Shown: in pieces, positions 1 to 64,000 of the stretch
Layout of the letters: the number at the start of each line of letters is the position of its first letter
How positions within the stretch are numbered: position 1 is the stretch's first letter
Source of the DNA: Leptospiraceae bacterium
GTDB lineage: Bacteria > Spirochaetota > Leptospiria > Leptospirales > Leptospiraceae
Length of the DNA: 64,000 bases
NCBI GenBank assembly: GCA_022402465.1
Contig: JAKRSH010000044.1
Location: 1 to 64,000, forward strand
Reading direction: 5' to 3'
Notes under the pieces: model-generated
The model's database searches: none
What the model was told of the DNA's origin: nothing
Seen by the model: only the letters and a program-made list of their open reading frames with translations
Position numbers and translations under genes: made by a program

Positions 1-15
1 TGGCTAATATAAGAG

Positions 16-288
16 ATGTTAGTTCCATTTTGCGAAAGAATTTATACAGTATCTAAATATTGGGAACTAGGTAGATACATACATGAGGAAGATAGAGAAA
101 GGTTTTTAAATTCAGTCGAAAAAGCCGTGTTAGAAAAATCTAAATGGGAATTCGAAGGAAGAATTCATTCAATGTCCGGAGAAGCAAATTGGTTTTTAGG
201 AAAATCGATACCCTCAACCCTTGGAGATGAATTGGTATTTAACGGCATTATGATAAAGATCTCAAAAGAAGATAGTCTCCAAAATTAA
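16..288 (+). pseudogene. PAS-domain fragment at the left edge
   Basis: The 90-residue reading frame matches the C-terminal half of a PAS_3-type sensor domain: IHEEDRERF resembles the usual HPEDR turn, and WEFEGRI and VFNGIMIKI resemble the later strands. A stop codon (bases 10-12) sits just before the first ATG, and no ribosome binding site precedes it. Another forward frame is open for bases 3-53 and then stops. The gene is therefore either a remnant with a frameshift or a broken end of a larger sensor protein that lies mostly outside the window. It ends immediately before a bidirectional terminator. The PAS assignment is fairly safe; whether any product is made is not. Confidence 0.4.
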
Positions 289-316
289 AAAGGATCTGAT
301 AAACAGATCCTTTTTT
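287..316. terminator. Bidirectional intrinsic terminator
   Basis: A perfect 12-bp stem (AAAAAGGATCTG paired with its complement) with loop ATAAA is flanked by T runs on both strands. It closes the rightward PAS fragment and the long leftward ribosomal-protein block that ends with rplQ. Confidence 0.9.
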
Positions 317-343
317 GAAAACAAACGCTTTTAAAAGAGATAT

Positions 344-892
344 TTACTTAGCTGCTTTCTTAGCCTTTGGTTTACTTGCTGCTTTCTTTTCAGCTTTTAC
401 TTTTGGCTCTTTAGGTGCTTTGGGAGTTTTAGCAGGTTTTCCTTCTTTCGAAGCAGATTTACCGACATTTCTCTTAGCAATAGCCGCTTCCTTCAACTCA
501 ACTTGTTCTTTTTTATCAACCAATTCGAGCAAAGCCATATCAGAGTTATCAGATGGTCGATTAACTAATTTTAAAATTCGAGTATAACCACCCTTTCTTT
601 CTTGGTATCGAACTGCTAAATCTTCAAAAAGTTTATCAACAACCATACTGTTTGTGATAGTTTTCATAACTTCTCTGCGGTTGTGAAGTTTAGATTCTGG
701 TTTAGCATCAGGAGCAAGATTCTTTTTAGCACGAGTAATCAATTTTTCAGCGAAGGTTCTAGCTACCTTTAACTTTGCCGAAGTAGATTCGATTCTCTCA
801 TGCATAAATAAACTTGTCACCATGTTATTTAACATAGCATTTCTATGCTTATTGCTTCTATTCAGTGATTTAACTTTATTTCTTTTATTCAT
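344..892 (-). CDS. rplQ: 50S ribosomal protein L17
   Basis: Large-subunit protein L17, last gene of the alpha cluster. The core (about residues 1-118) starts [17 protein letters not shown] and includes the typical TRAKKN and YTRILKL segments. After this the protein continues for about 65 residues of Lys, Ala and Pro, giving 182 residues against about 127 in E. coli. The tail is presumably disordered and may contact rRNA; that is inference. The start codon lies one base after the rpoA stop, so translation is likely coupled. The gene is followed by the terminator near base 300. Confidence 0.97.
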
Positions 893-893
893 T

Positions 894-1871
894 TTAGAAA
901 TCTCTCATTCCAAAACCCAATCCAATAGTGGATAGTTTTGCTTTCATTTCATCAAGTGATTGGTCACTATAATGTTTGGATTTAGTCATCTCTTCTTCGG
1001 TTCGTTTTACCAACTCCCCTACGAAATCAATCTCCAAGCTTCTTAGAACATTTAAAGATCTTACAGACAATTCCAATTCTTCAACGTGTTTAGATAAAGA
1101 GGCTTTAAGTTTCTCATCGGCTTCATCAAGTTCATCGACTTCTTCTTCTACTTCTTCTTCAAAGTTAATGAATACAGTTAAATGTTCTTTGAGAATTTTA
1201 GCGGCTTGGGCAAGTGCGTCCTCTGGAGAAATAGATCCATCTGTCCAAATTTCCATAGTAAGCTTCTCAAAATCGGAACGTTGTCCAATTCGTGCTTCAC
1301 TAACATCAAAGACAACTCTCTTAACTGGAGAAAATATAGAGTCCAAAGGAATCGTTCCAAGAACTTCTATATCTTTTTTCTTATCTTCAGCAGGAATAAA
1401 ACCTTTGCCTCTTTGAATCTCTAAGTCAATCACTAGATTTGCATCCTCATTACAGGTTGCAATATGAAGATCTGGATTCATGACCTCTATGGAAGAGTCG
1501 ACTGCAAGATCACCAGCTTTGAAGTAGCCACCACCATTCATTTCAAAATGAATGACTTTACTAGCATCCTTATCTTCTGGCTCATACTTGATTCTTACTT
1601 GTTTAAGATTCAATATAATTCGAGTAACATCCTCAACAACTCCCTCTATGTAAGAGAATTCATGATTCACGCCTTCGATTCTTATGGCAGAAATGGCAGC
1701 ACCTTCTATAGAAGACATTAATGTTCTTCTTAAAGAGTTGCCTAAAGTAGTTCCAAAACCTCTTTCAAAAGGTTCAGCTACAAATTTCCCATAATTCGGG
1801 TTGTTTACTTCTGTTACGAAGTCGATTTTTTTTGGTCTTTTGAAACCTTTTAGTAAATTTTTGGGAGACAA
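894..1871 (-). CDS. rpoA: DNA-directed RNA polymerase subunit alpha
   Basis: Alpha subunit of RNA polymerase. The N-terminal assembly and dimerisation domain covers about residues 15-235, with the family motif [16 protein letters not shown] very acidic linker ([18 protein letters not shown]) follows. The C-terminal domain that binds UP elements and activators covers about 265-322, with LSVRSLNVL containing the counterparts of E. coli Arg265 and Asn268. Length (325) is normal. It lies between rpsD and rplQ, as in most bacteria. Confidence 0.98.
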
Positions 1872-1898
1872 TGTCTTTTCCTTACTTCCTAAATTTGG

Positions 1899-2531
1899 TT
1901 ATTTAGAATACAATTCCACAATAACTTGTTCTTTCACTGGGATCTCAATATCCTCTCTAGCTGGCATTCCGATAACTTCTCCCGAAAATGTGGAGAAATC
2001 AACTTTCAACCAAGCAGGTGCACGATTCAATGATTGAGCCAATTTGATATTTTCTTCAAGAAACAATGAGCTCTTGAATTTATCACGGATTTCAATTTTG
2101 TCACCAATGCTAACTCGGTAAGAAGGAATATCCACTCTTGTACCATTGACTAAAATATGTCTATGAGCAATAAAATTTCTAGCTTGTCTACGAGTAACCG
2201 CATAACCCATTCTATAGACTACTGAATCCAATCTTCTTTCAAGGAATTGGAGTAAGGTCTCACCAGTAATGCCAGGAACTCGGTTTGCCTCTTCGAAGTA
2301 TCTACGGAATTGTTTTTCTAGAACTCCATAAACACGTTTCACTTTTTGTTTCTCACGTAACTGAGAACCATATTCAGAGATTTTTCCCTTTCTTTTAGGA
2401 GGTAGACCAGGAGGATATTTCCTCTTCTCAAAACTAGATTTCTCTTTATTGAAATTATGACTGGATTTGAGTAGGAGGTTAACTCCCTCTCTTCTACTTA
2501 ATTTAACTACTGGTCCGCGATATCTTGCCAT
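1899..2531 (-). CDS. rpsD: 30S ribosomal protein S4
   Basis: Primary 16S rRNA-binding protein. An N-terminal S4 region is followed by the S4 RNA-binding domain (about residues 95-160), visible as RRLDSVVYRMG and RQARNFIAHRHILVNG. The N-terminus (MARYRGPVVKLSRREG) lacks the four zinc-binding cysteines found in some S4 proteins, so it is the zinc-free form. In many bacteria S4 represses the alpha operon; no pseudoknot target was resolved here. Confidence 0.97.
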   Translation of the reverse strand: MARYRGPVVKLSRREGVNLLLKSSHNFNKEKSSFEKRKYPPGLPPKRKGKISEYGSQLREKQKVKRVYGVLEKQFRRYFEEANRVPGITGETLLQFLERRLDSVVYRMGYAVTRRQARNFIAHRHILVNGTRVDIPSYRVSIGDKIEIRDKFKSSLFLEENIKLAQSLNRAPAWLKVDFSTFSGEVIGMPAREDIEIPVKEQVIVELYSK

Positions 2532-2540
2532 ACTGCTTCC

Positions 2541-2948
2541 TTAAACTCTTCTTCTCTTTCTCGGTCTACATCCGTTGTGCGGAAGTGGGGTTACATCTTT
2601 AATAAATTTCACATTCAAACCTTTTGCAGACAGGGACCGAATTGCAGACTCACGACCAATTCCAGGACCTGAAACCAATACATCGATTTCCGCAAGACCA
2701 GCTATTTCAATAGCCTTGTCCGCAGCAGTCGAAGCTGCAATTTGCGCAGCATAAGGAGTTGATTTTTTAGATCCACGAAAACCCATCATACCGGAAGATG
2801 CCCAAGATAAAACATTTCCAGCCATGTCAGTTACAGAAACTATAGTATTATTGAAAGAAGCTTGGATATAAACCTTCCCTTTGGGAACATTTTTCTTTTC
2901 TTTTTTCTTTTGTTTCTTTTCTTTTTTATTTTTACTATCTTTTTCCAT
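2541..2948 (-). CDS. rpsK: 30S ribosomal protein S11
   Basis: Small-subunit platform protein. The core begins near residue 25 ([18 protein letters not shown]) and ends with the conserved [13 protein letters not shown]-like tail. Residues 1-22 are almost entirely Lys and Glu ([12 protein letters not shown]), a longer basic leader than usual. The start is supported by position, with the rpsM stop only 16 bases upstream. Confidence 0.97.
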
Positions 2949-2964
2949 TATTCATCAGTTCCTA

Positions 2965-3342
2965 TTACTTGGTTGCCTTTTTCTTGTTAGCAACAGTTTT
3001 CTTGCCGCCTTTACGCGTTCTAGCGTTAGTTTTGGTTTTTTGACCACGAACAGGAAGACCTTTTCTGTGTCTCAAACCTCTATAACAACCGATATCCATT
3101 AATCTTTTAATATTAAGATTGATTTCTCCGCGAAGATCTCCTTCTACTCGAAAGCTTTCTTCAATCACTTTACGAATTGCAGCTTCTTGGTCGTCAGAAA
3201 GATCTTTTACTCGGATTTTCTCGTCGATTCCAGCCTGTGCTAGTATTTTTTTCGAAGAAGAAGGACCTATTCCATAAACATAGGTTAGACCTACAATAAT
3301 TCTTTTGTCTTTGGGTAAATCTACCCCTGATATCCTAGCCAT
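2965..3342 (-). CDS. rpsM: 30S ribosomal protein S13
   Basis: Head protein of the small subunit that contacts the P-site tRNA. It has the helix-two-turn-helix region ([13 protein letters not shown]), the conserved [15 protein letters not shown] stretch, and a Lys-rich C-terminal tail. Length (125) is normal. It follows rpmJ by three bases, at the junction of the spc and alpha gene groups. Confidence 0.97.
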
Positions 3343-3345
3343 ATT

Positions 3346-3459
3346 CTAACGTTGCCTCTGTTTATGCTTTGGGTTAGTACAAATTACACGAATAACGCCT
3401 TTTCTGCGAATCACCTTGCAATCGGAACAAATTTTCTTTACTGAACTTCTTACTTTCAT
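3346..3459 (-). CDS. rpmJ: 50S ribosomal protein L36
   Basis: A 37-residue large-subunit protein starting [19 protein letters not shown] and ending NPKHKQRQR. The zinc ligands Cys11, Cys14, Cys27 and His32 are present, so this is the zinc-binding paralogue type. It lies between infA and rpsM, its usual place in the spc operon. Confidence 0.96.
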
Positions 3460-3468
3460 TTTAATCCC

Positions 3469-3687
3469 TTATTTTTTCCTGTAAGTAATACGGCCTTTTG
3501 TTAAATCATAAGGAGAAAGTTCTACAGTAACCTTATCTCCTGGAAGAATCCGAATGTAATGCATTCTCATCTTGCCAGAGATATGAGCGAGAACCTTATG
3601 CCCATTTTCTAATTCTACCTTAAACATAGCATTGGGAAGCGGCTCTAAAACGATTCCATCGATTACAATAGCTTCTTCTTTTGCCAA
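3469..3687 (-). CDS. infA: Translation initiation factor IF-1
   Basis: A 72-residue OB-fold protein that occupies the ribosomal A site during initiation. It starts [19 protein letters not shown] and includes [19 protein letters not shown] and the terminal KGRITYRKK. It sits between adk and rpmJ, three bases after adk. Confidence 0.98.
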
Positions 3688-3690
3688 AAT

Positions 3691-4254
3691 TTACCCCAGT
3701 GCCCTCTGTATTTCATTTGTAATTTCTTCCATAGATCCTACTCCGTTGATTTCTCGAAGTATTCCTGCTTTCCTATAGAAATCTATAAGTGGCAGTGTCT
3801 TTGAATTATAAGTCTGAAGACGATTCTTAATCGTTTCTTCGTTGTCATCAGCTCGCCCTTCTTTCTCTGCTCTACTCAGAAGTCTCTGAACTAGCTCATC
3901 ATCCGGAACTGCAAGGTTAATGACTGCATCCAAATCCATCTTTGTTTCTTTAAGGATTTTAGATAATGCATCTGCTTGTTCTACTGTTCTTGGAAATCCA
4001 TCCAATATAAAGCCATTTCCACAGTCTTTTTGAGCAAGCCGGTCTTTGATAATACCTATTACTACAACATCTGGAACGAGGTCTCCCGCGTCCATAAATT
4101 TTTTAGCTTCTAAGCCCATACTCGTAGAATTTTTCACAGCTTCTCTCAAAATTTCACCAGTTGATATTTGAGGAATGGAAAAACGGTTTTTAAAAATTTC
4201 CGCCTGAGTACCTTTACCAGCACCTGGTGGCCCCATAAAAATAAGTCGATTCAT
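3691..4254 (-). CDS. adk: Adenylate kinase (short form)
   Basis: Converts ATP and AMP to two ADP in the cytoplasm. The P-loop is GPPGAGKGT (residues 8-16), the AMP-binding stretch is STGEILREA, and [14 protein letters not shown] is the conserved NMP-core segment. At 187 residues it is the short type: the LID is a brief loop (around [11 protein letters not shown]) and lacks the zinc-binding cysteines of long Gram-positive enzymes. It lies directly after secY, as in most spc operons. Confidence 0.97.
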
Positions 4255-4259
4255 AAGCC

Positions 4260-5636
4260 CTACCTACCTTTGATCCTGGATTTTTTCATAAATCCTTCGT
4301 AGTTTCTCATTAGTAGCTGAGCTTCGATTTGCTTTAAAGTTTCTAAAGCTACTCCTACCATAATCAATAGAGAAGTTCCTCCGAAAGTATACACAAGAGC
4401 TCCGCCCCCAGTATTGTTTCCAAGATTCAAGAACTTTATGATAAGATAGGGCGCAAGAGCAAGTCCAGCTAAAAATATAGCTCCAGGAAGAGTAATTCGG
4501 TTCAATACTTTTTCTATATACTCTTTGGTTGGGGTTCCTTGGCGAATTCCAGGAATAGATCCACCAAATTTCTTCAAATTATCAGAAAGTTCTTGGGGAT
4601 TGAATTGAATCGCAGTATAGAAATATGCAAAGAATACGATTAGAGCGGTGTAAATTAAATAATAAAAACCAGCGCGATACCAGATTTGTGAAAATGGGTT
4701 AAAAAAATCCATTACAACTGCCCAACCATTCCAACTTTGGAAGTTTGAGGAAAAATACTGAATAATTGTCTGGGGAAAAAGTATCAAGGATGAAGCAAAG
4801 ATAATGGGCATAACATTAGCACCATTCACTTTGAAAGGAATAGATTGGCTTTTTGCTTGAACCATTCTTCTTCCTACCATTTGCTTCCCATACTGCAAGG
4901 GTACTTTCCTTACACCTTGGGTGAGTATCACTGTAAGAGAAATAAGAACTACGAAGATAAGTAGTAGTATAAGAATCGATAATGCATCCGAAGTATCCGT
5001 AGTGAACATAGAAATCATAGCTTCTGGCATTCTTCCAATGATTCCTGCAAAGATAAGAAGGGAAATACCATTTCCAATCCCTCTTTCTGTGATTTGTTCA
5101 CCCATCCATATTAATAGAATAGTTCCCGTTGTTATCGATAAAAGTCCTAGAAAAAAGAAAAAAGGCTCCACAGATGGATTGATAAGTCCAGGATATTTAG
5201 CAGGAGCTAATTCAGTGCCCGTGGACCAAGATTTTGCAAGATGAAGGACGGCAAGTGACTGAACTGCACAAAGAATAATGGTTCCGTATTTGGTATACTG
5301 TTGTATCTTCTTTCTTCCCTCATCCCCCTCTTTCTGAAGCTTTTGTAGGGATGGAATTAAGACCATAACCAACTGCATAATGATAGAGGAAGAAATATAA
5401 GGCATGATTCCAAGTGCAAAAATGGAAAACTTTAAAAGGGCTCCACCAGCAAAAAGATCGACCATATTTAAGAAACCTTCTCCTGGATCTGAAGTAATTC
5501 CAGAAACAATTAAGGAATTGATACCAGGAATAGTAACATGAGTACCCATACGAAAGAGTAGAAGCATGAATAGGGTAAATAAAATTTTCCCTCTAAGTTC
5601 AGGAATCTTGAAAATATTCGCAATAGTACTCAACAA
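4260..5636 (-). CDS. secY: Protein translocase subunit SecY
   Basis: Channel subunit of the SecYEG translocon. About ten hydrophobic helices are visible across 458 residues, with family motifs [17 protein letters not shown] (helix 2), [13 protein letters not shown] and GQKQMVGRR-type loop [10 protein letters not shown]. The plug region follows IPGINS near residue 38. The partner SecE is encoded about 24 kb upstream in the same gene block. Confidence 0.98.
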
Positions 5637-5648
5637 TGGAACTTACCT

Positions 5649-6188
5649 TTAATCCTTATTCGTTTTAGCTTGGGTTCTGATTGTTACAGTTCCGCCCGCT
5701 TTTTCAATTTTTGTTTTTGCAGTTTCAGAAAACGCATCAGCAGTAATTTGAATTGAAACAGTGATTTCACCATCACCTAGTATTTTGATCAAAAGATTTT
5801 CATCTTGAATTACATTCTTTTGCTTCAAAATTTCTGGTGTGATTGCACCACTAATTCCTAGTTTGCTGAGTAAACCTATATTAACAGATTGATACAATTT
5901 GTGGTTTTTACTAGTAAATCCACGCTTAGGAAGTCTTCTGTGAAGTGGCATTTGACCACCCTCAAAACCTCTTCTCATGGATGAAGCTCTAGCTTTCTGA
6001 CCTTTTTGACCTCTTGCAGAAGTCTTACCAATTCCAGAACCAGGACCTTGTCCTACTCTTTTCTTAGAAGTCTTAGCTCCTTTTGGAAGTGGTACGGTGT
6101 TTTTATTGCCTAGAGATGTTGATTTCTTAACTCTGGAAGAGCCAAATGCTTTGGATGGAGCTATTCTCTGGGATTTTGATTCAGTCAT
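5649..6188 (-). CDS. rplO: 50S ribosomal protein L15
   Basis: Late-assembling large-subunit protein. The core includes RVGQGPGSGIGKTSARGQKG and the R-rich segment FEGGQMPLHRRLPKRGF. The N-terminus has about 25 extra residues (MTESKSQRIAPSKAF onward) before the usual start of homology, giving 179 residues against about 144 in E. coli. An internal start cannot be excluded, but the ATG overlaps naturally with the end of rpmD (one base between them). Confidence 0.96.
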   Translation of the reverse strand: MTESKSQRIAPSKAFGSSRVKKSTSLGNKNTVPLPKGAKTSKKRVGQGPGSGIGKTSARGQKGQKARASSMRRGFEGGQMPLHRRLPKRGFTSKNHKLYQSVNIGLLSKLGISGAITPEILKQKNVIQDENLLIKILGDGEITVSIQITADAFSETAKTKIEKAGGTVTIRTQAKTNKD

Positions 6189-6189
6189 T

Positions 6190-6372
6190 TTATTTTACCT
6201 TTTCTACCGTTACCAAATGAGTAACAGATCTAAGCATACCTTTGATCTGAGCAGTCAATTGGTGTTTTCTTTGAGCACCCTTTTTCTTAAGACCTAGAGC
6301 AATCAAAGTTTTTCTGTGAGCTGGAATAGATCCGATAGAGCTTTTCGATTGAGTTACTAATACTTCTTCCAT
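6190..6372 (-). CDS. rpmD: 50S ribosomal protein L30
   Basis: A 60-residue protein with the L30 fold: VTQSKSSIGSIPAHRKTLIALGL then the C-terminal RSVTHLVTVEKV strand. It sits between rpsE and rplO, two bases from rpsE, as expected for the spc operon. Confidence 0.96.
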   Translation of the reverse strand: MEEVLVTQSKSSIGSIPAHRKTLIALGLKKKGAQRKHQLTAQIKGMLRSVTHLVTVEKVK

Positions 6373-6374
6373 AA

Positions 6375-6878
6375 TTAATCCCTACCAAATAATTTCTTAA
6401 AAGAAATCCCTCTTCTCTTAAGAGCTGAGGATGGAGTTTGCAATTGCGTGAGTGCATCCAAGGTAGCTTTAACGATATTCATTGCATTGCCAGAACCATA
6501 AGTCTTGGAAAGCATATCTTGAACACCAATTCGCTCTACAACAGATCGAACATGAGCACCTGCTATGATTCCAGTTCCCGCAGAAGCTGGCTTCAAAAGC
6601 ACTCTAGCCGATTTAAATTGTCCTATAACTTCGTGAGGAATAGTATGCCCTATGAAATCTATGCTTTGAAGGTTTTTCTTAGCACTTTCAATTGACTTAC
6701 GAATTGCATCGGGAACTTCATTTGCTTTACCAAATCCAATTCCTACTTTTCCTTTACCATCACCAACAACAGATAAGGCATTGAAAGAAAATCTTCTTCC
6801 ACCTTTTACTACTTTGGCAACTCTATCGATTTTTACAACTTTCTCTGTAAATTCTTTTTGTTCTTCTTCAACTATCAT
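6375..6878 (-). CDS. rpsE: 30S ribosomal protein S5
   Basis: Small-subunit protein S5, which affects decoding accuracy. The double-stranded RNA-binding part carries [19 protein letters not shown] and [17 protein letters not shown], and the C-terminal domain carries [17 protein letters not shown]. The frame stays open 19 codons further upstream, but that stretch lies inside rplR. The ATG at 6878 is preceded by GGAG within the rplR stop region and gives the normal S5 start (167 residues). The loop where spectinomycin resistance mutations occur looks like the sensitive form. Confidence 0.96.
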
Positions 6879-6879
6879 A

Positions 6880-7248
6880 TTAGAACTCCAAACCGCCTTC
6901 TCTAGCAGAATCTGCAAATGCAGATATAGCACCATGATAGAGCATTCCTGATCTATCCAACATTACAACTTTAACTCCAGCCTTAGAAGCACGTTCAGCA
7001 ATTACTTTGCCAAGTGCGGTCGCAGCACTTTTACTTTTTTTGCTATTTTCATGACTAGGAAAGGATTTCTCTAGGGTTGTAGCATATGCTAAGGTAACAC
7101 CCTTAGAATCATCAATGATTTGTGCTGAAAGGTATTTGTTTGATTTATTAAAAACCAATCTAGGTCGAGTTCCGTTTTTCTTTAGGGTAAAACGAACTCT
7201 ATCAGCTCTTCTTTTTTTATTAATATTCTTCTTAGTTTTGTTGATCAT
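6880..7248 (-). CDS. rplR: 50S ribosomal protein L18
   Basis: 5S rRNA-binding protein. A basic N-terminal tail ([19 protein letters not shown]) is followed by the core [20 protein letters not shown] and the end segment GRALYHGRV-type, here [18 protein letters not shown]. Length 122 is normal. It lies three bases after rplF and overlaps the rpsE ribosome binding region. Confidence 0.97.
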
Positions 7249-7251
7249 GGC

Positions 7252-7791
7252 TTATTTTTTACCTGTCTTTCCAGCCTTTCGCTTGATAACTTCATCAGAA
7301 TAACGAATTCCCTTTCCTTTGTAAGGTTCAGGTGGACGTTTTGATCGAATATCAGCCGCCACTTGGCCAACTAATTGTCGATTGATACCAGAAATTTTAA
7401 TCTTTAACTGGTCAGCAACTTCGATCTTAATTCCTTCGGGGGTTGGAAAAACTACTTCATGAGAGTAACCAAGACTCATAACTAAATCTTTTCCTCTCAC
7501 TTGTGCTCTATAACCTACCCCAGTAATCTCAAGATTCCTAGTCCAACCTTCTGTCACACCTTTCACTGAATTGTTAAAAAGTGCTCGAACCAAACCGTGG
7601 AGTGCGATTACTTTTTTCGCTTCATTAGATCTTACAAAAGTGACAGTGTCATTTTCATGATTCAAAGAAATTCCTTCAAATATTGGAGTAGAAATTTCCC
7701 CGAGAGGACCTTTTACTAAAATAGAATTTCCATTATTTTTTACTTCTACTTTTGGTGGAAGTTTTACGATTGCTTTTCCTACTCTGGACAT
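7252..7791 (-). CDS. rplF: 50S ribosomal protein L6
   Basis: Large-subunit protein near the factor-binding stalk. The two repeated L6 domains are seen: the first starts [17 protein letters not shown], the second contains [11 protein letters not shown] and the conserved [21 protein letters not shown] near the end. Length 179 is normal. Confidence 0.98.
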
Positions 7792-7810
7792 GATTAGTTC
7801 TTCTGTATGG

Positions 7811-8209
7811 TTAGAATACCTTACAGATTACTTCCCCTCCAATTTTGAGTTGTTTTGCTTTCTTTCCTGTCATTACACCTTGTGATGTGGAAATAATTAG
7901 GGTTCCTAAGTTATTTCGGAAAGGGCGAATTTCAGAAGATTGAATATAGATTCTTCTTCCTGGTTTAGATACTTTTTCAATTATTTTAATCACAGGTTTT
8001 TTCTCTGAATCATATTTCAATTTTACCTGAAAATCATCAAAACTTCCTGTTTTTACTGTATTGATTTCTGCAATGTAACCTTCATCTTTCAAAAGTTCTA
8101 AAATATTTTTCTTAATTTTAGAACCTGGAATTACGCAGGATTCGTGTTTAGCACGTTGTGCGTTTCTGATTCTTGTTAGCATATCTGCGATTGGATCTGA
8201 TAGACTCAT
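7811..8209 (-). CDS. rpsH: 30S ribosomal protein S8
   Basis: Binds the central domain of 16S rRNA, and in E. coli S8 also represses the spc operon. It starts [18 protein letters not shown] and ends with [19 protein letters not shown], the conserved C-terminal RNA-binding segment. Length 132 is normal. Confidence 0.98.
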
Positions 8210-8228
8210 AATAACCTCTTAATTTTGT

Positions 8229-8414
8229 TTACCAGGAAGCTTTCACTACGCCAGGTATTTGACCTTTACTTGCTAAATCACGAAAGCAAATTCTACACAT
8301 ATCAAATCTTCTAATATAACCTCGAACACGACCGCAAAGTGGGCATCTAGTATATTCTCTTACTTGAAATTTCTTCTTCTTTGCATGTCTTTCAATCATT
8401 GATTTTTTAGCCAT
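8229..8414 (-). CDS. rpsZ: 30S ribosomal protein S14, zinc type
   Basis: A 61-residue S14 of the short zinc-binding class. Two CxxC pairs (CPLCG and CRICF) flank [11 protein letters not shown], and the end [11 protein letters not shown] is typical. The long zinc-free form was not seen in this window. It lies between rplE and rpsH. Confidence 0.97.
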
Positions 8415-8426
8415 GTTCTTCTCCTA

Positions 8427-8978
8427 TTAGTTCTTGTTCTTGTATGGCATTCCAAACCCACTGAATAGGTCGAAAGCCTCTGCATCCACTTCCGTTGAAG
8501 TGACAAAAGTGATATTAATTCCATAAATGTTATTAATCTTATCAAACTGAATTTCTGGAAAAATAATCTGCTCTTTGATTGAGATATTGTAATTTCCACG
8601 TCCATCAAAACCTTTTGGATTTACACCCTTAAAGTCTCGAACCCGAGGAAGAGCTACATTGATAAATCGATCTAGAAACTCATACATGTAGTTGCCACGT
8701 AATGTAACTTTACAACCTAGCACCATGCCTTCTCTAACTTTGAAACCAGCGATAGATTTCTTTGCAATAGTCTTAACTGCTTTTTGGCCAGTAATTAAAC
8801 CTAATTCATCTAAAGCAGCTTCCATCATTTTAGGATTTGCATGAGCCTCGCCCATACCAACATTCAATACGATTTTTTCTAATTTAGGAACTCTCATTAC
8901 GGATTTGTGTCCGAATTTTTTCTGGAGTTCAGGACGAATATTTTTTAAATATTTCTCTTTTAAACGAGGAACTTGCAT
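8427..8978 (-). CDS. rplE: 50S ribosomal protein L5
   Basis: 5S rRNA-binding protein contacting the P-site tRNA. Characteristic segments are [35 protein letters not shown] and [15 protein letters not shown] at the end. Length 183 is normal. It lies three bases after rplX. Confidence 0.98.
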
Positions 8979-8981
8979 GGA

Positions 8982-9338
8982 TTAAATCTCCTTTCCTTCC
9001 GGTCTAGAAATCCTGATCTTATTGCCTTTAGATTCACCTATTCCTAATCTAACGCCCGTTTTTTTCTTTGAATCAAAGAACATAACATTAGATATATGGA
9101 TAGCAAATTCTATTTCAATCTGACCACCTTGAGGATTTTCTTGGGTTGGGCGAACAAATCTTCTTTTTTTGTTCACACCTTCCACGAAGACACGATCTCT
9201 TTTCTTATCAATTGCTAGGATTTTCCCTTTTTTGCCTTTGTCTTTACCGGCAATTACAAGGACTTCATCATCCTTTTGTAATTTAACTTTCTTAAATTTA
9301 GTATAGTCTGATCCTCTATACGTTAACTTTGCGGGCAT
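8982..9338 (-). CDS. rplX: 50S ribosomal protein L24
   Basis: Early assembly protein with a KOW motif ([20 protein letters not shown], about residues 22-41) followed by [21 protein letters not shown]. Length 118 is somewhat longer than the 104 of E. coli because of an N-terminal leader ([17 protein letters not shown]). Its start overlaps the last base of rplN. Confidence 0.97.
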
Positions 9339-9730
9339 TATAATACCTCCGGAGCTAAGGAAACGATCTTCATGTATTTTTTATCACGAAGCTCTCTCGC
9401 TACTGGTCCAAAAATACGAGTACCTTTAGGATTTCCCTTATCGTCGATGATAGCTACAGCATTATCATCAAAACGAATATAAGTTCCATCAGGTCTTCTA
9501 ATTTCTTTTTTTGTTCTTACAACTACTGCTCTTTGAACAGCCTTACCATGAACTTTTTTACCTTGGCCATCTCTAAGACCGTAACCAGGTTGTGAAGATT
9601 TCACAGCTACTATAATTTCGTCGCCAATGGTAGCGTATCTTTTTTTAGAACCGCCAAGCACTTTGATACACATAACCTTCTTGATACCAGAGTTGTCAGC
9701 TACTTGTAAAATTGTTTCTTGCTGGATCAT
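9338..9730 (-). CDS. rplN: 50S ribosomal protein L14
   Basis: Large-subunit protein forming an intersubunit bridge. It starts [15 protein letters not shown] and ends [24 protein letters not shown]. It is 130 residues rather than the usual 122: the extra residues fall in the hairpin after [19 protein letters not shown], where most L14 proteins have a shorter loop. The start overlaps the rpsQ stop by four bases (ATGA), suggesting coupled translation. Confidence 0.97.
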
Positions 9731-9996
9731 ATTAGTTTAGCCTTCTCAAGAATCTTTACCAATTTATGGTGCTTTTGGCTGGATAATGGTCTGGTTTCAA
9801 CTGCTAGGATGATATCACCCACATTGCATTGATTTTTCTCATCATGGATTTTAATCCTAGATGTATTCGTAGTAATCTTTTTGAATAAAGGATGCATTTT
9901 CTTTGTGATTGCTTCAATAACAACAGTTTTATCCATTGCATTAGAAACAACCTTCCCTGTTACTGTAAGAGATTTTCTTTGTTCTGCGTGTTCCAT
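9727..9996 (-). CDS. rpsQ: 30S ribosomal protein S17
   Basis: OB-fold primary rRNA-binding protein. [18 protein letters not shown] is the conserved N-terminal strand pair, followed by [14 protein letters not shown] and [16 protein letters not shown]. Length 89 is normal. It overlaps rplN by four bases and lies five bases after rpmC. Confidence 0.97.
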
Positions 9997-10001
9997 TCGA
10001 T

Positions 10002-10208
10002 TTACCTGCCAGCGCCTTTAGCTAACTCACGCTCTCTTTGGATTGTAAGTATTCTGGCTATTTTTCTTTTTGTATCTCTAATTTTCTTTGGGTTCTCTAA
10101 ATTCTTTTCGACAGCAAATTTAAATCTTTGACCTCGAATTTCTTCTCTTGCTTCATCCAACTGAGAGTTTAAATCCTTATCGGATAATTCGTGTAGTTTA
10201 TTTTTCAC
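10002..10208 (-). CDS. rpmC: 50S ribosomal protein L29
   Basis: A 68-residue two-helix protein at the peptide exit. It starts with [19 protein letters not shown] and includes the family segment [26 protein letters not shown]. It overlaps the rplP stop by four bases. Confidence 0.97.
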
Positions 10209-10618
10209 AATAAGCTCCTTTTAACAAAAGTAGTTTGAAGTGGAAGTTTGAATGATGCAAGTTCTAAGGCTTTTTTTGCAGTAGCTTCATCAACACCAGC
10301 CATCTCAAAAAGAACTCTTCCTGGGCGAATCTCAGCAATCCAGAATTCTGGATTTCCTTTTCCCTTACCCATCCTGGTTTCAGCAGGTTTTTTAGTAATA
10401 GGAACATGTGGAAAAATACGGATCCATAACTTACCACCACGTTTCACTTGGCGGTTTATAGTAATCCTAGCTGCTTCAATTTGACGAGCAGTCAAACGGC
10501 CTGAGGTTATGGCTTTTAAACCAAACTCTCCGAAAGAAACTTTTGAACCTCTTTCGTCCTTGCCCTTGAGTCTGCCTCTTTGTCTTTTTCTAAATTTAAC
10601 TCTTTTGGGGGATAACAT
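10205..10618 (-). CDS. rplP: 50S ribosomal protein L16
   Basis: Binds near the A site of the 50S subunit. It starts [19 protein letters not shown] and carries [41 protein letters not shown] and [17 protein letters not shown]. Length 137 is normal. Confidence 0.98.
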
Positions 10619-10630
10619 TAAGAACTCCTA

Positions 10631-11308
10631 TTAACTCGTCCTTCTCTTGACAGCGTATTTATCATCATCCGATTCTTCTTTGGTTGGGAAGTGATCGCCT
10701 GTATAAGTCCAAACCTTAACACCAATTTGACCATAAGTTGTTAATGCTTCTTTAAAACCGTAATCAATCTTTGCTCTTAGAGTGTGTAGAGGAACTCGTC
10801 CTTCCATGTATTTTTCAACACGTGCCATATCTGCACCGTTAAGCCTACCGGAAATTTGAATCTTAATTCCTTCTACACCGCCTCTCATTGCTCTTCTGAG
10901 TTCTTGTTTCATAACTCTTCGAAATGGCATACGTTGTTCAATTTGAACTGCAATTGTTTCAGCAACAGCTTGAGCTACTATTTCAGGCTTTTTAACTTCA
11001 ATGATATTTAAGCTAATTGGTTTTTCAGCCATACCCTTGAGTTGAGTTTTTATCATTTCTATATTATTTCCCTTCTGGCCAATGACCATTCCAGGTTTGG
11101 AAGTATGAATATTTACATTTATTTTTTCAGGAAAACGCTCAATGATGATCTTAACTACACCAGCAGTTTTCAATTTTTTAAGTAAAAACTTCTTGATTTT
11201 AAGATCTTCATGTAGGTTCTTTCTATAATCCATCTTGGAATACCAAATAGAATCCCAAGTTCGAGTAATTCCTAGTCTGAGTCCAATTGGATTGACTTTC
11301 TGTCCCAT
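10631..11308 (-). CDS. rpsC: 30S ribosomal protein S3
   Basis: mRNA-entry-channel protein. It starts [13 protein letters not shown]. The KH domain (about residues 60-110) contains the GxxG loop in [14 protein letters not shown], and the C-terminal domain has [12 protein letters not shown] and TLRAKIDYG. Length 225 is normal. It lies one base after rplV. Confidence 0.98.
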
Positions 11309-11309
11309 A

Positions 11310-11666
11310 CTATTTTCCTTCCGTTTCCTTAGCTTTGTCAGACAGAACCAAGGTTATATGGCTAAGTCTTTTACGAATACGAGATGCTCTTCCTCTCGCT
11401 CTGGGACGGTATCTCTTCATGATTGGTCCATCATCTACATAAATTTTGCTGATAAATAGGTCTTGAGGATTTACATTTTCATTTACTTGAATAGCATTGG
11501 ATACTGCTGAATTCAAAAGATCGATAATCATATCTGATGCTTTTTTGTTTGTAAATTTAAGAATATCCATAGCTTCTTGGTATCCATAACCACGAACTTC
11601 GTTGGCAACCAATCTTGCTTTTCTAGCAGAAATTCTTACGTGTTTTGCAACTGCTTTGGCTTCCAT
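11310..11666 (-). CDS. rplV: 50S ribosomal protein L22
   Basis: Lines the exit tunnel. It starts [20 protein letters not shown]; the beta-hairpin reaching into the tunnel ends with [17 protein letters not shown], and [12 protein letters not shown] closes the fold. Length 118 is normal. The macrolide-linked hairpin shows no deletion. Confidence 0.98.
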
Positions 11667-11672
11667 ATTTTC

Positions 11673-11951
11673 CTACTTTTTTACTGCCTTTTTATCACCA
11701 GAGTGACCTCTGAATGTTCTTGAAGGTGCAAATTCACCAAGTTTGTGACCGATCATATTATCATTTACAAATACTGGAATAAATTGCTTACCATTATGAA
11801 CCATTACTGTGTGACCGATCATATCAGGGTAGATGGTGCTACGACGAGACCAAGTCTTGAATGGTTTTTTTTGTCCTTCTGAATTCATTTTGGTTATTTT
11901 TTTCATCAGGTGGTCATCGATAAAAGGTCCTTTTTTTAAACTTCTTGCCAT
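11673..11951 (-). CDS. rpsS: 30S ribosomal protein S19
   Basis: Head protein contacting S13. It starts [19 protein letters not shown] and has the conserved [22 protein letters not shown] and [15 protein letters not shown] segments. Length 92 is normal. Confidence 0.98.
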
Positions 11952-11960
11952 GATGCTTAC

Positions 11961-12797
11961 CTATCTATTACGGTTCCTTTTCTTTTTCTGTACGATGAAT
12001 TTATCGGTAGTCTTATTAGTTCTTGTTTTATAACCCTTAGTAGGTTGACCCCAAGGAGAAACTGGATGACGTCCTCCAGAAGTTCTTCCTTCACCACCAC
12101 CATGAGGGTGATCGACAGGATTCATCACAACTCCACGAACAGAAGGTCTCTTTCCTAACCATCTGCTTCGTCCAGCCTTACCGATAGAAACTAAATTGTG
12201 GTCTTTATTGCTGAGTTCACCAACTGTTGCTAAACAATCCTTACGAATCTTTCTAACTTCAGAAGACGGAAGTTTTAAACTTACATAATCTCCATCTTTA
12301 GCAGCGATTACTGCAAAAGTACCAGCTGTTCTAACGATTTGTGCTCCACGGCCTGGTTGCATTTCAACGCAATGAACGTTTGTGCCAGGAGGGATCTTTT
12401 CTAGTGGTAAAGTATTTCCAAGTTTTATTTCAGCATCGGGACCACTAACTATTTTGTCCCCAACCTTTAAACCACTCGGTGAAAGAATGTATGTATATTC
12501 TCCATCCGCATAGCATATTAAAGCAATAAAGGAAGAACGGTTTGGATCATATTCAATGGTTTTTACAGTTGCTGGAATCCCAAATTTTCTTCTTTTGAAA
12601 TCTATGATTCGGTATTTTCTTTTTACACGACCACCTTTGTGTCGAACTGAAATCTTACCGCCATCACCACGACCAGCTTTGTAATTGCCTTTAGAAGTAA
12701 GACTTTTTTTAGGTTTATCTACAGTAACTTCAGAATAATCTAATTTAGAAGTATATCTTGTCGTTGCTGTATAAGGTTTTAGTTTCTTGATACCCAT
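11961..12797 (-). CDS. rplB: 50S ribosomal protein L2
   Basis: Core protein needed for peptidyl transfer and subunit joining. It starts [15 protein letters not shown], with the N-terminal RNA-binding region [19 protein letters not shown] and the C-terminal loop [20 protein letters not shown], which includes the His important for activity. Length 278 is normal. Confidence 0.99.
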
Positions 12798-12799
12798 AA

Positions 12800-13141
12800 T
12801 TATACCTTAACTATATCTAAAGTTGTTCCATCGTTAAAAGTAACAATGGCCTTCTTCCAATGAGCTTTTTGAGCTGGGAGAGAACGAAACTTTTTAATTT
12901 TACCACGATAAACTTGCATGTTTACAGAGGCAGGACTTGCATTAAAGATTTTTTTAATAGCTTCTTTAACTTGCACTTTGTTCGCGTCAGGATGAACTCT
13001 AAAAGTATATTTTGTAATCTTTTTACCGTTAGAGGATCTTCTAGATGTTTTTCTTTTTGCTTCTATTCTTTCATGGATCACTTCAAGATCCTGAGATTTT
13101 TCAGTAATCATAGGAGCTAGGATAACTTGGTTCGGGTTCAT
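12800..13141 (-). CDS. rplW: 50S ribosomal protein L23
   Basis: Exit-site protein that docks trigger factor and SRP. It starts [19 protein letters not shown] and ends [16 protein letters not shown] Lys/Arg/Ser insert ([19 protein letters not shown], about residues 24-42) between the first helix and the [12 protein letters not shown] strand makes it 113 residues rather than about 100. The start shares one base with the rplD stop. Confidence 0.96.
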
Positions 13142-13782
13142 TATTTACCTTCTCCTTTGCCATACTGTTGCAACATTTCTTGTATTGCACTTTCAGAAAT
13201 AATTAAATTGTTATTGTAAAGAATATCTCTACATACGATTCTTTTTGAATTCACATACTTCAGAAAAGGAATGTTTCTGGTTGATCTTTTAAGAAATTGA
13301 TTCTCTCCAGTTACCACAATACCAACATTTCCTTTATCAGAAACTTCCATATTTTTTAAAATACCAAAGATGGCTTTTGTAGAATAAGATTCAGGATTGA
13401 TATCTTCTATGATTTTTATTCTGGATTCTTCAGCTTTTTTGTTCAAAATAGAAAGAACAGCTCTCTTCTTAACATTTCTAGAAAGTGAAGAGGAATAATC
13501 TCTTGGTTTTGGTCCATGGATAATACCACCACCTACCCAATGAGGAGCTCTAGAAGAACCTTGTCTTGCTCTACCGGTTCCCTTCTGAGCCCATGGCTTC
13601 TTACCACCACCTCTTACTTCGGACTTGTCCTTAGTAGAATGAGTTCCTTGTCGCAAGTTAGCATTCTCAGCCTTTATTGCATCATAGATCGCACCAGTAG
13701 AAACTCCTTTACCAAATATATCAGCAGGTAGTTCTACTTCTCCGATCAATTTTCCATCTTTGGAATATTTTTGCGCTTTCAT
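13141..13782 (-). CDS. rplD: 50S ribosomal protein L4
   Basis: Lines the exit tunnel, and in E. coli L4 also regulates the S10 operon. The extended loop (about residues 45-95) holds [20 protein letters not shown] and [20 protein letters not shown], followed by [19 protein letters not shown]. Length 213 is normal. The usual macrolide-resistance loop changes are not obvious. Confidence 0.97.
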
Positions 13783-13796
13783 GTTAGATTTAGTCC

Positions 13797-14420
13797 TTAT
13801 ATCTTCTCGATGGTAACAATCGAAGTATCACTTCCAGGAACATTCCCGGAAATAAATAGAAGATTCTCTTCAACATTAATTTTAACAATTTTTAAATTGC
13901 GTACAGTAGACTTGTCCGCACCAGTTCTTCCACCCATTTTCATGCCTTTAAATACTCTTGAAGGAGTAGAACCGGCACCGATAGAACCAGGGTGTCTTTG
14001 GAATCTAGAACCATGAGTTTTAGGTCCGCCTGCAAAATTATGGCGTTTAATAACACCTTGGAATCCTTTTCCTTTTGATGTTCCAGTTACTTTTACAATA
14101 TCATTCAAAGCAAATACATCAGAAATTCCTATCTCAGAACCAGCAGAAACTTCTATTCCAAATTCTCTAAATTCTTTCAAATGGCGTTTAGGTGTCGAAA
14201 TACCAGCTTTGGATAAGTGTCCTTTAGCTGCCTTAGATACAGATTTTTCTTTAATGTCATAAAATGACAATTGAACAGCGTCATATCCATCATTGGAAAC
14301 TGTCTTTATTTGGGAAACGGCACAAGGACCGACTCGAAGGATAGTCACTGGAATAACTTGACCTTCTGCATCAAAGACTTGAGCCATACCGATTTTTTCT
14401 GCGATGAGTCCTTTCGCCAT
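13797..14420 (-). CDS. rplC: 50S ribosomal protein L3
   Basis: Early assembly protein whose loop approaches the peptidyl-transferase centre. It starts [20 protein letters not shown] and has [17 protein letters not shown] then [20 protein letters not shown]. Length 207 is normal. Confidence 0.98.
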
Positions 14421-14432
14421 TTTCTTTAATCC

Positions 14433-14741
14433 TTACGACTTAATATCAACTGAAACACCAGCGGGAAGCTGAAGTTTCATAAGGGCTTCAACAGTATCTT
14501 CATTTGTATTGAGGATATCAATTAGCCTTTTGTGTGTTCTCATTTCGAATTGTTCTCTCGCTTTTTTATTCACGTGAGGAGAACGTAAAACTGTATAAAT
14601 TTCCTTCTTAGTAGGCAAAGGAATTGGACCAGAGACAGTAGCTCCAGTCCTTTTCGCAGTGGCTACGATTTCATAGGTTGATTGGTCAATCAACCTATGA
14701 TCAAAAGCTTTTAATTTAACTCTGATTCGTTGGCCTGTCAT
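14433..14741 (-). CDS. rpsJ: 30S ribosomal protein S10
   Basis: Head protein that also acts as NusE with NusB in antitermination. It starts [20 protein letters not shown], with [20 protein letters not shown] and the end AGVSVDIKS. Length 102 is normal. It lies nine bases after tuf, so the S10 group is fused directly to the str group. Confidence 0.98.
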
Positions 14742-14750
14742 GCTCTACTC

Positions 14751-15956
14751 TTACTCGATTATCGAGGCAACAACCCCGGAACCGATCGTTCTTCCACCTT
14801 CACGAATTGCAAACTTCAAACCTTGGTCCATAGCAATCGGGTGAATGAGTTCAATAGTCATAGTGATGTTATCACCAGGCATTACCATTTCTGCACCATC
14901 AGGAAGCTTAATGACTCCCGTAATGTCCGTAGTTCTAAAATAGAACTGTGGTCTGTAGTCATTGAAGAAAGGAGTGTGTCTTCCACCTTCGTCTTTAGTT
15001 AAAACGTAAACTTCAGACTTAAACTTCTTGTGAGGAGTAATGGATCCTGGCTTCGCAAGAACTTGGCCTCTTTCGATATCTTCTTTTTTAGTTCCACGAA
15101 GAAGCACACCAACGTTATCACCAGCTCTTGCTTCATCTAGCAATTTACGGAACATTTCAATTCCAGTAACTACTGTTTTTGATGTATCTCTGATTCCGAT
15201 AATTTCGATTTCATCGTTGATCTTTAGAATTCCTTGCTCAACTCTACCAGTTGCTACAGTTCCTCGACCAGTTATAGAGAAAACGTCCTCAACAGGCATC
15301 AAGAAAGGCTTGTCAATTATTCTTGTAGGGTCTGGAATGTAAGTGTCAACTGCTTCCATCAATTTAATAATTGAAGTCATACCTAACTCAGAATCTTCCC
15401 CTTCTAGAGCCTTCAAGGCAGAACCAGAAACGAAAGGAGTCTTGTCACCAGGAAAGTTGTATTTATTTAAAAGATCTTTTATCTCTTCCTTTACCATTTC
15501 AACCATGTCTTCTCTTTCATCAGCAGCAAGCATGTCAGCTTTGTTAAGATAAACAACGATATAAGGAACACCAACTTGGCGAGCAAGTAAGATATGTTCT
15601 TTGGTCTGAGGCATAGCACCATCGGTAGCAGATACAACTAATATAGCCGCATCCATTTGCGCAGCACCAGTGATCATGTTCTTAACATAGTCAGCGTGGC
15701 CTGGACAATCTACGTGTGCGTAATGACGTTGTTCAGTTTCGTATTCTTGGTGCGATGTAGCAATAGTAATCCCACGAGCTTTTTCTTCAGGAGCGTTGTC
15801 GATCTGATCGTAAGCTATGGCTTTATTAGATCCGCCTAGCTTTTTCGCTAGGGTTGTTGTAATAGCAGCCGTTAGGGTAGTTTTGCCGTGGTCAACGTGA
15901 CCAATCGTACCAATGTTTAAGTGTGGTTTTGTTCTGTCGAATTTTGCTTTAGCCAT
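14751..15956 (-). CDS. tuf: Elongation factor Tu
   Basis: GTPase that brings aminoacyl-tRNA to the ribosome. The motifs are GHVDHGKT (P-loop, residues 19-26), RGITI (switch I), DCPGH (switch II), NKAD (guanine recognition, where most EF-Tu have NKCD or NKVD) and SGSAL. Domains 2 and 3 follow, with [13 protein letters not shown] and GGRHTPFF. Length 401 is typical. It lies between the EF-G-like gene and rpsJ. Confidence 0.98.
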
Positions 15957-15990
15957 GCTCTATTCAATCTCCTCAAATATTATGCGGTCC

Positions 15991-17829
15991 CTAACGGGCC
16001 TGTCTTTCATTTAGAACGTTGTATTTTTCGGGGTTAAAGGAGTTTCTTTGGTAAGAAATACCAGTCCCTTTGGTCATATTTCTAAGGGCACCCGAAAAGC
16101 CAAGCAAGTTTTCAGTGCCTGCTCTGGCTAATACCATGGAATTAGATGAGTTCTTCTTAAGAATCTCGATTATTTGTGCATTCCTCTTCTGAAGCAGAGA
16201 CAATGTAGACCCCAAATGAATGTCATCCACTAGGATCTCCAAATCAGAAATTGGACCTATTATGTCCGTTTTCTCACTCAAAGCACTTCTAATTCCACTC
16301 ACAACAGCTATCTTAAGAAGAATTATGGATTGATCCGAATCGGCTTCAGGCGGTTCGAAGGAGTGCACAAGGCATTCCAGTCCTAATACTTCTAAATGAT
16401 AATTCCCACGAGACAGAGCCTCATGAAAACCTGTTGTAACTACATTTTGTATCTTTTCTGGGAGACTTACCTCAAAGGCAATTAGCTTCGAAAATCCGGC
16501 AGTATCTCTCAGAGTTGCACTGATTTTGCCACTGGAATGTTTATTTCCAAAGGCAGTGTGCTCAAAAACAATCTGTTTTTCCATGATTTTACTGCGCTCA
16601 TATCTTGCAACCTTCAATTCACCATAGGTAAATTTTTTATGGAATTTTTTCAATAAGCGATCTCTGAAAATTTCTAAATGAAGTTCACCCTGCCCCCATA
16701 GGCAGAAGCTACCGCTTTCTGGGTCTAGATCCATTCTGTAAGAAGGATCCTCCCAAACAATAGAGGACATACTTTCCCATAATTCATTTCTATCCTCACT
16801 TAAATCTGGTTCAACGATCACTGCAAAAGGAGAATCTATTATAGGTCGAGCTGGCTCAAGGATATTCAAATCAGGGGAGGCAAACATATCTCCCACTTCT
16901 ACACTTAGCACCTCTTTAGCCTTATCTCCGAATAAATTATAAATTTGGTTTATAGGAATGCTCTTGTTTTTAATATGTGCAAGGCTATTTTTTCTAAAAG
17001 GTTTGAGGGCTCTAGCAAATGTCAATTTACCCAGCTCTGAATGAATCATTCTTTTTGATACAATCAACTCATTACCATCTAGTGCAATTGGAATAGGAAA
17101 ATCCAATTGCGAGATTAGATTCATTATTTCAATAACACCTTTACCAAAGTAGGCTGAACCTCCTAAAACTGGAGTGAGCTTTTGAGTCACTATACCTTGG
17201 AACAATCCTCTTTGGGAGATATCATAGATTTTACTAGGGTGCTCCAAATATTCCGTGCTAAGCTCATCATTCCATTCAAAAAGATCCAAATGCTCTCTAT
17301 CTGAAAATTTTTCTGGATTTTGCCAGATTACATAGTTCTCATCTTCATGAAATAAAACGCAAGGTGACTTTCCTAAGATATCTTCTATGCTAATGATTGC
17401 TTCTGATAGATTTTCAGGATTTCGATCTAGCTTATTTATAAAAAATATTTCAGAAATCTTCTTATCTTGTAGTTCCTTATGAATCAATACAGTTTGGCTT
17501 TCAACACCCCTACTTCCATCTAAAACTACTATTGCAACATCTATAGAATCTAAAACAGATTCAACTTGGTTCCTAAAATCTAGGTGACCAGGTGTATCTA
17601 GAAGATTGATTTTTATTTTGGAATCATTTGTCTGAAGTTCAAATTGCATTAAACTAGAGAGAATGGAAATTCCTCTTTCAGCTTCTATATCCAATGAATC
17701 TGATTCGGTCGTCCCGTCTTCAATGCTTCCTACTGAGCGAATAGCGCCTGCTAGATGAAGTATTTGCTCAGTAAGAGTTGTTTTTCCAGCATCGATATGC
17801 GCAAATATACCTAAGTTAATAATCTTCAT
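15991..17829 (-). CDS. Divergent EF-G-like translational GTPase in the fusA position
   Basis: Predicted ribosome-acting GTPase of the EF-G/Tet(M) class. Visible motifs are G1 AHIDAGKTT (residues 10-18), RGISI (52-56), DTPGH (78-82), NKLD (132-135) and GGSA (223-226). Only about 95 residues separate NKLD from GGSA, shorter than the G-prime region of standard EF-G and close to Tet(M). The C-terminal domain ends with LLGFSGALRNMTKGTG, the domain V pattern, and domain IV loops are shortened. Length 612 is well below the usual ~700. The frame is open 14 codons upstream, but those codons form a terminator hairpin, so ATG 17829 is preferred. It could be a translocation or recycling EF-G paralogue or a ribosome-protection-type factor. 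A standard fusA is not in the window. Confidence 0.85.
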   Translation of the reverse strand: MKIINLGIFAHIDAGKTTLTEQILHLAGAIRSVGSIEDGTTESDSLDIEAERGISILSSLMQFELQTNDSKIKINLLDTPGHLDFRNQVESVLDSIDVAIVVLDGSRGVESQTVLIHKELQDKKISEIFFINKLDRNPENLSEAIISIEDILGKSPCVLFHEDENYVIWQNPEKFSDREHLDLFEWNDELSTEYLEHPSKIYDISQRGLFQGIVTQKLTPVLGGSAYFGKGVIEIMNLISQLDFPIPIALDGNELIVSKRMIHSELGKLTFARALKPFRKNSLAHIKNKSIPINQIYNLFGDKAKEVLSVEVGDMFASPDLNILEPARPIIDSPFAVIVEPDLSEDRNELWESMSSIVWEDPSYRMDLDPESGSFCLWGQGELHLEIFRDRLLKKFHKKFTYGELKVARYERSKIMEKQIVFEHTAFGNKHSSGKISATLRDTAGFSKLIAFEVSLPEKIQNVVTTGFHEALSRGNYHLEVLGLECLVHSFEPPEADSDQSIILLKIAVVSGIRSALSEKTDIIGPISDLEILVDDIHLGSTLSLLQKRNAQIIEILKKNSSNSMVLARAGTENLLGFSGALRNMTKGTGISYQRNSFNPEKYNVLNERQAR

Positions 17830-17836
17830 AGCTGTA

Positions 17837-17869
17837 TAAAAAAGAAAGGACCAGTGTTCCCACTGATCC
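17837..17869 (-). terminator. Terminator-like hairpin between rpsG and the EF-G-like gene
   Basis: On the minus strand a 9-bp stem (GGATCAGTG/CACTGGTCC, one G-T pair) with a GGAA loop is followed by TTTCTTTTTT. It ends only eight bases before the EF-G-like start codon. It could stop part of the rpsL-rpsG transcription or act as an attenuator for everything downstream. Confidence 0.75.
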
Positions 17870-17924
17870 ATCCATTAAAGGTAACAATTCCCAATAAGTG
17901 AAACTGTTATTTAAGAAGAAAAAT

Positions 17925-18398
17925 TTACCAACGATAGTGACTAAAAGCTTTGTTTGCTTCTGCCATTTTTCTGATATCTTCTTTTTTCTTAATAGAAGAA
18001 CCAGTATTTTTCTGTGCTTCAATAAATTCACTGGCTAGTTTATTCTTCATAGATTTTTCATTTCTAGATCTTGAATACTTAATCAGCCAACGAATCCCAA
18101 GTGCCAATCTTCTTTCAGGTCGAACTTCAATAGGTACTTGGTAAGTAACACCACCAACTCTACGAGATTTAACTTCAACTTGAGGCTTAACATTTTCTAA
18201 AGCTTCTGTGAAAACTTGGTGTGGATCCAAACCAGTTTTTTTATTGATTATTTCAAGAGCATCATAGAAAACTTTTTCTGCGGTACTTTTCTTTCCATCA
18301 ACCATTAAACAATTGATAAATTTAGAGATAGTTTGGTCTCCGTATTTTGGATCGCCCTCAATGGCTCTTGGTTCAACTTTTCCTCTTCTTCTAGACAT
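17925..18398 (-). CDS. rpsG: 30S ribosomal protein S7
   Basis: Head assembly protein near the E site. It starts MSRRRGKVEPRAIEGDPKYG and includes NCLMVDGKKSTAEKVFYDAL, GGVTYQVPIEVRPERRLALG and the end EANKAFSHYRW. Length 157 is normal. It lies 14 bases after rpsL. Confidence 0.98.
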   Translation of the reverse strand: MSRRRGKVEPRAIEGDPKYGDQTISKFINCLMVDGKKSTAEKVFYDALEIINKKTGLDPHQVFTEALENVKPQVEVKSRRVGGVTYQVPIEVRPERRLALGIRWLIKYSRSRNEKSMKNKLASEFIEAQKNTGSSIKKKEDIRKMAEANKAFSHYRW

Positions 18399-18412
18399 AG
18401 ATTCCTCTTCTC

Positions 18413-18787
18413 TTAAGCCTTAGGCCTTTTAGCTCCGTATTTAGATCGTGACTTTCTTCTCTTGTCTACACCAAGTGTATCAAGTGTTCCTCTGATAATA
18501 TGATATCTAACCCCAGGTAAATCCTTTACCCTACCACCACGGATCAAAACCACGTTGTGTTCTTGAAGATTATGGCCTTCGCCAGGAATATAGGCAGTTA
18601 CTTCGATGCCAGTAGTGAGTCTTACCCTTGCTACCTTTCTCAAAGCTGAGTTTGGTTTCTTAGGTGTAAAAGTCATTACTCTCGTACAAACCCCCCTTCT
18701 TTGAGGTGAGCTCTTTAAAGCAGGTGATTTAGTCCTCTTTTTTTGCAATTTTCGCCCGTGGCGAATGAGTTGATTAATTGTTGGCAT
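18413..18787 (-). CDS. rpsL: 30S ribosomal protein S12
   Basis: Decoding-centre protein. It starts [14 protein letters not shown] and has [20 protein letters not shown] and [17 protein letters not shown]. The lysines equivalent to E. coli Lys43 and Lys88 (in TPKKPNS and GRVKDLPG) are unchanged, so the protein looks like the streptomycin-sensitive form. Length 124 is normal. It follows rpoC by 75 bases with no terminator seen between. Confidence 0.98.
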
Positions 18788-18862
18788 CTTCTATATTACC
18801 TTTTTTGGATCCTTATAACCAAATTTTAAAGGAAAGGGATAAAGTAAAGGGAAAAAAGAAGA

Positions 18863-23251
<4,389 letters not shown>

Positions 23252-23260
23252 AGATCCTCT

Positions 23261-26200
23261 TTAGTTATTCTCAATGGATTCGAATTTAATGGCTTTGTTT
23301 GGCCTGGAAAATTCGTCTTCGTAGTCTGATATATCTACATTGTTGCCTTCAACATCTTGTATGATTATATCAAGAGCTAATCCTCGTAATTCTTGAACAA
23401 GAACGTTGAAAGATTCTGGAATTCCTGGTTTTATAGAATGGATTCCCTTTACAATCGCCTCATAGATTCTTGCTCTACCCAACATATCATCTGATTTTAT
23501 TGTTAGTAATTCTTGGAGTGTATGAGATGCACCATATGCTTCCAAAGCCCACACTTCCATTTCCCCTAGTCTTTGACCACCAAACTGAGCCTTACCGCCA
23601 AGAGGTTGTTGAGTAACTAAAGAGTATGGTCCAGTAGATCTTGCGTGAATTTTATCATCCACTAAGTGAGCAAGCTTCAACATGTAGATGTAACCACAAA
23701 ATACTCTATTCAAGAAAGGCTCGCCAGTTCTACCATCGTAGAGTTGGAATTTTGAATTCTCAGGAAGTTCTGCTTGCTTACAGAAATCAAGGATATCATC
23801 TTCTGATGCACCATCAAATACAGGTGTCTCAAAATTAATACCAAGCTTGCTTGCTGCAAAACCCAATTGGGTTTCGAAAATCTGTCCCAAGTTCATACGA
23901 GATGGAACACCTAAGGGGTTGAGTACGATGTCCATAGGAGTTCCGTCTTCCATATATGGCATATCTTCTTCTGCCATAATTCTTGCGACAACTCCCTTGT
24001 TGCCATGACGACCTGCCATTTTGTCACCCACGAGAAGTTTTCTCTTACGCGCAACATAGACCTTAACCATTTCTTCTACACCAGCAGATAGCTCATCACC
24101 ATTATCACGTGAAAAACGCTTCACATCAACAACAGTTCCTTCCATGCCATTCGGGATGCGAAGAGATGAATCTCTTACTTCTTTCGCTTTTTCACCAAAG
24201 ATTGAATGCAATAATTTATATTCAGGAGTTAGGTCAGTTTCCCCTTTTGGAGTCACCATACCAACTAGAATGTCTCCCGGTTTCACTTCAGCACCCACTC
24301 GAATAATTCCTGTTTCATCTAGATCTCTAAATGCCTTGTCTGAGAGATTAGGAATATCACGGGTGATTTGCTCTGGCCCAAGCTTTGTTTCACGGGCTTG
24401 GATTTGGAATTCTTCAATGTGAATGGAGGTAAAAACATCATCCTTAATGATACGTTCAGAAAGTAGAATCGCATCTTCAAAATTGAAACCTTCCCAAGGC
24501 ATAAAGCCTACAAGTACATTTTTTCCTAATGCAAGTGTGCCCTTGTCAACAGATGGCCCATCAGCAAGTATTGTTCCTTGTTGAAGTATGGTTCCCATAG
24601 AATCAATCTTCTCACCTATCACAGTTTGACCAGCAAGTATGGTTCCTGGTTCTATGGAGTCCCCATCTTTTATTAATGCTGTGAATTCACGGTTTTGAGT
24701 TTTTAAAGGATACGAAACAGAACCTTTTGTATTGTATTGAACTTCGATAGATTCTTTAGTAAGCTTAGAAACTTTTCCCGAACCTTCGCTGTATAAAACA
24801 GATACAGAAGGTTTTTGGGTAAAGCAGGTGCCTTGGTTGGTTTTTTTAAATTTAGTTAAACTATATTCATAAGGCTCTTTAACTCCGTCTTCTTTAACAA
24901 CAACGGAATCAGCATCAACTTTGATCACCACACCACTTTTCTTGGCAACAATACAGATTCCAGAATCATAGGCAGAGCGCCCTTCCATTCCAGTTCCTAC
25001 ATAAGGTGCTTCTTCTTTCAAAAGAGGAACAGCCTGTCTCTGCATGTTTGAACCCATCAAGGCTCTGTTCGCATCATCATGCTCTAAGAAAGGAATTAAT
25101 GCAGTGGAAACGGATACAACTTGAAGTGGAGCTAGATCCATATACTGGATTTCGTTTGGACTTCTAAATGGGAAATCAGATCTATGTCGTGTGGATATCA
25201 GTTTATTTTTAAAATCGCCCTTATCATCTACAACAGAGGAAGATTGAGCCACATAGTGGTATTCTTCTTTATCAGCGGTTAGGTATTCAACTTGCTTAGT
25301 TACTTTTCCATTCTTTACAACTTTGTAAGGTGTCTCCAAGAAACCATAGTCATTCACTCTTGCAAAAGAAGACATAGATAGTATTAAACCAATGTTTGGA
25401 CCCTCAGGAGTCTCAATCGGACACATACGACCATAGTGAGAATAATGAACGTCACGTACTTCAAAGCCAGCTCTATCCCTGGAAAGTCCACCAGGGCCAA
25501 GAGCGTTTAACCTTCTCTTATGCGTTAACTCTGCAAGTGGATTGGTCTGGTCCATGTATTGAGAGAGTTGGGATGATCCAAAAAATTCATTAATCACGGC
25601 AGTGATTGGCTTAATAGAAATTAATAGCTGAGGAGTTTGTTGTTCAGGTTCTTGAACTGTCATCCTTTCTTTGATAACTCTTTCCACTCTAGAAAAACCT
25701 AATTTTAATTGATTGGCAATCAGTTCTCCCACTGAACGAACTCGCCTATTGCCTAGGTGGTCAATATCATCTGGAAAATAGTTCTCTACTTCGCTCATGA
25801 GCATAACCAGGTATTTTACAGTTGCTATGATATCTTCTTTTCGTAGAGTTCTATCTTCGCAGTTTGCAAAATCTTGAGGGTTATGGTATTCAAATTTAGA
25901 ATTAATTTTGTAACGACCTACATTGCCCAAATCGAAAGTCTTAGGTGAAAAGAACAAGCGATTGATTTCAGTTTCCGCATTCTCCAGAGTGGATGGTTCA
26001 CCTGGTCTCATGATGGAATGGAATTTTTTGATTGCATCTTCGTAATCATTCACTCCGTCTTTTTCGAGACAGTTGATGATGGTTGAGTTATCTTTTCCTT
26101 TTGGAAAATCTATGGTCTCAACTTCTTTCACTTTCATTTCTTTAAGAATTGTTATGTTATCTTCATTGATTTTAGCACCGGCTTCTAACATGACTTCGCC

Positions 26201-26938
26201 TGTCTCAAAATTGATGATGTCAGATATTGTTCTACGACCTATCAATTTTTTTAATTCTTTCGGAGAAGCACCTGCAATACGTAAGCTAGTAGAAGCGTAG
26301 AACAATCTAAGAACTTCTTCATTGGTTCCAAGTCCCAAGGATTTAATTAAAAGAGTCGCTGGGAATTTTTTCTTACGATCAATCTTGGCTACGAGGATAC
26401 CCTTGTTGTCCATTTCGAATTCCAACCAAGATCCTCGGTATGGAATCACTCGAGCAGAATAAGTAGACCTAGCATCATCATAGGAGAAAAAGATACCTGG
26501 AGATCTGTGCAACTGAGAAACAACAACACGTTCTGCACCATTGATTACAAAAGTGCCTTGCTCAGTCATAATGGGGATATCTCCCATATAAACTATATTT
26601 TCTATAACTTCATAATTTTCTTTTTTAACAAGTCGAATAACGGCTTTTAGAGGCAATGCATACGAAGTATCTGTTTCTTTGCATTCCTGAGGTGTTCTTT
26701 TTGGTTCACCTAATATATAATGATCGAATTCCATTACCATATCATTATTAGGACTTTCTATAGGAAAGGATTCGAGAAATACGGCTTCTAAACCTTGGTT
26801 CGCTCTTTTGTGTGGATCAGTATCCCTTTGAAGAAACCAATCAAATGATTTTTTCTGAACGTAGATGAGATTGGGCAATAGATTTAAATCTGTGATCTTG
26901 CCGAAATTTACCTTTTTTCTTTCTGTTAGGCCGTACAT
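23261..26938 (-). CDS. rpoB: DNA-directed RNA polymerase subunit beta
   Basis: Beta subunit of RNA polymerase, 1225 residues. The rifampicin-binding cluster is at about residues 452-482 ([20 protein letters not shown] then [11 protein letters not shown]). Residue 478 is Asn where E. coli has Ser531. Later conserved parts include [13 protein letters not shown] and [21 protein letters not shown] terminator-like hairpin lies in the 130-base gap between rplL and this gene. Confidence 0.99.
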
Positions 26939-26982
26939 AACTTATTCTCCCTAGTTAAACGCTGAATAGGTGGATGAATAGA

Positions 26983-27023
26983 TAAAAAACTCGGTAAAGG
27001 AAGGGTATAACCTTCCCCTACCG
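26983..27023 (-). terminator. Attenuator-like terminator between rplL and rpoB
   Basis: On the minus strand a 13-bp stem (CGGTAGGGGAAGG paired with CCTTCCTTTACCG, with two G-T pairs) and loop TTATAC is followed by AGTTTTTTAT. The position matches the partial terminator between rplL and rpoB in E. coli, which lowers polymerase expression relative to L7/L12. Confidence 0.85.
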
Positions 27024-27068
27024 GGATCTTTGGTTGGTGTGAGTTGAAGGTGCTTATTCAGAGAAACC

Positions 27069-27443
27069 TTAAACGAGCTCGACAACTGCTCCTGCTGCCT
27101 CGAGTTTTTTCTTGAGTTCAGCCGCTTCATCTTTTGAAACATCTTCTTTAACAGTCTTTCCACCAGCTTCAACTAGATCCTTAGCTTCTTTCAAGCCAAG
27201 ACCAGTGATCTCACGAACTAGTTTAATCACGTCGATTTTTTTATCGCCATGAGCTTTTAGGACTACATTTACAGTAGCAGGCTCTTCTGCTCCCGCAGCT
27301 CCGCCAGCAGGTCCAGCAACCGCTACAGCAGCAACAGGTGCAGCAGCAGAAATTCCGAACTTGTCTTCCATTTTTTTAACTAGCTCAGACGCTTGAACCA
27401 GTGTAAGGTTCCCAATTTGCTCTAATAATGCATCTACAGACAT
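27069..27443 (-). CDS. rplL: 50S ribosomal protein L7/L12
   Basis: Stalk protein that recruits translation factors. An N-terminal dimerisation domain ([20 protein letters not shown]) is followed by an Ala/Gly/Val hinge (about residues 33-52) and the C-terminal factor-binding domain with [20 protein letters not shown]. Length 124 is normal. Confidence 0.98.
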
Positions 27444-27503
27444 CTTCTTATCTCCTTAAACTTTAACTTACAAGTATTATAAGTCCAAAACATTCAACGG
27501 GTA

Positions 27504-28034
27504 TTAACCGTTTTTCTCGCCAACTTTCTGAATGGCACGAGCGAGACTTGCCATGATTTGATTCATACCACTTGCAATCGAACTTGCAGGTGTATTCATG
27601 CTTCCCAAAATTTTTGCCAAAAGTTCTGGCTTCGAAGGAAGACCAGCAATAGCTTCTACATTTTTCTTATCAAGGACTTGACCATCTAAATAACCAAGCT
27701 TAACTTCTAGTGAAGTCTTATCCTTAGCAAATTCTTTACAAATCTTAGCAACTGCCGGAAGAGTTTCTTCGGCAAAAATCGCAGCCATAGGACCTTTGTA
27801 TGCTTCGCCGAAATCAATTCCGCTATCCTTGTGACGATCCGATTCTTTAAGAGCTCTTAGGAACAAATTATTCTTAACAACTTTCATCTCAGAGTTTTCC
27901 GCACGAAGTTTAGCTCTAAGATTGCTCATATCTTCCACTGTGAGTCCGCTATAAGAAGCTAGGATAAAATTGGATCTTTTCTCCAATCTTGTCTTTAATT
28001 CTAATACTGCATCGATCTTAACTTGTTTTGCCAT
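27504..28034 (-). CDS. rplJ: 50S ribosomal protein L10
   Basis: Base of the L7/L12 stalk, and in many bacteria the L10-L12 complex represses its own operon. It has [20 protein letters not shown], then [11 protein letters not shown], with the C-terminal helix that binds L12 near the end. Length 176 is normal. The 60 bases before rplL show no clear structure. Confidence 0.97.
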
Positions 28035-28045
28035 GTCTTATCCTA

Positions 28046-28738
28046 TCAAATAACCGAATTTACGAGTTCTTTTACATCCACTTTTACACCATGACCCATA
28101 GTAGCTGACACGGAAATACCTTTAATGTACTCCCCTTTCGCATCCGATGGCTTATCTTTCATTAAACCACCTATTACAGCCTTGATATTTTCTAATAATT
28201 GCTCATTAGAAAAAGATGATTTACCTATACCCAAGTGGATTACACCACCCTTGTCTGGTCTGTATTCCAATCTACCACTCTTAACTTCATTGACAGCTTT
28301 AGCAACATCTTGAGTTACTGTCCCTGCTTTCGGCTTAGGCATAAGACCTTTTCTACCAAGAATTGGTCCAAGCTTACCTACTTCCTTCATCATGTCAGGT
28401 GTAGAAATACAAGCGTCAAAATCAGTCCAACCACCTTGGACTTTCTCTATCATATCCATGTCACCAACAAAATCAGCTCCAGCATCACGAGCCTCTTGCT
28501 GCTTATCGCCTTTACAGAAAACTAGAACACGAACTTGTTTTCCAGTTCCGTGAGGAAGGCTTACAGTTCCACGAATGTTTTGCAAAGATTTATAATTCAC
28601 TTTTGCAGTGACTTCAATAGTTCCGTCAAATTTTGTATAAGAAGTATCTTTCGCTAATTGAATAGCGTTGTCCAGAACATAAACTTTTGTTCTATCAATC
28701 TTACCTTCGTGAGCTCTATATTTTTTACCGTGTTTCAT
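28046..28738 (-). CDS. rplA: 50S ribosomal protein L1
   Basis: L1-stalk protein that helps release E-site tRNA. It starts [20 protein letters not shown] and includes [15 protein letters not shown] and the C-terminal [15 protein letters not shown]. Length 230 is normal. It lies three bases after rplK. Confidence 0.98.
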
Positions 28739-28741
28739 AGC

Positions 28742-29170
28742 TTAACCTTCTACCACAACGCCCATGGATCTGCATGTTCCAGCGATAATGTTCACTGCCA
28801 TATCTAGATCATTCGCATTTAAATCATTCATCTTAGTTTTAGCGATCTCTTCCAACTGCTTACGGTTGATGGTCCCAACTTTCACGGTATGAGGAGTAGC
28901 GGAAGCAGTAGTCAGCCCAAGTGCCTTTTTCACAAGCAATGCGGCTGGGGGAGATTTTGTGATAAAAGTAAAGCTTCTATCAGAAAATACAGTAATTACA
29001 ACAGGAAGCTTCAAACCGATTTGAGCTTTGGTCTTCTCATTGAATTGCTTACAGAATTCCATAATATTCAATCCAGCTTGTCCTAACGCAGGACCAACGG
29101 GAGGAGCTGGATTTGCTTTTCCAGCTTCAACTTGAAGTTTAATTTGTTTGACTACTTTTTTAGCCGCCAT
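28742..29170 (-). CDS. rplK: 50S ribosomal protein L11
   Basis: GTPase-centre protein. It starts with [19 protein letters not shown] and has the proline-rich [20 protein letters not shown], then [22 protein letters not shown] at the end. Length 142 is normal. Confidence 0.98.
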
Positions 29171-29207
29171 TAGATTCTTTCCTTACCTATAACTTCTTTA
29201 TTTAAAA

Positions 29208-29759
29208 TTAATTCTCAGATTTAACCTGAAGATAATCTAGTTCAACTGGAGTTGACCTACCGAATATCTCCACTTTTACACGAAGCCTTCCCTTGTCTGG
29301 GAAGATTTCATCAACGACCCCGCTAAAATTTGCAAATGGACCGTCTACAATTTTCAAAGTCTCACCAACTTTGTAAAAGAATCTTGGTCGAGTTGGTGTT
29401 TCTTCCGATTCTACATTTTCCACATCAGCAAAAATATTCTTAATCTCTTCTAATTCCAAAGGTTGAGGACCATCCTTGGAACCTACGAAGGTTGAAACAG
29501 AAGGAAGACTCGTTAATAAAAAACGAATGTCATCATCCATAGCCATTTCAACGAGAACATAACCTGGCATCAGTTTCTTCTTAGTGACTTTCTTCTTGCC
29601 GTTTTTCATTTCGGCAACATCCATAGTAGGAATTTTTACCTGTGCAACAGTTTCTTCCAACTTCTTTTGGATGATTAACTTCTCTATGCTAGTCTTGACT
29701 TTGTTCTCATGACCAGAGTAAGTTTGAAGTACATACCATTTTTTCTCAACAGATGCCAT
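29208..29759 (-). CDS. nusG: Transcription termination/antitermination protein NusG
   Basis: Binds RNA polymerase and links it to Rho or to the ribosome through S10. The N-terminal NGN domain (about 5-120) holds KWYVLQTYSGHENKV and MPGYVLVEM. The C-terminal KOW domain (about 128-180) holds VDGPFANFSGVVDEIFPDKG. Length 183 is normal. It lies nine bases after secE. Confidence 0.98.
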   Translation of the reverse strand: MASVEKKWYVLQTYSGHENKVKTSIEKLIIQKKLEETVAQVKIPTMDVAEMKNGKKKVTKKKLMPGYVLVEMAMDDDIRFLLTSLPSVSTFVGSKDGPQPLELEEIKNIFADVENVESEETPTRPRFFYKVGETLKIVDGPFANFSGVVDEIFPDKGRLRVKVEIFGRSTPVELDYLQVKSEN

Positions 29760-29768
29760 ATAGATGAA

Positions 29769-29957
29769 TTAAGCTCCCAGACTCCAAAACCATTTTAGAG
29801 CACGAATAAAAAACTGATCTGCAAAAGATAAGAATATAGAAAATACAGCAACTGTTATCAATACAACAATCGTTGAGCTCACTACTTCTTCTCTTGTCGG
29901 CCATTGGACTTTCTCCAATTCTGCCTTGCATTCTTGTATGAATGTCTGTGCTTTCAT
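29769..29957 (-). CDS. secE: Protein translocase subunit SecE
   Basis: Short 62-residue SecE with one membrane helix (about residues 27-50) preceded by the amphipathic segment [15 protein letters not shown], a clear SecE signature. It forms the SecYEG channel with SecY. No rpmG (L33) gene lies between it and the tRNA genes, a place where L33 is often found. Confidence 0.96.
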
Positions 29958-30003
29958 TTATTTTCCTTCAATCTAGCTCTACTTCGCTCATCTCCAAAAA
30001 TTT

Positions 30004-30077
30004 TGGCAGGGCCGGATGGAATCGAACCACCACCAAGGACTTTGGAGATCCTTGTTCTACCACTAAACTACGGCCCT
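30004..30077 (-). tRNA. tRNA-Trp (anticodon CCA)
   Basis: The cloverleaf folds on the minus strand: a 7-bp acceptor stem AGGGCCG/CGGCCCT, D arm around AGTGGTAG, anticodon stem AGGAT/GTCCT with loop CTCCAAA (anticodon CCA), and T arm with loop TTCGATT. The discriminator is G and the 3' CCA is encoded. It lies 46 bases upstream of secE. Confidence 0.94.
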
Positions 30078-30084
30078 ATTTTCA

Positions 30085-30158
<74 letters not shown>

Positions 30159-30195
30159 AATACGACTTTCCCTTCTTTGAAAAGGCTAGAAATAT

Positions 30196-30225
30196 ACAAT
30201 ATTTTTTAAGGCGCTTTTGCGTCAA
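30196..30225 (-). promoter_or_regulatory. Candidate promoter for the tRNA-secE-nusG-rpl block
   Basis: On the minus strand TTGACG (30225-30220) and TATTGT (30201-30196) are separated by 18 bases, about 40 bases before tRNA-Thr. The -35 element overlaps the last codons of the upstream HAD gene. The match is by eye. Confidence 0.4.
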
Positions 30226-30979
30226 TTGAATTCAATTGGTTTCCGAGTATTGTGTTCAATTTTGAGATTATGTCGCATCCTTCGGGAAGATTTTCCTCCC
30301 AATTCTTCTTGAATTGGGGGTTCTTGCTTTTCCACTCTGGTACGAACAAAAATGCCTTCCAGCCAAGCTCTGAGGCAGGAAGCCAATCTAGGGCTAACTT
30401 ATCCCCAACATAGAGTATGCTTCCTCCAGATAGCCCTACTTTCTTCTCAGCCGCCTTAAAAATTTCTTTGGAAGGTTTTTCGTAGCCGATTTCCCCTGAA
30501 ATGATAAAATCATCAAAATAGTCATGGATTCCTATCTTTTTCAGTAAGCTTCGAAGCCTATTGTCCCAATTCGATAGAACTCCCATGCGAATCCCGAGCA
30601 AATGAGATACTTTCACTAGATCCATGAAACTTGGCTCAAGCATCCAATGCTGACCTGTCTCAAAAGATTCAAAAATAGAAACCTTTAGGGAATCCGATTC
30701 GGGTAAATCAAGTGAACTTAAAAAGCGCTTTATGAGATCCATCCAAAATCCTCTGGATCCTTCTGGATGATAAGAATAACGATCTTTAAAATCCTTCCTT
30801 TGGTATTTCTGGTCTAAAAAGTTCCAAGCTTCATAAAATGCCTTGTTAGCAGTGCTTGATTCAATACCACCCACATCTATGCCGAAACTATCTATAAGAT
30901 CTAGATATATTTCACCTGGCGACTTCTTAAGATGCAAAACAGTATCACCAATGTCCAAATAAATATATTGATTTTCCAA
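30206..30979 (-). CDS. HAD-superfamily hydrolase-like protein
   Basis: Haloacid-dehalogenase-fold protein of 257 residues. Motif I is LDIGDTVL near the N-terminus, motif II is LSNWDN, the motif III lysine is in GYEKPSKEIF, and motif IV is VGDKLALDW. A helical cap lies between motifs I and II. The residue two after the first Asp of motif I is Gly and not the Asp used as general acid in phosphatases, a pattern seen in HDHD3/REG-2-type members. Activity and substrate are unknown. It is co-directional with the tRNA genes downstream. Confidence 0.8.
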   Translation of the reverse strand: MENQYIYLDIGDTVLHLKKSPGEIYLDLIDSFGIDVGGIESSTANKAFYEAWNFLDQKYQRKDFKDRYSYHPEGSRGFWMDLIKRFLSSLDLPESDSLKVSIFESFETGQHWMLEPSFMDLVKVSHLLGIRMGVLSNWDNRLRSLLKKIGIHDYFDDFIISGEIGYEKPSKEIFKAAEKKVGLSGGSILYVGDKLALDWLPASELGWKAFLFVPEWKSKNPQFKKNWEENLPEGCDIISKLNTILGNQLNSIDAKAP

Positions 30980-31020
30980 AAGAACTCTCTAGTATTACAT
31001 TTAAAGTAGGATGAATGATT

Positions 31021-31728
31021 ATGGCAAAAAGTTTTCAGAAATTAGAAGATGAAATCCCTGATTTAATTAAAAGATCTAATAAGTTTACCATAAGATCCTC
31101 CCGAATGAATTCTAATTTAGAAAAGTATGTCCTGAAGATCATAACCGAAATGTGTAAACATCTTGAGTATGAAAACTTTGTTGAAATGCTTTATACAATT
31201 ACCAAAGAGCTTGCCATCAATGGGGTTAAAGCTAACCAAAAACGAGTTTTCTTTGAAGATGAAGGTTTGGATATCACTGATCCAAAAGATTATGAAAAAG
31301 GTCTCGAAAATTATAAGAAAAAGTTCTCCGAAAAAATGGCTGAGGAATATGGGAAGCGCTGCCTAGCCCGAGGAGTTTTTGTTAATATACGCTTCCACTA
31401 CTGCAAAGATGGACTCTATGTGGAAGTTAAAAACAATACTCCTGTAATCAAAGATGAAGAAACTAGAATGCGGGAAAAAATGAAAAAAGCTATGGGATAC
31501 AATGACATTGCTGAATTCTATATGGATAATATGGATAATACGGAAGGAGCTGGTCTTGGAATCGCACTCATTATGATCCTAATGAAAAATGAGGGAATTG
31601 ATCCAAATTTATTCAGAATTATTACCACAGATACGCATACAATAGCTAGAGTCGAGATACCATTTAACGAGAAATATATAAGCATACGAAGTGTAGAAAA
31701 TAGTGAAAGGGAAAAAGAAGTAGCATGA
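31021..31728 (+). CDS. Stand-alone GHKL (histidine-kinase-like) ATPase protein
   Basis: A 235-residue soluble protein with a degenerate GHKL ATP-binding fold. An N-box-like helix contains [12 protein letters not shown], and a later lid region ends in [17 protein letters not shown], resembling the G2 box. The usual DxGxG box seems replaced by VEVKNNTPV. No His-phosphorylation domain, sensor domain or membrane helix is seen. ATG 31021 is chosen because AAGTAGG lies ten bases upstream; ATG 31015 is possible. Its stop overlaps the next gene by four bases (ATGA). It may be an anti-sigma-like or regulatory ATPase; function unknown. Confidence 0.65.
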
Positions 31729-32492
31729 TTTTAAAAGATAAAACTATAGTAATCACTGGCTCCGCCGGTGGTCTTGGAAAGGCAATGGCACATCGTTTAG
31801 GAAAACAAGGTGCAAACATTGTCCTTTCTGATATTCAAGATGAAAAATTACAAGAAACAGTCGAAGAATTCAAGAAAGAAGGAATAAATACCATAGGTAT
31901 CCAAGCCAATGTTTCCAAGGAAGAAGATGCCACAAAACTTATGGAAGGTGCCAAAAAAGAATTTGGTAGTTTAGATGTTGCTATTTTAAATGCAGGAATT
32001 CTAAGAGATGGATTATTAATTCGAACGGACAAAGAAACAGGCGAAATTAAAAGCAAAATGTCCATTGAACAGTGGCAATCGGTAATTGATGTAAATTTAA
32101 CTGGTGTTTTTTTAACGGCTAGAGAAGCGGCAAGTATAATGGCTGTTCAAAAATCAGGAATCATCATTCCGATTGCTTCCATAGCTATGCATGGTAATTC
32201 TGGGCAGACTAACTACTCCGCTGCAAAAGCCGGAGTTGCGGCTATGACTGTTACTTGGTCCAAGGAACTTTCTCGGTATGGGATTCGTGTTGCAGGTATT
32301 GCCCCAGGTTTTATAGGAACAGAAATGGTTCTAAAAGATATGAATAATGAAGCATTGGAAAAATGGAAGAAAATCATTCCTGTTGGACGCCTTGGTGAAC
32401 CAGATGAAATAGCCTCTACCGCTCAGTTTATCATTGAAAATGATTTAATCACTGGTGTGGTTTTAGAGATATCTGGTGGAGTTCGAATCTAA
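31725..32492 (+). CDS. Short-chain dehydrogenase/reductase (FabG-like)
   Basis: Rossmann-fold oxidoreductase of 255 residues. The nucleotide-binding motif is TGSAGGLG (about 12-19), the structural motif LNAG is at about 90, and the catalytic YSAAK follows a Ser in IPIASIA. The end ([12 protein letters not shown]) is typical of 3-oxoacyl-ACP-reductase-like SDRs. The substrate cannot be told from sequence. It overlaps the upstream GHKL gene by four bases, so the two are probably co-translated. Confidence 0.9.
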
Positions 32493-32557
32493 TTTTTTTT
32501 GATTTGTTAATTTTTTTCTTGAAGCCGTAAGCCCTAAGGAAAGATATATATTTCAAC

Positions 32558-32577
32558 TACCAACTATTTAAGTGGTA
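32558..32577. promoter_or_regulatory. Imperfect palindrome, candidate ArsR operator
   Basis: TACCA and TGGTA form the ends of a 20-base inverted repeat with an AT-rich middle, about 33 bases before the preferred start of the ArsR-type gene. ArsR regulators often bind such sites to control themselves. This is inference from position and symmetry. Confidence 0.3.
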
Positions 32578-32610
32578 AATGGAGAATACCTAAGAAGTAT
32601 TATTATATCT

Positions 32611-32910
32611 ATGAAATTAAAATCGGAACTTTCTAAAACACAGACCGAACTTGCTGTTAAAGGGCTTCAAGGAATAGCACACCCTATTCGTTTTATGATT
32701 ATGTTTGCCCTTTCTAAGGAAGAAATGTCTGTAGGCGACCTTGTTGATTTATTAGGAACTAGCCAATCTGCTGCCTCTCAGCACCTTAGCAAAATGAAAA
32801 ATAATGGAATTCTAGAATCAAGGAAAAAGTCTAACCAAGTATTTTACTCTCTAAAAGATCCCAAGTATAAAGAACTTATCTCAATACTTGTTCGTCTTTA
32901 TAAGAAATAA
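32611..32910 (+). CDS. ArsR-family winged-helix regulator
   Basis: DNA-binding regulator of about 99 residues. The winged helix runs from GIAHPIRFMIMFAL through the recognition helix TSQSAASQHLSKMKNNGIL to the wing KKSNQVFYSLKD. There are no cysteines, so the classical metal-sensing CxC site is absent and another signal is likely. The frame is open back to a GTG at 32572, but that codon lies in the palindrome, and ATG 32611 gives the usual family start. It is followed by a bidirectional terminator. It may regulate the GHKL/SDR pair upstream or itself. Confidence 0.85.
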   Translation: MKLKSELSKTQTELAVKGLQGIAHPIRFMIMFALSKEEMSVGDLVDLLGTSQSAASQHLSKMKNNGILESRKKSNQVFYSLKDPKYKELISILVRLYKK

Positions 32911-32918
32911 AGCAATCC

Positions 32919-32963
32919 AAAACTCAGAAGCTAGTTAATTAAAAACAGTTTCTGAGTTTTTTT
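32919..32963. terminator. Bidirectional intrinsic terminator
   Basis: A perfect 11-bp stem (AAAACTCAGAA/TTCTGAGTTTT) with a 20-base loop is followed by T residues. It lies between the convergent ArsR and VOC genes and can serve both strands. Confidence 0.7.
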
Positions 32964-32993
32964 ATAGATTCATATTCATTCTATTTCTACCAA

Positions 32994-33452
32994 TTAACTA
33001 AGCTTCTCGATAACATCCTGTGGAGCCTGTACGAGTTCAAGAAGCACTCCTTCAGAAGAAAGGGGAAATTGCTCATTTCCTTTAGGATGGATAAAACAAA
33101 CGTCATAACCAGCCGCTCCTTTTCGAATTCCTCCAGGAGTAAATCGAACACCTTGCTCTGTTAACCACTCTACTGCTTTAGCAAGATCATCAATCCAAAG
33201 ACCAATATGATTGAGTTTAGGCTCATGAACTTTAGGACTTTTGCTTGGATCAATAGGCTGCATAATATCCACTTCCACTGCAAATGCCCCCTTCCCTATA
33301 GAAAGTATATCCTCATCAACGTTTTCCTTTTCACTTCGAAAGCTAGAAATTTTGCTTAAACCCATAATCTCAACCCAGAACTTTTCTAACTTGGATTTAT
33401 CTTCACCACCAATTGCAATTTGTTGTACTCCTAGTACTTTAAATGGTCTCAT
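32994..33452 (-). CDS. VOC-family (glyoxalase/dioxygenase fold) protein
   Basis: A 152-residue protein with two beta-alpha-beta-beta-beta modules. The first starts [20 protein letters not shown], the second [18 protein letters not shown], and GVLLELVQ carries the usual late metal-binding Glu. In the first module the position usually held by His is Gln. It resembles lyases and methylmalonyl-CoA epimerase-like VOC proteins, but the substrate is unknown. AGGAG lies about ten bases before the start. It converges on the ArsR gene. Confidence 0.8.
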
Positions 33453-33632
33453 AAAATTTGTAACTCCTCATATTTTACACCTTATTTTTTAAAGTTTCTA
33501 ATTCTATAAACATTTTAAATAAAAAATCGGAGATAATACTCATACAAGAGCTTTTTTAAAGTATGCGACCTAGGCTACTTTTTAAAATCAAATACCTAAA
33601 GAGATAGCAGTTAAAGAATTGAATGACTTAGA

Positions 33633-34238
33633 TTAGAAAAATTCTAAGATGAAGTCAATCATTCTATGAATTGTACTTGGGTCGTAGATTAATGCAAACG
33701 CGATTCCTGTTAAGGAACCCCAGATATGAGCATCATGATTGATATTGTCATTCATAGCCTTAGATGCATAATTGCTATAAACCAAGTATCCAATCGCAAA
33801 TATTGGTCCTGGAATGGGAATTGCAAAAAATAAATACAAAGTAACAGAAGGATTGAATATTATAAAACTAAATATTACCGCAGCAACACCTCCGCTTGCT
33901 CCAAGACTGCGGTACATAGGATTGTCTTTATTCTTAATAAATGAATCAAGATTGGCTATAACTATAGCAGATAAATAGAAGATTAAGAATACAAAAGATC
34001 CCACAATTCTTTCTAAAGGCAAAGCAAAGAAATAAAATGAAAGCATATTGAAAATTAAATGATTCAAATCAGCATGCAAAAATCCACTTGTGATCAATCT
34101 ATAGTAGCTATGGTCTCGGTTCATTTTAAAAGGATGGAGAATAAAATGATTCATGAGATTTTGATTTTTGTATAATGTATAAAGACCAATAATTATGGTT
34201 GATACTAAAATTAAAAAAGATGAACTTGTTAGAGTCAT
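33633..34238 (-). CDS. Rhomboid-family intramembrane serine protease
   Basis: Membrane protein of 201 residues with about six hydrophobic helices. The catalytic Ser is in GASGG (near residue 115), and the His partner is in HDAHIWGSLTG (helix 6). The upstream HADLNHLIFNM matches the conserved HxxxN segment of rhomboids. It probably cleaves membrane proteins in the inner membrane; substrates are unknown. The 180 bases upstream of the VOC gene and downstream of this one show no gene. Confidence 0.9.
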   Translation of the reverse strand: MTLTSSSFLILVSTIIIGLYTLYKNQNLMNHFILHPFKMNRDHSYYRLITSGFLHADLNHLIFNMLSFYFFALPLERIVGSFVFLIFYLSAIVIANLDSFIKNKDNPMYRSLGASGGVAAVIFSFIIFNPSVTLYLFFAIPIPGPIFAIGYLVYSNYASKAMNDNINHDAHIWGSLTGIAFALIYDPSTIHRMIDFILEFF

Positions 34239-34321
34239 TCTGAAAGGATCTTAGAGGAATTGAACAGCTCAATTCATTTTTATCTTTGTTTCCATAAATT
34301 TAAAAATTCATGCTAGCTATA

Positions 34322-34720
34322 CTAAGCTAAGCATTGATTGATCTTGGAGATCAATTCTTCTTCATCCCAAGGCTTAGAAACTAAATCAGTTAAGCTAGCA
34401 TTTTCTCTAGCATTCTGAATTGCAGATGGATCTGCTTGGCCAGTAAGCATGATTTTCTTTATGTTGGGGTATTTTTCGTGAACTTTAATTAAAAATTCAT
34501 CCCCTTTCATTCCTGGCATTAGCCAATCTGATAGTATTAACAATACTTGGATACCATCGTCTGAAAATTCTTCGATTAATTCCAAAGCCTCATCCGCACT
34601 TTCAGCGAATTCTAGACGGTAGAGCTGCTTAAAATAGGATTTTAATTGGCCATTTAAACTTTGGAGAATAATCTTCTCATCATCTACACATAGGATTGCC
34701 TTTTTAGAATCATCACCCAT
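34322..34720 (-). CDS. Single-domain response regulator (receiver only)
   Basis: A 132-residue CheY-like receiver with no output domain. Acidic residues in LCVDDEK, the phospho-acceptor Asp in LILSDWLMPGMKGDE, Thr in MLTGQAD and Lys in VSKPW are all present, so phosphorylation is plausible. No kinase gene is adjacent; the nearest candidate kinase is about 15 kb away. It is divergent from the SH3 protein gene. Confidence 0.93.
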   Translation of the reverse strand: MGDDSKKAILCVDDEKIILQSLNGQLKSYFKQLYRLEFAESADEALELIEEFSDDGIQVLLILSDWLMPGMKGDEFLIKVHEKYPNIKKIMLTGQADPSAIQNARENASLTDLVSKPWDEEELISKINQCLA

Positions 34721-34887
34721 AACTGAAGTTCAATTTTCTTTAGAAGCTGTTAATTCTCAAGAATTTTATCTATAAATTTAAAAATTTCCTAAATCTTCTA
34801 AATCAAATTTTTGGATGTTTGCTTAGATAAAATTATTGCTTGATGCTATTTTTCAACCTTATTCCCTGTGAAAACAAGGAAAGACAA

Positions 34888-35811
34888 ATGACGAGTACTG
34901 AAATTTCTATCAATAGTTCCTTAGGAAGCCAGAGAAAATTTTCCAAGAAAAGAATTTATTATAAATTCTTTTATGCACAAACAATGATTGTTATTTTTCT
35001 TACGGGCTTTACTCTTCAAGCACAGGGACATTGGGAAGGAACCATTCATATAAAAAAAATCCAAAGCATGGTTGCTATTTTTGGAGAAAATGTAAATATC
35101 AGAAAAGAAGCGAATACTAAATCGGAGGTAGTTATGAAATTACAGCCTGGTGATTTAGTAACAATCATTAGCCAAGAGAATACTTTAACAACAATTGATG
35201 ATGATTCAGAATACTGGTATAAAGTAGAAATTAATAAGAAACAAGGTTATGTTTGGGGTGGCTTATTAGCAGATACTTTTACATGGAAGAATAGTTACTT
35301 AATTCTTTTTCGTTCACTAGGAACTAAGTCTGGTTTAAGTGAGATTAGAATCCTCAAGAATAATAAAATACTAACATCCTTAATATGGAATACTGGCCCT
35401 ATTGGACTCGATGATTTTAATACCAAACCCAAGGTAGAATTTTTACAAACAAAGAACTATTCGAATCCACCCGAATTATTTTTTAAAATTGAATATTTTG
35501 TATATTCCGAAATTGAATATGGATACACTTACAATCAATTCTTTACTTTATCTAGGAAAGGACAGTTAAACAAAGAATTTGGATTGGTGCCTGCTAGTTG
35601 TGACCCTCCAGCTTGTGGAGAACAGTTTGTTCTATTTCCAGAAGATGAACTCAAACCTGATGCTGATCTAAAACGTAAAAATATTTTTAAAGCAAATAAA
35701 AATGAAATAGTTATAATTTATCATAGTTTTTCATCAGATGATGATAATGAACATGAATGGTCGCAACAAATCTTTAAATGGAATGGTAAAAGTTTTAAAG
35801 AACCTAACTGA
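34888..35811 (+). CDS. Exported bacterial SH3-domain protein
   Basis: A protein of about 307 residues. The N-terminus has a basic region then a hydrophobic segment ending FTLQAQG, a likely signal peptide. An SH3b domain follows (NVNIRKEANTKSEVVMKLQP and WYKVEINKKQGYVWGGLL), typical of envelope proteins binding peptidoglycan or proteins. The remainder is a beta-rich region of unknown type. ATG 34888 is chosen because AAGGAAAG precedes it by five bases; an ATG 16 codons upstream lacks such a site. Confidence 0.75.
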   Translation: MTSTEISINSSLGSQRKFSKKRIYYKFFYAQTMIVIFLTGFTLQAQGHWEGTIHIKKIQSMVAIFGENVNIRKEANTKSEVVMKLQPGDLVTIISQENTLTTIDDDSEYWYKVEINKKQGYVWGGLLADTFTWKNSYLILFRSLGTKSGLSEIRILKNNKILTSLIWNTGPIGLDDFNTKPKVEFLQTKNYSNPPELFFKIEYFVYSEIEYGYTYNQFFTLSRKGQLNKEFGLVPASCDPPACGEQFVLFPEDELKPDADLKRKNIFKANKNEIVIIYHSFSSDDDNEHEWSQQIFKWNGKSFKEPN

Positions 35812-35833
35812 TCTTCTATCGAACAATTATAAT

Positions 35834-36654
35834 TTAATTGCACGCAGAAGATAGCTGGTTTAAAGAAATACTATATTTTGAGGATAAATAACATTCCACA
35901 ATTCTACGATCATTGGTGTTTAGCATATTGTTAAAATAAATTAGCTCAGAAATAGATCCTTGTAAATTAGGCGTAAATTTATAGACATTCCCAACTATAA
36001 AAATTGGCCCAACAGTATTTCGTGTAGGAACAGCTGTTGTTTGGTCAAAGAACATGTCCTTGGTAGCCTATACTGAGTTCCATTTAAAACAGCGGCTGAG
36101 TTCACTTCGGCTAATCTATCCGTTCCATACCTTACAGTTCCTGTCCATACTCCATTATTCACTACGGGATCTTCTGAGGAATAATCTAAGGAGCTGCCTG
36201 CTTATGGATATCTTGCATTTAAACCAATATTACTCATTCTACGAATTCTGTGTTCTTTCGTCAAAAAGAGGTTTTTACCATCAATAGCCAATGAGGTAGA
36301 ATTTAGCAATTGAGCATTTGCTCCCATATCGCTCGTTGTTCCAGATAAACTTACACAAGCAATTGTATAAACTCGATTGGTTCTTAGATTAATTACTCGT
36401 ACTCGATTTGATGAACCTAGTTCTACCAAATAAATATTTCTTCCATTTGTTGTTAAACCATGAGGTTCAGTAAATAGTGCAGAAGAAATTGGACCATCTT
36501 TAAATCCGAAAAGAGTCCTTGAACCAACAAATCCAACTCTACATCCTACAGTTTTGGTATTTTTAGCTACAATACCTGCATCAGGAACTGTCCCTGTTAA
36601 TGAGGCAGGAGATGTGATGGAACAGGTTTGCCATGGATTAGCGGCTATAGAATC
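35834..36654 (-). pseudogene. Broken NHL-repeat/LamG envelope protein gene
   Basis: On the minus strand a frame open from 36654 reads NHL or beta-propeller-like sequence (PHGLTTNGRNIYLVEL, LNSTSLAIDGKNLFLTKE). It meets an in-frame stop at 36202-36204, then continues as a LamG-like start (DPVVNNGVWTG, YGTDRLAEVNSAAVLNG). Near 36065 homology jumps to another frame that reads a LamG end (ISELIYFNNML and VECYLSSKYSI). No start codon or signal peptide is present upstream, where a stop sits at 36655-36657. The gene therefore lacks its 5' end, has a nonsense codon, and has a frameshift with probable internal loss of much of the LamG domain. Confidence 0.75.
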
Positions 36655-36713
36655 TTACTTTGAAATAATATATTTCATTGATAAATGCATGGATTTTATT
36701 TAGTTTATTGTGA

Positions 36714-36753
36714 ATAAAAGGAAAAGGGAAACAACCAATGGTCATTTCCCTTT
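36714..36753 (-). terminator. Intrinsic terminator after the P83/100 gene
   Basis: On the minus strand AAAGGGAAA and TTTCCCTTT form a 9-bp stem with a 13-base loop, followed by CCTTTTATT. It begins 14 bases after the P83/100 stop codon. Confidence 0.7.
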
Positions 36754-36766
36754 AGTTTTTGAAGTA

Positions 36767-38482
36767 TTAATTTGGTGTAATAGTCTTAATCAGAGTTAAA
36801 TCAGCTCTTTTGAAAACTTTGATTGTTGTCTTAGCGCTTCCTTTGCCCTTACCTGTTACATAAATCTTATCTTTGAAAAAAGTAACTTCCGAATTTTCTT
36901 CGACAGGATCTGAGGATCGAACATCTAATACAAGATCAGGTTTAAATCTAGAAAGATGGTAATTCCCTTCAAACTTTTCGATTACATGAATTTTATCTTC
37001 TGTATAAATCATAGGAGTTCTCCAGAATACGTCGGAGGCATCAGATTGTTTGATTACTTTTAAAGTATTTGTATCCAAAAGGATGAGTTTATGTTTTCTA
37101 TCATCAACCTTATCCCCTTCATATCCAAGAACTAATATTCCTTGGTTCTTAACCTCTACAAATTCTTTGGAACAAATATTTGAATAAGGACTCTTGAAAA
37201 GAGCATCATCTTTAATAGGATCAATCGCCCAGAGTTCATTGGAGTAATGACCATCTGTATCGTATTTGATAAACTTCATGAAAATAATTTTGTCACCAAT
37301 CACATTTTCACTTTTCTCTTCTTTCTTTTGTAGCTCTTCTTTAACCTTGGCAAGCTCTTCTTTTACTGCTGCTACTTCTTCTTTAGCAGTTGTGTTGGAA
37401 GCAGGTTTTTCATTGCTAGCAGTAGAGGAAGTAGAGCTGCTTGGAGTAGTATCTCCAGAAGATTTAGCTTCTTCTTTCTTGGTTAAGCTTTCTTCTTTTT
37501 TATCTAACTGTTCCTTAGTATCTGCAACTTTTTTCTTTTCTTCTTCTACTTTCTTTTGTGCTTCCTGAACTTTTGCTACTTCTTTTTGTTTTTCTTCAAT
37601 CTTTGTTGCATTTTTTACAGGATCTTTTTTTAATTCCTGCAATTCAGCCTCTGCTTTTGACAGAGCTTGTTTGTTTGCATTTTCTTGGTTCTTGAGGTCT
37701 TGTTCTTTTTTAGCAAGTTCATCTTTCTTTACGGCTACTTGTTTTTTTTCTTCGACAAGTTTATTCTTTTGAAGCTGATCCATTTTATCTTTTTCAGTAT
37801 TCATTTTCTCCTTAGTATCTGGATCTTTTTCTTTCTTAAGGAGATTACCTACTTCGTCTTCTAATTCATCAGTAGTAACATCCGAACCACTGTCTTTTAG
37901 AATATTAGAAACTATAGGAATAATAATTTGGGTCTTGCCAGGCCAATTGCGATAGCTAGTATCAATACCAATTTTATTTTTATCTAATTTTGAATTTAAT
38001 TCAGTGGTGTATTTTTTATTAAAAAAACTAGCATCTTTTCTATGCGCTGCGTTGTAATACAATACATAAAGTGCAAGTGTTTCAGAATTAGCCTCTGAAT
38101 ATTGGAAGGATCTTTCTATATAAGAAGCTAAAATTCGAGCAATTGAGTTGATATGATCAAAACTTTGGTCTTCTGATATTGTTAGTATATCGGCTCCAAA
38201 TTTGTTGTCCTTGCCAGGTAAAACTCTTATGATACTGAATCCATCTATTTCGGAAACGGCAGAGGGATTTTTGGTAATTTGTTCTGAAAGCTTCTTTCCT
38301 TTGTCCGTATTCTCTTGAATGATCTCAGCTGTGGCTTTTTTCAAAGATTTGTTCTGGAATTGGATTTTCTTAGATGATTGGATTTCTTTTGTGCCGAGTG
38401 GTGCCTTCGATTGAGAAAGCAGGGGCAGACTTAAAAAAGAAACTATTAGAATGGCGTAGAAGCTAGGTTTTTTAGTGAACAT
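36767..38482 (-). CDS. P83/100-family exported protein
   Basis: A 571-residue protein related to the spirochaete P83/100 antigens. A signal peptide (about 1-25) is followed by an N-terminal domain (about 45-225), a long charged coiled-coil of Lys, Glu and Gln with a Ser/Thr-rich stretch (about 230-420), and a C-terminal beta-propeller-like domain (about 430-571) with repeated strands such as LWAIDPIKDD and LILLDTNTLKVIK. GAGG lies six bases before the start. Function in the family is poorly known; periplasmic or envelope location is inferred. Confidence 0.85.
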   Translation of the reverse strand: MFTKKPSFYAILIVSFLSLPLLSQSKAPLGTKEIQSSKKIQFQNKSLKKATAEIIQENTDKGKKLSEQITKNPSAVSEIDGFSIIRVLPGKDNKFGADILTISEDQSFDHINSIARILASYIERSFQYSEANSETLALYVLYYNAAHRKDASFFNKKYTTELNSKLDKNKIGIDTSYRNWPGKTQIIIPIVSNILKDSGSDVTTDELEDEVGNLLKKEKDPDTKEKMNTEKDKMDQLQKNKLVEEKKQVAVKKDELAKKEQDLKNQENANKQALSKAEAELQELKKDPVKNATKIEEKQKEVAKVQEAQKKVEEEKKKVADTKEQLDKKEESLTKKEEAKSSGDTTPSSSTSSTASNEKPASNTTAKEEVAAVKEELAKVKEELQKKEEKSENVIGDKIIFMKFIKYDTDGHYSNELWAIDPIKDDALFKSPYSNICSKEFVEVKNQGILVLGYEGDKVDDRKHKLILLDTNTLKVIKQSDASDVFWRTPMIYTEDKIHVIEKFEGNYHLSRFKPDLVLDVRSSDPVEENSEVTFFKDKIYVTGKGKGSAKTTIKVFKRADLTLIKTITPN

Positions 38483-38586
38483 TTTATCCTCAAACTGTTA
38501 ACATTTTCACGATAAATTGAATCTGAAAAGCAAAAAAAAATGATTTCAATTGCCTTTTTAGGTCTTTTTCCCATTGTATAAATAAG

Positions 38587-39681
38587 ATGAAAGTTTCAAG
38601 CAATCAAATTTTCAATTTCAACGCTGGACCTGCCATGCTCCCTAGCACAGTGATGCAGACCGCTCAAGAAGAATTTCTCAATTATAAGAATTCTGGAATG
38701 TCTGTAATGGAAATGAGTCATAGAGGTGGACACTTCCAGGAAATACTCGATAAAGCATTGGTGAATATTCGAAAATTACTTCAGATCCCCGAATCTTATG
38801 AGGTAATTTTCTGTTCGGGAGGTGCTACAGCTCAGTTTTCTTCTATCCCTCTTAATCTTCTAGATGAAGATGATTCTGCAGCTTATTCACTAACGGGTGT
38901 TTGGTCAGTAAAAGCTTACCAAGAGGCCAAAAAATTCTATCCTAGGGTTGTATCTATATTTGATGGAAAAGAAAGTAATTTTTCTGAAATACCAAATCTT
39001 AGGGACAGTGATATACCTTCCGATGCAAAGTACATCTACATTACCTCGAACAATACAATTTATGGAACTAGGTATTCTCAATTCCCTAATTTAAAGACTC
39101 CACTCATTGCTGATATGACATCCGATATTCTATCTAGAGAATTAGATGTGGGTAAATTTGGAGTGATTTTTGCTGGAGCTCAGAAAAATATAGGTCCCTC
39201 TGGATTGAATATTTGTATCATACGAAAGGATCTCCTACAAAATAGAAAGTCACCGACTCCAGTTATTCTGGATTGGCAAGTAACTGCAAAAGCTGGATCC
39301 TTATACAATACACCACCAACTTACTCAATTTATATGGCAGGACTCGTATTTGAGTGGTTGTTGGATTTAGGTGGCTTGAGTGCGATAGAGAAAATAAATG
39401 AAAAGAAAGCAAGCATACTCTATGAGACTTTAGATGAGACAGATTTTTACCAAACCTTTGTTCCAAAGGCGAACCGATCTATGATGAATGTTGTCTTTCA
39501 TCTTAAAGATACCAAATTAGATTCCAAATTTGTTGAAGAATCAGAATCCTATGGTTTGGTAGGCTTAAAAGGCTATAGAGATGTGGGAGGAATGCGTGCA
39601 TCTATCTACAATGCTATGCCTTTAGAGGGTGTGGAAAGTTTAATAAATTTTCTAAAGGATTTCGAAAAGAAATGGGGATAA
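38587..39681 (+). CDS. serC: Phosphoserine aminotransferase
   Basis: PLP enzyme converting 3-phosphohydroxypyruvate to phosphoserine in serine synthesis. It starts with FNFNAGPAMLPSTVM, has MSHRGGHFQEI, and the PLP-binding Lys lies in FAGAQKNIGPSG (near residue 200). The C-terminal GMRASIYNAM is conserved. Length 364 is normal. The ATG is only four bases after a TATAAA sequence and has no visible ribosome binding site. It overlaps the next gene by ten bases. Confidence 0.97.
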   Translation: MKVSSNQIFNFNAGPAMLPSTVMQTAQEEFLNYKNSGMSVMEMSHRGGHFQEILDKALVNIRKLLQIPESYEVIFCSGGATAQFSSIPLNLLDEDDSAAYSLTGVWSVKAYQEAKKFYPRVVSIFDGKESNFSEIPNLRDSDIPSDAKYIYITSNNTIYGTRYSQFPNLKTPLIADMTSDILSRELDVGKFGVIFAGAQKNIGPSGLNICIIRKDLLQNRKSPTPVILDWQVTAKAGSLYNTPPTYSIYMAGLVFEWLLDLGGLSAIEKINEKKASILYETLDETDFYQTFVPKANRSMMNVVFHLKDTKLDSKFVEESESYGLVGLKGYRDVGGMRASIYNAMPLEGVESLINFLKDFEKKWG

Positions 39682-40283
39682 TTTTTCTTTTTCTAACCTT
39701 AGGTGTATCTTTCTCCCAGCCTATTCTATCCCAAACTATCTACTTCCCTGGCAAAATGGAAGCCGCTCTTCGTAGCAAAATCGATGTTTGTATTTCAAAA
39801 CCAATTGTTAAATTTGAATTTAAGGAATCTGATTTTTACCAAGAAGCTCTAAGGCAAACACTATCCAAAATTTCTCAAAGATCCAAATTGGAAGGAAAAG
39901 TCAGAACAGCCTCTCTTCTTTGCATTACAAAAATGAATCTCAATGCCCAAGAAAAAAAGATGGTTTCAGCTGCCATGCAGGATCTCTTTGATGTTGAAAT
40001 CCAGCTTTACCAAAGCTACCTAAAGTGGCTGCAGGCTGGGCTTGGATTAGATGCGAAAAATTTAGAAAGTTATTTCCAAAGTAGATATGATCTTATGATT
40101 TTAATTCAAACCAAATCAATAACGATTCTTAATTTGGACAAATCACCAAATCAAGCTGAAATAGAGGAAGATTTTTCTAATTTGTACCAATCTGTCCACC
40201 GTTCTAATTTTGATACAATTTATGGTTTAGATCCCAGTGTAAGGGAAAGATATTTTCAAGTTAAGGAAGGAAGAAAACAATGA
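39672..40283 (+). CDS. Exported protein of unknown function
   Basis: A 203-residue protein with a signal peptide (MGIIFLFLTLGVSFSQPILS) and a mostly helical mature part of about 180 residues. Three cysteines are present, two of them in the mature N-terminal half. I do not recognise a family. It starts inside serC and its stop overlaps rpiB by four bases, so it is probably translated with both. Nothing ties it to serine or pentose metabolism beyond this position. Confidence 0.75.
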   Translation: MGIIFLFLTLGVSFSQPILSQTIYFPGKMEAALRSKIDVCISKPIVKFEFKESDFYQEALRQTLSKISQRSKLEGKVRTASLLCITKMNLNAQEKKMVSAAMQDLFDVEIQLYQSYLKWLQAGLGLDAKNLESYFQSRYDLMILIQTKSITILNLDKSPNQAEIEEDFSNLYQSVHRSNFDTIYGLDPSVRERYFQVKEGRKQ

Positions 40284-40732
40284 AAGAAAAAATAGGGATC
40301 GCAAGTGATCATGGTGGTTTTGAATTAAAAGAAATCTTGAAAGAGGAATTAAAAAAACACTCTGAAACTATAGATTTGGGAACACATTCCCAGGAATCAG
40401 TTGACTACCCCCAAGTAATTGGAGCTGCCTGCCAGAGTCTCTTGCAAGGCAAAGTAGATAGGTTGGTAGTTTTATGTGGAACAGGAATCGGTGCATCTAT
40501 TATAGCCAATCGTTACCAAGGAATTCGAGCTGCACTCTGCCACGACGAGTTCACAGCTGAAATGTCACGTCGCCATAATAATTCCAATGTTTTAGTTTTA
40601 GGTGGAAGAATTTTAGGAAAGGATCTAGCTATACGTATTCTAGAAAAATGGTTGCATACAGAATTTGAAGGTGGCCGCCATGAGAAAAGAATCATCATGA
40701 TAGATGAAATTAGTAAGCCATCTTCGAAGTGA
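40280..40732 (+). CDS. rpiB: Ribose 5-phosphate isomerase B
   Basis: Interconverts ribose 5-phosphate and ribulose 5-phosphate in the pentose phosphate pathway. It starts near IGIASDHGGFELKE, has the active-site Cys in VVLCGTGIGASI, and then RAALCHDEFTAEMSRRHNNS. Length 150 is normal. Its end shares bases with the purine-rich ribosome binding region of the next gene. Confidence 0.96.
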   Translation: MKEKIGIASDHGGFELKEILKEELKKHSETIDLGTHSQESVDYPQVIGAACQSLLQGKVDRLVVLCGTGIGASIIANRYQGIRAALCHDEFTAEMSRRHNNSNVLVLGGRILGKDLAIRILEKWLHTEFEGGRHEKRIIMIDEISKPSSK

Positions 40733-40745
40733 AAAGGAAGCTCTT

Positions 40746-42422
40746 ATGAAAAAGGTTTTTTGTGCATTTATTTTCTTAGTTGTTTTAATAGGAACTAAGT
40801 ATTTAAGTTCAAGTCCATCAAATAAATTACTTCCTTTTGTGGATGAGAATCTTTCTTGGGATGATCTAAAATTAATAAATTTAAAAATAGAACAAGATAA
40901 TAAAAATCATAAAATCCTTTCATTGAATCCTAGAAGTATAGATTCCACCTTACTAACTTTAGATTTTGAAAATAAAAAAAGCCCAGGCAATTTAGACTCA
41001 GGTAATTATTTTCGAGGAAAGCAGTCTGCTAGATTCAATGGAAAATCAGATATTATAGAAATACCTAGGGGTAAATCGAGTCTATTTCTTGAACCAGAAA
41101 TCCGGGAGCCTTTCTTTATTTCTTTTTTCGTGAACCCATCCTCTCAATCAGGTTCAGCTATACTTTTGAATAAATCTATTTTCCGATCTGGCCAAGAATT
41201 TGGTTTCCGCTTAAGTCTAGAACAAAGTAAATTAGAACTTCGGATAGATAGAATGATACAAACTGAATCTAGTATTCTACTTTCTACTAAATTAAATTCC
41301 CAACATAGCATTCCACAGAGAAAGTGGTCCCATATTATTTTAGAATTTGCACCTGCTAAGAATTTGATTCTTCTCTATATCAATGGTCTTGAAACAGCTC
41401 GCTATGATGGACTAGCGATAGTTAAAGATCGAGTAACAGGATTTAGTTTTCATCCAGATGATACAACGCCCTTGTATCTTGGTAAAAATTTCTATGGAAA
41501 TATGGATGAATTTTTGATAGCTTCAGGAACACCGAATGCAAGCCATTTGTATGCAGAATATATGGAAGTAGACCTAAATCTTGATTCAAAATTTGTATCC
41601 CAAGCCTTGGGAATTGGATTATCCCCAGTTTACAAAAGCGATATTAGCCATGCCTATCTATCCAAATTTAGTTTGGATTCCAAACTGCCTAATAATTCCA
41701 TACTAGAAGTTTGGTTTCGATCTTCACTTTCTCCATTTGGAGCTTATGAATCTGAATACAAAAAAGGTCTTTCCTGGAAACGCCTTAAAGAAAATGAACT
41801 AGATGCTATTTGTAATTCTGAAACAGTAAAATCCGAAAGTTCAAATCCATGTTTCACGTATTACCAGTGGAAGTTTGTACTGCGTTCTGATCCCGATGGA
41901 TTTAATTCTCCCTCCGTTTCTAATTTCAAGTATAGAGTAAATCATAATCTTCCACCTAAGCAAATCACTGGATTGAAATTCCATGAAAGTGCCTCTAATC
42001 TGGATGAACCTAAAATCTGCATGACCTGGGTTGCAAGTGAGGAAGAAAATGTGTGGAATGGTGGAGGTTACATTTTGTATTATGGCTTCAAAGAAAAGGA
42101 AGTGGCAGGAACTATACACTACCATAATGCAAATAATAGAAAAAAAGATCTACTTCCAAGTGCTGAGAAATTCAATTTAAAGGATGATGCAAAATCGACT
42201 CGAGTGAGCATAATTTCATCTTGTGTTGATAATGGAATTTTACTTAAAAATGCAGAATCAATTGAACCTGAAAAAAATCTTCCATTCCTGAGACCAGGGA
42301 TAACAACTTATTTCTGGGTATCTGCTACAAATTCATTCTGGTCAGAGAACGGACCTGGTAAAGATCAAATAAGCCCTAAATCTAAACCTATTTCTGTTAC
42401 AATTCCAACGAAAGGTCAATAA
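40746..42422 (+). CDS. Exported LamG/concanavalin-like protein
   Basis: A protein of about 558 residues. A signal peptide or N-terminal anchor (MKKVFCAFIFLVVLIGTKYL) is followed by a LamG-like domain (about 70-270: ARFNGKSDIIEIPRG, HSIPQRKWSHIILEF, LYLGKNFYGNMDEFLI). The second half has fibronectin-like strands, including KICMTWVASEEENVWNGGG. AAAAGGAAG lies five bases before ATG 40746; an ATG 14 codons upstream lies inside rpiB. Likely surface or periplasmic. Its 3' end overlaps a convergent gene by 26 bases. Confidence 0.8.
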   Translation: MKKVFCAFIFLVVLIGTKYLSSSPSNKLLPFVDENLSWDDLKLINLKIEQDNKNHKILSLNPRSIDSTLLTLDFENKKSPGNLDSGNYFRGKQSARFNGKSDIIEIPRGKSSLFLEPEIREPFFISFFVNPSSQSGSAILLNKSIFRSGQEFGFRLSLEQSKLELRIDRMIQTESSILLSTKLNSQHSIPQRKWSHIILEFAPAKNLILLYINGLETARYDGLAIVKDRVTGFSFHPDDTTPLYLGKNFYGNMDEFLIASGTPNASHLYAEYMEVDLNLDSKFVSQALGIGLSPVYKSDISHAYLSKFSLDSKLPNNSILEVWFRSSLSPFGAYESEYKKGLSWKRLKENELDAICNSETVKSESSNPCFTYYQWKFVLRSDPDGFNSPSVSNFKYRVNHNLPPKQITGLKFHESASNLDEPKICMTWVASEEENVWNGGGYILYYGFKEKEVAGTIHYHNANNRKKDLLPSAEKFNLKDDAKSTRVSIISSCVDNGILLKNAESIEPEKNLPFLRPGITTYFWVSATNSFWSENGPGKDQISPKSKPISVTIPTKGQ

Positions 42423-42801
42423 CCTTCATCCATTTACTTGGTTTTGTTTGCCCTTTCCAAGTGATTAAGGAATCCATATTCTTATTGATTGCCACACAAA
42501 TCTCAATTCCCTCTAAACCCTCTGCTCCCAAGTCTTGGGAAATTTGAGAGTAGAGCTTTAGATCATCATTCGTCACAGGAAAAATTTCATCATATAGGAT
42601 TCCAGATTGATTTAGATATTCTTTCTGATCTTTTTCATTTCCAAATGTCTTTCCTTGGATGATTTCAAATATAGACAAGGCAGTAGAATATAATTTGTGA
42701 TTGTTCTGAATGTAAGACTCTAGCTTTTTATACAGAGCATTCGAGTCAGTGTTTGAGGAAATAAGGGTCTTCAATATTGATACAGAAATTAAATGTTTCA
42801 T
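42397..42801 (-). CDS. PIN-like protein with missing catalytic residues
   Basis: A 134-residue protein whose outline matches PIN-domain RNases of VapC type: N-terminal LISVSIL aligned with the usual LLDTNIL, ALSIFEIIQG aligned with the conserved Glu helix, and C-terminal KVIDL. The first catalytic Asp is Ser6 and the nearby Asn is Ser8, and the later acidic positions seem lost or changed (Glu100 at best). Nuclease activity is doubtful. It overlaps the upstream RHH gene by four bases (ATGA), the layout of a toxin-antitoxin pair. The family call rests on pattern, not alignment. Confidence 0.55.
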   Translation of the reverse strand: MKHLISVSILKTLISSNTDSNALYKKLESYIQNNHKLYSTALSIFEIIQGKTFGNEKDQKEYLNQSGILYDEIFPVTNDDLKLYSQISQDLGAEGLEGIEICVAINKNMDSLITWKGQTKPSKWMKVIDLSLEL

Positions 42802-43004
42802 AAGATTGAAGATTGTTTTCCTAAATTATAAATTTTGTGTAAGGCTCTGAGTTTATCTGCAACAGATTTCTGGGTTATTTCGTTTTGGACAGAAACACGA
42901 ACCAACTCGCCTACAGACATACCTCTTAGATTTGCGTTCGCTTTAAGCAGCATAAGTTCCTCATCAGAGAATAAAATTGTAAACCTTTTATCTACTTTAG
43001 ACAT
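42798..43004 (-). CDS. Ribbon-helix-helix antitoxin-like protein
   Basis: A 68-residue protein. A beta strand (KRFTILFSDEELMLLKANA) followed by the two-helix segment NLRGMSVGELVRVSVQNEI suggests a CopG/Mnt-type ribbon-helix-helix DNA-binding fold. A C-terminal helix would contact the partner protein. It lies 12 bases after a TPR gene and overlaps the PIN-like gene, which fits an antitoxin that represses its own promoter. Confidence 0.6.
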   Translation of the reverse strand: MSKVDKRFTILFSDEELMLLKANANLRGMSVGELVRVSVQNEITQKSVADKLRALHKIYNLGKQSSIL

Positions 43005-43016
43005 AAAATAGTTTGT

Positions 43017-43607
43017 TTAATCTTCCACATTGAGTTCTTTTTCTGCTTGGTAATACCTTCGCCAAGAATTTTGGGCATCTACTGCTTGGCCCATAGAATC
43101 ATAGATAGCACCTATGTTATAATATGCATCAGTGATGGTAAAATCTTTTTCTACGGATTTTCGAAAGAGAGTAATTGCCTTTTCTTTATTTCCTGAGAAC
43201 CATTCGGCTGTAGCCCAGTGAAAATACCACTTGCCTAAACTAGGATCTCTAGGTCTTACACTTTCAAAGACTTGAATATTTTCCTCAAATAATTTTGCAC
43301 TATTTCCATAATTCCTCTTGATTGTTTTCCATTTTTCCGCCCTGGTATAATTATCTTCCTCACGGGATGGTATGGGCAGATCTTCTTTCATGAGTAGTGC
43401 CTGAGCATAAACTAATCTCATATAAATTTCAGCTGGCTGAATTTCTAAGTACTTTTCTAAATAAGGAATAGACTCAGAATATCTTCCTTGCTTGAATAGT
43501 TCATAAGTCTTAGCTCTCAATTCTTTTGTTAGGCGACCTTTTTCAGATGAATACAAAGGTGCTACAATTAAAAAGATGCTAAATATATAGAAGAATATTT
43601 TCGCCAT
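43017..43607 (-). CDS. Exported TPR protein
   Basis: A 196-residue protein with a signal peptide (MAKIFFYIFSIFLIVAPLYS) and at least three TPR helix pairs (YSESIPYLEKYLEIQP; GKWYFHWATAEWFSGNKEKAITLF; DAYYNIGAIYDSMGQAVDA). TPR proteins act as protein-protein scaffolds, so a periplasmic scaffold role is likely. Its start overlaps the end of the upstream gene by 29 bases. Partner unknown. Confidence 0.8.
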   Translation of the reverse strand: MAKIFFYIFSIFLIVAPLYSSEKGRLTKELRAKTYELFKQGRYSESIPYLEKYLEIQPAEIYMRLVYAQALLMKEDLPIPSREEDNYTRAEKWKTIKRNYGNSAKLFEENIQVFESVRPRDPSLGKWYFHWATAEWFSGNKEKAITLFRKSVEKDFTITDAYYNIGAIYDSMGQAVDAQNSWRRYYQAEKELNVED

Positions 43608-44721
43608 ATGTAGGGTATATCTTTGTATTAATTTTTACATTTAGACTATCCAATTCTGCTTGGTCGACTATGAAGTCTGAATGATCTTTATCTCCAATTA
43701 ACAAAAATGTATCTATATTTAACTCCATTAACTTTTCCCTAGAGTTTAAAGTTTTCATTAATTTACTGATAAATTGTCTTTTTATAAAATAAATATTTTC
43801 TGTTTCAAGATATTTTTCAATTTTAATAACATGGGAATAAGAAGTATGGAATCTCTCTCCAACAAATGATTTGAACAAGTAAATACTATGTGTTAACATA
43901 TCATTTGTTACAGCCTTACTATTGACTCTTTTATCTCTATAATTTGCTAAGCCAGGAATTAAATTATTTAATTTAGAATGAATCATTTGAATCCATCTTG
44001 GGGAAATCATATTCGTATCAATCTCGTCTTCTTCATTTGTTTTCTTTAATAAATCATGTTTAGGCACAAATGCGACAAGACAGGCATCTATACCTGGTTG
44101 ATTTAAAAAGAAAAATAGAATCTTTCCATAAAGGTTAATAGATTCTAAGGAAAATTTCTTAGAAAAAAACGGATCCATTATTAGATTAGGAGTGATTTCT
44201 AATTCAAAAAAATTATCTTCTCCTAATTTTACAAATGGATCATTCTTAAGAAATAAAAAGTTAGTTCGAGTAACAGAATCCAGACCTGTAGACATTTCAC
44301 AAAAGTAAGCTTGCGAATCGTAAGATAAGAAATACCAACCAAAATGCTCAACACCGATACGATTCAATAAAAAACTACTGTATTTCATAATGGATGATTC
44401 TTGAATCGTAGAAGCATCACTGTACAAGGACAAAAGAGTCTTGAACTCTTCTTCTTTAGATGGTTCAACTAGATCGGAATAAATGCTTCTCATCCTGGAT
44501 GGAATTGATTTTGAAGAAGAATACTGCTCAATAGAAGATTGCTCTTGAACAATTTGTACTGCATCTGAACTTGTAGGGCTAGTTACCTTTTGAACTAAGT
44601 CCTTGAGTTCTGGATTGAATATGGATGACCTTTTTGCTTCTAATTCTGGGTCTACCTTAGAATCTTGAAAGAATTCACGGATTCTCTTAGGAGGAATTAT
44701 TTGAAAAGAAGTGGGTTTCAT
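43579..44721 (-). CDS. Protein of unknown function
   Basis: A 380-residue soluble protein with no signal peptide or membrane helix. It has a Ser-rich, probably disordered segment at about residues 48-80, then a mixed alpha-beta region with the GAF-like pattern GWYFLSYDSQAYFCEMSTGL near 130. The C-terminal third is charged and helical. I do not recognise a family. It is the first gene of a minus-strand group with the overlapping TPR gene and is divergent from the metalloenzyme gene. Confidence 0.6.
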   Translation of the reverse strand: MKPTSFQIIPPKRIREFFQDSKVDPELEAKRSSIFNPELKDLVQKVTSPTSSDAVQIVQEQSSIEQYSSSKSIPSRMRSIYSDLVEPSKEEEFKTLLSLYSDASTIQESSIMKYSSFLLNRIGVEHFGWYFLSYDSQAYFCEMSTGLDSVTRTNFLFLKNDPFVKLGEDNFFELEITPNLIMDPFFSKKFSLESINLYGKILFFFLNQPGIDACLVAFVPKHDLLKKTNEEDEIDTNMISPRWIQMIHSKLNNLIPGLANYRDKRVNSKAVTNDMLTHSIYLFKSFVGERFHTSYSHVIKIEKYLETENIYFIKRQFISKLMKTLNSREKLMELNIDTFLLIGDKDHSDFIVDQAELDSLNVKINTKIYPTYGENILLYI

Positions 44722-44825
44722 CGACTGTTTCCTACTTTATTTCCTTAGAACCGAAACTCGCAAGCGAATTTCTTTTCTAGAATTAGTTGTATTCTAATAT
44801 AACGTAAGAAGATAGTCTAAATTGT

Positions 44826-45788
44826 ATGATTTTTTATGTATTTTTGGACGGAATTGGATTTGGAGAGAAAAACTCAGACAAAAACCCCTTCCAAAGATTC
44901 TCAACTCATATCTTTCGACCGCTCTCAGGAAATCCATCTACGGAAAGTAGAATACGCTATCTAGAAACAGATGCAACAATGGGAATCCCTGGCCTACCTC
45001 AGAGCGCAACTGGACAGACTGCATTGTGGACAGGTTTTAAAGCACCTTTAATCTTAGGTCGGCATTTGAGTGGTTTTCCGAGTTTTACATTAAAAAAGAT
45101 AATCGCTAAGCATTCCATGATAAAAATTTTAAATGCAAATGGAGTGAAAAGTGATTTGATCAATTGCTATACACAAGCCTTTTTTAAAAAATTTGGCCCA
45201 ACTTCAAAACACCTCTCCGCATCCACTCTAATTCAAATGGCTTCCGACCGCCCTTTAAAAAGCATAGAGGATCTAAGAGAAGGAAATGGAATTTATATGG
45301 ATATAACGCATGAATTCCTAAGAAAAATGAATTTTGATTCAATTCCAGAAACTGATCCTGTTATGTTTCTACGAGACCCTTACGAGGTTGGAAAATCTAT
45401 ACCTTCAAAGTTCAGTCATTATGGACTTTGTATTTATGAATATTTTTTGACTGATAAAATCGGTCATGATCAAAACTGGGAGCTCGCTGAAAAAAGCATT
45501 AGAGATTTGGAAAGTTTTATTTTAGGTTTCTTAGATGCTATGAATCCTTTGGAAGACACTCTCATTCTTACCTCAGATCATGGTAACATGGAAGACTTAT
45601 CAATAGGAACACATACGAAAAATCCTGTCCCAACCATGCTTTCCGGTAAGTATGCCAATGAATTAGAGAAATCGATTAAAAATCTAGCCGATATTCCACC
45701 CAGTATTTATACAATGTTAAATCTCAAAGAAGCTTACGAAGTCTGGCAAAGCTCTGACTTCCACTCTCATAGAATCGAAACTATCTAA
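44826..45788 (+). CDS. Alkaline-phosphatase-superfamily metalloenzyme (phosphomutase-like)
   Basis: A 320-residue enzyme of the superfamily that includes phosphopentomutase and cofactor-independent phosphoglycerate mutase. Metal- and substrate-binding motifs are visible: FLDGIG (N-terminal Asp), LPQSATGQTAL (nucleophile region around Ser60 or Thr62), DKIGHD, SDHGNMED and GTHTKNPVPT. The large insert domains of full-size iPGM are missing. The exact reaction cannot be told. It overlaps the convergent TPR gene by four bases. Confidence 0.8.
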   Translation: MIFYVFLDGIGFGEKNSDKNPFQRFSTHIFRPLSGNPSTESRIRYLETDATMGIPGLPQSATGQTALWTGFKAPLILGRHLSGFPSFTLKKIIAKHSMIKILNANGVKSDLINCYTQAFFKKFGPTSKHLSASTLIQMASDRPLKSIEDLREGNGIYMDITHEFLRKMNFDSIPETDPVMFLRDPYEVGKSIPSKFSHYGLCIYEYFLTDKIGHDQNWELAEKSIRDLESFILGFLDAMNPLEDTLILTSDHGNMEDLSIGTHTKNPVPTMLSGKYANELEKSIKNLADIPPSIYTMLNLKEAYEVWQSSDFHSHRIETI

Positions 45789-46915
45789 AAATCAAAGTCC
45801 TCATCATTCCTAGAATCCAATGGTTTGGAACTATCACTTGGACTTGCAATACTGGATTTTTCTTGTAATTGGTCTAAGCATTCTTTCTTCCAGGCTATAG
45901 CCTTTTCAGTAATATGATTTTTATTATATTTATCTATAACAACTTGAAAGATAGCGGCAGCATTTTCATATTTCGCTTGTTTAAAATAGATTGTTCCCTT
46001 CTTAAACAAGGCATCTTGGTCTAGGGAATATACACTATTATTGAGAAGTTTGTTAATGGTTTGAATTGCTTCGGTGTATTTTCCTAAGGCATCATAACTT
46101 GATGCAATATAATACAGAGACCCTTCTTCATTTTGTCCAAGTTCTATTGATTTTTGAAAATACTCGATTGCTTTATAATATTGCTTACTTACAAAAAAAG
46201 TTTTAGCTTTTTCATATACACCAGACTTGTATTCACTTTCAATCTTAGGATCTGTTCCATCCATCCTGGAAGATTCTTCGAGGTAGCCATCAAATAAATC
46301 AAAGGCTGCATAGTCCTTACCTTGTTTTTTCAGGACACGTCCCAGTCCTATCCTTGCTTCTGTATAATTACCATCTTCTTGGATAGCAAGTACATAGTTC
46401 TTTCTCGCGGTTTCCCATTGGCTTAGATTATAATTATAATCTGCCAAGGATTTAAAAACCTTAGAACGAATCTTTCTATCAGTACTAGTTCGCAAAACAT
46501 TATCTAGATGAACACGACCTTCATTTTCCCGGTTCATTCTAAGCAAAAGATCACCTAGTGATAAACTTAATTTTTCTTGTTCTGTAATTGATATATCATT
46601 GGTTCTATTGATACTCTGGTAAATTTCTAAAGCTCTGTATTTGTCACCAGAATTTTCTAAGGCCTTAGCTAAATTATATTTGATTCTAAATTCGTATTGT
46701 GGATTATTTTTAGCAACTAATTCAGAAAAAATTGAAACTGCCTTTGATTTAGAACTATCTCCTGTTTGTTGGAGGTATTCTTCTCCTTCTAGAATTTTTT
46801 CTAAGATCCCCTCTTGAGCATAAAGGTCTTTTTGAAATAAGGTTTGGTAGGCAGCAGTCATTAAACCTGCAGAAATAAGTAAGAAGCCAGTTAAAACAAT
46901 AATTGAACGATTCAT
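45785..46915 (-). CDS. TPR-repeat envelope protein
   Basis: A 376-residue protein with an N-terminal hydrophobic anchor (about 5-25) followed by a run of TPR motifs over residues 70-350, for example AKALENSGDKYRALEIYQSI, GLGRVLKKQGKDYAAFDLF and YKAIEYFQKSIELGQ. It ends in a Ser/Asp-rich tail. Its start overlaps the stop of the upstream FN3-like gene by four bases, so both are made together. Probably a periplasm-facing scaffold. Confidence 0.82.
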   Translation of the reverse strand: MNRSIIVLTGFLLISAGLMTAAYQTLFQKDLYAQEGILEKILEGEEYLQQTGDSSKSKAVSIFSELVAKNNPQYEFRIKYNLAKALENSGDKYRALEIYQSINRTNDISITEQEKLSLSLGDLLLRMNRENEGRVHLDNVLRTSTDRKIRSKVFKSLADYNYNLSQWETARKNYVLAIQEDGNYTEARIGLGRVLKKQGKDYAAFDLFDGYLEESSRMDGTDPKIESEYKSGVYEKAKTFFVSKQYYKAIEYFQKSIELGQNEEGSLYYIASSYDALGKYTEAIQTINKLLNNSVYSLDQDALFKKGTIYFKQAKYENAAAIFQVVIDKYNKNHITEKAIAWKKECLDQLQEKSSIASPSDSSKPLDSRNDEDFDF

Positions 46916-48594
46916 TTTCCACCTCTAGCAATACGATCTAAACTTCGATTCTTCCAAAACTGAGCTCGTTCTGCATTGTATTGAACAGTCTCAATTCGAT
47001 TGAATAATTTTAAGGATTTCTTGAATTCACCTAAATGAAAATAACATATACCCATAAAGAACATTGCCTTTCCTTTGAGGATAGTGTCATTTTCTACCTT
47101 AGCATATTGGGTGAGTTTATAAATAGCTAAGGAGTATTCTTTTTTCTTATATGTTGATCTAAGTATTTCATCTAAAATACTTGAATCCGAATTATAAATT
47201 ACAGTAGGTTCTACATTTTCAGCAGTTTCATTTTCCAGATTTTCCTGAGCTACCTTATCATCTTTAGGTGCATCTAGATTTGAACTTAGCTTAGGAAGAT
47301 CACTAGGATTTGTTTTGGTAATTTCAGGATTTGCCGTTGTAGCTGAAGTGATTTCTTCTTTTTTTTCTTCAGGAACTAAATCTTTATCAAATTCATATTT
47401 AAAAAAAGAATTCCCATCGCTTAGATTAAAATCTTCAGCAATATCAGCCTTCTTTGCAGTAACAGCAAAGTATAGAGCTTCAACTTGTTTAATTTCTTTA
47501 ATGCTAATCGACGTCTTAGGATGAGATATAACCCCAACTTTTAAAACTGTTCCTCCTACAAAGGAATTGACTCCTTCATCAAAAGATCGAGTTGATGCAT
47601 AGATTGTATACTGAGTTGTGTCATCTGCTCCAGTAGGTGGATTCCATTTCAGAGTTGCACCCTTACCCTTTCTATCGTAACCAAAACCTCTCACTGTAAA
47701 ACTAGAACTTTCTTCTTTACTACTTGTTTGTGGTTTAGCGGAATCTTCGGAGGCAGGCTGATTGATTTGGTTGTCCTTAACAACTTCTGCATTTCCTTTT
47801 TTATCTAAAATAAAGAAAATTCTTCTATAAGATACATTTTTTTCCAAAGGTAGACTTTCGGCTTGGTCATCTTCCTTGACAGAAACCCCATAGTATAAGG
47901 TTTGTGATCTTGATAGATCTAAGTCTAGATAAGTATTGATTGGATGAGAAAGTTCCACAAGTTTATCAGCTTTCCTCATATTTTCCATAGTATTCATTGG
48001 AGAATTTGATCTATATAAAGAATATACAGTTTGTTTGGCGACTGCATTCCAGGGAGGAGTCCAGCTAACTCGGATATGAGAACCCTCTGCCTTGATTAGA
48101 AGATTTCCTATAGTTTTGGTTTTATTACTCGCATTTGAATTCAAACTTACTAAGGGGGAAGTTGTAGCAATTGCTGAAGTTTCTTCTATAGATATTGGTT
48201 TTGTTGTATAATTTTGATCTGCTAGCATAACTACTGTTCTTTTCTTAACAGCCTCAACAGTAACTATTGCATAGTAGTAAGTGCCTGGTTTTAAGTTATA
48301 ATCATAATAATTCGAGGCTGTATTTTTTCCTTGTATGGGAAATCTACCCAAGGAATCAGCAACATATAATTTTTCGGGAGTATCGATTATAGAGTTTGAT
48401 CTTGCAATAATTATTTCACCATCTTCAGAAGGCGGTTCCCAGAGGATGTAAATGGATTTATTGTCTGGTAGCATGCTTGCACGAATACTTGAGGTTTCCT
48501 TCTTATCAAAATTGGAAGAAAACAATCCCTGCCCCAAAATCGGGGAAGTTGTAAGCCAAAGAAGAATTGGCAAGGTGTAAAAATGATTCTTCAT
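46912..48594 (-). CDS. Exported FN3-like and TPR protein
   Basis: A 560-residue protein. A signal peptide (MKNHFYTLPILLWLTTSPILG) is followed by three similar beta-sandwich modules of about 110 residues each (near 35-140, 165-270, 295-395), each with a pattern like SWTPPWNA, WEPPSEDG or KWNPPTGAD followed by YYY- or LYYGV-type strands; these resemble fibronectin type III. A Ser/Glu-rich linker leads to a C-terminal TPR-like part (about 480-555: KAMFFMGICYFHLGEFKKSL). Probably periplasmic or surface. It is coupled to the TPR gene downstream. Confidence 0.75.
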   Translation of the reverse strand: MKNHFYTLPILLWLTTSPILGQGLFSSNFDKKETSSIRASMLPDNKSIYILWEPPSEDGEIIIARSNSIIDTPEKLYVADSLGRFPIQGKNTASNYYDYNLKPGTYYYAIVTVEAVKKRTVVMLADQNYTTKPISIEETSAIATTSPLVSLNSNASNKTKTIGNLLIKAEGSHIRVSWTPPWNAVAKQTVYSLYRSNSPMNTMENMRKADKLVELSHPINTYLDLDLSRSQTLYYGVSVKEDDQAESLPLEKNVSYRRIFFILDKKGNAEVVKDNQINQPASEDSAKPQTSSKEESSSFTVRGFGYDRKGKGATLKWNPPTGADDTTQYTIYASTRSFDEGVNSFVGGTVLKVGVISHPKTSISIKEIKQVEALYFAVTAKKADIAEDFNLSDGNSFFKYEFDKDLVPEEKKEEITSATTANPEITKTNPSDLPKLSSNLDAPKDDKVAQENLENETAENVEPTVIYNSDSSILDEILRSTYKKKEYSLAIYKLTQYAKVENDTILKGKAMFFMGICYFHLGEFKKSLKLFNRIETVQYNAERAQFWKNRSLDRIARGGK

Positions 48595-48688
48595 GCTCTT
48601 CTATTATCGGATGTAAATGTAGAGAATATTGAGTTCAGCTCAGGTCTTTTCCTTGATTTTGTAAGTTTTCTCCGCAACCTAGACAAGT

Positions 48689-49351
48689 ATGGCTGAAACA
48701 GAATACTTTGAAAGTGAAGATTACCAGAATTTTTTATTATCAAGCCAACGTAGAGAAATCTGCCCACCGGAACTCATTTTTGAAAATTTCAAAATATCTG
48801 AGGTTGAGAACTTAGTGGACTTTGGATGTGGCAAAGGATTTTACCTTCAGGACTTTAGAAGAATACTCAGAAAGGAATCTTGGATTTGGCCCTGCGAATG
48901 CCAACATGATTTGATAGATTTTATTCTCAAAAGAAAAATTGACGAATCCATTCATAACTTAACTCCCTTTTATATGGATAGATCCGATCATCCTCTTCTA
49001 CCAGAGTGGATTCCAACTCCTGATCTGATTTTTACAAGTCTCTGTCTTTCCACCTTTCCCAATCCTGGTCTTGCTATGGATGGATTAATTCGCTCTATGA
49101 ATCCAGGGGGCAGATTGATCATAGTCGATTGGAACAAGCACGAATACAATTTTGGACCAAGGATCAACGACAAGGTTTCCCAAGATAAGATGGTATTCTT
49201 AGCAGAAGATTATAAATTAAAGGTCATCAAGCAAGTTAGAATTAAAGAATTATTTTATGCAATCGAAGTCGTTGCATCCGCTGATTTTGTATATGGTTTT
49301 TATGATTTAAAAGAAGAAGAAGCTGATGGAGGGATATGGGACAAAAGTTAA
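48689..49351 (+). CDS. Class I SAM-dependent methyltransferase-like protein
   Basis: A 220-residue protein. SAM-binding motif I is VDFGCGKGFYL (about 44-54), with later motifs DLIFTSLCLSTF and MNPGGRLIIVDW. The residue that usually binds the SAM ribose after motif I is not clear in the WPCECQHDL stretch. The substrate is unknown. Its 3' end overlaps the histidine kinase gene by 16 bases and carries that gene's GGAGGG binding site, so the methyltransferase belongs to the same operon. Confidence 0.8.
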   Translation: MAETEYFESEDYQNFLLSSQRREICPPELIFENFKISEVENLVDFGCGKGFYLQDFRRILRKESWIWPCECQHDLIDFILKRKIDESIHNLTPFYMDRSDHPLLPEWIPTPDLIFTSLCLSTFPNPGLAMDGLIRSMNPGGRLIIVDWNKHEYNFGPRINDKVSQDKMVFLAEDYKLKVIKQVRIKELFYAIEVVASADFVYGFYDLKEEEADGGIWDKS

Positions 49352-51174
49352 AGTCGATTCCGTCTTCCTTACTTCTACTTCTTTTGGGTTTAACTGCTTC
49401 CATTAGTGCGGATGCTATGGATGAAAAAATTAAAACCATCCCTCTTATGAGCTGGGAATCGAGTATCAAAGCAGAATATCTTTACCAAAGAGGAACACTT
49501 TGGGACAATCCAGATCTTGTTGAATGGAAAAGTCTCAACGAATTAAGAGACCCAATTTACTCATCAAAAAATATGGTTCCTCCCATCCTTTGGACAAGAG
49601 TTAAATTACCTCACATATCCGAATCCAATACTTTCTACATGAGAAAATTATTTCTTTCCACATTTTATGATGTTTACTTTCGTAAGGAAAAAATCCATAC
49701 CTATAGAGAATTTGAAAATAATCAATTTCTTCCAATTTATGAAAAGTTAGATTATTTCATTCTTCCTATTGCTGAAGAAGGAGAATACCTTTATATTCGA
49801 ACGGACTTTTTAGTTAAGTTTGATTATGCATTTGAAAATTTTACTTGGATAGGCAAGTTGGGAGATTTACTCGAATATAATATTCAGAAAGCAGTAGTAC
49901 CTCTTCTCTTATCCTTTGTTATTATTTCTATTGGGCTTATCGCATTTTTTTTATTTATTTTAAATTTAAAAAATTCTTATAAACCTCTGTTGTATTTCAG
50001 CATTATGAATATTTCTATAGGACTTGCAATTCTTTCACAAAATGAATTAATTTATATTATATACAATCATCCTAGTCTTTATTTTTCTATCTTGAATATT
50101 ACAAGTCTCTTAATTCCAATAGGCGTAATTGGATTCTTTTCCCATACACTGGGAAAGAATTTACTTAAAACAACAAATGTTTTTCAAAGAATCAATCTAT
50201 GTTTATTATTTATATATTTCATAAACTATTATTTTATTTTAAATCCCGAAACATACTTTATATCAGCAGTTATAAATCGTTTATTGCAGACTTTTTATTT
50301 TATAGAATTCTCTTATATTTTATTCAAATCAATAAAATTGGGAAAAGATAGCATTGAGGCTAGGATTTTTTCAATAGGAATCTTCTTCCTGCTAAGTTTT
50401 ATTATTTCATTTATCTTATATCTTTTTATATTCTATGAATCAACTAAATTACCTATGTGGGGTTGTCTACTCTTTCTAATATCAATGGGCGTTGCATTGG
50501 AAAGAGATTTTCGATTAAAAAGACAAAAATTAGTTCTAATCAAAAAAGAATATGAAATCCAACAAAAAACATTTCACCTAGCTCAACTAAGTCGATTGAA
50601 AGAAAAATTAAGTCCCCATTTTTTCTTCAACTCTTTAAATACCTTACATGCCTACGCAAATTTGAATTCTAAACTAGCTAAAATTTCCATTGATTCTATG
50701 ATAGAGAATTATAATTTCTTGGAAGAGCATGTAGACTCTAATTTGGTTCCATTTGAAAAAGAATGGGAATTTACAAAAGTATATTGCCGCTTACAGAAAG
50801 TAAGATATTTAGATAGATTAAAAGTTAAATTTAAGAAGTCAGGTGATTTTTCTAATATTTTAATTCCACCGCTCTCCTTACAACCACTGATAGAGAATGC
50901 CTTCAAACATGGATTTCAAAATTCCTCAGAAAGAATTTGGAAATTAAATATTGAAGCAGATATTATAAATAATCAAATTAATATTTCTGTAAATGATAAT
51001 GGTTCAGGATTAGATCACAAAGAAGATTACTTCAAAAGATCTTTAGGTAATATTCAATTTCGAATCAATTATTTCTTTGAATCAAATTCAATGAAAATTT
51101 CGAATTTACATATGGGTGGTGCAAGTATTCAAATTCAATATAGCCCAATTCTTAAATCTCATAGTCATGATTGA
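49336..51174 (+). CDS. 7TM sensor histidine kinase, LytS type
   Basis: A 612-residue membrane sensor kinase. A signal peptide and a beta-rich extracytoplasmic domain (about 28-180, 7TMR-DISM-like) are followed by seven or eight membrane helices (about 185-390). The cytoplasmic His_kinase domain has the phospho-acceptor in KLSPHFFFNSLN (His428). The ATPase has N-box LQPLIENAFKHG (Asn521) and G-box DNGSGL (554-559), so it looks catalytically complete. GGAGGG precedes the ATG by six bases. It overlaps the LytTR regulator by eight bases. Confidence 0.9.
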   Translation: MGQKLKSIPSSLLLLLLGLTASISADAMDEKIKTIPLMSWESSIKAEYLYQRGTLWDNPDLVEWKSLNELRDPIYSSKNMVPPILWTRVKLPHISESNTFYMRKLFLSTFYDVYFRKEKIHTYREFENNQFLPIYEKLDYFILPIAEEGEYLYIRTDFLVKFDYAFENFTWIGKLGDLLEYNIQKAVVPLLLSFVIISIGLIAFFLFILNLKNSYKPLLYFSIMNISIGLAILSQNELIYIIYNHPSLYFSILNITSLLIPIGVIGFFSHTLGKNLLKTTNVFQRINLCLLFIYFINYYFILNPETYFISAVINRLLQTFYFIEFSYILFKSIKLGKDSIEARIFSIGIFFLLSFIISFILYLFIFYESTKLPMWGCLLFLISMGVALERDFRLKRQKLVLIKKEYEIQQKTFHLAQLSRLKEKLSPHFFFNSLNTLHAYANLNSKLAKISIDSMIENYNFLEEHVDSNLVPFEKEWEFTKVYCRLQKVRYLDRLKVKFKKSGDFSNILIPPLSLQPLIENAFKHGFQNSSERIWKLNIEADIINNQINISVNDNGSGLDHKEDYFKRSLGNIQFRINYFFESNSMKISNLHMGGASIQIQYSPILKSHSHD

Positions 51175-51895
51175 AAAGAAGATTAAAGTTTGTATAGCGG
51201 AAGATGAATATCCTGCAAGGGAACTTTTATTAAAATTCATCAACAATAATGAACATTTACATTTGGTTAGCTTTGCAGACAATGGGATGGATGCTGCTGA
51301 AATGTTACAAAAACATGAATATGATCTAGCAATACTTGATATAAATCTACCCCACTATTCAGGAATGGAATTATCTAAATTTTGCAAAAAGAATTCTTAT
51401 CTAATTTTTGCCACAGCACTTAAAGAGCATGCTATATCAGCCTATGATTTGGGTGCTATTGATTATCTGCTTAAACCTTATTCAGAAGAAAGATTTCATG
51501 CAGCCATTGATAGAGTAATACAATTTTCACAAAATAAAAAGTATGAGCAAAACAAATCAACAGATTTAGCATTTACAATTTATGAAAAAAATAACTACTA
51601 TATCATCCCGTATAAGGAAATTATATATATTTCTTCCCATGGCAAGAAAACTGTAATCCATACAATAACAAAAGATTATGAAATCAATAAATTACTCAAA
51701 GAAGTTGAAAATAAAATTCCAACACAAATTTTCATAAGAATACACAAACAGATTATCGTTAACATTAATTTTATTTCTCATATTCAGTACAACCAAGGTG
51801 GCTCTTATATTGCCTATTTAAAGGATGAAGACGAAACAGAATTAGCAATTGGACGTTCTTTTGCTAGCGATTTGAAAGAAGTTCTCAAGATCTAA
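51167..51895 (+). CDS. LytTR-family response regulator
   Basis: A 242-residue regulator. The receiver domain (about 4-118) has AEDEY, phospho-acceptor Asp in LAILDINLPHYSG, ATALKEHAISAYDLGAIDYL and Lys in LLKPYSE. The LytTR DNA-binding domain (about 145-240) has YIIPYKEIIYISSHGKKTVI and FIRIHKQIIVNINFI. An open stretch of 17 codons upstream lies inside the kinase gene; ATG 51167 gives the normal receiver start. It is paired with the kinase at 49336. Confidence 0.92.
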   Translation: MIEKKIKVCIAEDEYPARELLLKFINNNEHLHLVSFADNGMDAAEMLQKHEYDLAILDINLPHYSGMELSKFCKKNSYLIFATALKEHAISAYDLGAIDYLLKPYSEERFHAAIDRVIQFSQNKKYEQNKSTDLAFTIYEKNNYYIIPYKEIIYISSHGKKTVIHTITKDYEINKLLKEVENKIPTQIFIRIHKQIIVNINFISHIQYNQGGSYIAYLKDEDETELAIGRSFASDLKEVLKI

Positions 51896-51906
51896 GTAGC
51901 GATCAT

Positions 51907-51939
51907 TCCTAAATGAGTAACACTTATTCTAATTTAGGA
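51907..51939. repeat. Inverted repeat downstream of the LytTR gene
   Basis: TCCTAAAT and ATTTAGGA are exact complements enclosing a second, imperfect pair GAGTAA/TTATTC around CAC. No T run follows, so it is not a clear intrinsic terminator. It could be a weak transcript end or part of an operator. Confidence 0.5.
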
Positions 51940-51974
51940 GGAAAAGGCAGGATTCGATGGTTTCAAACTTGACC

Positions 51975-52023
51975 TACAGTTTTAGGAAAAGTTTATTGAC
52001 AGTAGATTAGGAAATCTCAGGAG
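51975..52023 (+). promoter_or_regulatory. Direct repeats and ribosome binding site before the lipoprotein/TonB operon
   Basis: TACAGT..TTAGGAAA (51975-51989) recurs as ACAGT..TTAGGAAA (51999-52014), the ACAGT parts 23 bases apart. ACAGTT resembles known LytTR half-sites, which usually recur about every 21-22 bases. AGGAG at 52019-52023 is a good ribosome binding site for ATG 52030. Confidence 0.4.
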
Positions 52024-52029
52024 CATTCT

Positions 52030-52482
52030 ATGATTTTATTTTTTCTCTCTTTAAATAAGAAACTATCCACTTCGATCAAATCCAAAGAAAATAAAAAGTA
52101 TCCCACTAAACATAGTAAAAAGGTAGCTGTTGCCTTAGTTTTCCTAATCCTTGTTTCTTGTGCAACAAGCACAGCAGGTTTGGTAACAAGTAATACTGCT
52201 ATAGGCGATAGAAAATTTACTATTGTAGGTCCCGTAAAAGATAAAATATCTTGGTATTCTTTAGATATAGGTTTCATAGGTATCCCTCTTGAAGAGCCGC
52301 CTATAGAAGAGTTTACTCAAAATCTTATAACACAAAATAATGCAGATGCTTTAATTAATATTAGATACTGGAATGAAAAGTCAGTTTATCTATTTATAAC
52401 TAAAAATACTTTTGGCTTAAATGCTGAAGCAATCAAATGGGAAGAAATTCCAGTGATTACGAATCCTAAAGCCAAGAAATGA
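52030..52482 (+). CDS. Lipoprotein, possibly TRL/DUF6567-like
   Basis: A 150-residue protein. A long basic leader (about 1-30) precedes a hydrophobic stretch ending in lipobox LVSC (Cys near 44). The mature part has VGPVKDKISWYSLDIGFIG and a helix then NNADALINIRYWN, the pattern of TRL-like small lipoproteins. The start is supported by AGGAG. It overlaps the next gene by four bases, and the two proteins look like distant copies. Confidence 0.75.
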   Translation: MILFFLSLNKKLSTSIKSKENKKYPTKHSKKVAVALVFLILVSCATSTAGLVTSNTAIGDRKFTIVGPVKDKISWYSLDIGFIGIPLEEPPIEEFTQNLITQNNADALINIRYWNEKSVYLFITKNTFGLNAEAIKWEEIPVITNPKAKK

Positions 52483-52841
52483 AAACTAAGATCACTTTAT
52501 TACTATGCTTCTGTATATTTATCATCTCCTGTGTGGGTGATGGTAAGGTAAGAGATATTTCCATACAGCCTGAGGCTACTCGAATCTTAAGCACCAATTA
52601 TGAGATACTAGGTTCATCTATAGGTGAAAGCTCTACTTTTTATATTTTAGGATTCATTCCTATCACAACGGAAATTAGTATGGATTATGCTTTGAGTCAG
52701 GCAGTTCAAAAAATCCCTAACGGACAAACTATGGTAAATTTAAAGGTCTGGCACGAGACCAGATATTTTTATCCTCTTGGAACAGTAAGTGTTCTAAAAG
52801 TAAAAGGCGATGTTATCGGAAAAAAGGCGGAAGTGAAATGA
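52479..52841 (+). CDS. Small lipoprotein, paralogue of the preceding one
   Basis: A 120-residue protein. Signal peptide with lipobox IISC (Cys18). The mature region (YEILGSSIGESSTFYILGFI, DYALSQAVQKIPNGQTMVNL, KVWHETRYFYPLGTV) follows the same strand-helix-strand plan as the upstream lipoprotein. It overlaps both neighbours by four bases. Role unknown; likely an outer-membrane-associated partner of the TonB receptor encoded downstream. Confidence 0.75.
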   Translation: MKTKITLLLCFCIFIISCVGDGKVRDISIQPEATRILSTNYEILGSSIGESSTFYILGFIPITTEISMDYALSQAVQKIPNGQTMVNLKVWHETRYFYPLGTVSVLKVKGDVIGKKAEVK

Positions 52842-53227
52842 CTTTTCAAAATACTTATACTGCTTCATCAAAAAATCTAAGAGGACAAATTAGATTAATT
52901 ATCATATTGCTCTTGTTCTTACTCTTTCTGGGCAATTGTGGGAACCAAGTTTTAGTTCCGCGAAATGAAGCTTACAATGAAATTTATTTTGCCTTAAGGG
53001 CCAAAGCCAATGAATGCGGTGTAGAAATTCCTAGATTGCCAATTTTAGTAGCAGAAGAAGTGTCTAGAAGGAATCTCGACCTTTGTACGATTGCAATAAC
53101 AACCGCTAGCTGTTCATCTATTGATTATCCCTTACCTTGTCTTTTATTATATTTCTCAGATGACCAAGGAGACATACCCTGGTATGCCAACTTCACCAAC
53201 TTATCCAAGGTAAGAGTGAATTTATGA
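52838..53227 (+). CDS. Small lipoprotein with conserved cysteines
   Basis: A 129-residue protein. Basic leader, hydrophobic helix and lipobox LGNC (Asn at -1, tolerated in leptospiral lipoproteins). The mature part is about 95 residues with cysteines in NECGVEI, LDLCTIA, ASCSSI and LPCLLLY. No family recognised. It overlaps the TonB receptor gene by four bases, so it is probably synthesised with it. Confidence 0.7.
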   Translation: MTFQNTYTASSKNLRGQIRLIIILLLFLLFLGNCGNQVLVPRNEAYNEIYFALRAKANECGVEIPRLPILVAEEVSRRNLDLCTIAITTASCSSIDYPLPCLLLYFSDDQGDIPWYANFTNLSKVRVNL

Positions 53228-55725
53228 AACGATTATATCTAGGAATCACAATCTTTTTTTTATGCTTAAGTTCACTCATAGCCGAACCAGTACGTGTCAA
53301 GATTTACAGTAGGGTCAAGGAAAAACCAGAAGCAAATACTGGTGTTTTAATTTTTGAGACAAAGAAGCTCTATCAAACCGATGAAGATGGGATTTTTGTT
53401 GGTGATATTCCACAATCGGGAACCTATACAATTCGAATTTTGCGGGCAACTGGAACCCAAGAAATCAAAGCAAGTCTTCAATCTGGTGAAAATACAAATA
53501 CAATTTACACTGATAAAAAAGATCTACCGAAAGGTGCAATCAATGTAACTGCTGAAAAAGACAAAACAGTTGTTTCACGCTATAAAGTTAGGTATGATGA
53601 AATCAAACGTATGCCAGGCTCTTTTGGGGAAGCCCTTCGCGGATTAGAAACCTTACCAGGGATCACTCCCAATATAGGTTTCGGTGGAGGAGCAAATGGT
53701 ATCATTATTCGGGGTGCTGATGCTGAATGGAATACCTACCTTTATGATGATCTTCCTATCAATTATCCTTTCCATTACGATGGTTTAACTTCCGTTGTTC
53801 ACAACGACATGATTAAGTCTATTGATGTCTATACTGGTGCCTACCCTGCAAATTATGCCAATGCAACTGGTGGTATTATTGAAATAGAAACTGTTGATAA
53901 AGTAGATAGAGACAATGGAACCTTCCAAATTTCTCTATGGAATACAACAGCAATGGTGCAAAAGCAAATTGCAAATGGAAAAGGTTATTTGATTGTTGGA
54001 GGCAAACTTGGATATTTGGACAGGTCTATAGGTGCCTTAAATTTGGTTCCAGATGGAATTCGTCTTCCTCGGTATACAGACTCTCAAATAAAATTCGTAT
54101 ACGACATATCCAACACCCAACAAATATCCGTTTATAATATCACAGCAGAAGATAGCTTCGCTGCTGCCTTTAGTCAATATCGATTGACAGATCCTACCGA
54201 TGAATCTGCTGTTTTTGCTGGAGGAAATTTTTCCGTAGGACAAAGATTTCGTACATCGGCAGTTAGGCATACATGGAATCCAACAGATAAATTTACCAAT
54301 CGACTTACACTTATCAATTATGACCCTTCTGCAAATATAAATGTGGGACTAGGTGCAATACGTGGAAGAGCTAAGGAATTAGTTCCTTATACAGGAATTA
54401 GACAAGATGCTGTCTTCAATGCCTTCAAATTTTTAGATATAGATTTTGGAACGGAAATTAGGGAATTGAGTTTTCGAAATTTTGGGGAACAAGTTTTGCA
54501 AGCAGATCCGAACAATCTGTCCCCTAACCCTTTCAGAACTACAAATCCTGACTTTATTACTCAACCAATCAATCTCAATACTAAATCAAAATATGCCAAT
54601 GCATATACTACCTTACACATTAAAATGGGAAATTTGACAATTACCCCTGGGGCAAGATATGATTATTTGGAAATTTCACAAGAAGGGAAACTGGGACCTA
54701 GGGGAACTATCTCTTATCTTTTTCCTGATGTGGGAAAGGGTTTAACTCTGTTTGGTGGTTCAGGAGAATACTACAGGTATTCCAACGGAACTGGCTCATC
54801 TTCTTTTTATAACGAAGACACTGGAAATCCTGATCTACGTTTTGAAAAAGCAGTCAAAACATCGGCAGGTATAGAACAAAAAATCAATGAAACATATCTT
54901 GTTAAATTCGAAGGTTTTAAAAACGAATTTAGTAGCCTTGTCCAAAGGGATAATTATATATCTAGACCTTTTGGATTAAATCCCGATCGAAGACTTTGGC
55001 TCACAGATCCTATACAGTTTAACCAAGCAAAGAACTTTTCCAATAGAGGAGATGGTTGGTCACATGGCTTTGAGGTTTTATTGAAGAAATCCAACCGCCC
55101 AGGATCAAGGGATTGGTTTGGATGGATTTCTTACACCTGGTCTCAGTCTTTTAGAAATAATAATATCTTTAAAGTCTATGACTTTGATACTACAGTTCGT
55201 ACAGCAGATGAAGCAAGGCTCTTGTATTCCATTTACAACAACTCCAAGGAAGAATACGCAAGTTTCGATAGAACTCACATTGCCAATATTGTCTATGGAT
55301 GGAGATTTGAAGAAGACAAACAAATCGGTCTTAGATGGGCTTATCTCACCTCTACTCCAGTGACGCCAGCCATAGGGGATGATGGAGGACGCTTTCGAAA
55401 TCCAGCTAACAATCAGACCTACTTTGGGCCTATCTTTTCCAATAATCCATTTTCAGCCGAATATGGAAATACAAAACGTTTGACTGATTACCATAGGTTG
55501 GATATTCGATTTGATAAATTCTACAATTTTGAATGGGGATATATCAACTGGTATTTGGAAATCATCAATGTTTACTTACGAAAAAATGTAAATGGTGAAA
55601 GTTTCAATAATCTTAAACCATATTCAATCAATAACCCCTCACCAAGTCAAACATTCGGTACACTGGAAACACCAAGTGGTTTAGTCGTACCTTTCTTCAA
55701 TGTTGGAATGGAGGTTAAATTCTAA
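53224..55725 (+). CDS. TonB-dependent outer-membrane receptor
   Basis: An 833-residue receptor. Signal peptide (about 1-20), a carboxypeptidase-regulatory-like N-terminal domain (about 21-98), a possible TonB box INVTAEK (about 100), then the plug domain with LRGLETLPGITPN, GIIIRGADAEWNTYLYDDLP and ATGGIIEIET. A long beta-barrel ends with Phe (VGMEVKF), the usual barrel-assembly signal. The substrate cannot be read; no siderophore or cobalamin genes are next to it. It overlaps lipoprotein genes on both sides. Confidence 0.93.
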   Translation: MKRLYLGITIFFLCLSSLIAEPVRVKIYSRVKEKPEANTGVLIFETKKLYQTDEDGIFVGDIPQSGTYTIRILRATGTQEIKASLQSGENTNTIYTDKKDLPKGAINVTAEKDKTVVSRYKVRYDEIKRMPGSFGEALRGLETLPGITPNIGFGGGANGIIIRGADAEWNTYLYDDLPINYPFHYDGLTSVVHNDMIKSIDVYTGAYPANYANATGGIIEIETVDKVDRDNGTFQISLWNTTAMVQKQIANGKGYLIVGGKLGYLDRSIGALNLVPDGIRLPRYTDSQIKFVYDISNTQQISVYNITAEDSFAAAFSQYRLTDPTDESAVFAGGNFSVGQRFRTSAVRHTWNPTDKFTNRLTLINYDPSANINVGLGAIRGRAKELVPYTGIRQDAVFNAFKFLDIDFGTEIRELSFRNFGEQVLQADPNNLSPNPFRTTNPDFITQPINLNTKSKYANAYTTLHIKMGNLTITPGARYDYLEISQEGKLGPRGTISYLFPDVGKGLTLFGGSGEYYRYSNGTGSSSFYNEDTGNPDLRFEKAVKTSAGIEQKINETYLVKFEGFKNEFSSLVQRDNYISRPFGLNPDRRLWLTDPIQFNQAKNFSNRGDGWSHGFEVLLKKSNRPGSRDWFGWISYTWSQSFRNNNIFKVYDFDTTVRTADEARLLYSIYNNSKEEYASFDRTHIANIVYGWRFEEDKQIGLRWAYLTSTPVTPAIGDDGGRFRNPANNQTYFGPIFSNNPFSAEYGNTKRLTDYHRLDIRFDKFYNFEWGYINWYLEIINVYLRKNVNGESFNNLKPYSINNPSPSQTFGTLETPSGLVVPFFNVGMEVKF

Positions 55726-56285
55726 TGAAAAAATTCTTAACAAATATTTCATTGATCCTAATTTTAGTGATTACTAGTTTAACTCAGAACTCCTGTAGAG
55801 ATGAGAATGTGAATGCTGATGAAAAATTCCAAAGAGAATCTATTCTTACATTCTTAGTTCTCCCAAGATTTGAACCTATACAAAGTTGCAGAACCGCATA
55901 TGTAGAAGCAGAAGTCTGCTTAAGTGAATCTAGGTCTTTTCCTTTGGCAGTAGCAAATGAACAAACTATCTCCGCAGTCTTTAGCAATGGTTCCGTTGAA
56001 AATTATACGGATCTATGCAATCAAACGAAAGTTTCACAGACATTTCGCAATTATACTGACCAAGCTTTTGCATGCAATTTCAATTGCCAAAGTTCGTATT
56101 GGAGAACTTTATCATCGAACAACCTAACAGCTTGTTCCGAAAATACATTTTCAGATTTATGGAGCAACTCTATCCAAGACAGAGGCCTCCAGAGATGTAT
56201 TCAGTCCTGTTTTCAACTTACTGGTAGCCCTGTAGCAACTAGTCCGAGAATAGAACTCTACTTATTGTATTCAACCTTAGAGTAA
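55725..56285 (+). CDS. Cysteine-rich exported protein, probable lipoprotein
   Basis: A 186-residue protein. Signal peptide ending LTQNSC; the -3 residue is Gln, so the lipobox is weak even by spirochaete standards. The mature part has about nine more cysteines (for example QSCRTAYV, ACNFNCQSSYW, LQRCIQSCFQL), suggesting several disulfides. No family recognised. Its ATG shares one base with the TonB receptor stop, so it is the last member of that operon and a likely accessory binding protein. Confidence 0.75.
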   Translation: MKKFLTNISLILILVITSLTQNSCRDENVNADEKFQRESILTFLVLPRFEPIQSCRTAYVEAEVCLSESRSFPLAVANEQTISAVFSNGSVENYTDLCNQTKVSQTFRNYTDQAFACNFNCQSSYWRTLSSNNLTACSENTFSDLWSNSIQDRGLQRCIQSCFQLTGSPVATSPRIELYLLYSTLE

Positions 56286-56312
56286 GAATTTATTCTAACT
56301 CGTATAGTATGG

Positions 56313-56336
56313 AACCATTTTGGAATCAAAATGGTT
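56313..56336. repeat. Perfect hairpin before the pseudokinase gene
   Basis: AACCATTTT and AAAATGGTT form a 9-bp perfect stem with loop GGAATC, ending ten bases before the ATG at 56346. There is no following T run. It may mark the end of the TonB operon or cover the translation start region of the next gene. Confidence 0.5.
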
Positions 56337-56345
56337 TGAGAATCT

Positions 56346-58232
56346 ATGAAAAGTAATTTTGAATACAAATTATTTGCGATTTTAGGTATATTTCTATTTT
56401 TAGCTTTTACAAATGATATTTGGATCAATTCAAAAATTAAATTAAACTCAACCTTTTTCGATAGTATTTCAAGACCAAAGTTAATAATCAAAGATTATCA
56501 ATTTATTGAAGGTGATTCTCCTTACAATAAAGATACTGCAAGCTTCCAATACATAGAAAAATCAGATGATGTAAAATGGTTAAAAGGATCACCTACTTTT
56601 ATACCAGAATCAGATTCTAGTTATGCATGGTTGAGAACTAGTTTGAGTCAGGAAGAATTATCCAATGATAGCGTTTTCTTATTTGAACATTTTTATATAG
56701 CTATAGAAATTTTCCAAGATAAAGAGAAAATTTATAGCTACGGAAATATCAATGATTTAGAATCCATTAAATTCAATGGAACAAATATAGAAATCCTTCC
56801 ACTTAAACCTGTACCTACGGAATATCTCTATGCAAGAATTCGATTTAAGGATAAATACAATCTTGGTTTTGGAGGAAGATTTATTTCTATAGGTTCAAAA
56901 TTTTCTTTGCTTCAATTAATTTTGCAACAAGAAATAATCCCTCTATCCTTTAGTTTACTGACCTTCTTAATTGGTTTTTATTCTCTACTCCTTTATTTTT
57001 TTCGTTGGAATGAGAAATATAAACTCCTTTTAGATTATTCCTTATTCATGGTATCAATGGGCACAGCCTTATTCTCGACTTGCTTATTACCTCAAATTTT
57101 TCTTAACATGCCAACATTTTCTTTCTTTTTAAATATAATCCCTTTCCCCTTAGCAGCTATATTTATGCTTAGAATATATGCGTATGTTACTAATTTCGAA
57201 TATTGGAACTATTTAAAATATTTATACTTTGCACTTATCCTTTCTGGGCTCTTCTTAATAGTAACATATATTTATATAATATTTACCAACAAGACTCTAC
57301 CCTTCTTCATAATTCCTTCAGCTTATTTATTATTCTTTTATGTTATCGAGAACTTAAGTTTAGGAACTCTTTCTTTAATGAAATGGAAATCAAAAGATTA
57401 TGTTTCTGTTTTCTTAGGTTTTGCATTCTTCTTAAACATAGGATTATTATTGTTAGATATACTAAGAGGAATCTTTTTAGATGATAATATCGTTTGGTAC
57501 AATCATTGGAGTATCTTCTTTTCAATTTTAGCACAAAGTTTAATTCTAGATAAAGAATTCAAAAAGAACAACCAAGAACTGGAGCTTTATGAAAAAAATT
57601 TAAATTCCATTCGGTTGGAATTAGAGGAATTACAATTACCCTCACTTAAAGAAAAGATGAATCCAGATTATTTGTTCTCATCATTACGAATAATAAAGAA
57701 ACTTTTATATAACAATAATGAAAAAGTTGGTAAAGCAATACTTTCTCTTTCGGAGAGTTATAGATATATACTTGACAAATCTTCTTTAAGCTATGTACAA
57801 TTCGAAGACGAAATACAATTTACAGAGAATTTTCTATATTTAACTGAATTGAAACATAAAGACAAACTCTCCGTCTTTATCCATATGCCCAAAATATCAA
57901 TGAATCTATCTATTAAACCTCTTAGCATTCAACCAATACTCGAAATGATTATTGAAAATTATATGCTACGAATTGAAACTTCTTTGCTAGAAATAAAGAT
58001 TAAATTCAAAGTTAACAATGTAGGTATCAAATTAACTATAGATAATAAAATTTTTAAATCAGAACGAAATAAAGAAATTGAACCCCAAGAATTAATTGAA
58101 AATTCTCAAGATTCAATTCTTAACTCAATTTATAAAATAGATAAAGAATTTAAAGTAAAAGTGAATGAAGATGCTAAAATAAATTTAACTACTTACCAAT
58201 ATACCATTCCAAAAATCAAAACTAGTTCTTAG
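56346..58232 (+). CDS. 7TM LytS-type protein with a degenerate kinase domain
   Basis: A 628-residue homologue of the kinase at 49336: N-terminal anchor, beta-rich extracytoplasmic domain (about 40-190), membrane helices (about 195-400), coiled-coil, then a His_kinase-like domain. The phospho-acceptor segment reads [14 protein letters not shown], with Asp441 in place of His. The N-box reads [12 protein letters not shown], with the metal-binding Asn changed to Met, and the DNGSGL box is replaced by DNKIFKS. Autophosphorylation is therefore unlikely. It may act as a receptor that steers the intact kinase. The frame is intact, so it looks maintained and not decayed. Confidence 0.8.
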
Positions 58233-60462
58233 GTAAATTAATTATTTTCTTTCTGAAAAATCCTATTTCATTCCCATACTGAGTTTTTTCATTTAAAGTT
58301 AATTTAGGAGAGAGATCCATAGTATCCTTTTCAAAGATTAAAATTACAGTTGAACCCATTTCGAAACGACCAAGCTCTGCCCCTTTATCAATTAAAATAG
58401 AAATGTCCTTGTAATCATGTTCTTTAGAAAAACGGATCCAAGAATTCGTTACTATATTATTGTCATAAGTAACTCGTATCTTCCCTACGTTAGAGGCTCC
58501 CACCTTGACAACTGCAACCTTTCCATATTCCGTCTGCAGAAAAGTTATCAATCTTTCATTCTTTGGAAATAAACTTTGTATATTCAAGACTGCTAATTCA
58601 TTTACTGGAAATAATTTTCCTGGTTCGTAATAATATCCCAATACTTTTCCATAAAATGGACTATGAATTCTATGATAATCTTGTGGTGAAAGATAGAAGG
58701 TTATAAACTTACCGTTTATAAAATCTTTGGCATATCGTTCCACCCCTATCAACTCAGAAACAGAGTAATCTATTCCCTTTGCTTGTATTACAGATTTCTC
58801 TTTAATATCTCCAAATGCTGAAATTCTTGCATCAACTGGACTGACAAGAGCATTCGCAGCAGAATCAATAATTCTTGCCTCAGCACGAAGAGCCCTTGTA
58901 AAAAACTGATTCAAAGAGTTGTATTCTTGGATTTCCAATTCTGCTTCGTCTAAGTTGACCTTATAAGTTTTTGCAAAAGCCTTCAATATCGGTATCATCA
59001 AAAATCTAGGAAGTCTCAACATAGAGATAATTCCAAATATTTTGGATATTAAATTCTTAGGTAGAATAGATAATAAGACTAAATAAAAATCTTGGATTAT
59101 TTCATATTTCATTCCAGATTCCGAAATAAACTTTTTCAATTCTACTCTTGCAGTTTTAGACAATAGAATCAATGAAACTAAAAGCGGAATTGATGTAATG
59201 ACCGCTAAAGTAAAACTATAATTAAATAGATAAGGAAGCATCAAACCACCAAATTTATCTATAAGGAATGCTGTTGTTAAAATTGTGATGACAAAAAGTA
59301 TTCTATAAATATTAGAAAGGCGATCACCTAAGATATAATATGAATTCTGTTCACCCGTATAAAACCAACCTGTCAAGGATAGAATTCCAAAGGCAAGCAA
59401 AGAAATATATAAACACATTGATCCAATCGTTAAGGGATTAGAAAGTAAGCTAGAATAGAATGCCAACTGGTCTTCCATACCAATTGCTCCATTAGAGAAT
59501 AGTATATATGCAAATAAGGGAGATACAAGAAATGCTTCAAAGAAAGTGGAAAGCATACTTACCAGACCATGCTTTGCAGGATAATCCGTTCGAACAGATC
59601 CAGAAACTCCGGCAGATTTTCCAATTCCTGTTTCTGTTGAAAGAAAAAATAAACCAGTTGAACTAGCCATACTCTTCATTAAAATGAAGAATCCCCCAGC
59701 GGTAAGAGATTCAATTCGAAATGCTTCACTGAATACTGCTGAGAAAAAACCAAGACCTGAATTTTTTCCATAAAATAATAGAAAATAAGAAACTATAAAT
59801 AACACAATTCCAGAAATTGCAAGGTATCCTGCAGTCTTACCAACTCTTCTAATACCACCTAGCACAATAAAGACGAGAATTACAGAGGCAATGATAGGAA
59901 ATGCCATACCTTTGATTAACAAACCTTTTTGTGCGATGTAGGTTATAGCAACCATAGGATAAGTAGCACCAAAAAACAATATTGTAAATAAAGAACCTAT
60001 ACCAAAACTTAAAGATAACCATTTAGCTTTGAGTGCTTTTTCTATAAAATATACTGGGCCAGAAAGGTATCTACCTGATGGTAATTTTTGACGAAATCGA
60101 ATTGATAAAGTAGACGAAACAAACCTAACAGGCATAATAAAAATTGCCGCAACCCAAATCCAAAATAAGGCTCCTATACCACCTATCATAAGTGCTAAGG
60201 CGGTCCCCAAAAAGGAACCTAGTAATAAAGAAGAACCAACACCAGCAAAAAAGGATTGAGAATGTACAATTTGCCCTTTGGAACCTTTCTCATCCATATT
60301 CCCTGTTAGAATTTTCAAACCAAGGAAGAAGAAACGAAACTGAGGAAAACCCAATCTAATGGAGATTACAAGACCTGCAAAGAAAATAAGGTAGAAATAC
60401 GGGTTGAGGATATCTTGCCCCAAAAATCCAAAATCAGTTAGTTCAAAAATATTATTTTTCAT
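58222..60462 (-). CDS. Fusion of Na+/alanine-type (AGCS) carrier and phosphatidylserine decarboxylase
   Basis: A 746-residue two-part protein. Residues about 15-440 are a polytopic AGCS-type carrier, with [28 protein letters not shown] and [16 protein letters not shown] matching family patterns. Residues about 455-740 are phosphatidylserine decarboxylase: SPVDARIS (Asp544), [16 protein letters not shown] (His597 and His600) and the self-cleavage site MGSTV (Gly703-Ser704), where Ser becomes the pyruvoyl group. The enzyme makes phosphatidylethanolamine from phosphatidylserine. No stop or start separates the parts. Why a carrier is attached is unknown; it may anchor the enzyme. The psd part is well supported. 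Confidence 0.9.
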
Positions 60463-60505
60463 GGTTAATTTTACTCAATTTCTTAAACTGGTCTAGAGCA
60501 TCCAC

Positions 60506-61339
60506 GTGTCAAGAGTCTTTCTAATTCCGATCATTTTCTTTCTATTCTTCCTAAGTTCTCTTGGGGCTGAGTCTTCTAGAAGATTTTCCAATAATGACTC
60601 CGACTCTAATATCATTGAAGTCGGAGTTCGAGCAGGGCTTGGTTATAGAGCTAAGGATAGATTTGAATCCGATTTAGAAAATTTCACATCTACCTTCCAA
60701 CCTGGAGTTTTTTCAAGATCCAATGTGACTGGATTTCGAAATTTGAATATGGGAGAAGTCTTCCTAAGAATGGGAATCGACAATAACCAAAGGTTTGGAT
60801 TTACCGTAGGTAATGTTGACTATTCGAGAGCAACCTTAACAGAAGTAACCAATGATGGTTTTTATACCAGATTAAGTTTTGATATTAATACGACCTATCT
60901 GCTTTTCACCTACCACTACCTCTGGCAATTGAATAAACAATGGTCCTTGGAGGCAGGACTTGGATTAGGTGCTAATGAAACACTCTGGAATTCTGGTGGA
61001 ACAACTTATTCTATTAGAGAATCTTTTGAACAGAGAGGACGTTTAAGTGGAAATGGAATCTCTTATCGCATGGAGTCTAGTTTCAACTTTAGACCCAATG
61101 ATTTAATCGTTTTGCAAATTGGAATTCTTTGGGGACTTCACACTGTTCCTTCCTTTAACGGCTCATGGAATGGAGCAAGTTCTACATTTACAATAAGGGA
61201 AGATGGAAGAACTACTCCACTTTCAGAATCTAGAGTAACGGATACTATCATCCTCACAAATCAATTCGCGAGATCCTTAGATATGAGTTCTAGTTATTCA
61301 TCTCTGTATTTTTCTACAATGCTTCGTTTTTCTTATTGA
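60506..61339 (+). CDS. Outer-membrane beta-barrel protein candidate
   Basis: A 277-residue protein starting at GTG, immediately followed by a clear signal peptide (VFLIPIIFFLFFLSSLGAE). The mature part shows alternating polar/aromatic strands (EVGVRAGLGYRAKD, RFGFTVGNVDYSRAT, WSLEAGLGLGANETL) and ends in MLRFSY, with an aromatic last residue as in outer-membrane barrels. Perhaps eight to ten strands. No specific family recognised. It is divergent from the fusion gene, 43 bases away. Confidence 0.7.
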   Translation: MSRVFLIPIIFFLFFLSSLGAESSRRFSNNDSDSNIIEVGVRAGLGYRAKDRFESDLENFTSTFQPGVFSRSNVTGFRNLNMGEVFLRMGIDNNQRFGFTVGNVDYSRATLTEVTNDGFYTRLSFDINTTYLLFTYHYLWQLNKQWSLEAGLGLGANETLWNSGGTTYSIRESFEQRGRLSGNGISYRMESSFNFRPNDLIVLQIGILWGLHTVPSFNGSWNGASSTFTIREDGRTTPLSESRVTDTIILTNQFARSLDMSSSYSSLYFSTMLRFSY

Positions 61340-61374
61340 CGGTTTAGAAAAATTCTTCTAAGAATTAGATACGC

Positions 61375-61632
61375 ATGGCACAAAAAGCAATTACAGTTCC
61401 CACCAAAGAGCTTTCTCACCAGAAAATTATTCTCGCTGCTTGGTACCATTTTCTTAAGGAAGCTTTTGATAATGGAAAGATATCCGCAGAAGAGTTCACT
61501 GAATTTCTCAAGGCAAATGTTGTATATGATATAGATAAGGACCAAGTGGATCTCATGCTTTCCGGTACCCAAGATGTATTAGATGCCTTTAGGAGCCAAT
61601 TATTTGGTTCAACAACAACCGTGACCAAATAG
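61375..61632 (+). CDS. Small protein of unknown function
   Basis: An 85-residue soluble protein, mostly helical: HQKIILAAWYHFLKEAFDNG then ISAEEFTEFLKANVVYDIDKD, which resembles a helix-turn-helix EF-hand-like outline without a clear calcium loop. It ends in a Thr-rich tail. No family recognised. It lies nine bases before the zinc-ribbon gene, so the two are probably co-transcribed. Confidence 0.6.
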   Translation: MAQKAITVPTKELSHQKIILAAWYHFLKEAFDNGKISAEEFTEFLKANVVYDIDKDQVDLMLSGTQDVLDAFRSQLFGSTTTVTK

Positions 61633-61641
61633 ATATAAACT

Positions 61642-62085
61642 ATGGATATTCTTTTAATTTTTTATTGCTTACTCTTCCTTTTTATCCTCATTGCTCCTAC
61701 TGGTTTTGTATTCTTTAAATATAAAGATAAAAATACTTCTCTCTTTGGTGAATCCCCAGACGAATTTACGAGCAATCTTAAGGAAGAAAGATTGATTTTA
61801 CTTTCTAATTTAGCTGATCTTAAGGCAGAAGAAGAAACTGGCAAATTAAAACATGGTGAGTTCCAAGATCTTTCTAAAGACATTCTTGTATCATTATCTA
61901 GCATAGATGATCGCTTAACGAAAGTCAGGGATTATCCTCTTGAAAAATCAGATTCAAAAGAATACCAAACTTCAGCTCTAGAAAATAGAGGAAAAGTTGA
62001 ATTTAATTTCTGCCCTCAGTGTGGGTCTCAACTTCTTCCAGCTGCAAAATTCTGCCATTCTTGTGGTTATAAACTAACAAGCTGA
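61642..62085 (+). CDS. Membrane-anchored zinc-ribbon protein
   Basis: A 147-residue protein: N-terminal membrane helix (about 3-26), a charged helical middle (about 40-100) and a C-terminal zinc ribbon with CPQCG and CHSCG (about 124-141), four cysteines spaced for one zinc. The hydrophobic start, helical region and ribbon resemble small scaffold proteins, but the role is unknown. Its 3' end overlaps the convergent ABC gene by 19 bases. Confidence 0.7.
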   Translation: MDILLIFYCLLFLFILIAPTGFVFFKYKDKNTSLFGESPDEFTSNLKEERLILLSNLADLKAEEETGKLKHGEFQDLSKDILVSLSSIDDRLTKVRDYPLEKSDSKEYQTSALENRGKVEFNFCPQCGSQLLPAAKFCHSCGYKLTS

Positions 62086-63956
62086 GAAGCAAATTCCAAT
62101 TCATAGAGTCTCTTATAATAAGAATCTCTGTCTAGGAGTTCTGCATGAGATCCCTGTTCTAAGATTTCCCCTTTCTCCATATAATAGATTTGATTGGCGA
62201 TTTTAACCGTTGAAAGTCTATGAGCAATTATGATAACTGTTCGATTCTTATAGAGCGTTTGAAATGCAATTTGGATCAATCGTTCAGATTCTGTGTCCAG
62301 AGCTGAAGTTGCCTCGTCTAAAATAAGTATTTCCGGATTTCTAAGTAAGGCTCTTGCTATAGAGATTCTCTGCTTTTGTCCTCCTGAAAGCATAACTCCC
62401 CTTTCTCCGACCATGGTATCATAGCCGAATTCAAAAGCCTCTATAAACTCAGAAGCAAATGCTTTTTCACAAGCATCTCTAAATTCTTGTTCGGTAACAT
62501 TGGGTGTACCGTAGGCAATGTTCTCTCGGATGCTTCCATTGAAGAGGAACACATTTTGAGAAACAATTCCTATCTTTCGTCTAAGACTAGATAAATCATA
62601 CTCCTTCAAATTAATCCCGTCCAAACTCACTTCCCCATAACCAGGATCTATCAATCTAGGAATTAGATCTACAAGTGTTGATTTGCCAGAACCACTTTGA
62701 CCAACTAAGGCTATAGTCTCTTCTCGATTGATAGTGAGGTTAATATTCTTTAGCGCGGGATGCTCTGAATTTGGATAATGGTAGTATACATCTTTTAAAA
62801 CCAAGCCTTGTTTAACAGTCTTAAGCTGAACAGGATTTTTGACGGGTAGAATATCAACTTTTTCATCTAAGGTCTCGAAGACTCTTTGCCCTGCCGCAAG
62901 GGAACTTTGAGCAAGATTAAAAAGAATGCTCATTTGTTTCAATGGTCTCATCAAAAAGATAAGAGTGATGAAAAATGTCAAAAAAATTCCCCTGGAAAAA
63001 CCAGGCTCTTGCATAAGATAGGCTCCCACTCCCAAAAATAAAACTGTCATCAGGGCACCTGTAAAGTCGATTAAGGTAGGTCCTATTTGGTGGTAGAAGT
63101 GACCCTTAAATGTTTTGTGATTCAAATCATCATTTACTTTATAAAATCTTGCAGACTCCTCTTCCTCTTTAGAAAAAGCACGGATCACTCGAATCCCCGA
63201 AATAACTTCTTGCAAATCGCCATTCAAGGAGGAGAGTCTTTCTTGTTGGTTTTTCGTAGCTTTACGTATCTTATCGGAAAGAGCAGATACTGGCCCCATG
63301 ATCAAAGGAATAATTATGAATACAACCAATGTTAGCTTCCAGCTCAAGAATAATAAAATAGCTAAATGAGTAATGATATAAAAAAAATCATTCACAGCAT
63401 CTTTCATATCAGTTGAAATGATCTTACCAGTAGTTTCAACTTCATTGATCACTCGACTCATAAGGATTCCTGTCTTTTCTTGGACAAAGTAATTTATAGG
63501 AAGAAGTTGTAGCTTAAGATACAATTCATGTCGAATATCTCGTATTGCCAATAGACCTGCGGAATTGATGAAATAAACAGTGCCAGTGAGACAAATTAAT
63601 TTCATCACATAGATGGGAAAAACAATTAAACAGAATAAATAAACCAGCTCATCTGTAGACTGCTTGCTGAAATAATCATTCAATTCTGTTTTAATCTGAG
63701 AAAATTTAATTTCTAGAGATTGAAATTTAGTAATTTTTTGGGGAGATTCGAGTCTTTTTAAATTTGCTAAATCTTTTTTTGTGATCGTAAATTGGAATTT
63801 GTAGTTCTCACCAGTGCCCAAAGAATCAAATATGGGAATCAAAGTAGTAAGGCTTGCACCATTAAAAATGGATACTAGAAATGATAAAAATATACCAAAA
63901 AATAGACTGAATTTATATTTCAATACGTATTTAAGTAGTCTCTTATAAACAATCAT
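62067..63956 (-). CDS. MsbA-like ABC exporter
   Basis: A 629-residue half-transporter with fused membrane and ATPase domains. The six-helix membrane domain covers about residues 15-360 and includes a larger than usual first periplasmic loop. The nucleotide-binding domain has Walker A VGQSGSGKST, Q-loop region IGIVSQNVFLFNGSIREN, signature LSGGQKQRISIARAL, Walker B ILILDEATSALD and the H-loop AHRLSTV. It resembles lipid-A/phospholipid flippases (MsbA) and multidrug exporters; substrate not determinable here. It is divergent from the gene cut at the right edge. Confidence 0.9.
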   Translation of the reverse strand: MIVYKRLLKYVLKYKFSLFFGIFLSFLVSIFNGASLTTLIPIFDSLGTGENYKFQFTITKKDLANLKRLESPQKITKFQSLEIKFSQIKTELNDYFSKQSTDELVYLFCLIVFPIYVMKLICLTGTVYFINSAGLLAIRDIRHELYLKLQLLPINYFVQEKTGILMSRVINEVETTGKIISTDMKDAVNDFFYIITHLAILLFLSWKLTLVVFIIIPLIMGPVSALSDKIRKATKNQQERLSSLNGDLQEVISGIRVIRAFSKEEEESARFYKVNDDLNHKTFKGHFYHQIGPTLIDFTGALMTVLFLGVGAYLMQEPGFSRGIFLTFFITLIFLMRPLKQMSILFNLAQSSLAAGQRVFETLDEKVDILPVKNPVQLKTVKQGLVLKDVYYHYPNSEHPALKNINLTINREETIALVGQSGSGKSTLVDLIPRLIDPGYGEVSLDGINLKEYDLSSLRRKIGIVSQNVFLFNGSIRENIAYGTPNVTEQEFRDACEKAFASEFIEAFEFGYDTMVGERGVMLSGGQKQRISIARALLRNPEILILDEATSALDTESERLIQIAFQTLYKNRTVIIIAHRLSTVKIANQIYYMEKGEILEQGSHAELLDRDSYYKRLYELEFASQLVSL

Positions 63957-63958
63957 CT

Positions 63959-64000
63959 ATGAAAACCTTATCCCTTATTCTTATACTTTTGTCCCTTCTT
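63959..64000 (+). CDS. Start of an exported protein, cut by the window edge
   Basis: Only the first 14 codons are inside the window: MKTLSLILILLSLL, a signal-peptide-like start. It is divergent from the ABC exporter gene with two bases between the start codons. Function cannot be told. Confidence 0.4.
   Translation, partial: MKTLSLILILLSLL

Follow-up and report, generated by a model that had tools for sequence, protein, structure and literature searches.

The window analysed here is a stretch of 64,000 nucleotides from a Leptospiraceae bacterium (GCA_022402465.1, contig JAKRSH010000044.1, positions 1 to 64,000). Its minus strand carries, in this order, rpoC, rpsL, rpsG, lEFG, tuf and rpsJ (Table 1). 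The lEFG gene is an intact open reading frame encoding a 612-aa EF-G-like GTPase; the plus strand of the same interval contains 39 stop codons. An alternative ATG at position 17871, 42 bases upstream, would yield a protein of 626 aa. The 612-aa start was preferred on the basis of homology, relatives starting with MKxxIxNIGIFAH near the same position, and no obvious Shine-Dalgarno sequence was found upstream of either start. The reading frame is regarded as real rather than as a product of chance, because it matches NCBIfam model NF009892 over its full length (E 3e-174), is kept in 8/8 genomes of its family and shows a dN/dS of 0.14-0.16. The 3' end of rpoC (18863-19134) encodes a long acidic low-complexity tail, and an antisense Leu/His-rich open reading frame over this tail is probably spurious.

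Table 1. Features of the lEFG locus, with positions in the window.
Feature	Position	Strand	Basis or remark
rpoC	18863..23251	-	
rpsL	18413..18787	-	
rpsG (S7), upstream neighbour	17925..18398	-	gene order
lEFG gene, reduced EF-G-like GTPase, 612 aa	15991..17829	-	stop codon 15991-15993; start by homology
G domain, first part (residues 1-136): P-loop, switches I and II, NKLD	17422..17829	-	alignment
P-loop AHIDAGKTT	17776..17802	-	alignment
Switch I RGISI	17662..17676	-	alignment; RGITI in ordinary EF-G, spdEFG2 and Tet
Switch II DTPGHLDF, catalytic His retained (8/8)	17575..17598	-	alignment
Shortened G' region to G5 motif (residues 137-222)	17164..17421	-	alignment
G5 helix and shortened domain II (residues 223-332)	16834..17163	-	alignment
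Domain III (residues 333-405), 73 aa	16615..16833	-	alignment; Pfam EFG_III 52.9 bits
Domain IV (residues 406-522), without translocation loop motifs	16264..16614	-	alignment
Domain IV loop 1 position: G-NKHSS, vs GGRGQY	16531..16548	-	alignment
Domain IV tip loop position: EPPEADSDQSI, vs SYHDVDSNE	16324..16356	-	alignment
Domain V and short C-terminal tail (residues 523-612)	15994..16263	-	alignment; Pfam EFG_C 33.6 bits
tuf (EF-Tu), downstream neighbour	14751..15956	-	gene order
rpsJ	14433..14741	-	

NF009892 ('elongation factor G-like protein') matches lEFG with 580.9 bits over model positions 1-622 of 623 (window 16009-17829), the next best model reaching 214.5 bits. Scores with this model ranged from 458 to 581 bits in all 8 family genomes and were at most 231 elsewhere, with 0/14 controls matching. 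The curated cut-off of 640 is reached neither by lEFG nor by any of the 8 family genomes; as it drops all 8, it under-calls its own family and not this member alone. Judging from these scores, NF009892 is in effect the lEFG model. lEFG was described in Leptospira by Atkinson 2015 (PMC4342817), whose consulted passages on lEFG venture that it is the missing spdEFG2 and mention neither the str-slot position nor the spread beyond one genus. The second EF-Gs of L. interrogans had been left out of the tree of Margus 2011 for their extensive deletions (PMC3150367). Taken together, the model match and these two reports identify lEFG as a member of a known, uncharacterised family, ordinary in kind as a lineage-specific EF-G paralogue. 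A search of the literature for locus tags and essentiality data returned nothing on the gene.

The P-loop, DTPGH and NKxD motifs are retained in 8/8 lEFG proteins. Across these 8 family members, 35% of the residues are invariant in the first part of the G domain, 4% in domain II and 9% in domain IV. The switch I Thr is replaced by Ser in 8/8. Domain III, at 73 aa, agrees in length with almost every EF-G sequence in the comparison. The G' region, domain II and domain IV of lEFG are shorter than those of 14 class EF-Gs. The NKxD-to-G5 span comprises 82-91 aa, against 120 in class EF-G, 115-123 across the EF-G groups, 117-141 in the divergent group spd2b and 86 in Tet. Domain II measures 109-130 aa (146-152 aa in class EF-G) and domain IV 116-117 aa (121 aa). 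Single-sequence AlphaFold prediction of lEFG gave a mean pLDDT of 36.6 and was not usable.

The motifs GGxGQ, GGxIPxxY and [YF]HxVDS are each absent from lEFG (0/8), spdEFG2 (0/13), divergent spdEFG2-like sequences (0/4) and Tet (0/2), while all three are present in 14/14 class EF-G I and, respectively, in 20/20, 20/20 and 19/20 spdEFG1. The loop 1 Gly pair is found in 0/8 lEFG; 6 of the 13 spirochaete spdEFG2 retain GG, yet none of them has GGxGQ. The tail after domain V, counted for lEFG with a small insertion ahead of the end, is 10-17 aa long, compared with 7-14 in spdEFG2, 16-27 in EF-G I, 22-28 in spdEFG1 and 32-34 in Tet. With its lost translocation loop motifs and short tail, lEFG resembles spdEFG2. 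It shares with EFG I (ordinary fusA) the str operon position, seen as rpsG-lEFG-tuf in the window and in genome G001, but neither the size of ~700 aa nor the GGxGQ/HxVDS loops. The original prediction, a TetM-sized, divergent 612-residue EF-G in the fusA slot between rpsG and tuf, with shortened G' region, changed domain IV loops and further reduction relative to other EF-Gs, is borne out by these data.

The source assembly, split over 45 contigs, totals 3.99 Mb, with a completeness of 100 and a contamination of 0.55. Using lEFG as a query against its own genome retrieved one full-length EF-G (C28), RF3/LepA/TypA-type proteins, EF-Tu and one more GTPase; at E ≤ 1e-40, C28 and RF3 were the only other matches to the EF-G model, and a scan of the genome contigs returned one distant locus only. 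The genome contains exactly two EF-G-type genes, lEFG and C28, and no third EF-G. C28 encodes 712 aa, lies off the str operon and has, in switch I, the KDG insertion by which spdEFG1 is recognised (Margus 2011, PMC3150367). Its best match is human mitochondrial EF-G1 at 781.6 bits, ahead of the highest-scoring bacterial EF-G chain (688.5). By its sequence, C28 is of the spdEFG1/mitochondrial EF-G1 type. spdEFG1 is therefore accompanied by no ordinary EF-G I in this genome, as is characteristic of spdEFG2-containing genomes. RRF is encoded by one normal gene, and a rate comparison within the family revealed no RRF acceleration paralleling that of lEFG.

Among 296 Spirochaetota searched, lEFG was detected in 8/8 genomes of family f1, at 33-39% identity to the window protein, and at comparable strength in 0/288 others. 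Outside f1, weak matches only were obtained at E ≤ 1e-30 (best 9e-37), corresponding to near-full-length EF-Gs and Tet-like genes. spdEFG1 was found in 7/8 family genomes, and together with the restricted distribution this agrees with a Leptospira-type EF-G standing beside spdEFG1. From genome size, gene content and a literature on lEFG confined to Leptospira, we infer that f1 corresponds to Leptospiraceae (GTDB sense), f2 to the Leptonema group and f3 to the Turneriella group. Families f2-f6, from within the same order and class, have a single, ordinary EF-G (~700 aa) at precisely this position. Within f1, five genomes besides the window genome and G001 carry lEFG-tuf with no rpsG alongside or with the contig ending there, and lEFG stands apart in G002. 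The tuf gene beside lEFG in G005 (L017 / L079) is interrupted (two BLAST pieces, 335-aa open reading frame), possibly through an assembly error. In f1, spdEFG1 lies outside the operon, and the sole str-linked KDG-type spdEFG1 seen is that of G189; no spdEFG2 gene examined from another spirochaete occupies the str slot. Between the close relatives G005, G006 and G007, lEFG shows a dN/dS of 0.14-0.16 and spdEFG1 one of 0.042; the family genera share on average 39% identity in lEFG and 83% in spdEFG1. lEFG is functional, under selection about three to four times looser than that on spdEFG1.

Further EF-G complements were recorded in the course of this survey. In two further spirochaete families, represented by G053 (L110 versus L109) and G085 (L168 versus L170), the domain IV loops are degenerate in the str-slot EF-G and retained in an off-operon copy; these are possible independent instances of the same division of labour. 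Two genomes contain an ordinary str-slot EF-G plus an spdEFG2-like EF-G with altered loops and a short tail (L102 in G050, L171 in G090), and no KDG-type spdEFG1 was seen among their EF-G copies examined. L106 (G051:C9), L188 (G063:C7) and L189 (G089:C26) are highly diverged proteins of EF-G2-like type (650-690 aa), and their G domains rank among the closest to that of lEFG (45-46% identity). L116 (G028:C299, family f2) is a divergent EF-G at the spdEFG1 base in a genome that also has an ordinary EF-G fragment, reflecting either contamination or a transitional state. Tet-like genes occur in family f22 genomes (L190, G146:C28; L150, G177:C1), the G146 copy grouping with Tet(W).

The combined data are best explained if lEFG is a recycling-specialised EF-G working with RRF, with spdEFG1 as the translocase, a reading to which we assign a probability of roughly 0.7; the recycling activity itself is a step from anatomy to function. 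GTP-bound lEFG would dock at the factor site of the post-termination ribosome beside RRF, and its domains III and IV would press RRF domain II onto bridge B2a, upon which the subunits would part. Translocation would fall to the off-operon spdEFG1. lEFG is proposed to be unable to translocate because its domain IV is devoid of the loops that enter the decoding centre, and it is probably restricted to recycling as a second full-length EF-G took over the motor job.

Such a partition has precedents. As summarised in a review (PMC9067457) of Suematsu 2010, Borrelia EF-G1 translocates only and EF-G2, on biochemical evidence, recycles only. In mitochondria, the inability of EF-G2 to translocate is ascribed to a loop 1 in which one of two conserved glycines is missing, and the inability of EF-G1 to recycle to a clash of RRF with its longer C-terminal helix and extension (PMC8203779, PMC9067457). 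The features given for recycling-only EF-G2mt are a loop 1 that has lost the Gly pair and a shorter C-terminal helix making room for RRF (PMC8203779). In sequence, the lEFG/spdEFG1 pair matches both halves of this pattern: the Gly pair and GGxGQ are each found in 0/8 lEFG and the tail is short, versus GGxGQ in 20/20 spdEFG1 and a tail of 22-28 aa. The recycling reading is further favoured by the GTPase motifs (8/8), the ordinary length of domain III, purifying selection and the presence of a normal RRF. Against it stand the poor fit with core spdEFG2 in the tree tests described below, the absence of RRF co-acceleration within the family and the fact that Gly pair loss is not absolute in spdEFG2. 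The shortened G' region and the switch I Ser could alter stalk contacts or hydrolysis. The original prediction had noted that spirochaetes divide EF-G work between paralogues, which is correct, and had proposed a search for a second full-length fusA; such a gene is present as the spdEFG1-type C28, and the single-copy genome that would have spoken against the prediction is not what was found. Its view that function is open stands experimentally, whereas the options it listed are no longer equal, translocation and tetracycline protection being disfavoured and recycling favoured by the loops and the C-terminus.

FastTree and IQ-TREE both place lEFG as a long branch beside divergent spdEFG2-like sequences; with a LepA/TypA outgroup it moves to the base, in a tree without support values. 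AU tests on all columns (607) accepted grouping with EFG II or with an EF-G I + spdEFG1 + EFG II group (p 0.59-0.67) and grouping with divergent spdEFG2-like types (p 0.29-0.44); for the divergent L106 type, p was 0.30-0.50 over the AU tests. For core spdEFG2, the best tree was likewise accepted (p 0.10-0.12) and a second, poorer tree gave 0.04 (mixture model), and this placement was rejected on the G domain or on G + domain III (p below 0.01). These p-values are guides only, since candidate trees were searched with unequal effort and lEFG forms a long branch. Group-specific residue counts were not decisive for its placement. Membership of EFG II was dismissed, as AHxDxGKTT and DTPGH are found in 8/8 lEFG, whereas EFG II has a changed P-loop and no switch II His.

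As to origin, lEFG may represent the resident str-operon EF-G I, freed from translocation on the arrival of spdEFG1, in which case a recycling-only EF-G would have arisen here independently of spdEFG2. This is compatible with the recycling explanation, and we consider it somewhat short of an even chance. Descent from the resident fusA is suggested by the ordinary EF-G that the sister families f2-f6 hold in the same slot. Consistent with it, the spdEFG2 genes examined in other spirochaetes never occupy that slot, and the str-slot EF-Gs of G053 and G085 have also lost their loops, the off-operon copies keeping them. On the other hand, trees that join lEFG to class EF-G I are 41-48 lnL worse on all columns (AU p 0.13-0.17), and both the G domain (p 0.001) and G + domain III (p 0.0025) reject this grouping, with long-branch attraction a possible cause. 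With the conserved G domain speaking against fusA descent and all columns not rejecting it, an origin separate from core spdEFG2 is possible; a divergent EF-G2 that replaced fusA in place is a possible alternative. Slightly more tentative still is the full proposal of a recycling-only EF-G separate from spdEFG2, formed through reduction or replacement of fusA after spdEFG1 took translocation, and unusually small, with a pared-down G' region and a switch I Ser.

EF-G paralogues with other roles occur in other phyla. lEFG might likewise be a stress or quality-control factor for stalled or hibernating ribosomes, with spdEFG1 recycling together with RRF; its rapid divergence (family genera averaging 39% identity versus 83% for spdEFG1), the switch I Ser and the reduced G' region would suit such a role. 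This is unlikely, however, as the str slot in the window and G001 and the tuf adjacency in five more genomes suggest production with ribosomes, and the accompanying spdEFG1 has the long C-terminal tail that blocks RRF co-binding in mitochondrial EF-G1 (PMC8203779).

A Tet(M)/Tet(O)-type ribosomal protection factor, ejecting tetracycline or a similar ligand, would have equal size and similar G' and domain II lengths. lEFG also matches the general Tet model NF012153 over its full length with 214.5 bits, equal to the EF-G model (210.8), and Tet(M) in the PDB with 138 bits. Yet 214.5 bits is far under the curated cut-off of 775, the loop motifs VPPNPFWAS and YYSPVSTPADF and the 32-34 aa tail are absent, and the borders of the G' deletion differ. 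Tet membership is out on score, loops, tail and deletion borders, and with lEFG a constant presence (8/8 genomes) within or close to a core operon, neither sporadic nor mobile, a protective function is very improbable. Least probable of all is a degenerate yet translocating EF-G or a decaying pseudogene product, which the low conservation of domains II and IV (4% and 9% invariant) might suggest, but the frame is open in 8/8 genomes, dN/dS is 0.14-0.16, the GTPase motifs are intact and no lEFG member has the translocation loop motifs.

Should lEFG prove to be a minimal EF-G dedicated to recycling, it would separate the parts needed for ribosome splitting from those needed only for translocation, adding a natural test to those offered by mitochondria and Borrelia. 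Lying in the fusA slot, the gene readily attracts the label EF-G, and the likely translocase is encoded elsewhere, which affects the reading of Leptospira expression data and of fusidic acid targets.

Among known systems, spdEFG2 (Borrelia EF-G2) is like lEFG in being paired with spdEFG1, in missing the translocation loop signatures and in its short tail; it differs in its full-length G' region and domain II and in its genome position, and a sister grouping of the two is unsupported by the trees. Human mitochondrial EF-G2 (GFM2), the top PDB sequence match to lEFG, likewise has an altered loop 1 and partners an EF-G1-type translocase, but it is of full size and its lead over bacterial EF-G is slight (183 vs 179 bits). 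Tet(M)/Tet(O)/Tet(S) share the length and G' size of lEFG and differ in loops, tail, deletion borders and score. A precedent for a str-operon recycler with an off-operon translocase is set by Pseudomonas aeruginosa, where EF-G1A, encoded in the str operon, appears to recycle and EF-G1B, encoded outside it, translocates (PMC3832671). The two P. aeruginosa copies are 84% identical, whereas lEFG and spdEFG1 are highly diverged.

Follow-up and report, generated by a model that had tools for sequence, protein, structure and literature searches.

Does an RHH/PIN gene pair still work as a toxin-antitoxin module when its PIN-like protein has lost acidic residues of the metal site, or has the second protein been kept for something else? 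The question is raised by two overlapping genes in the window, by which we mean the whole 64,000-nucleotide stretch of Leptospiraceae DNA analyzed here, whose contig is part of a 3.99-Mb genome (G000). An earlier note, made from the sequence alone, had likened the two genes to a toxin-antitoxin module and had suggested that the second protein is either an inactivated toxin retained for its regulatory pairing or a PIN relative with another activity. The pair and its neighbors are as follows.

42798-43004, minus strand: RHH protein gene (68 aa), an open reading frame and the first gene of the pair
42397-42801, minus strand: PIN-like protein gene (134 aa), an open reading frame and the second gene of the pair
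43017-43607, minus strand: TPR protein gene (196 aa), with TPR Pfam matches above the cut-off
43579-44721, minus strand: gene for a protein of unknown function (380 aa), an open reading frame overlapping the TPR gene
40704-42422, plus strand: laminin-G-like protein gene (572 aa), with a Laminin_G_3 match of 30.9 bits, above the cut-off

The list of open reading frames places both genes of the pair on the minus strand where the earlier note had put them, with a shared ATGA of 4 nt at 42798-42801. On the same strand, a gap of 12 nt separates the RHH gene from the TPR gene that precedes it, and the 380-aa gene is probably the operon head for the pair; its product has no Pfam match above the cut-off, and an equivalent gene lies upstream in the related loci L036, L037, L038, and L040. 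The laminin-G-like gene is convergent, its 3' end overlapping the PIN-like gene by 26 nt (42397-42422).

Structure prediction indicates that the second protein of the pair is a PIN-fold protein, as the earlier note had supposed, with VapC and FitB among its best structural matches. An AlphaFold2 model made from six relatives (the window protein and those of L036-L040) reached a pLDDT of 83.2 and a pTM of 0.81, and its top Foldseek match was the VapC protein of Rickettsia felis VapBC2 (3zvk; E value of 2.0e-5, TM score of 0.75), which also headed the VIA-align matches (Z 15.1, rmsd 2.7, 127 residues). VapC structures match the model at Z 13-15 and FitB (2bsq) at Z 13.4; the PDB matches also include RohQ (9c5w), which carries a cyclodehydratase annotation, at Z 10.9, and SMG5 and Chp1-Tas3 are weaker matches at Z 7.6 and 8.1, respectively. 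At the sequence level, the window protein has no PIN match in a Pfam search, its gene is not among the four PF01850 matches in the window genome, and an HMM of the 48 control PINs described below scores it at 19.6 bits. Other profile matches of the window protein, including CutA1 and acyl carrier protein, were sub-threshold and were taken as chance, and a search of solved-structure sequences with the A4 profile was uninformative, returning one VapC at an E value of 0.13 amid designed helical proteins and others.

We searched 30 genomes of the order with a protein alignment. A match turned up in 27, and one of these, in G003, was dropped as a different PIN-type gene without an RHH gene (E value of 0.0081); second matches in G005, G006, G007, and G014 were likewise left out of the count. 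The remaining 26 relatives occur in 7 of 8 genomes of the window's family, f1, and in 19 of 22 genomes of a second family, f2. One f2 relative does match Pfam PIN (30.8 bits; cut-off of 23.6). The genomes returned were MAGs only, and the related loci that carry public names come from Leptospiraceae or Leptospirales MAGs. A separate PIN-like match in G007 (contig C213, L033) has six in-frame stops and is a decayed PIN gene.

Alignment with PIN domains confirmed that Ser6 and Ser8 of the window protein stand in motif I in place of the PIN Asp and Asn. The further statement that acids are lost at the later motifs as well holds for motif IV, which is non-acidic (Lys116), but not for motif II, where the Glu is kept (Glu46), or for motif III, where the Asp has become another acid (Glu97); neither Glu46 nor Glu97 is conserved in the closest relatives. 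The canonical acids of motifs I to III are complete in none of the 26 relatives versus all 48 control PINs. Of these controls, 40 are PF01850 matches from the same order, taken from a list ranked best first and hence biased toward intact sites; the other 8 have other sources. Motif I is Asp in 13 relatives, Glu in 1, and non-acidic in 12; motif II carries an acid in 6; motif III is Glu in 3 and Asp in none; and motif IV is Asp in 3. Some relatives retain single acids, and 7 of the 26 have none of the four. When shifts of a few positions were allowed, two relatives (G016 and G019) had acids near all four places. In G022, three of the four canonical places are acidic. A phylum search gave a match in 42 of 296 genomes, and the matches outside the order were ordinary PINs, with Asp at motifs I and III in all 13 different sequences inspected and Asn at motif II in 5 of the 10 sequences of one inspected subset. 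The idea that the window protein is an active toxin altered by local mutation is rejected, because not one of the 26 relatives retains acids I to III. It is well supported by these alignments that the metal site is broken throughout the family of relatives and not through local decay.

If the nuclease site is gone, has the partner been kept? The 68-aa first protein matches RHH-class models, weakly and below every curated cut-off (NikA-like, 25.8 bits against 27; RelB antitoxin, 23.1 against 50; RHH_1, 12.8 against 20.5), and Foldseek returned VapB, ParG, FitA, and CopG as weak matches with E values of 0.37 and above. With an RHH profile, the gene was found in 25 of the 30 genomes, always with its best match at the pair's place; of the 26 genomes that have the PIN-like gene, 25 have the RHH gene next to it, and G003, G010, G026, and G029 have neither the PIN-like gene nor an RHH match. 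The one unpaired case is G004, whose genome is 75% complete and has no RHH match. At this locus (L011/L039), the PIN-like gene is preceded at a distance of 5 nt not by the RHH gene but by one whose product resembles a sulfite/nitrite reductase. Matches to the RHH profile outside the order, in the wider class, were weak (E values of 2.3e-7 or worse, 48 genomes). A profile built from the six f1 RHH proteins alone, chosen to avoid circularity, picked out the pair's RHH protein as its best match in 19 of the 19 f2 genomes with the pair (E values from 3.2e-9 to 0.016); the corresponding profile of f1 PIN-like proteins recovered 9 of the 19 f2 relatives. In G012 (L090, open reading frame 4423-5457, reverse complement), the RHH and PIN-like domains are joined in one open frame by a linker of about 50 residues. 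Six f1 genomes have both genes, and in 5 of them the two overlap by 4 nt. The RHH proteins are 62-68 aa long in f1 and mostly 72-90 aa in f2, and the short f1 form could mean that a tail for blocking the active site has become superfluous. A search of 19 f2 regions preceding the RHH gene and of the window's operon head revealed no conserved palindrome or operator. Because no palindrome was found and the f1 RHH gene sits inside an operon, self-regulation at a promoter of its own is not evident.

The surroundings of the pair are conserved within each family. The PIN-like gene adjoins the laminin-G-like gene in all seven f1 loci (the window, L010, L011, L012, L014, L015, and L020), with convergent 3' overlaps of 26-51 nt, and at 6 of these 7 loci the RHH gene has the TPR gene as its neighbor. 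Two more Leptospirales MAGs (L041, 5001-6854, and L042) have the laminin-G-like gene without an adjoining RHH/PIN-like pair. In f2 (L072-L090), on layouts complete for the loci other than L080-L082, most pairs are oriented divergently from an alpha/beta hydrolase gene, beyond which serA often lies. Naming the hydrolase, serA, and acyl-CoA dehydrogenase genes from sequence, without a profile, we find the hydrolase within about 5 kb of the pair at 17 of the 19 loci, serA at 11, and the acyl-CoA dehydrogenase gene at 6; the hydrolase gene adjoins the pair except in G016 and G019, where the distance is about 4 kb. A 'WWNG' protein gene is a neighbor in 8 of 19. The hydrolase/serA region of f2 is possibly a target region of the RHH protein. 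Four PIN-like gene pairs (at least 130 codons, more than 50% identity, finite dS) gave dN/dS values of 0.20-0.26, which are rough because dS exceeds 1.4 but show that close relatives are under purifying selection. Together with its presence in 25 of the 30 genomes, this selection takes the recurrence of the pair beyond chance. Recent horizontal arrival was considered and rejected: the GC content of the pair is similar to that of its neighbors, and tblastn searches of 72,556 plasmid and 50,697 phage records returned nothing. The pair is nevertheless dispensable, since two high-quality genomes, G003 and G010, lack both genes.

The different neighbors in f1 and f2 allow a reading on which each family acquired its pair separately and the acids were lost convergently, a rival account of origin and not of mechanism. 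In a PIN tree built from all columns, the 26 relatives lie on one side of a single branch (support, 93/70); without the catalytic columns, the tree is little resolved and needs three changes, not one, from which it follows that the all-column grouping leans partly on shared losses of acids in the sequences. Those three changes speak for separate acquisitions. Against them, a single clade is not rejected (AU test, p 0.346), the f1 profile matches the f2 profile at an E value of 2.7e-16 and the controls at only 1.5e-8, the f1-only RHH profile found its counterpart in every f2 genome with the pair, and the full-column tree has a single split. We consider two acquisitions decidedly unlikely.

Acid loss combined with a retained fold, a retained partner, and one fusion is what would be expected if the PIN-like protein had been kept for a structural role. 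The disarmament of the protein and the retention of the pair are well supported, and the suggestion in the earlier note of an inactivated toxin kept for regulatory pairing fits the near-constant presence of the RHH gene and the fused protein. Our preferred reading, to which we give a probability of roughly 0.55, is that the pair is an ancient VapBC/FitAB-like module whose toxin lost its nuclease activity and was retained to partner the RHH protein in a structural or co-regulatory role. An RHH/PIN module would have entered, or become fixed in, the ancestor of the order; the PIN protein would then have lost its metal-binding acids and with them its RNase activity, while its fold and its pairing with the RHH protein stayed. 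The PIN proteins of VapBC and FitAB bind the tail of their antitoxins and assist RHH dimers in holding DNA, and the DNA-bound complexes 3zvk and 2bsq are among the structural matches of our model. By analogy, the beta-ribbon of the RHH dimer would bind DNA, and the C-terminal part of the RHH protein would be held by the PIN-like protein, which would link RHH dimers into a larger DNA-binding assembly and so survive as a structural co-regulator that may set operator affinity or cooperativity for chromosomal genes. We infer the regulatory role of the pair, and likewise complex formation, DNA binding, the absence of nuclease activity, and the target genes. Points against a co-regulator are that no operator was found, that G004 has no RHH match and G003 and G010 have no pair, that the RHH fold match is weak, and that some relatives keep single acids.

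These same absences, with the high divergence between genera, are what a functionless toxin-antitoxin remnant drifting toward loss would produce, but open frames persist in 26 genomes, the dN/dS values lie well below 1 in close pairs, the sequence remains compatible with the fold, and the pairing is retained across the order; we disfavor this explanation as very improbable. The acids that remain could instead belong to a toxin-antitoxin module that is still active, either cleaving RNA with relocated or fewer acids or being toxic through RNA binding without cleavage. The window protein retains Glu46, Glu97, and also Glu100, the shifted acids of G016 and G019 and the three canonical ones of G022 could serve in this way, and non-enzymatic toxicity is raised as speculation in a passage of PMC2701414 (Makarova, Wolf, and Koonin, 2009). 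That no relative has acids I to III complete, and that seven have none of the four, tells against it; moreover, the VapC variant D7A, a single Asp-to-Ala change, serves as an inactive control in a passage of PMC8923223, and the motif I site so altered is non-acidic in 12 of the 26 relatives. A single-copy, vertically inherited, syntenic pair is also unlike a mobile addiction module, and an active toxin here seems to us quite improbable.

A further alternative takes its evidence from the residue three positions after motif III (III+3), which is His, Glu, or Asp in 22 of the 26 relatives (10 His, 9 Glu, and 3 Asp) and acidic in all seven f1 relatives, as against no acidic residue and 3 His in the 48 controls. 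In the window protein this residue is Glu100, which the model places one helical turn past motif III, on the same helix (95-106) as Glu97. It may be part of a pocket that has been rebuilt, or it may touch the RHH protein. If it marks a pocket, the PIN fold might have been re-purposed for a small ligand, a metal, or another enzymatic activity and might signal to the RHH protein, making the pair a two-protein ligand-responsive regulator; the match to RohQ and the metabolic genes that adjoin the f2 pair point the same way. The residue varies between His and acid, it is Tyr, Gln, or Cys in 4 of the 26, and no invariant column was seen in an alignment of 25 relatives, all of which weighs against a re-purposed pocket, so that we regard it as possible but doubtful. 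Its fuller form is a two-protein regulator, inherited vertically across the order, whose former toxin would act as a sensor, with the emptied metal site rebuilt around the III+3 His, Glu, or Asp and controlling DNA binding by the RHH protein; this we think unlikely.

Whether inactivated-toxin modules are debris or working regulators has been a matter of speculation, and it is as speculation that passages of PMC2701414 put forward the inactivation of some PIN toxins and the exaptation of solo toxins and antitoxins. Passages of a survey of VapC in Leptospira (PMC6406750) stress the conservation of three or four acids and describe no disarmed pair, and we found no report of a disarmed RHH/PIN-like pair or family in the open-access PMC literature. 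The family described here is a defined one that occurs once per genome, includes one natural fusion, has long been retained, and can be set against controls, which makes the question directly testable. The family also illustrates that annotating the PIN member of an RHH/PIN pair as a toxin is unsafe unless the acids are checked. It differs from the solo or exapted homologues treated in those passages of PMC2701414 in that both genes stay paired and the family is defined across an order, with a control set.

Three kinds of known system invite comparison. The eukaryotic pseudo-PIN domains of SMG5 and Chp1-Tas3 share the PIN-type fold and are inactive, but they have no RHH partner, and their sequences are not closely related to those described here. 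FitAB of Neisseria gonorrhoeae (2bsq, 2h1c) is a DNA-binding regulator complex of an RHH protein and a PIN partner, to which the RHH-like and PIN-like proteins of the present pair correspond; FitB retains its PIN acids, whereas the present PIN-like family does not have them complete. VapBC with an RHH antitoxin, as in R. felis VapBC2, provides the parallel for the gene order, the ATGA overlap, the putative DNA-binding-type protein encoded first, and the PIN fold encoded second. Unlike VapBC, the relatives described here never have complete acids I to III, and the pair is order-wide, single-copy, and syntenic, lying in f1 within a longer operon; its occurrence in 26 of 30 genomes (as judged by the PIN-like gene) and the lack of any match in plasmids or phages likewise differ from the mobile, patchy spread that is common, although not obligatory, for VapBC. 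The anatomy is VapBC-like, and it is the acids and the distribution that set the pair apart from toxin-antitoxin systems.
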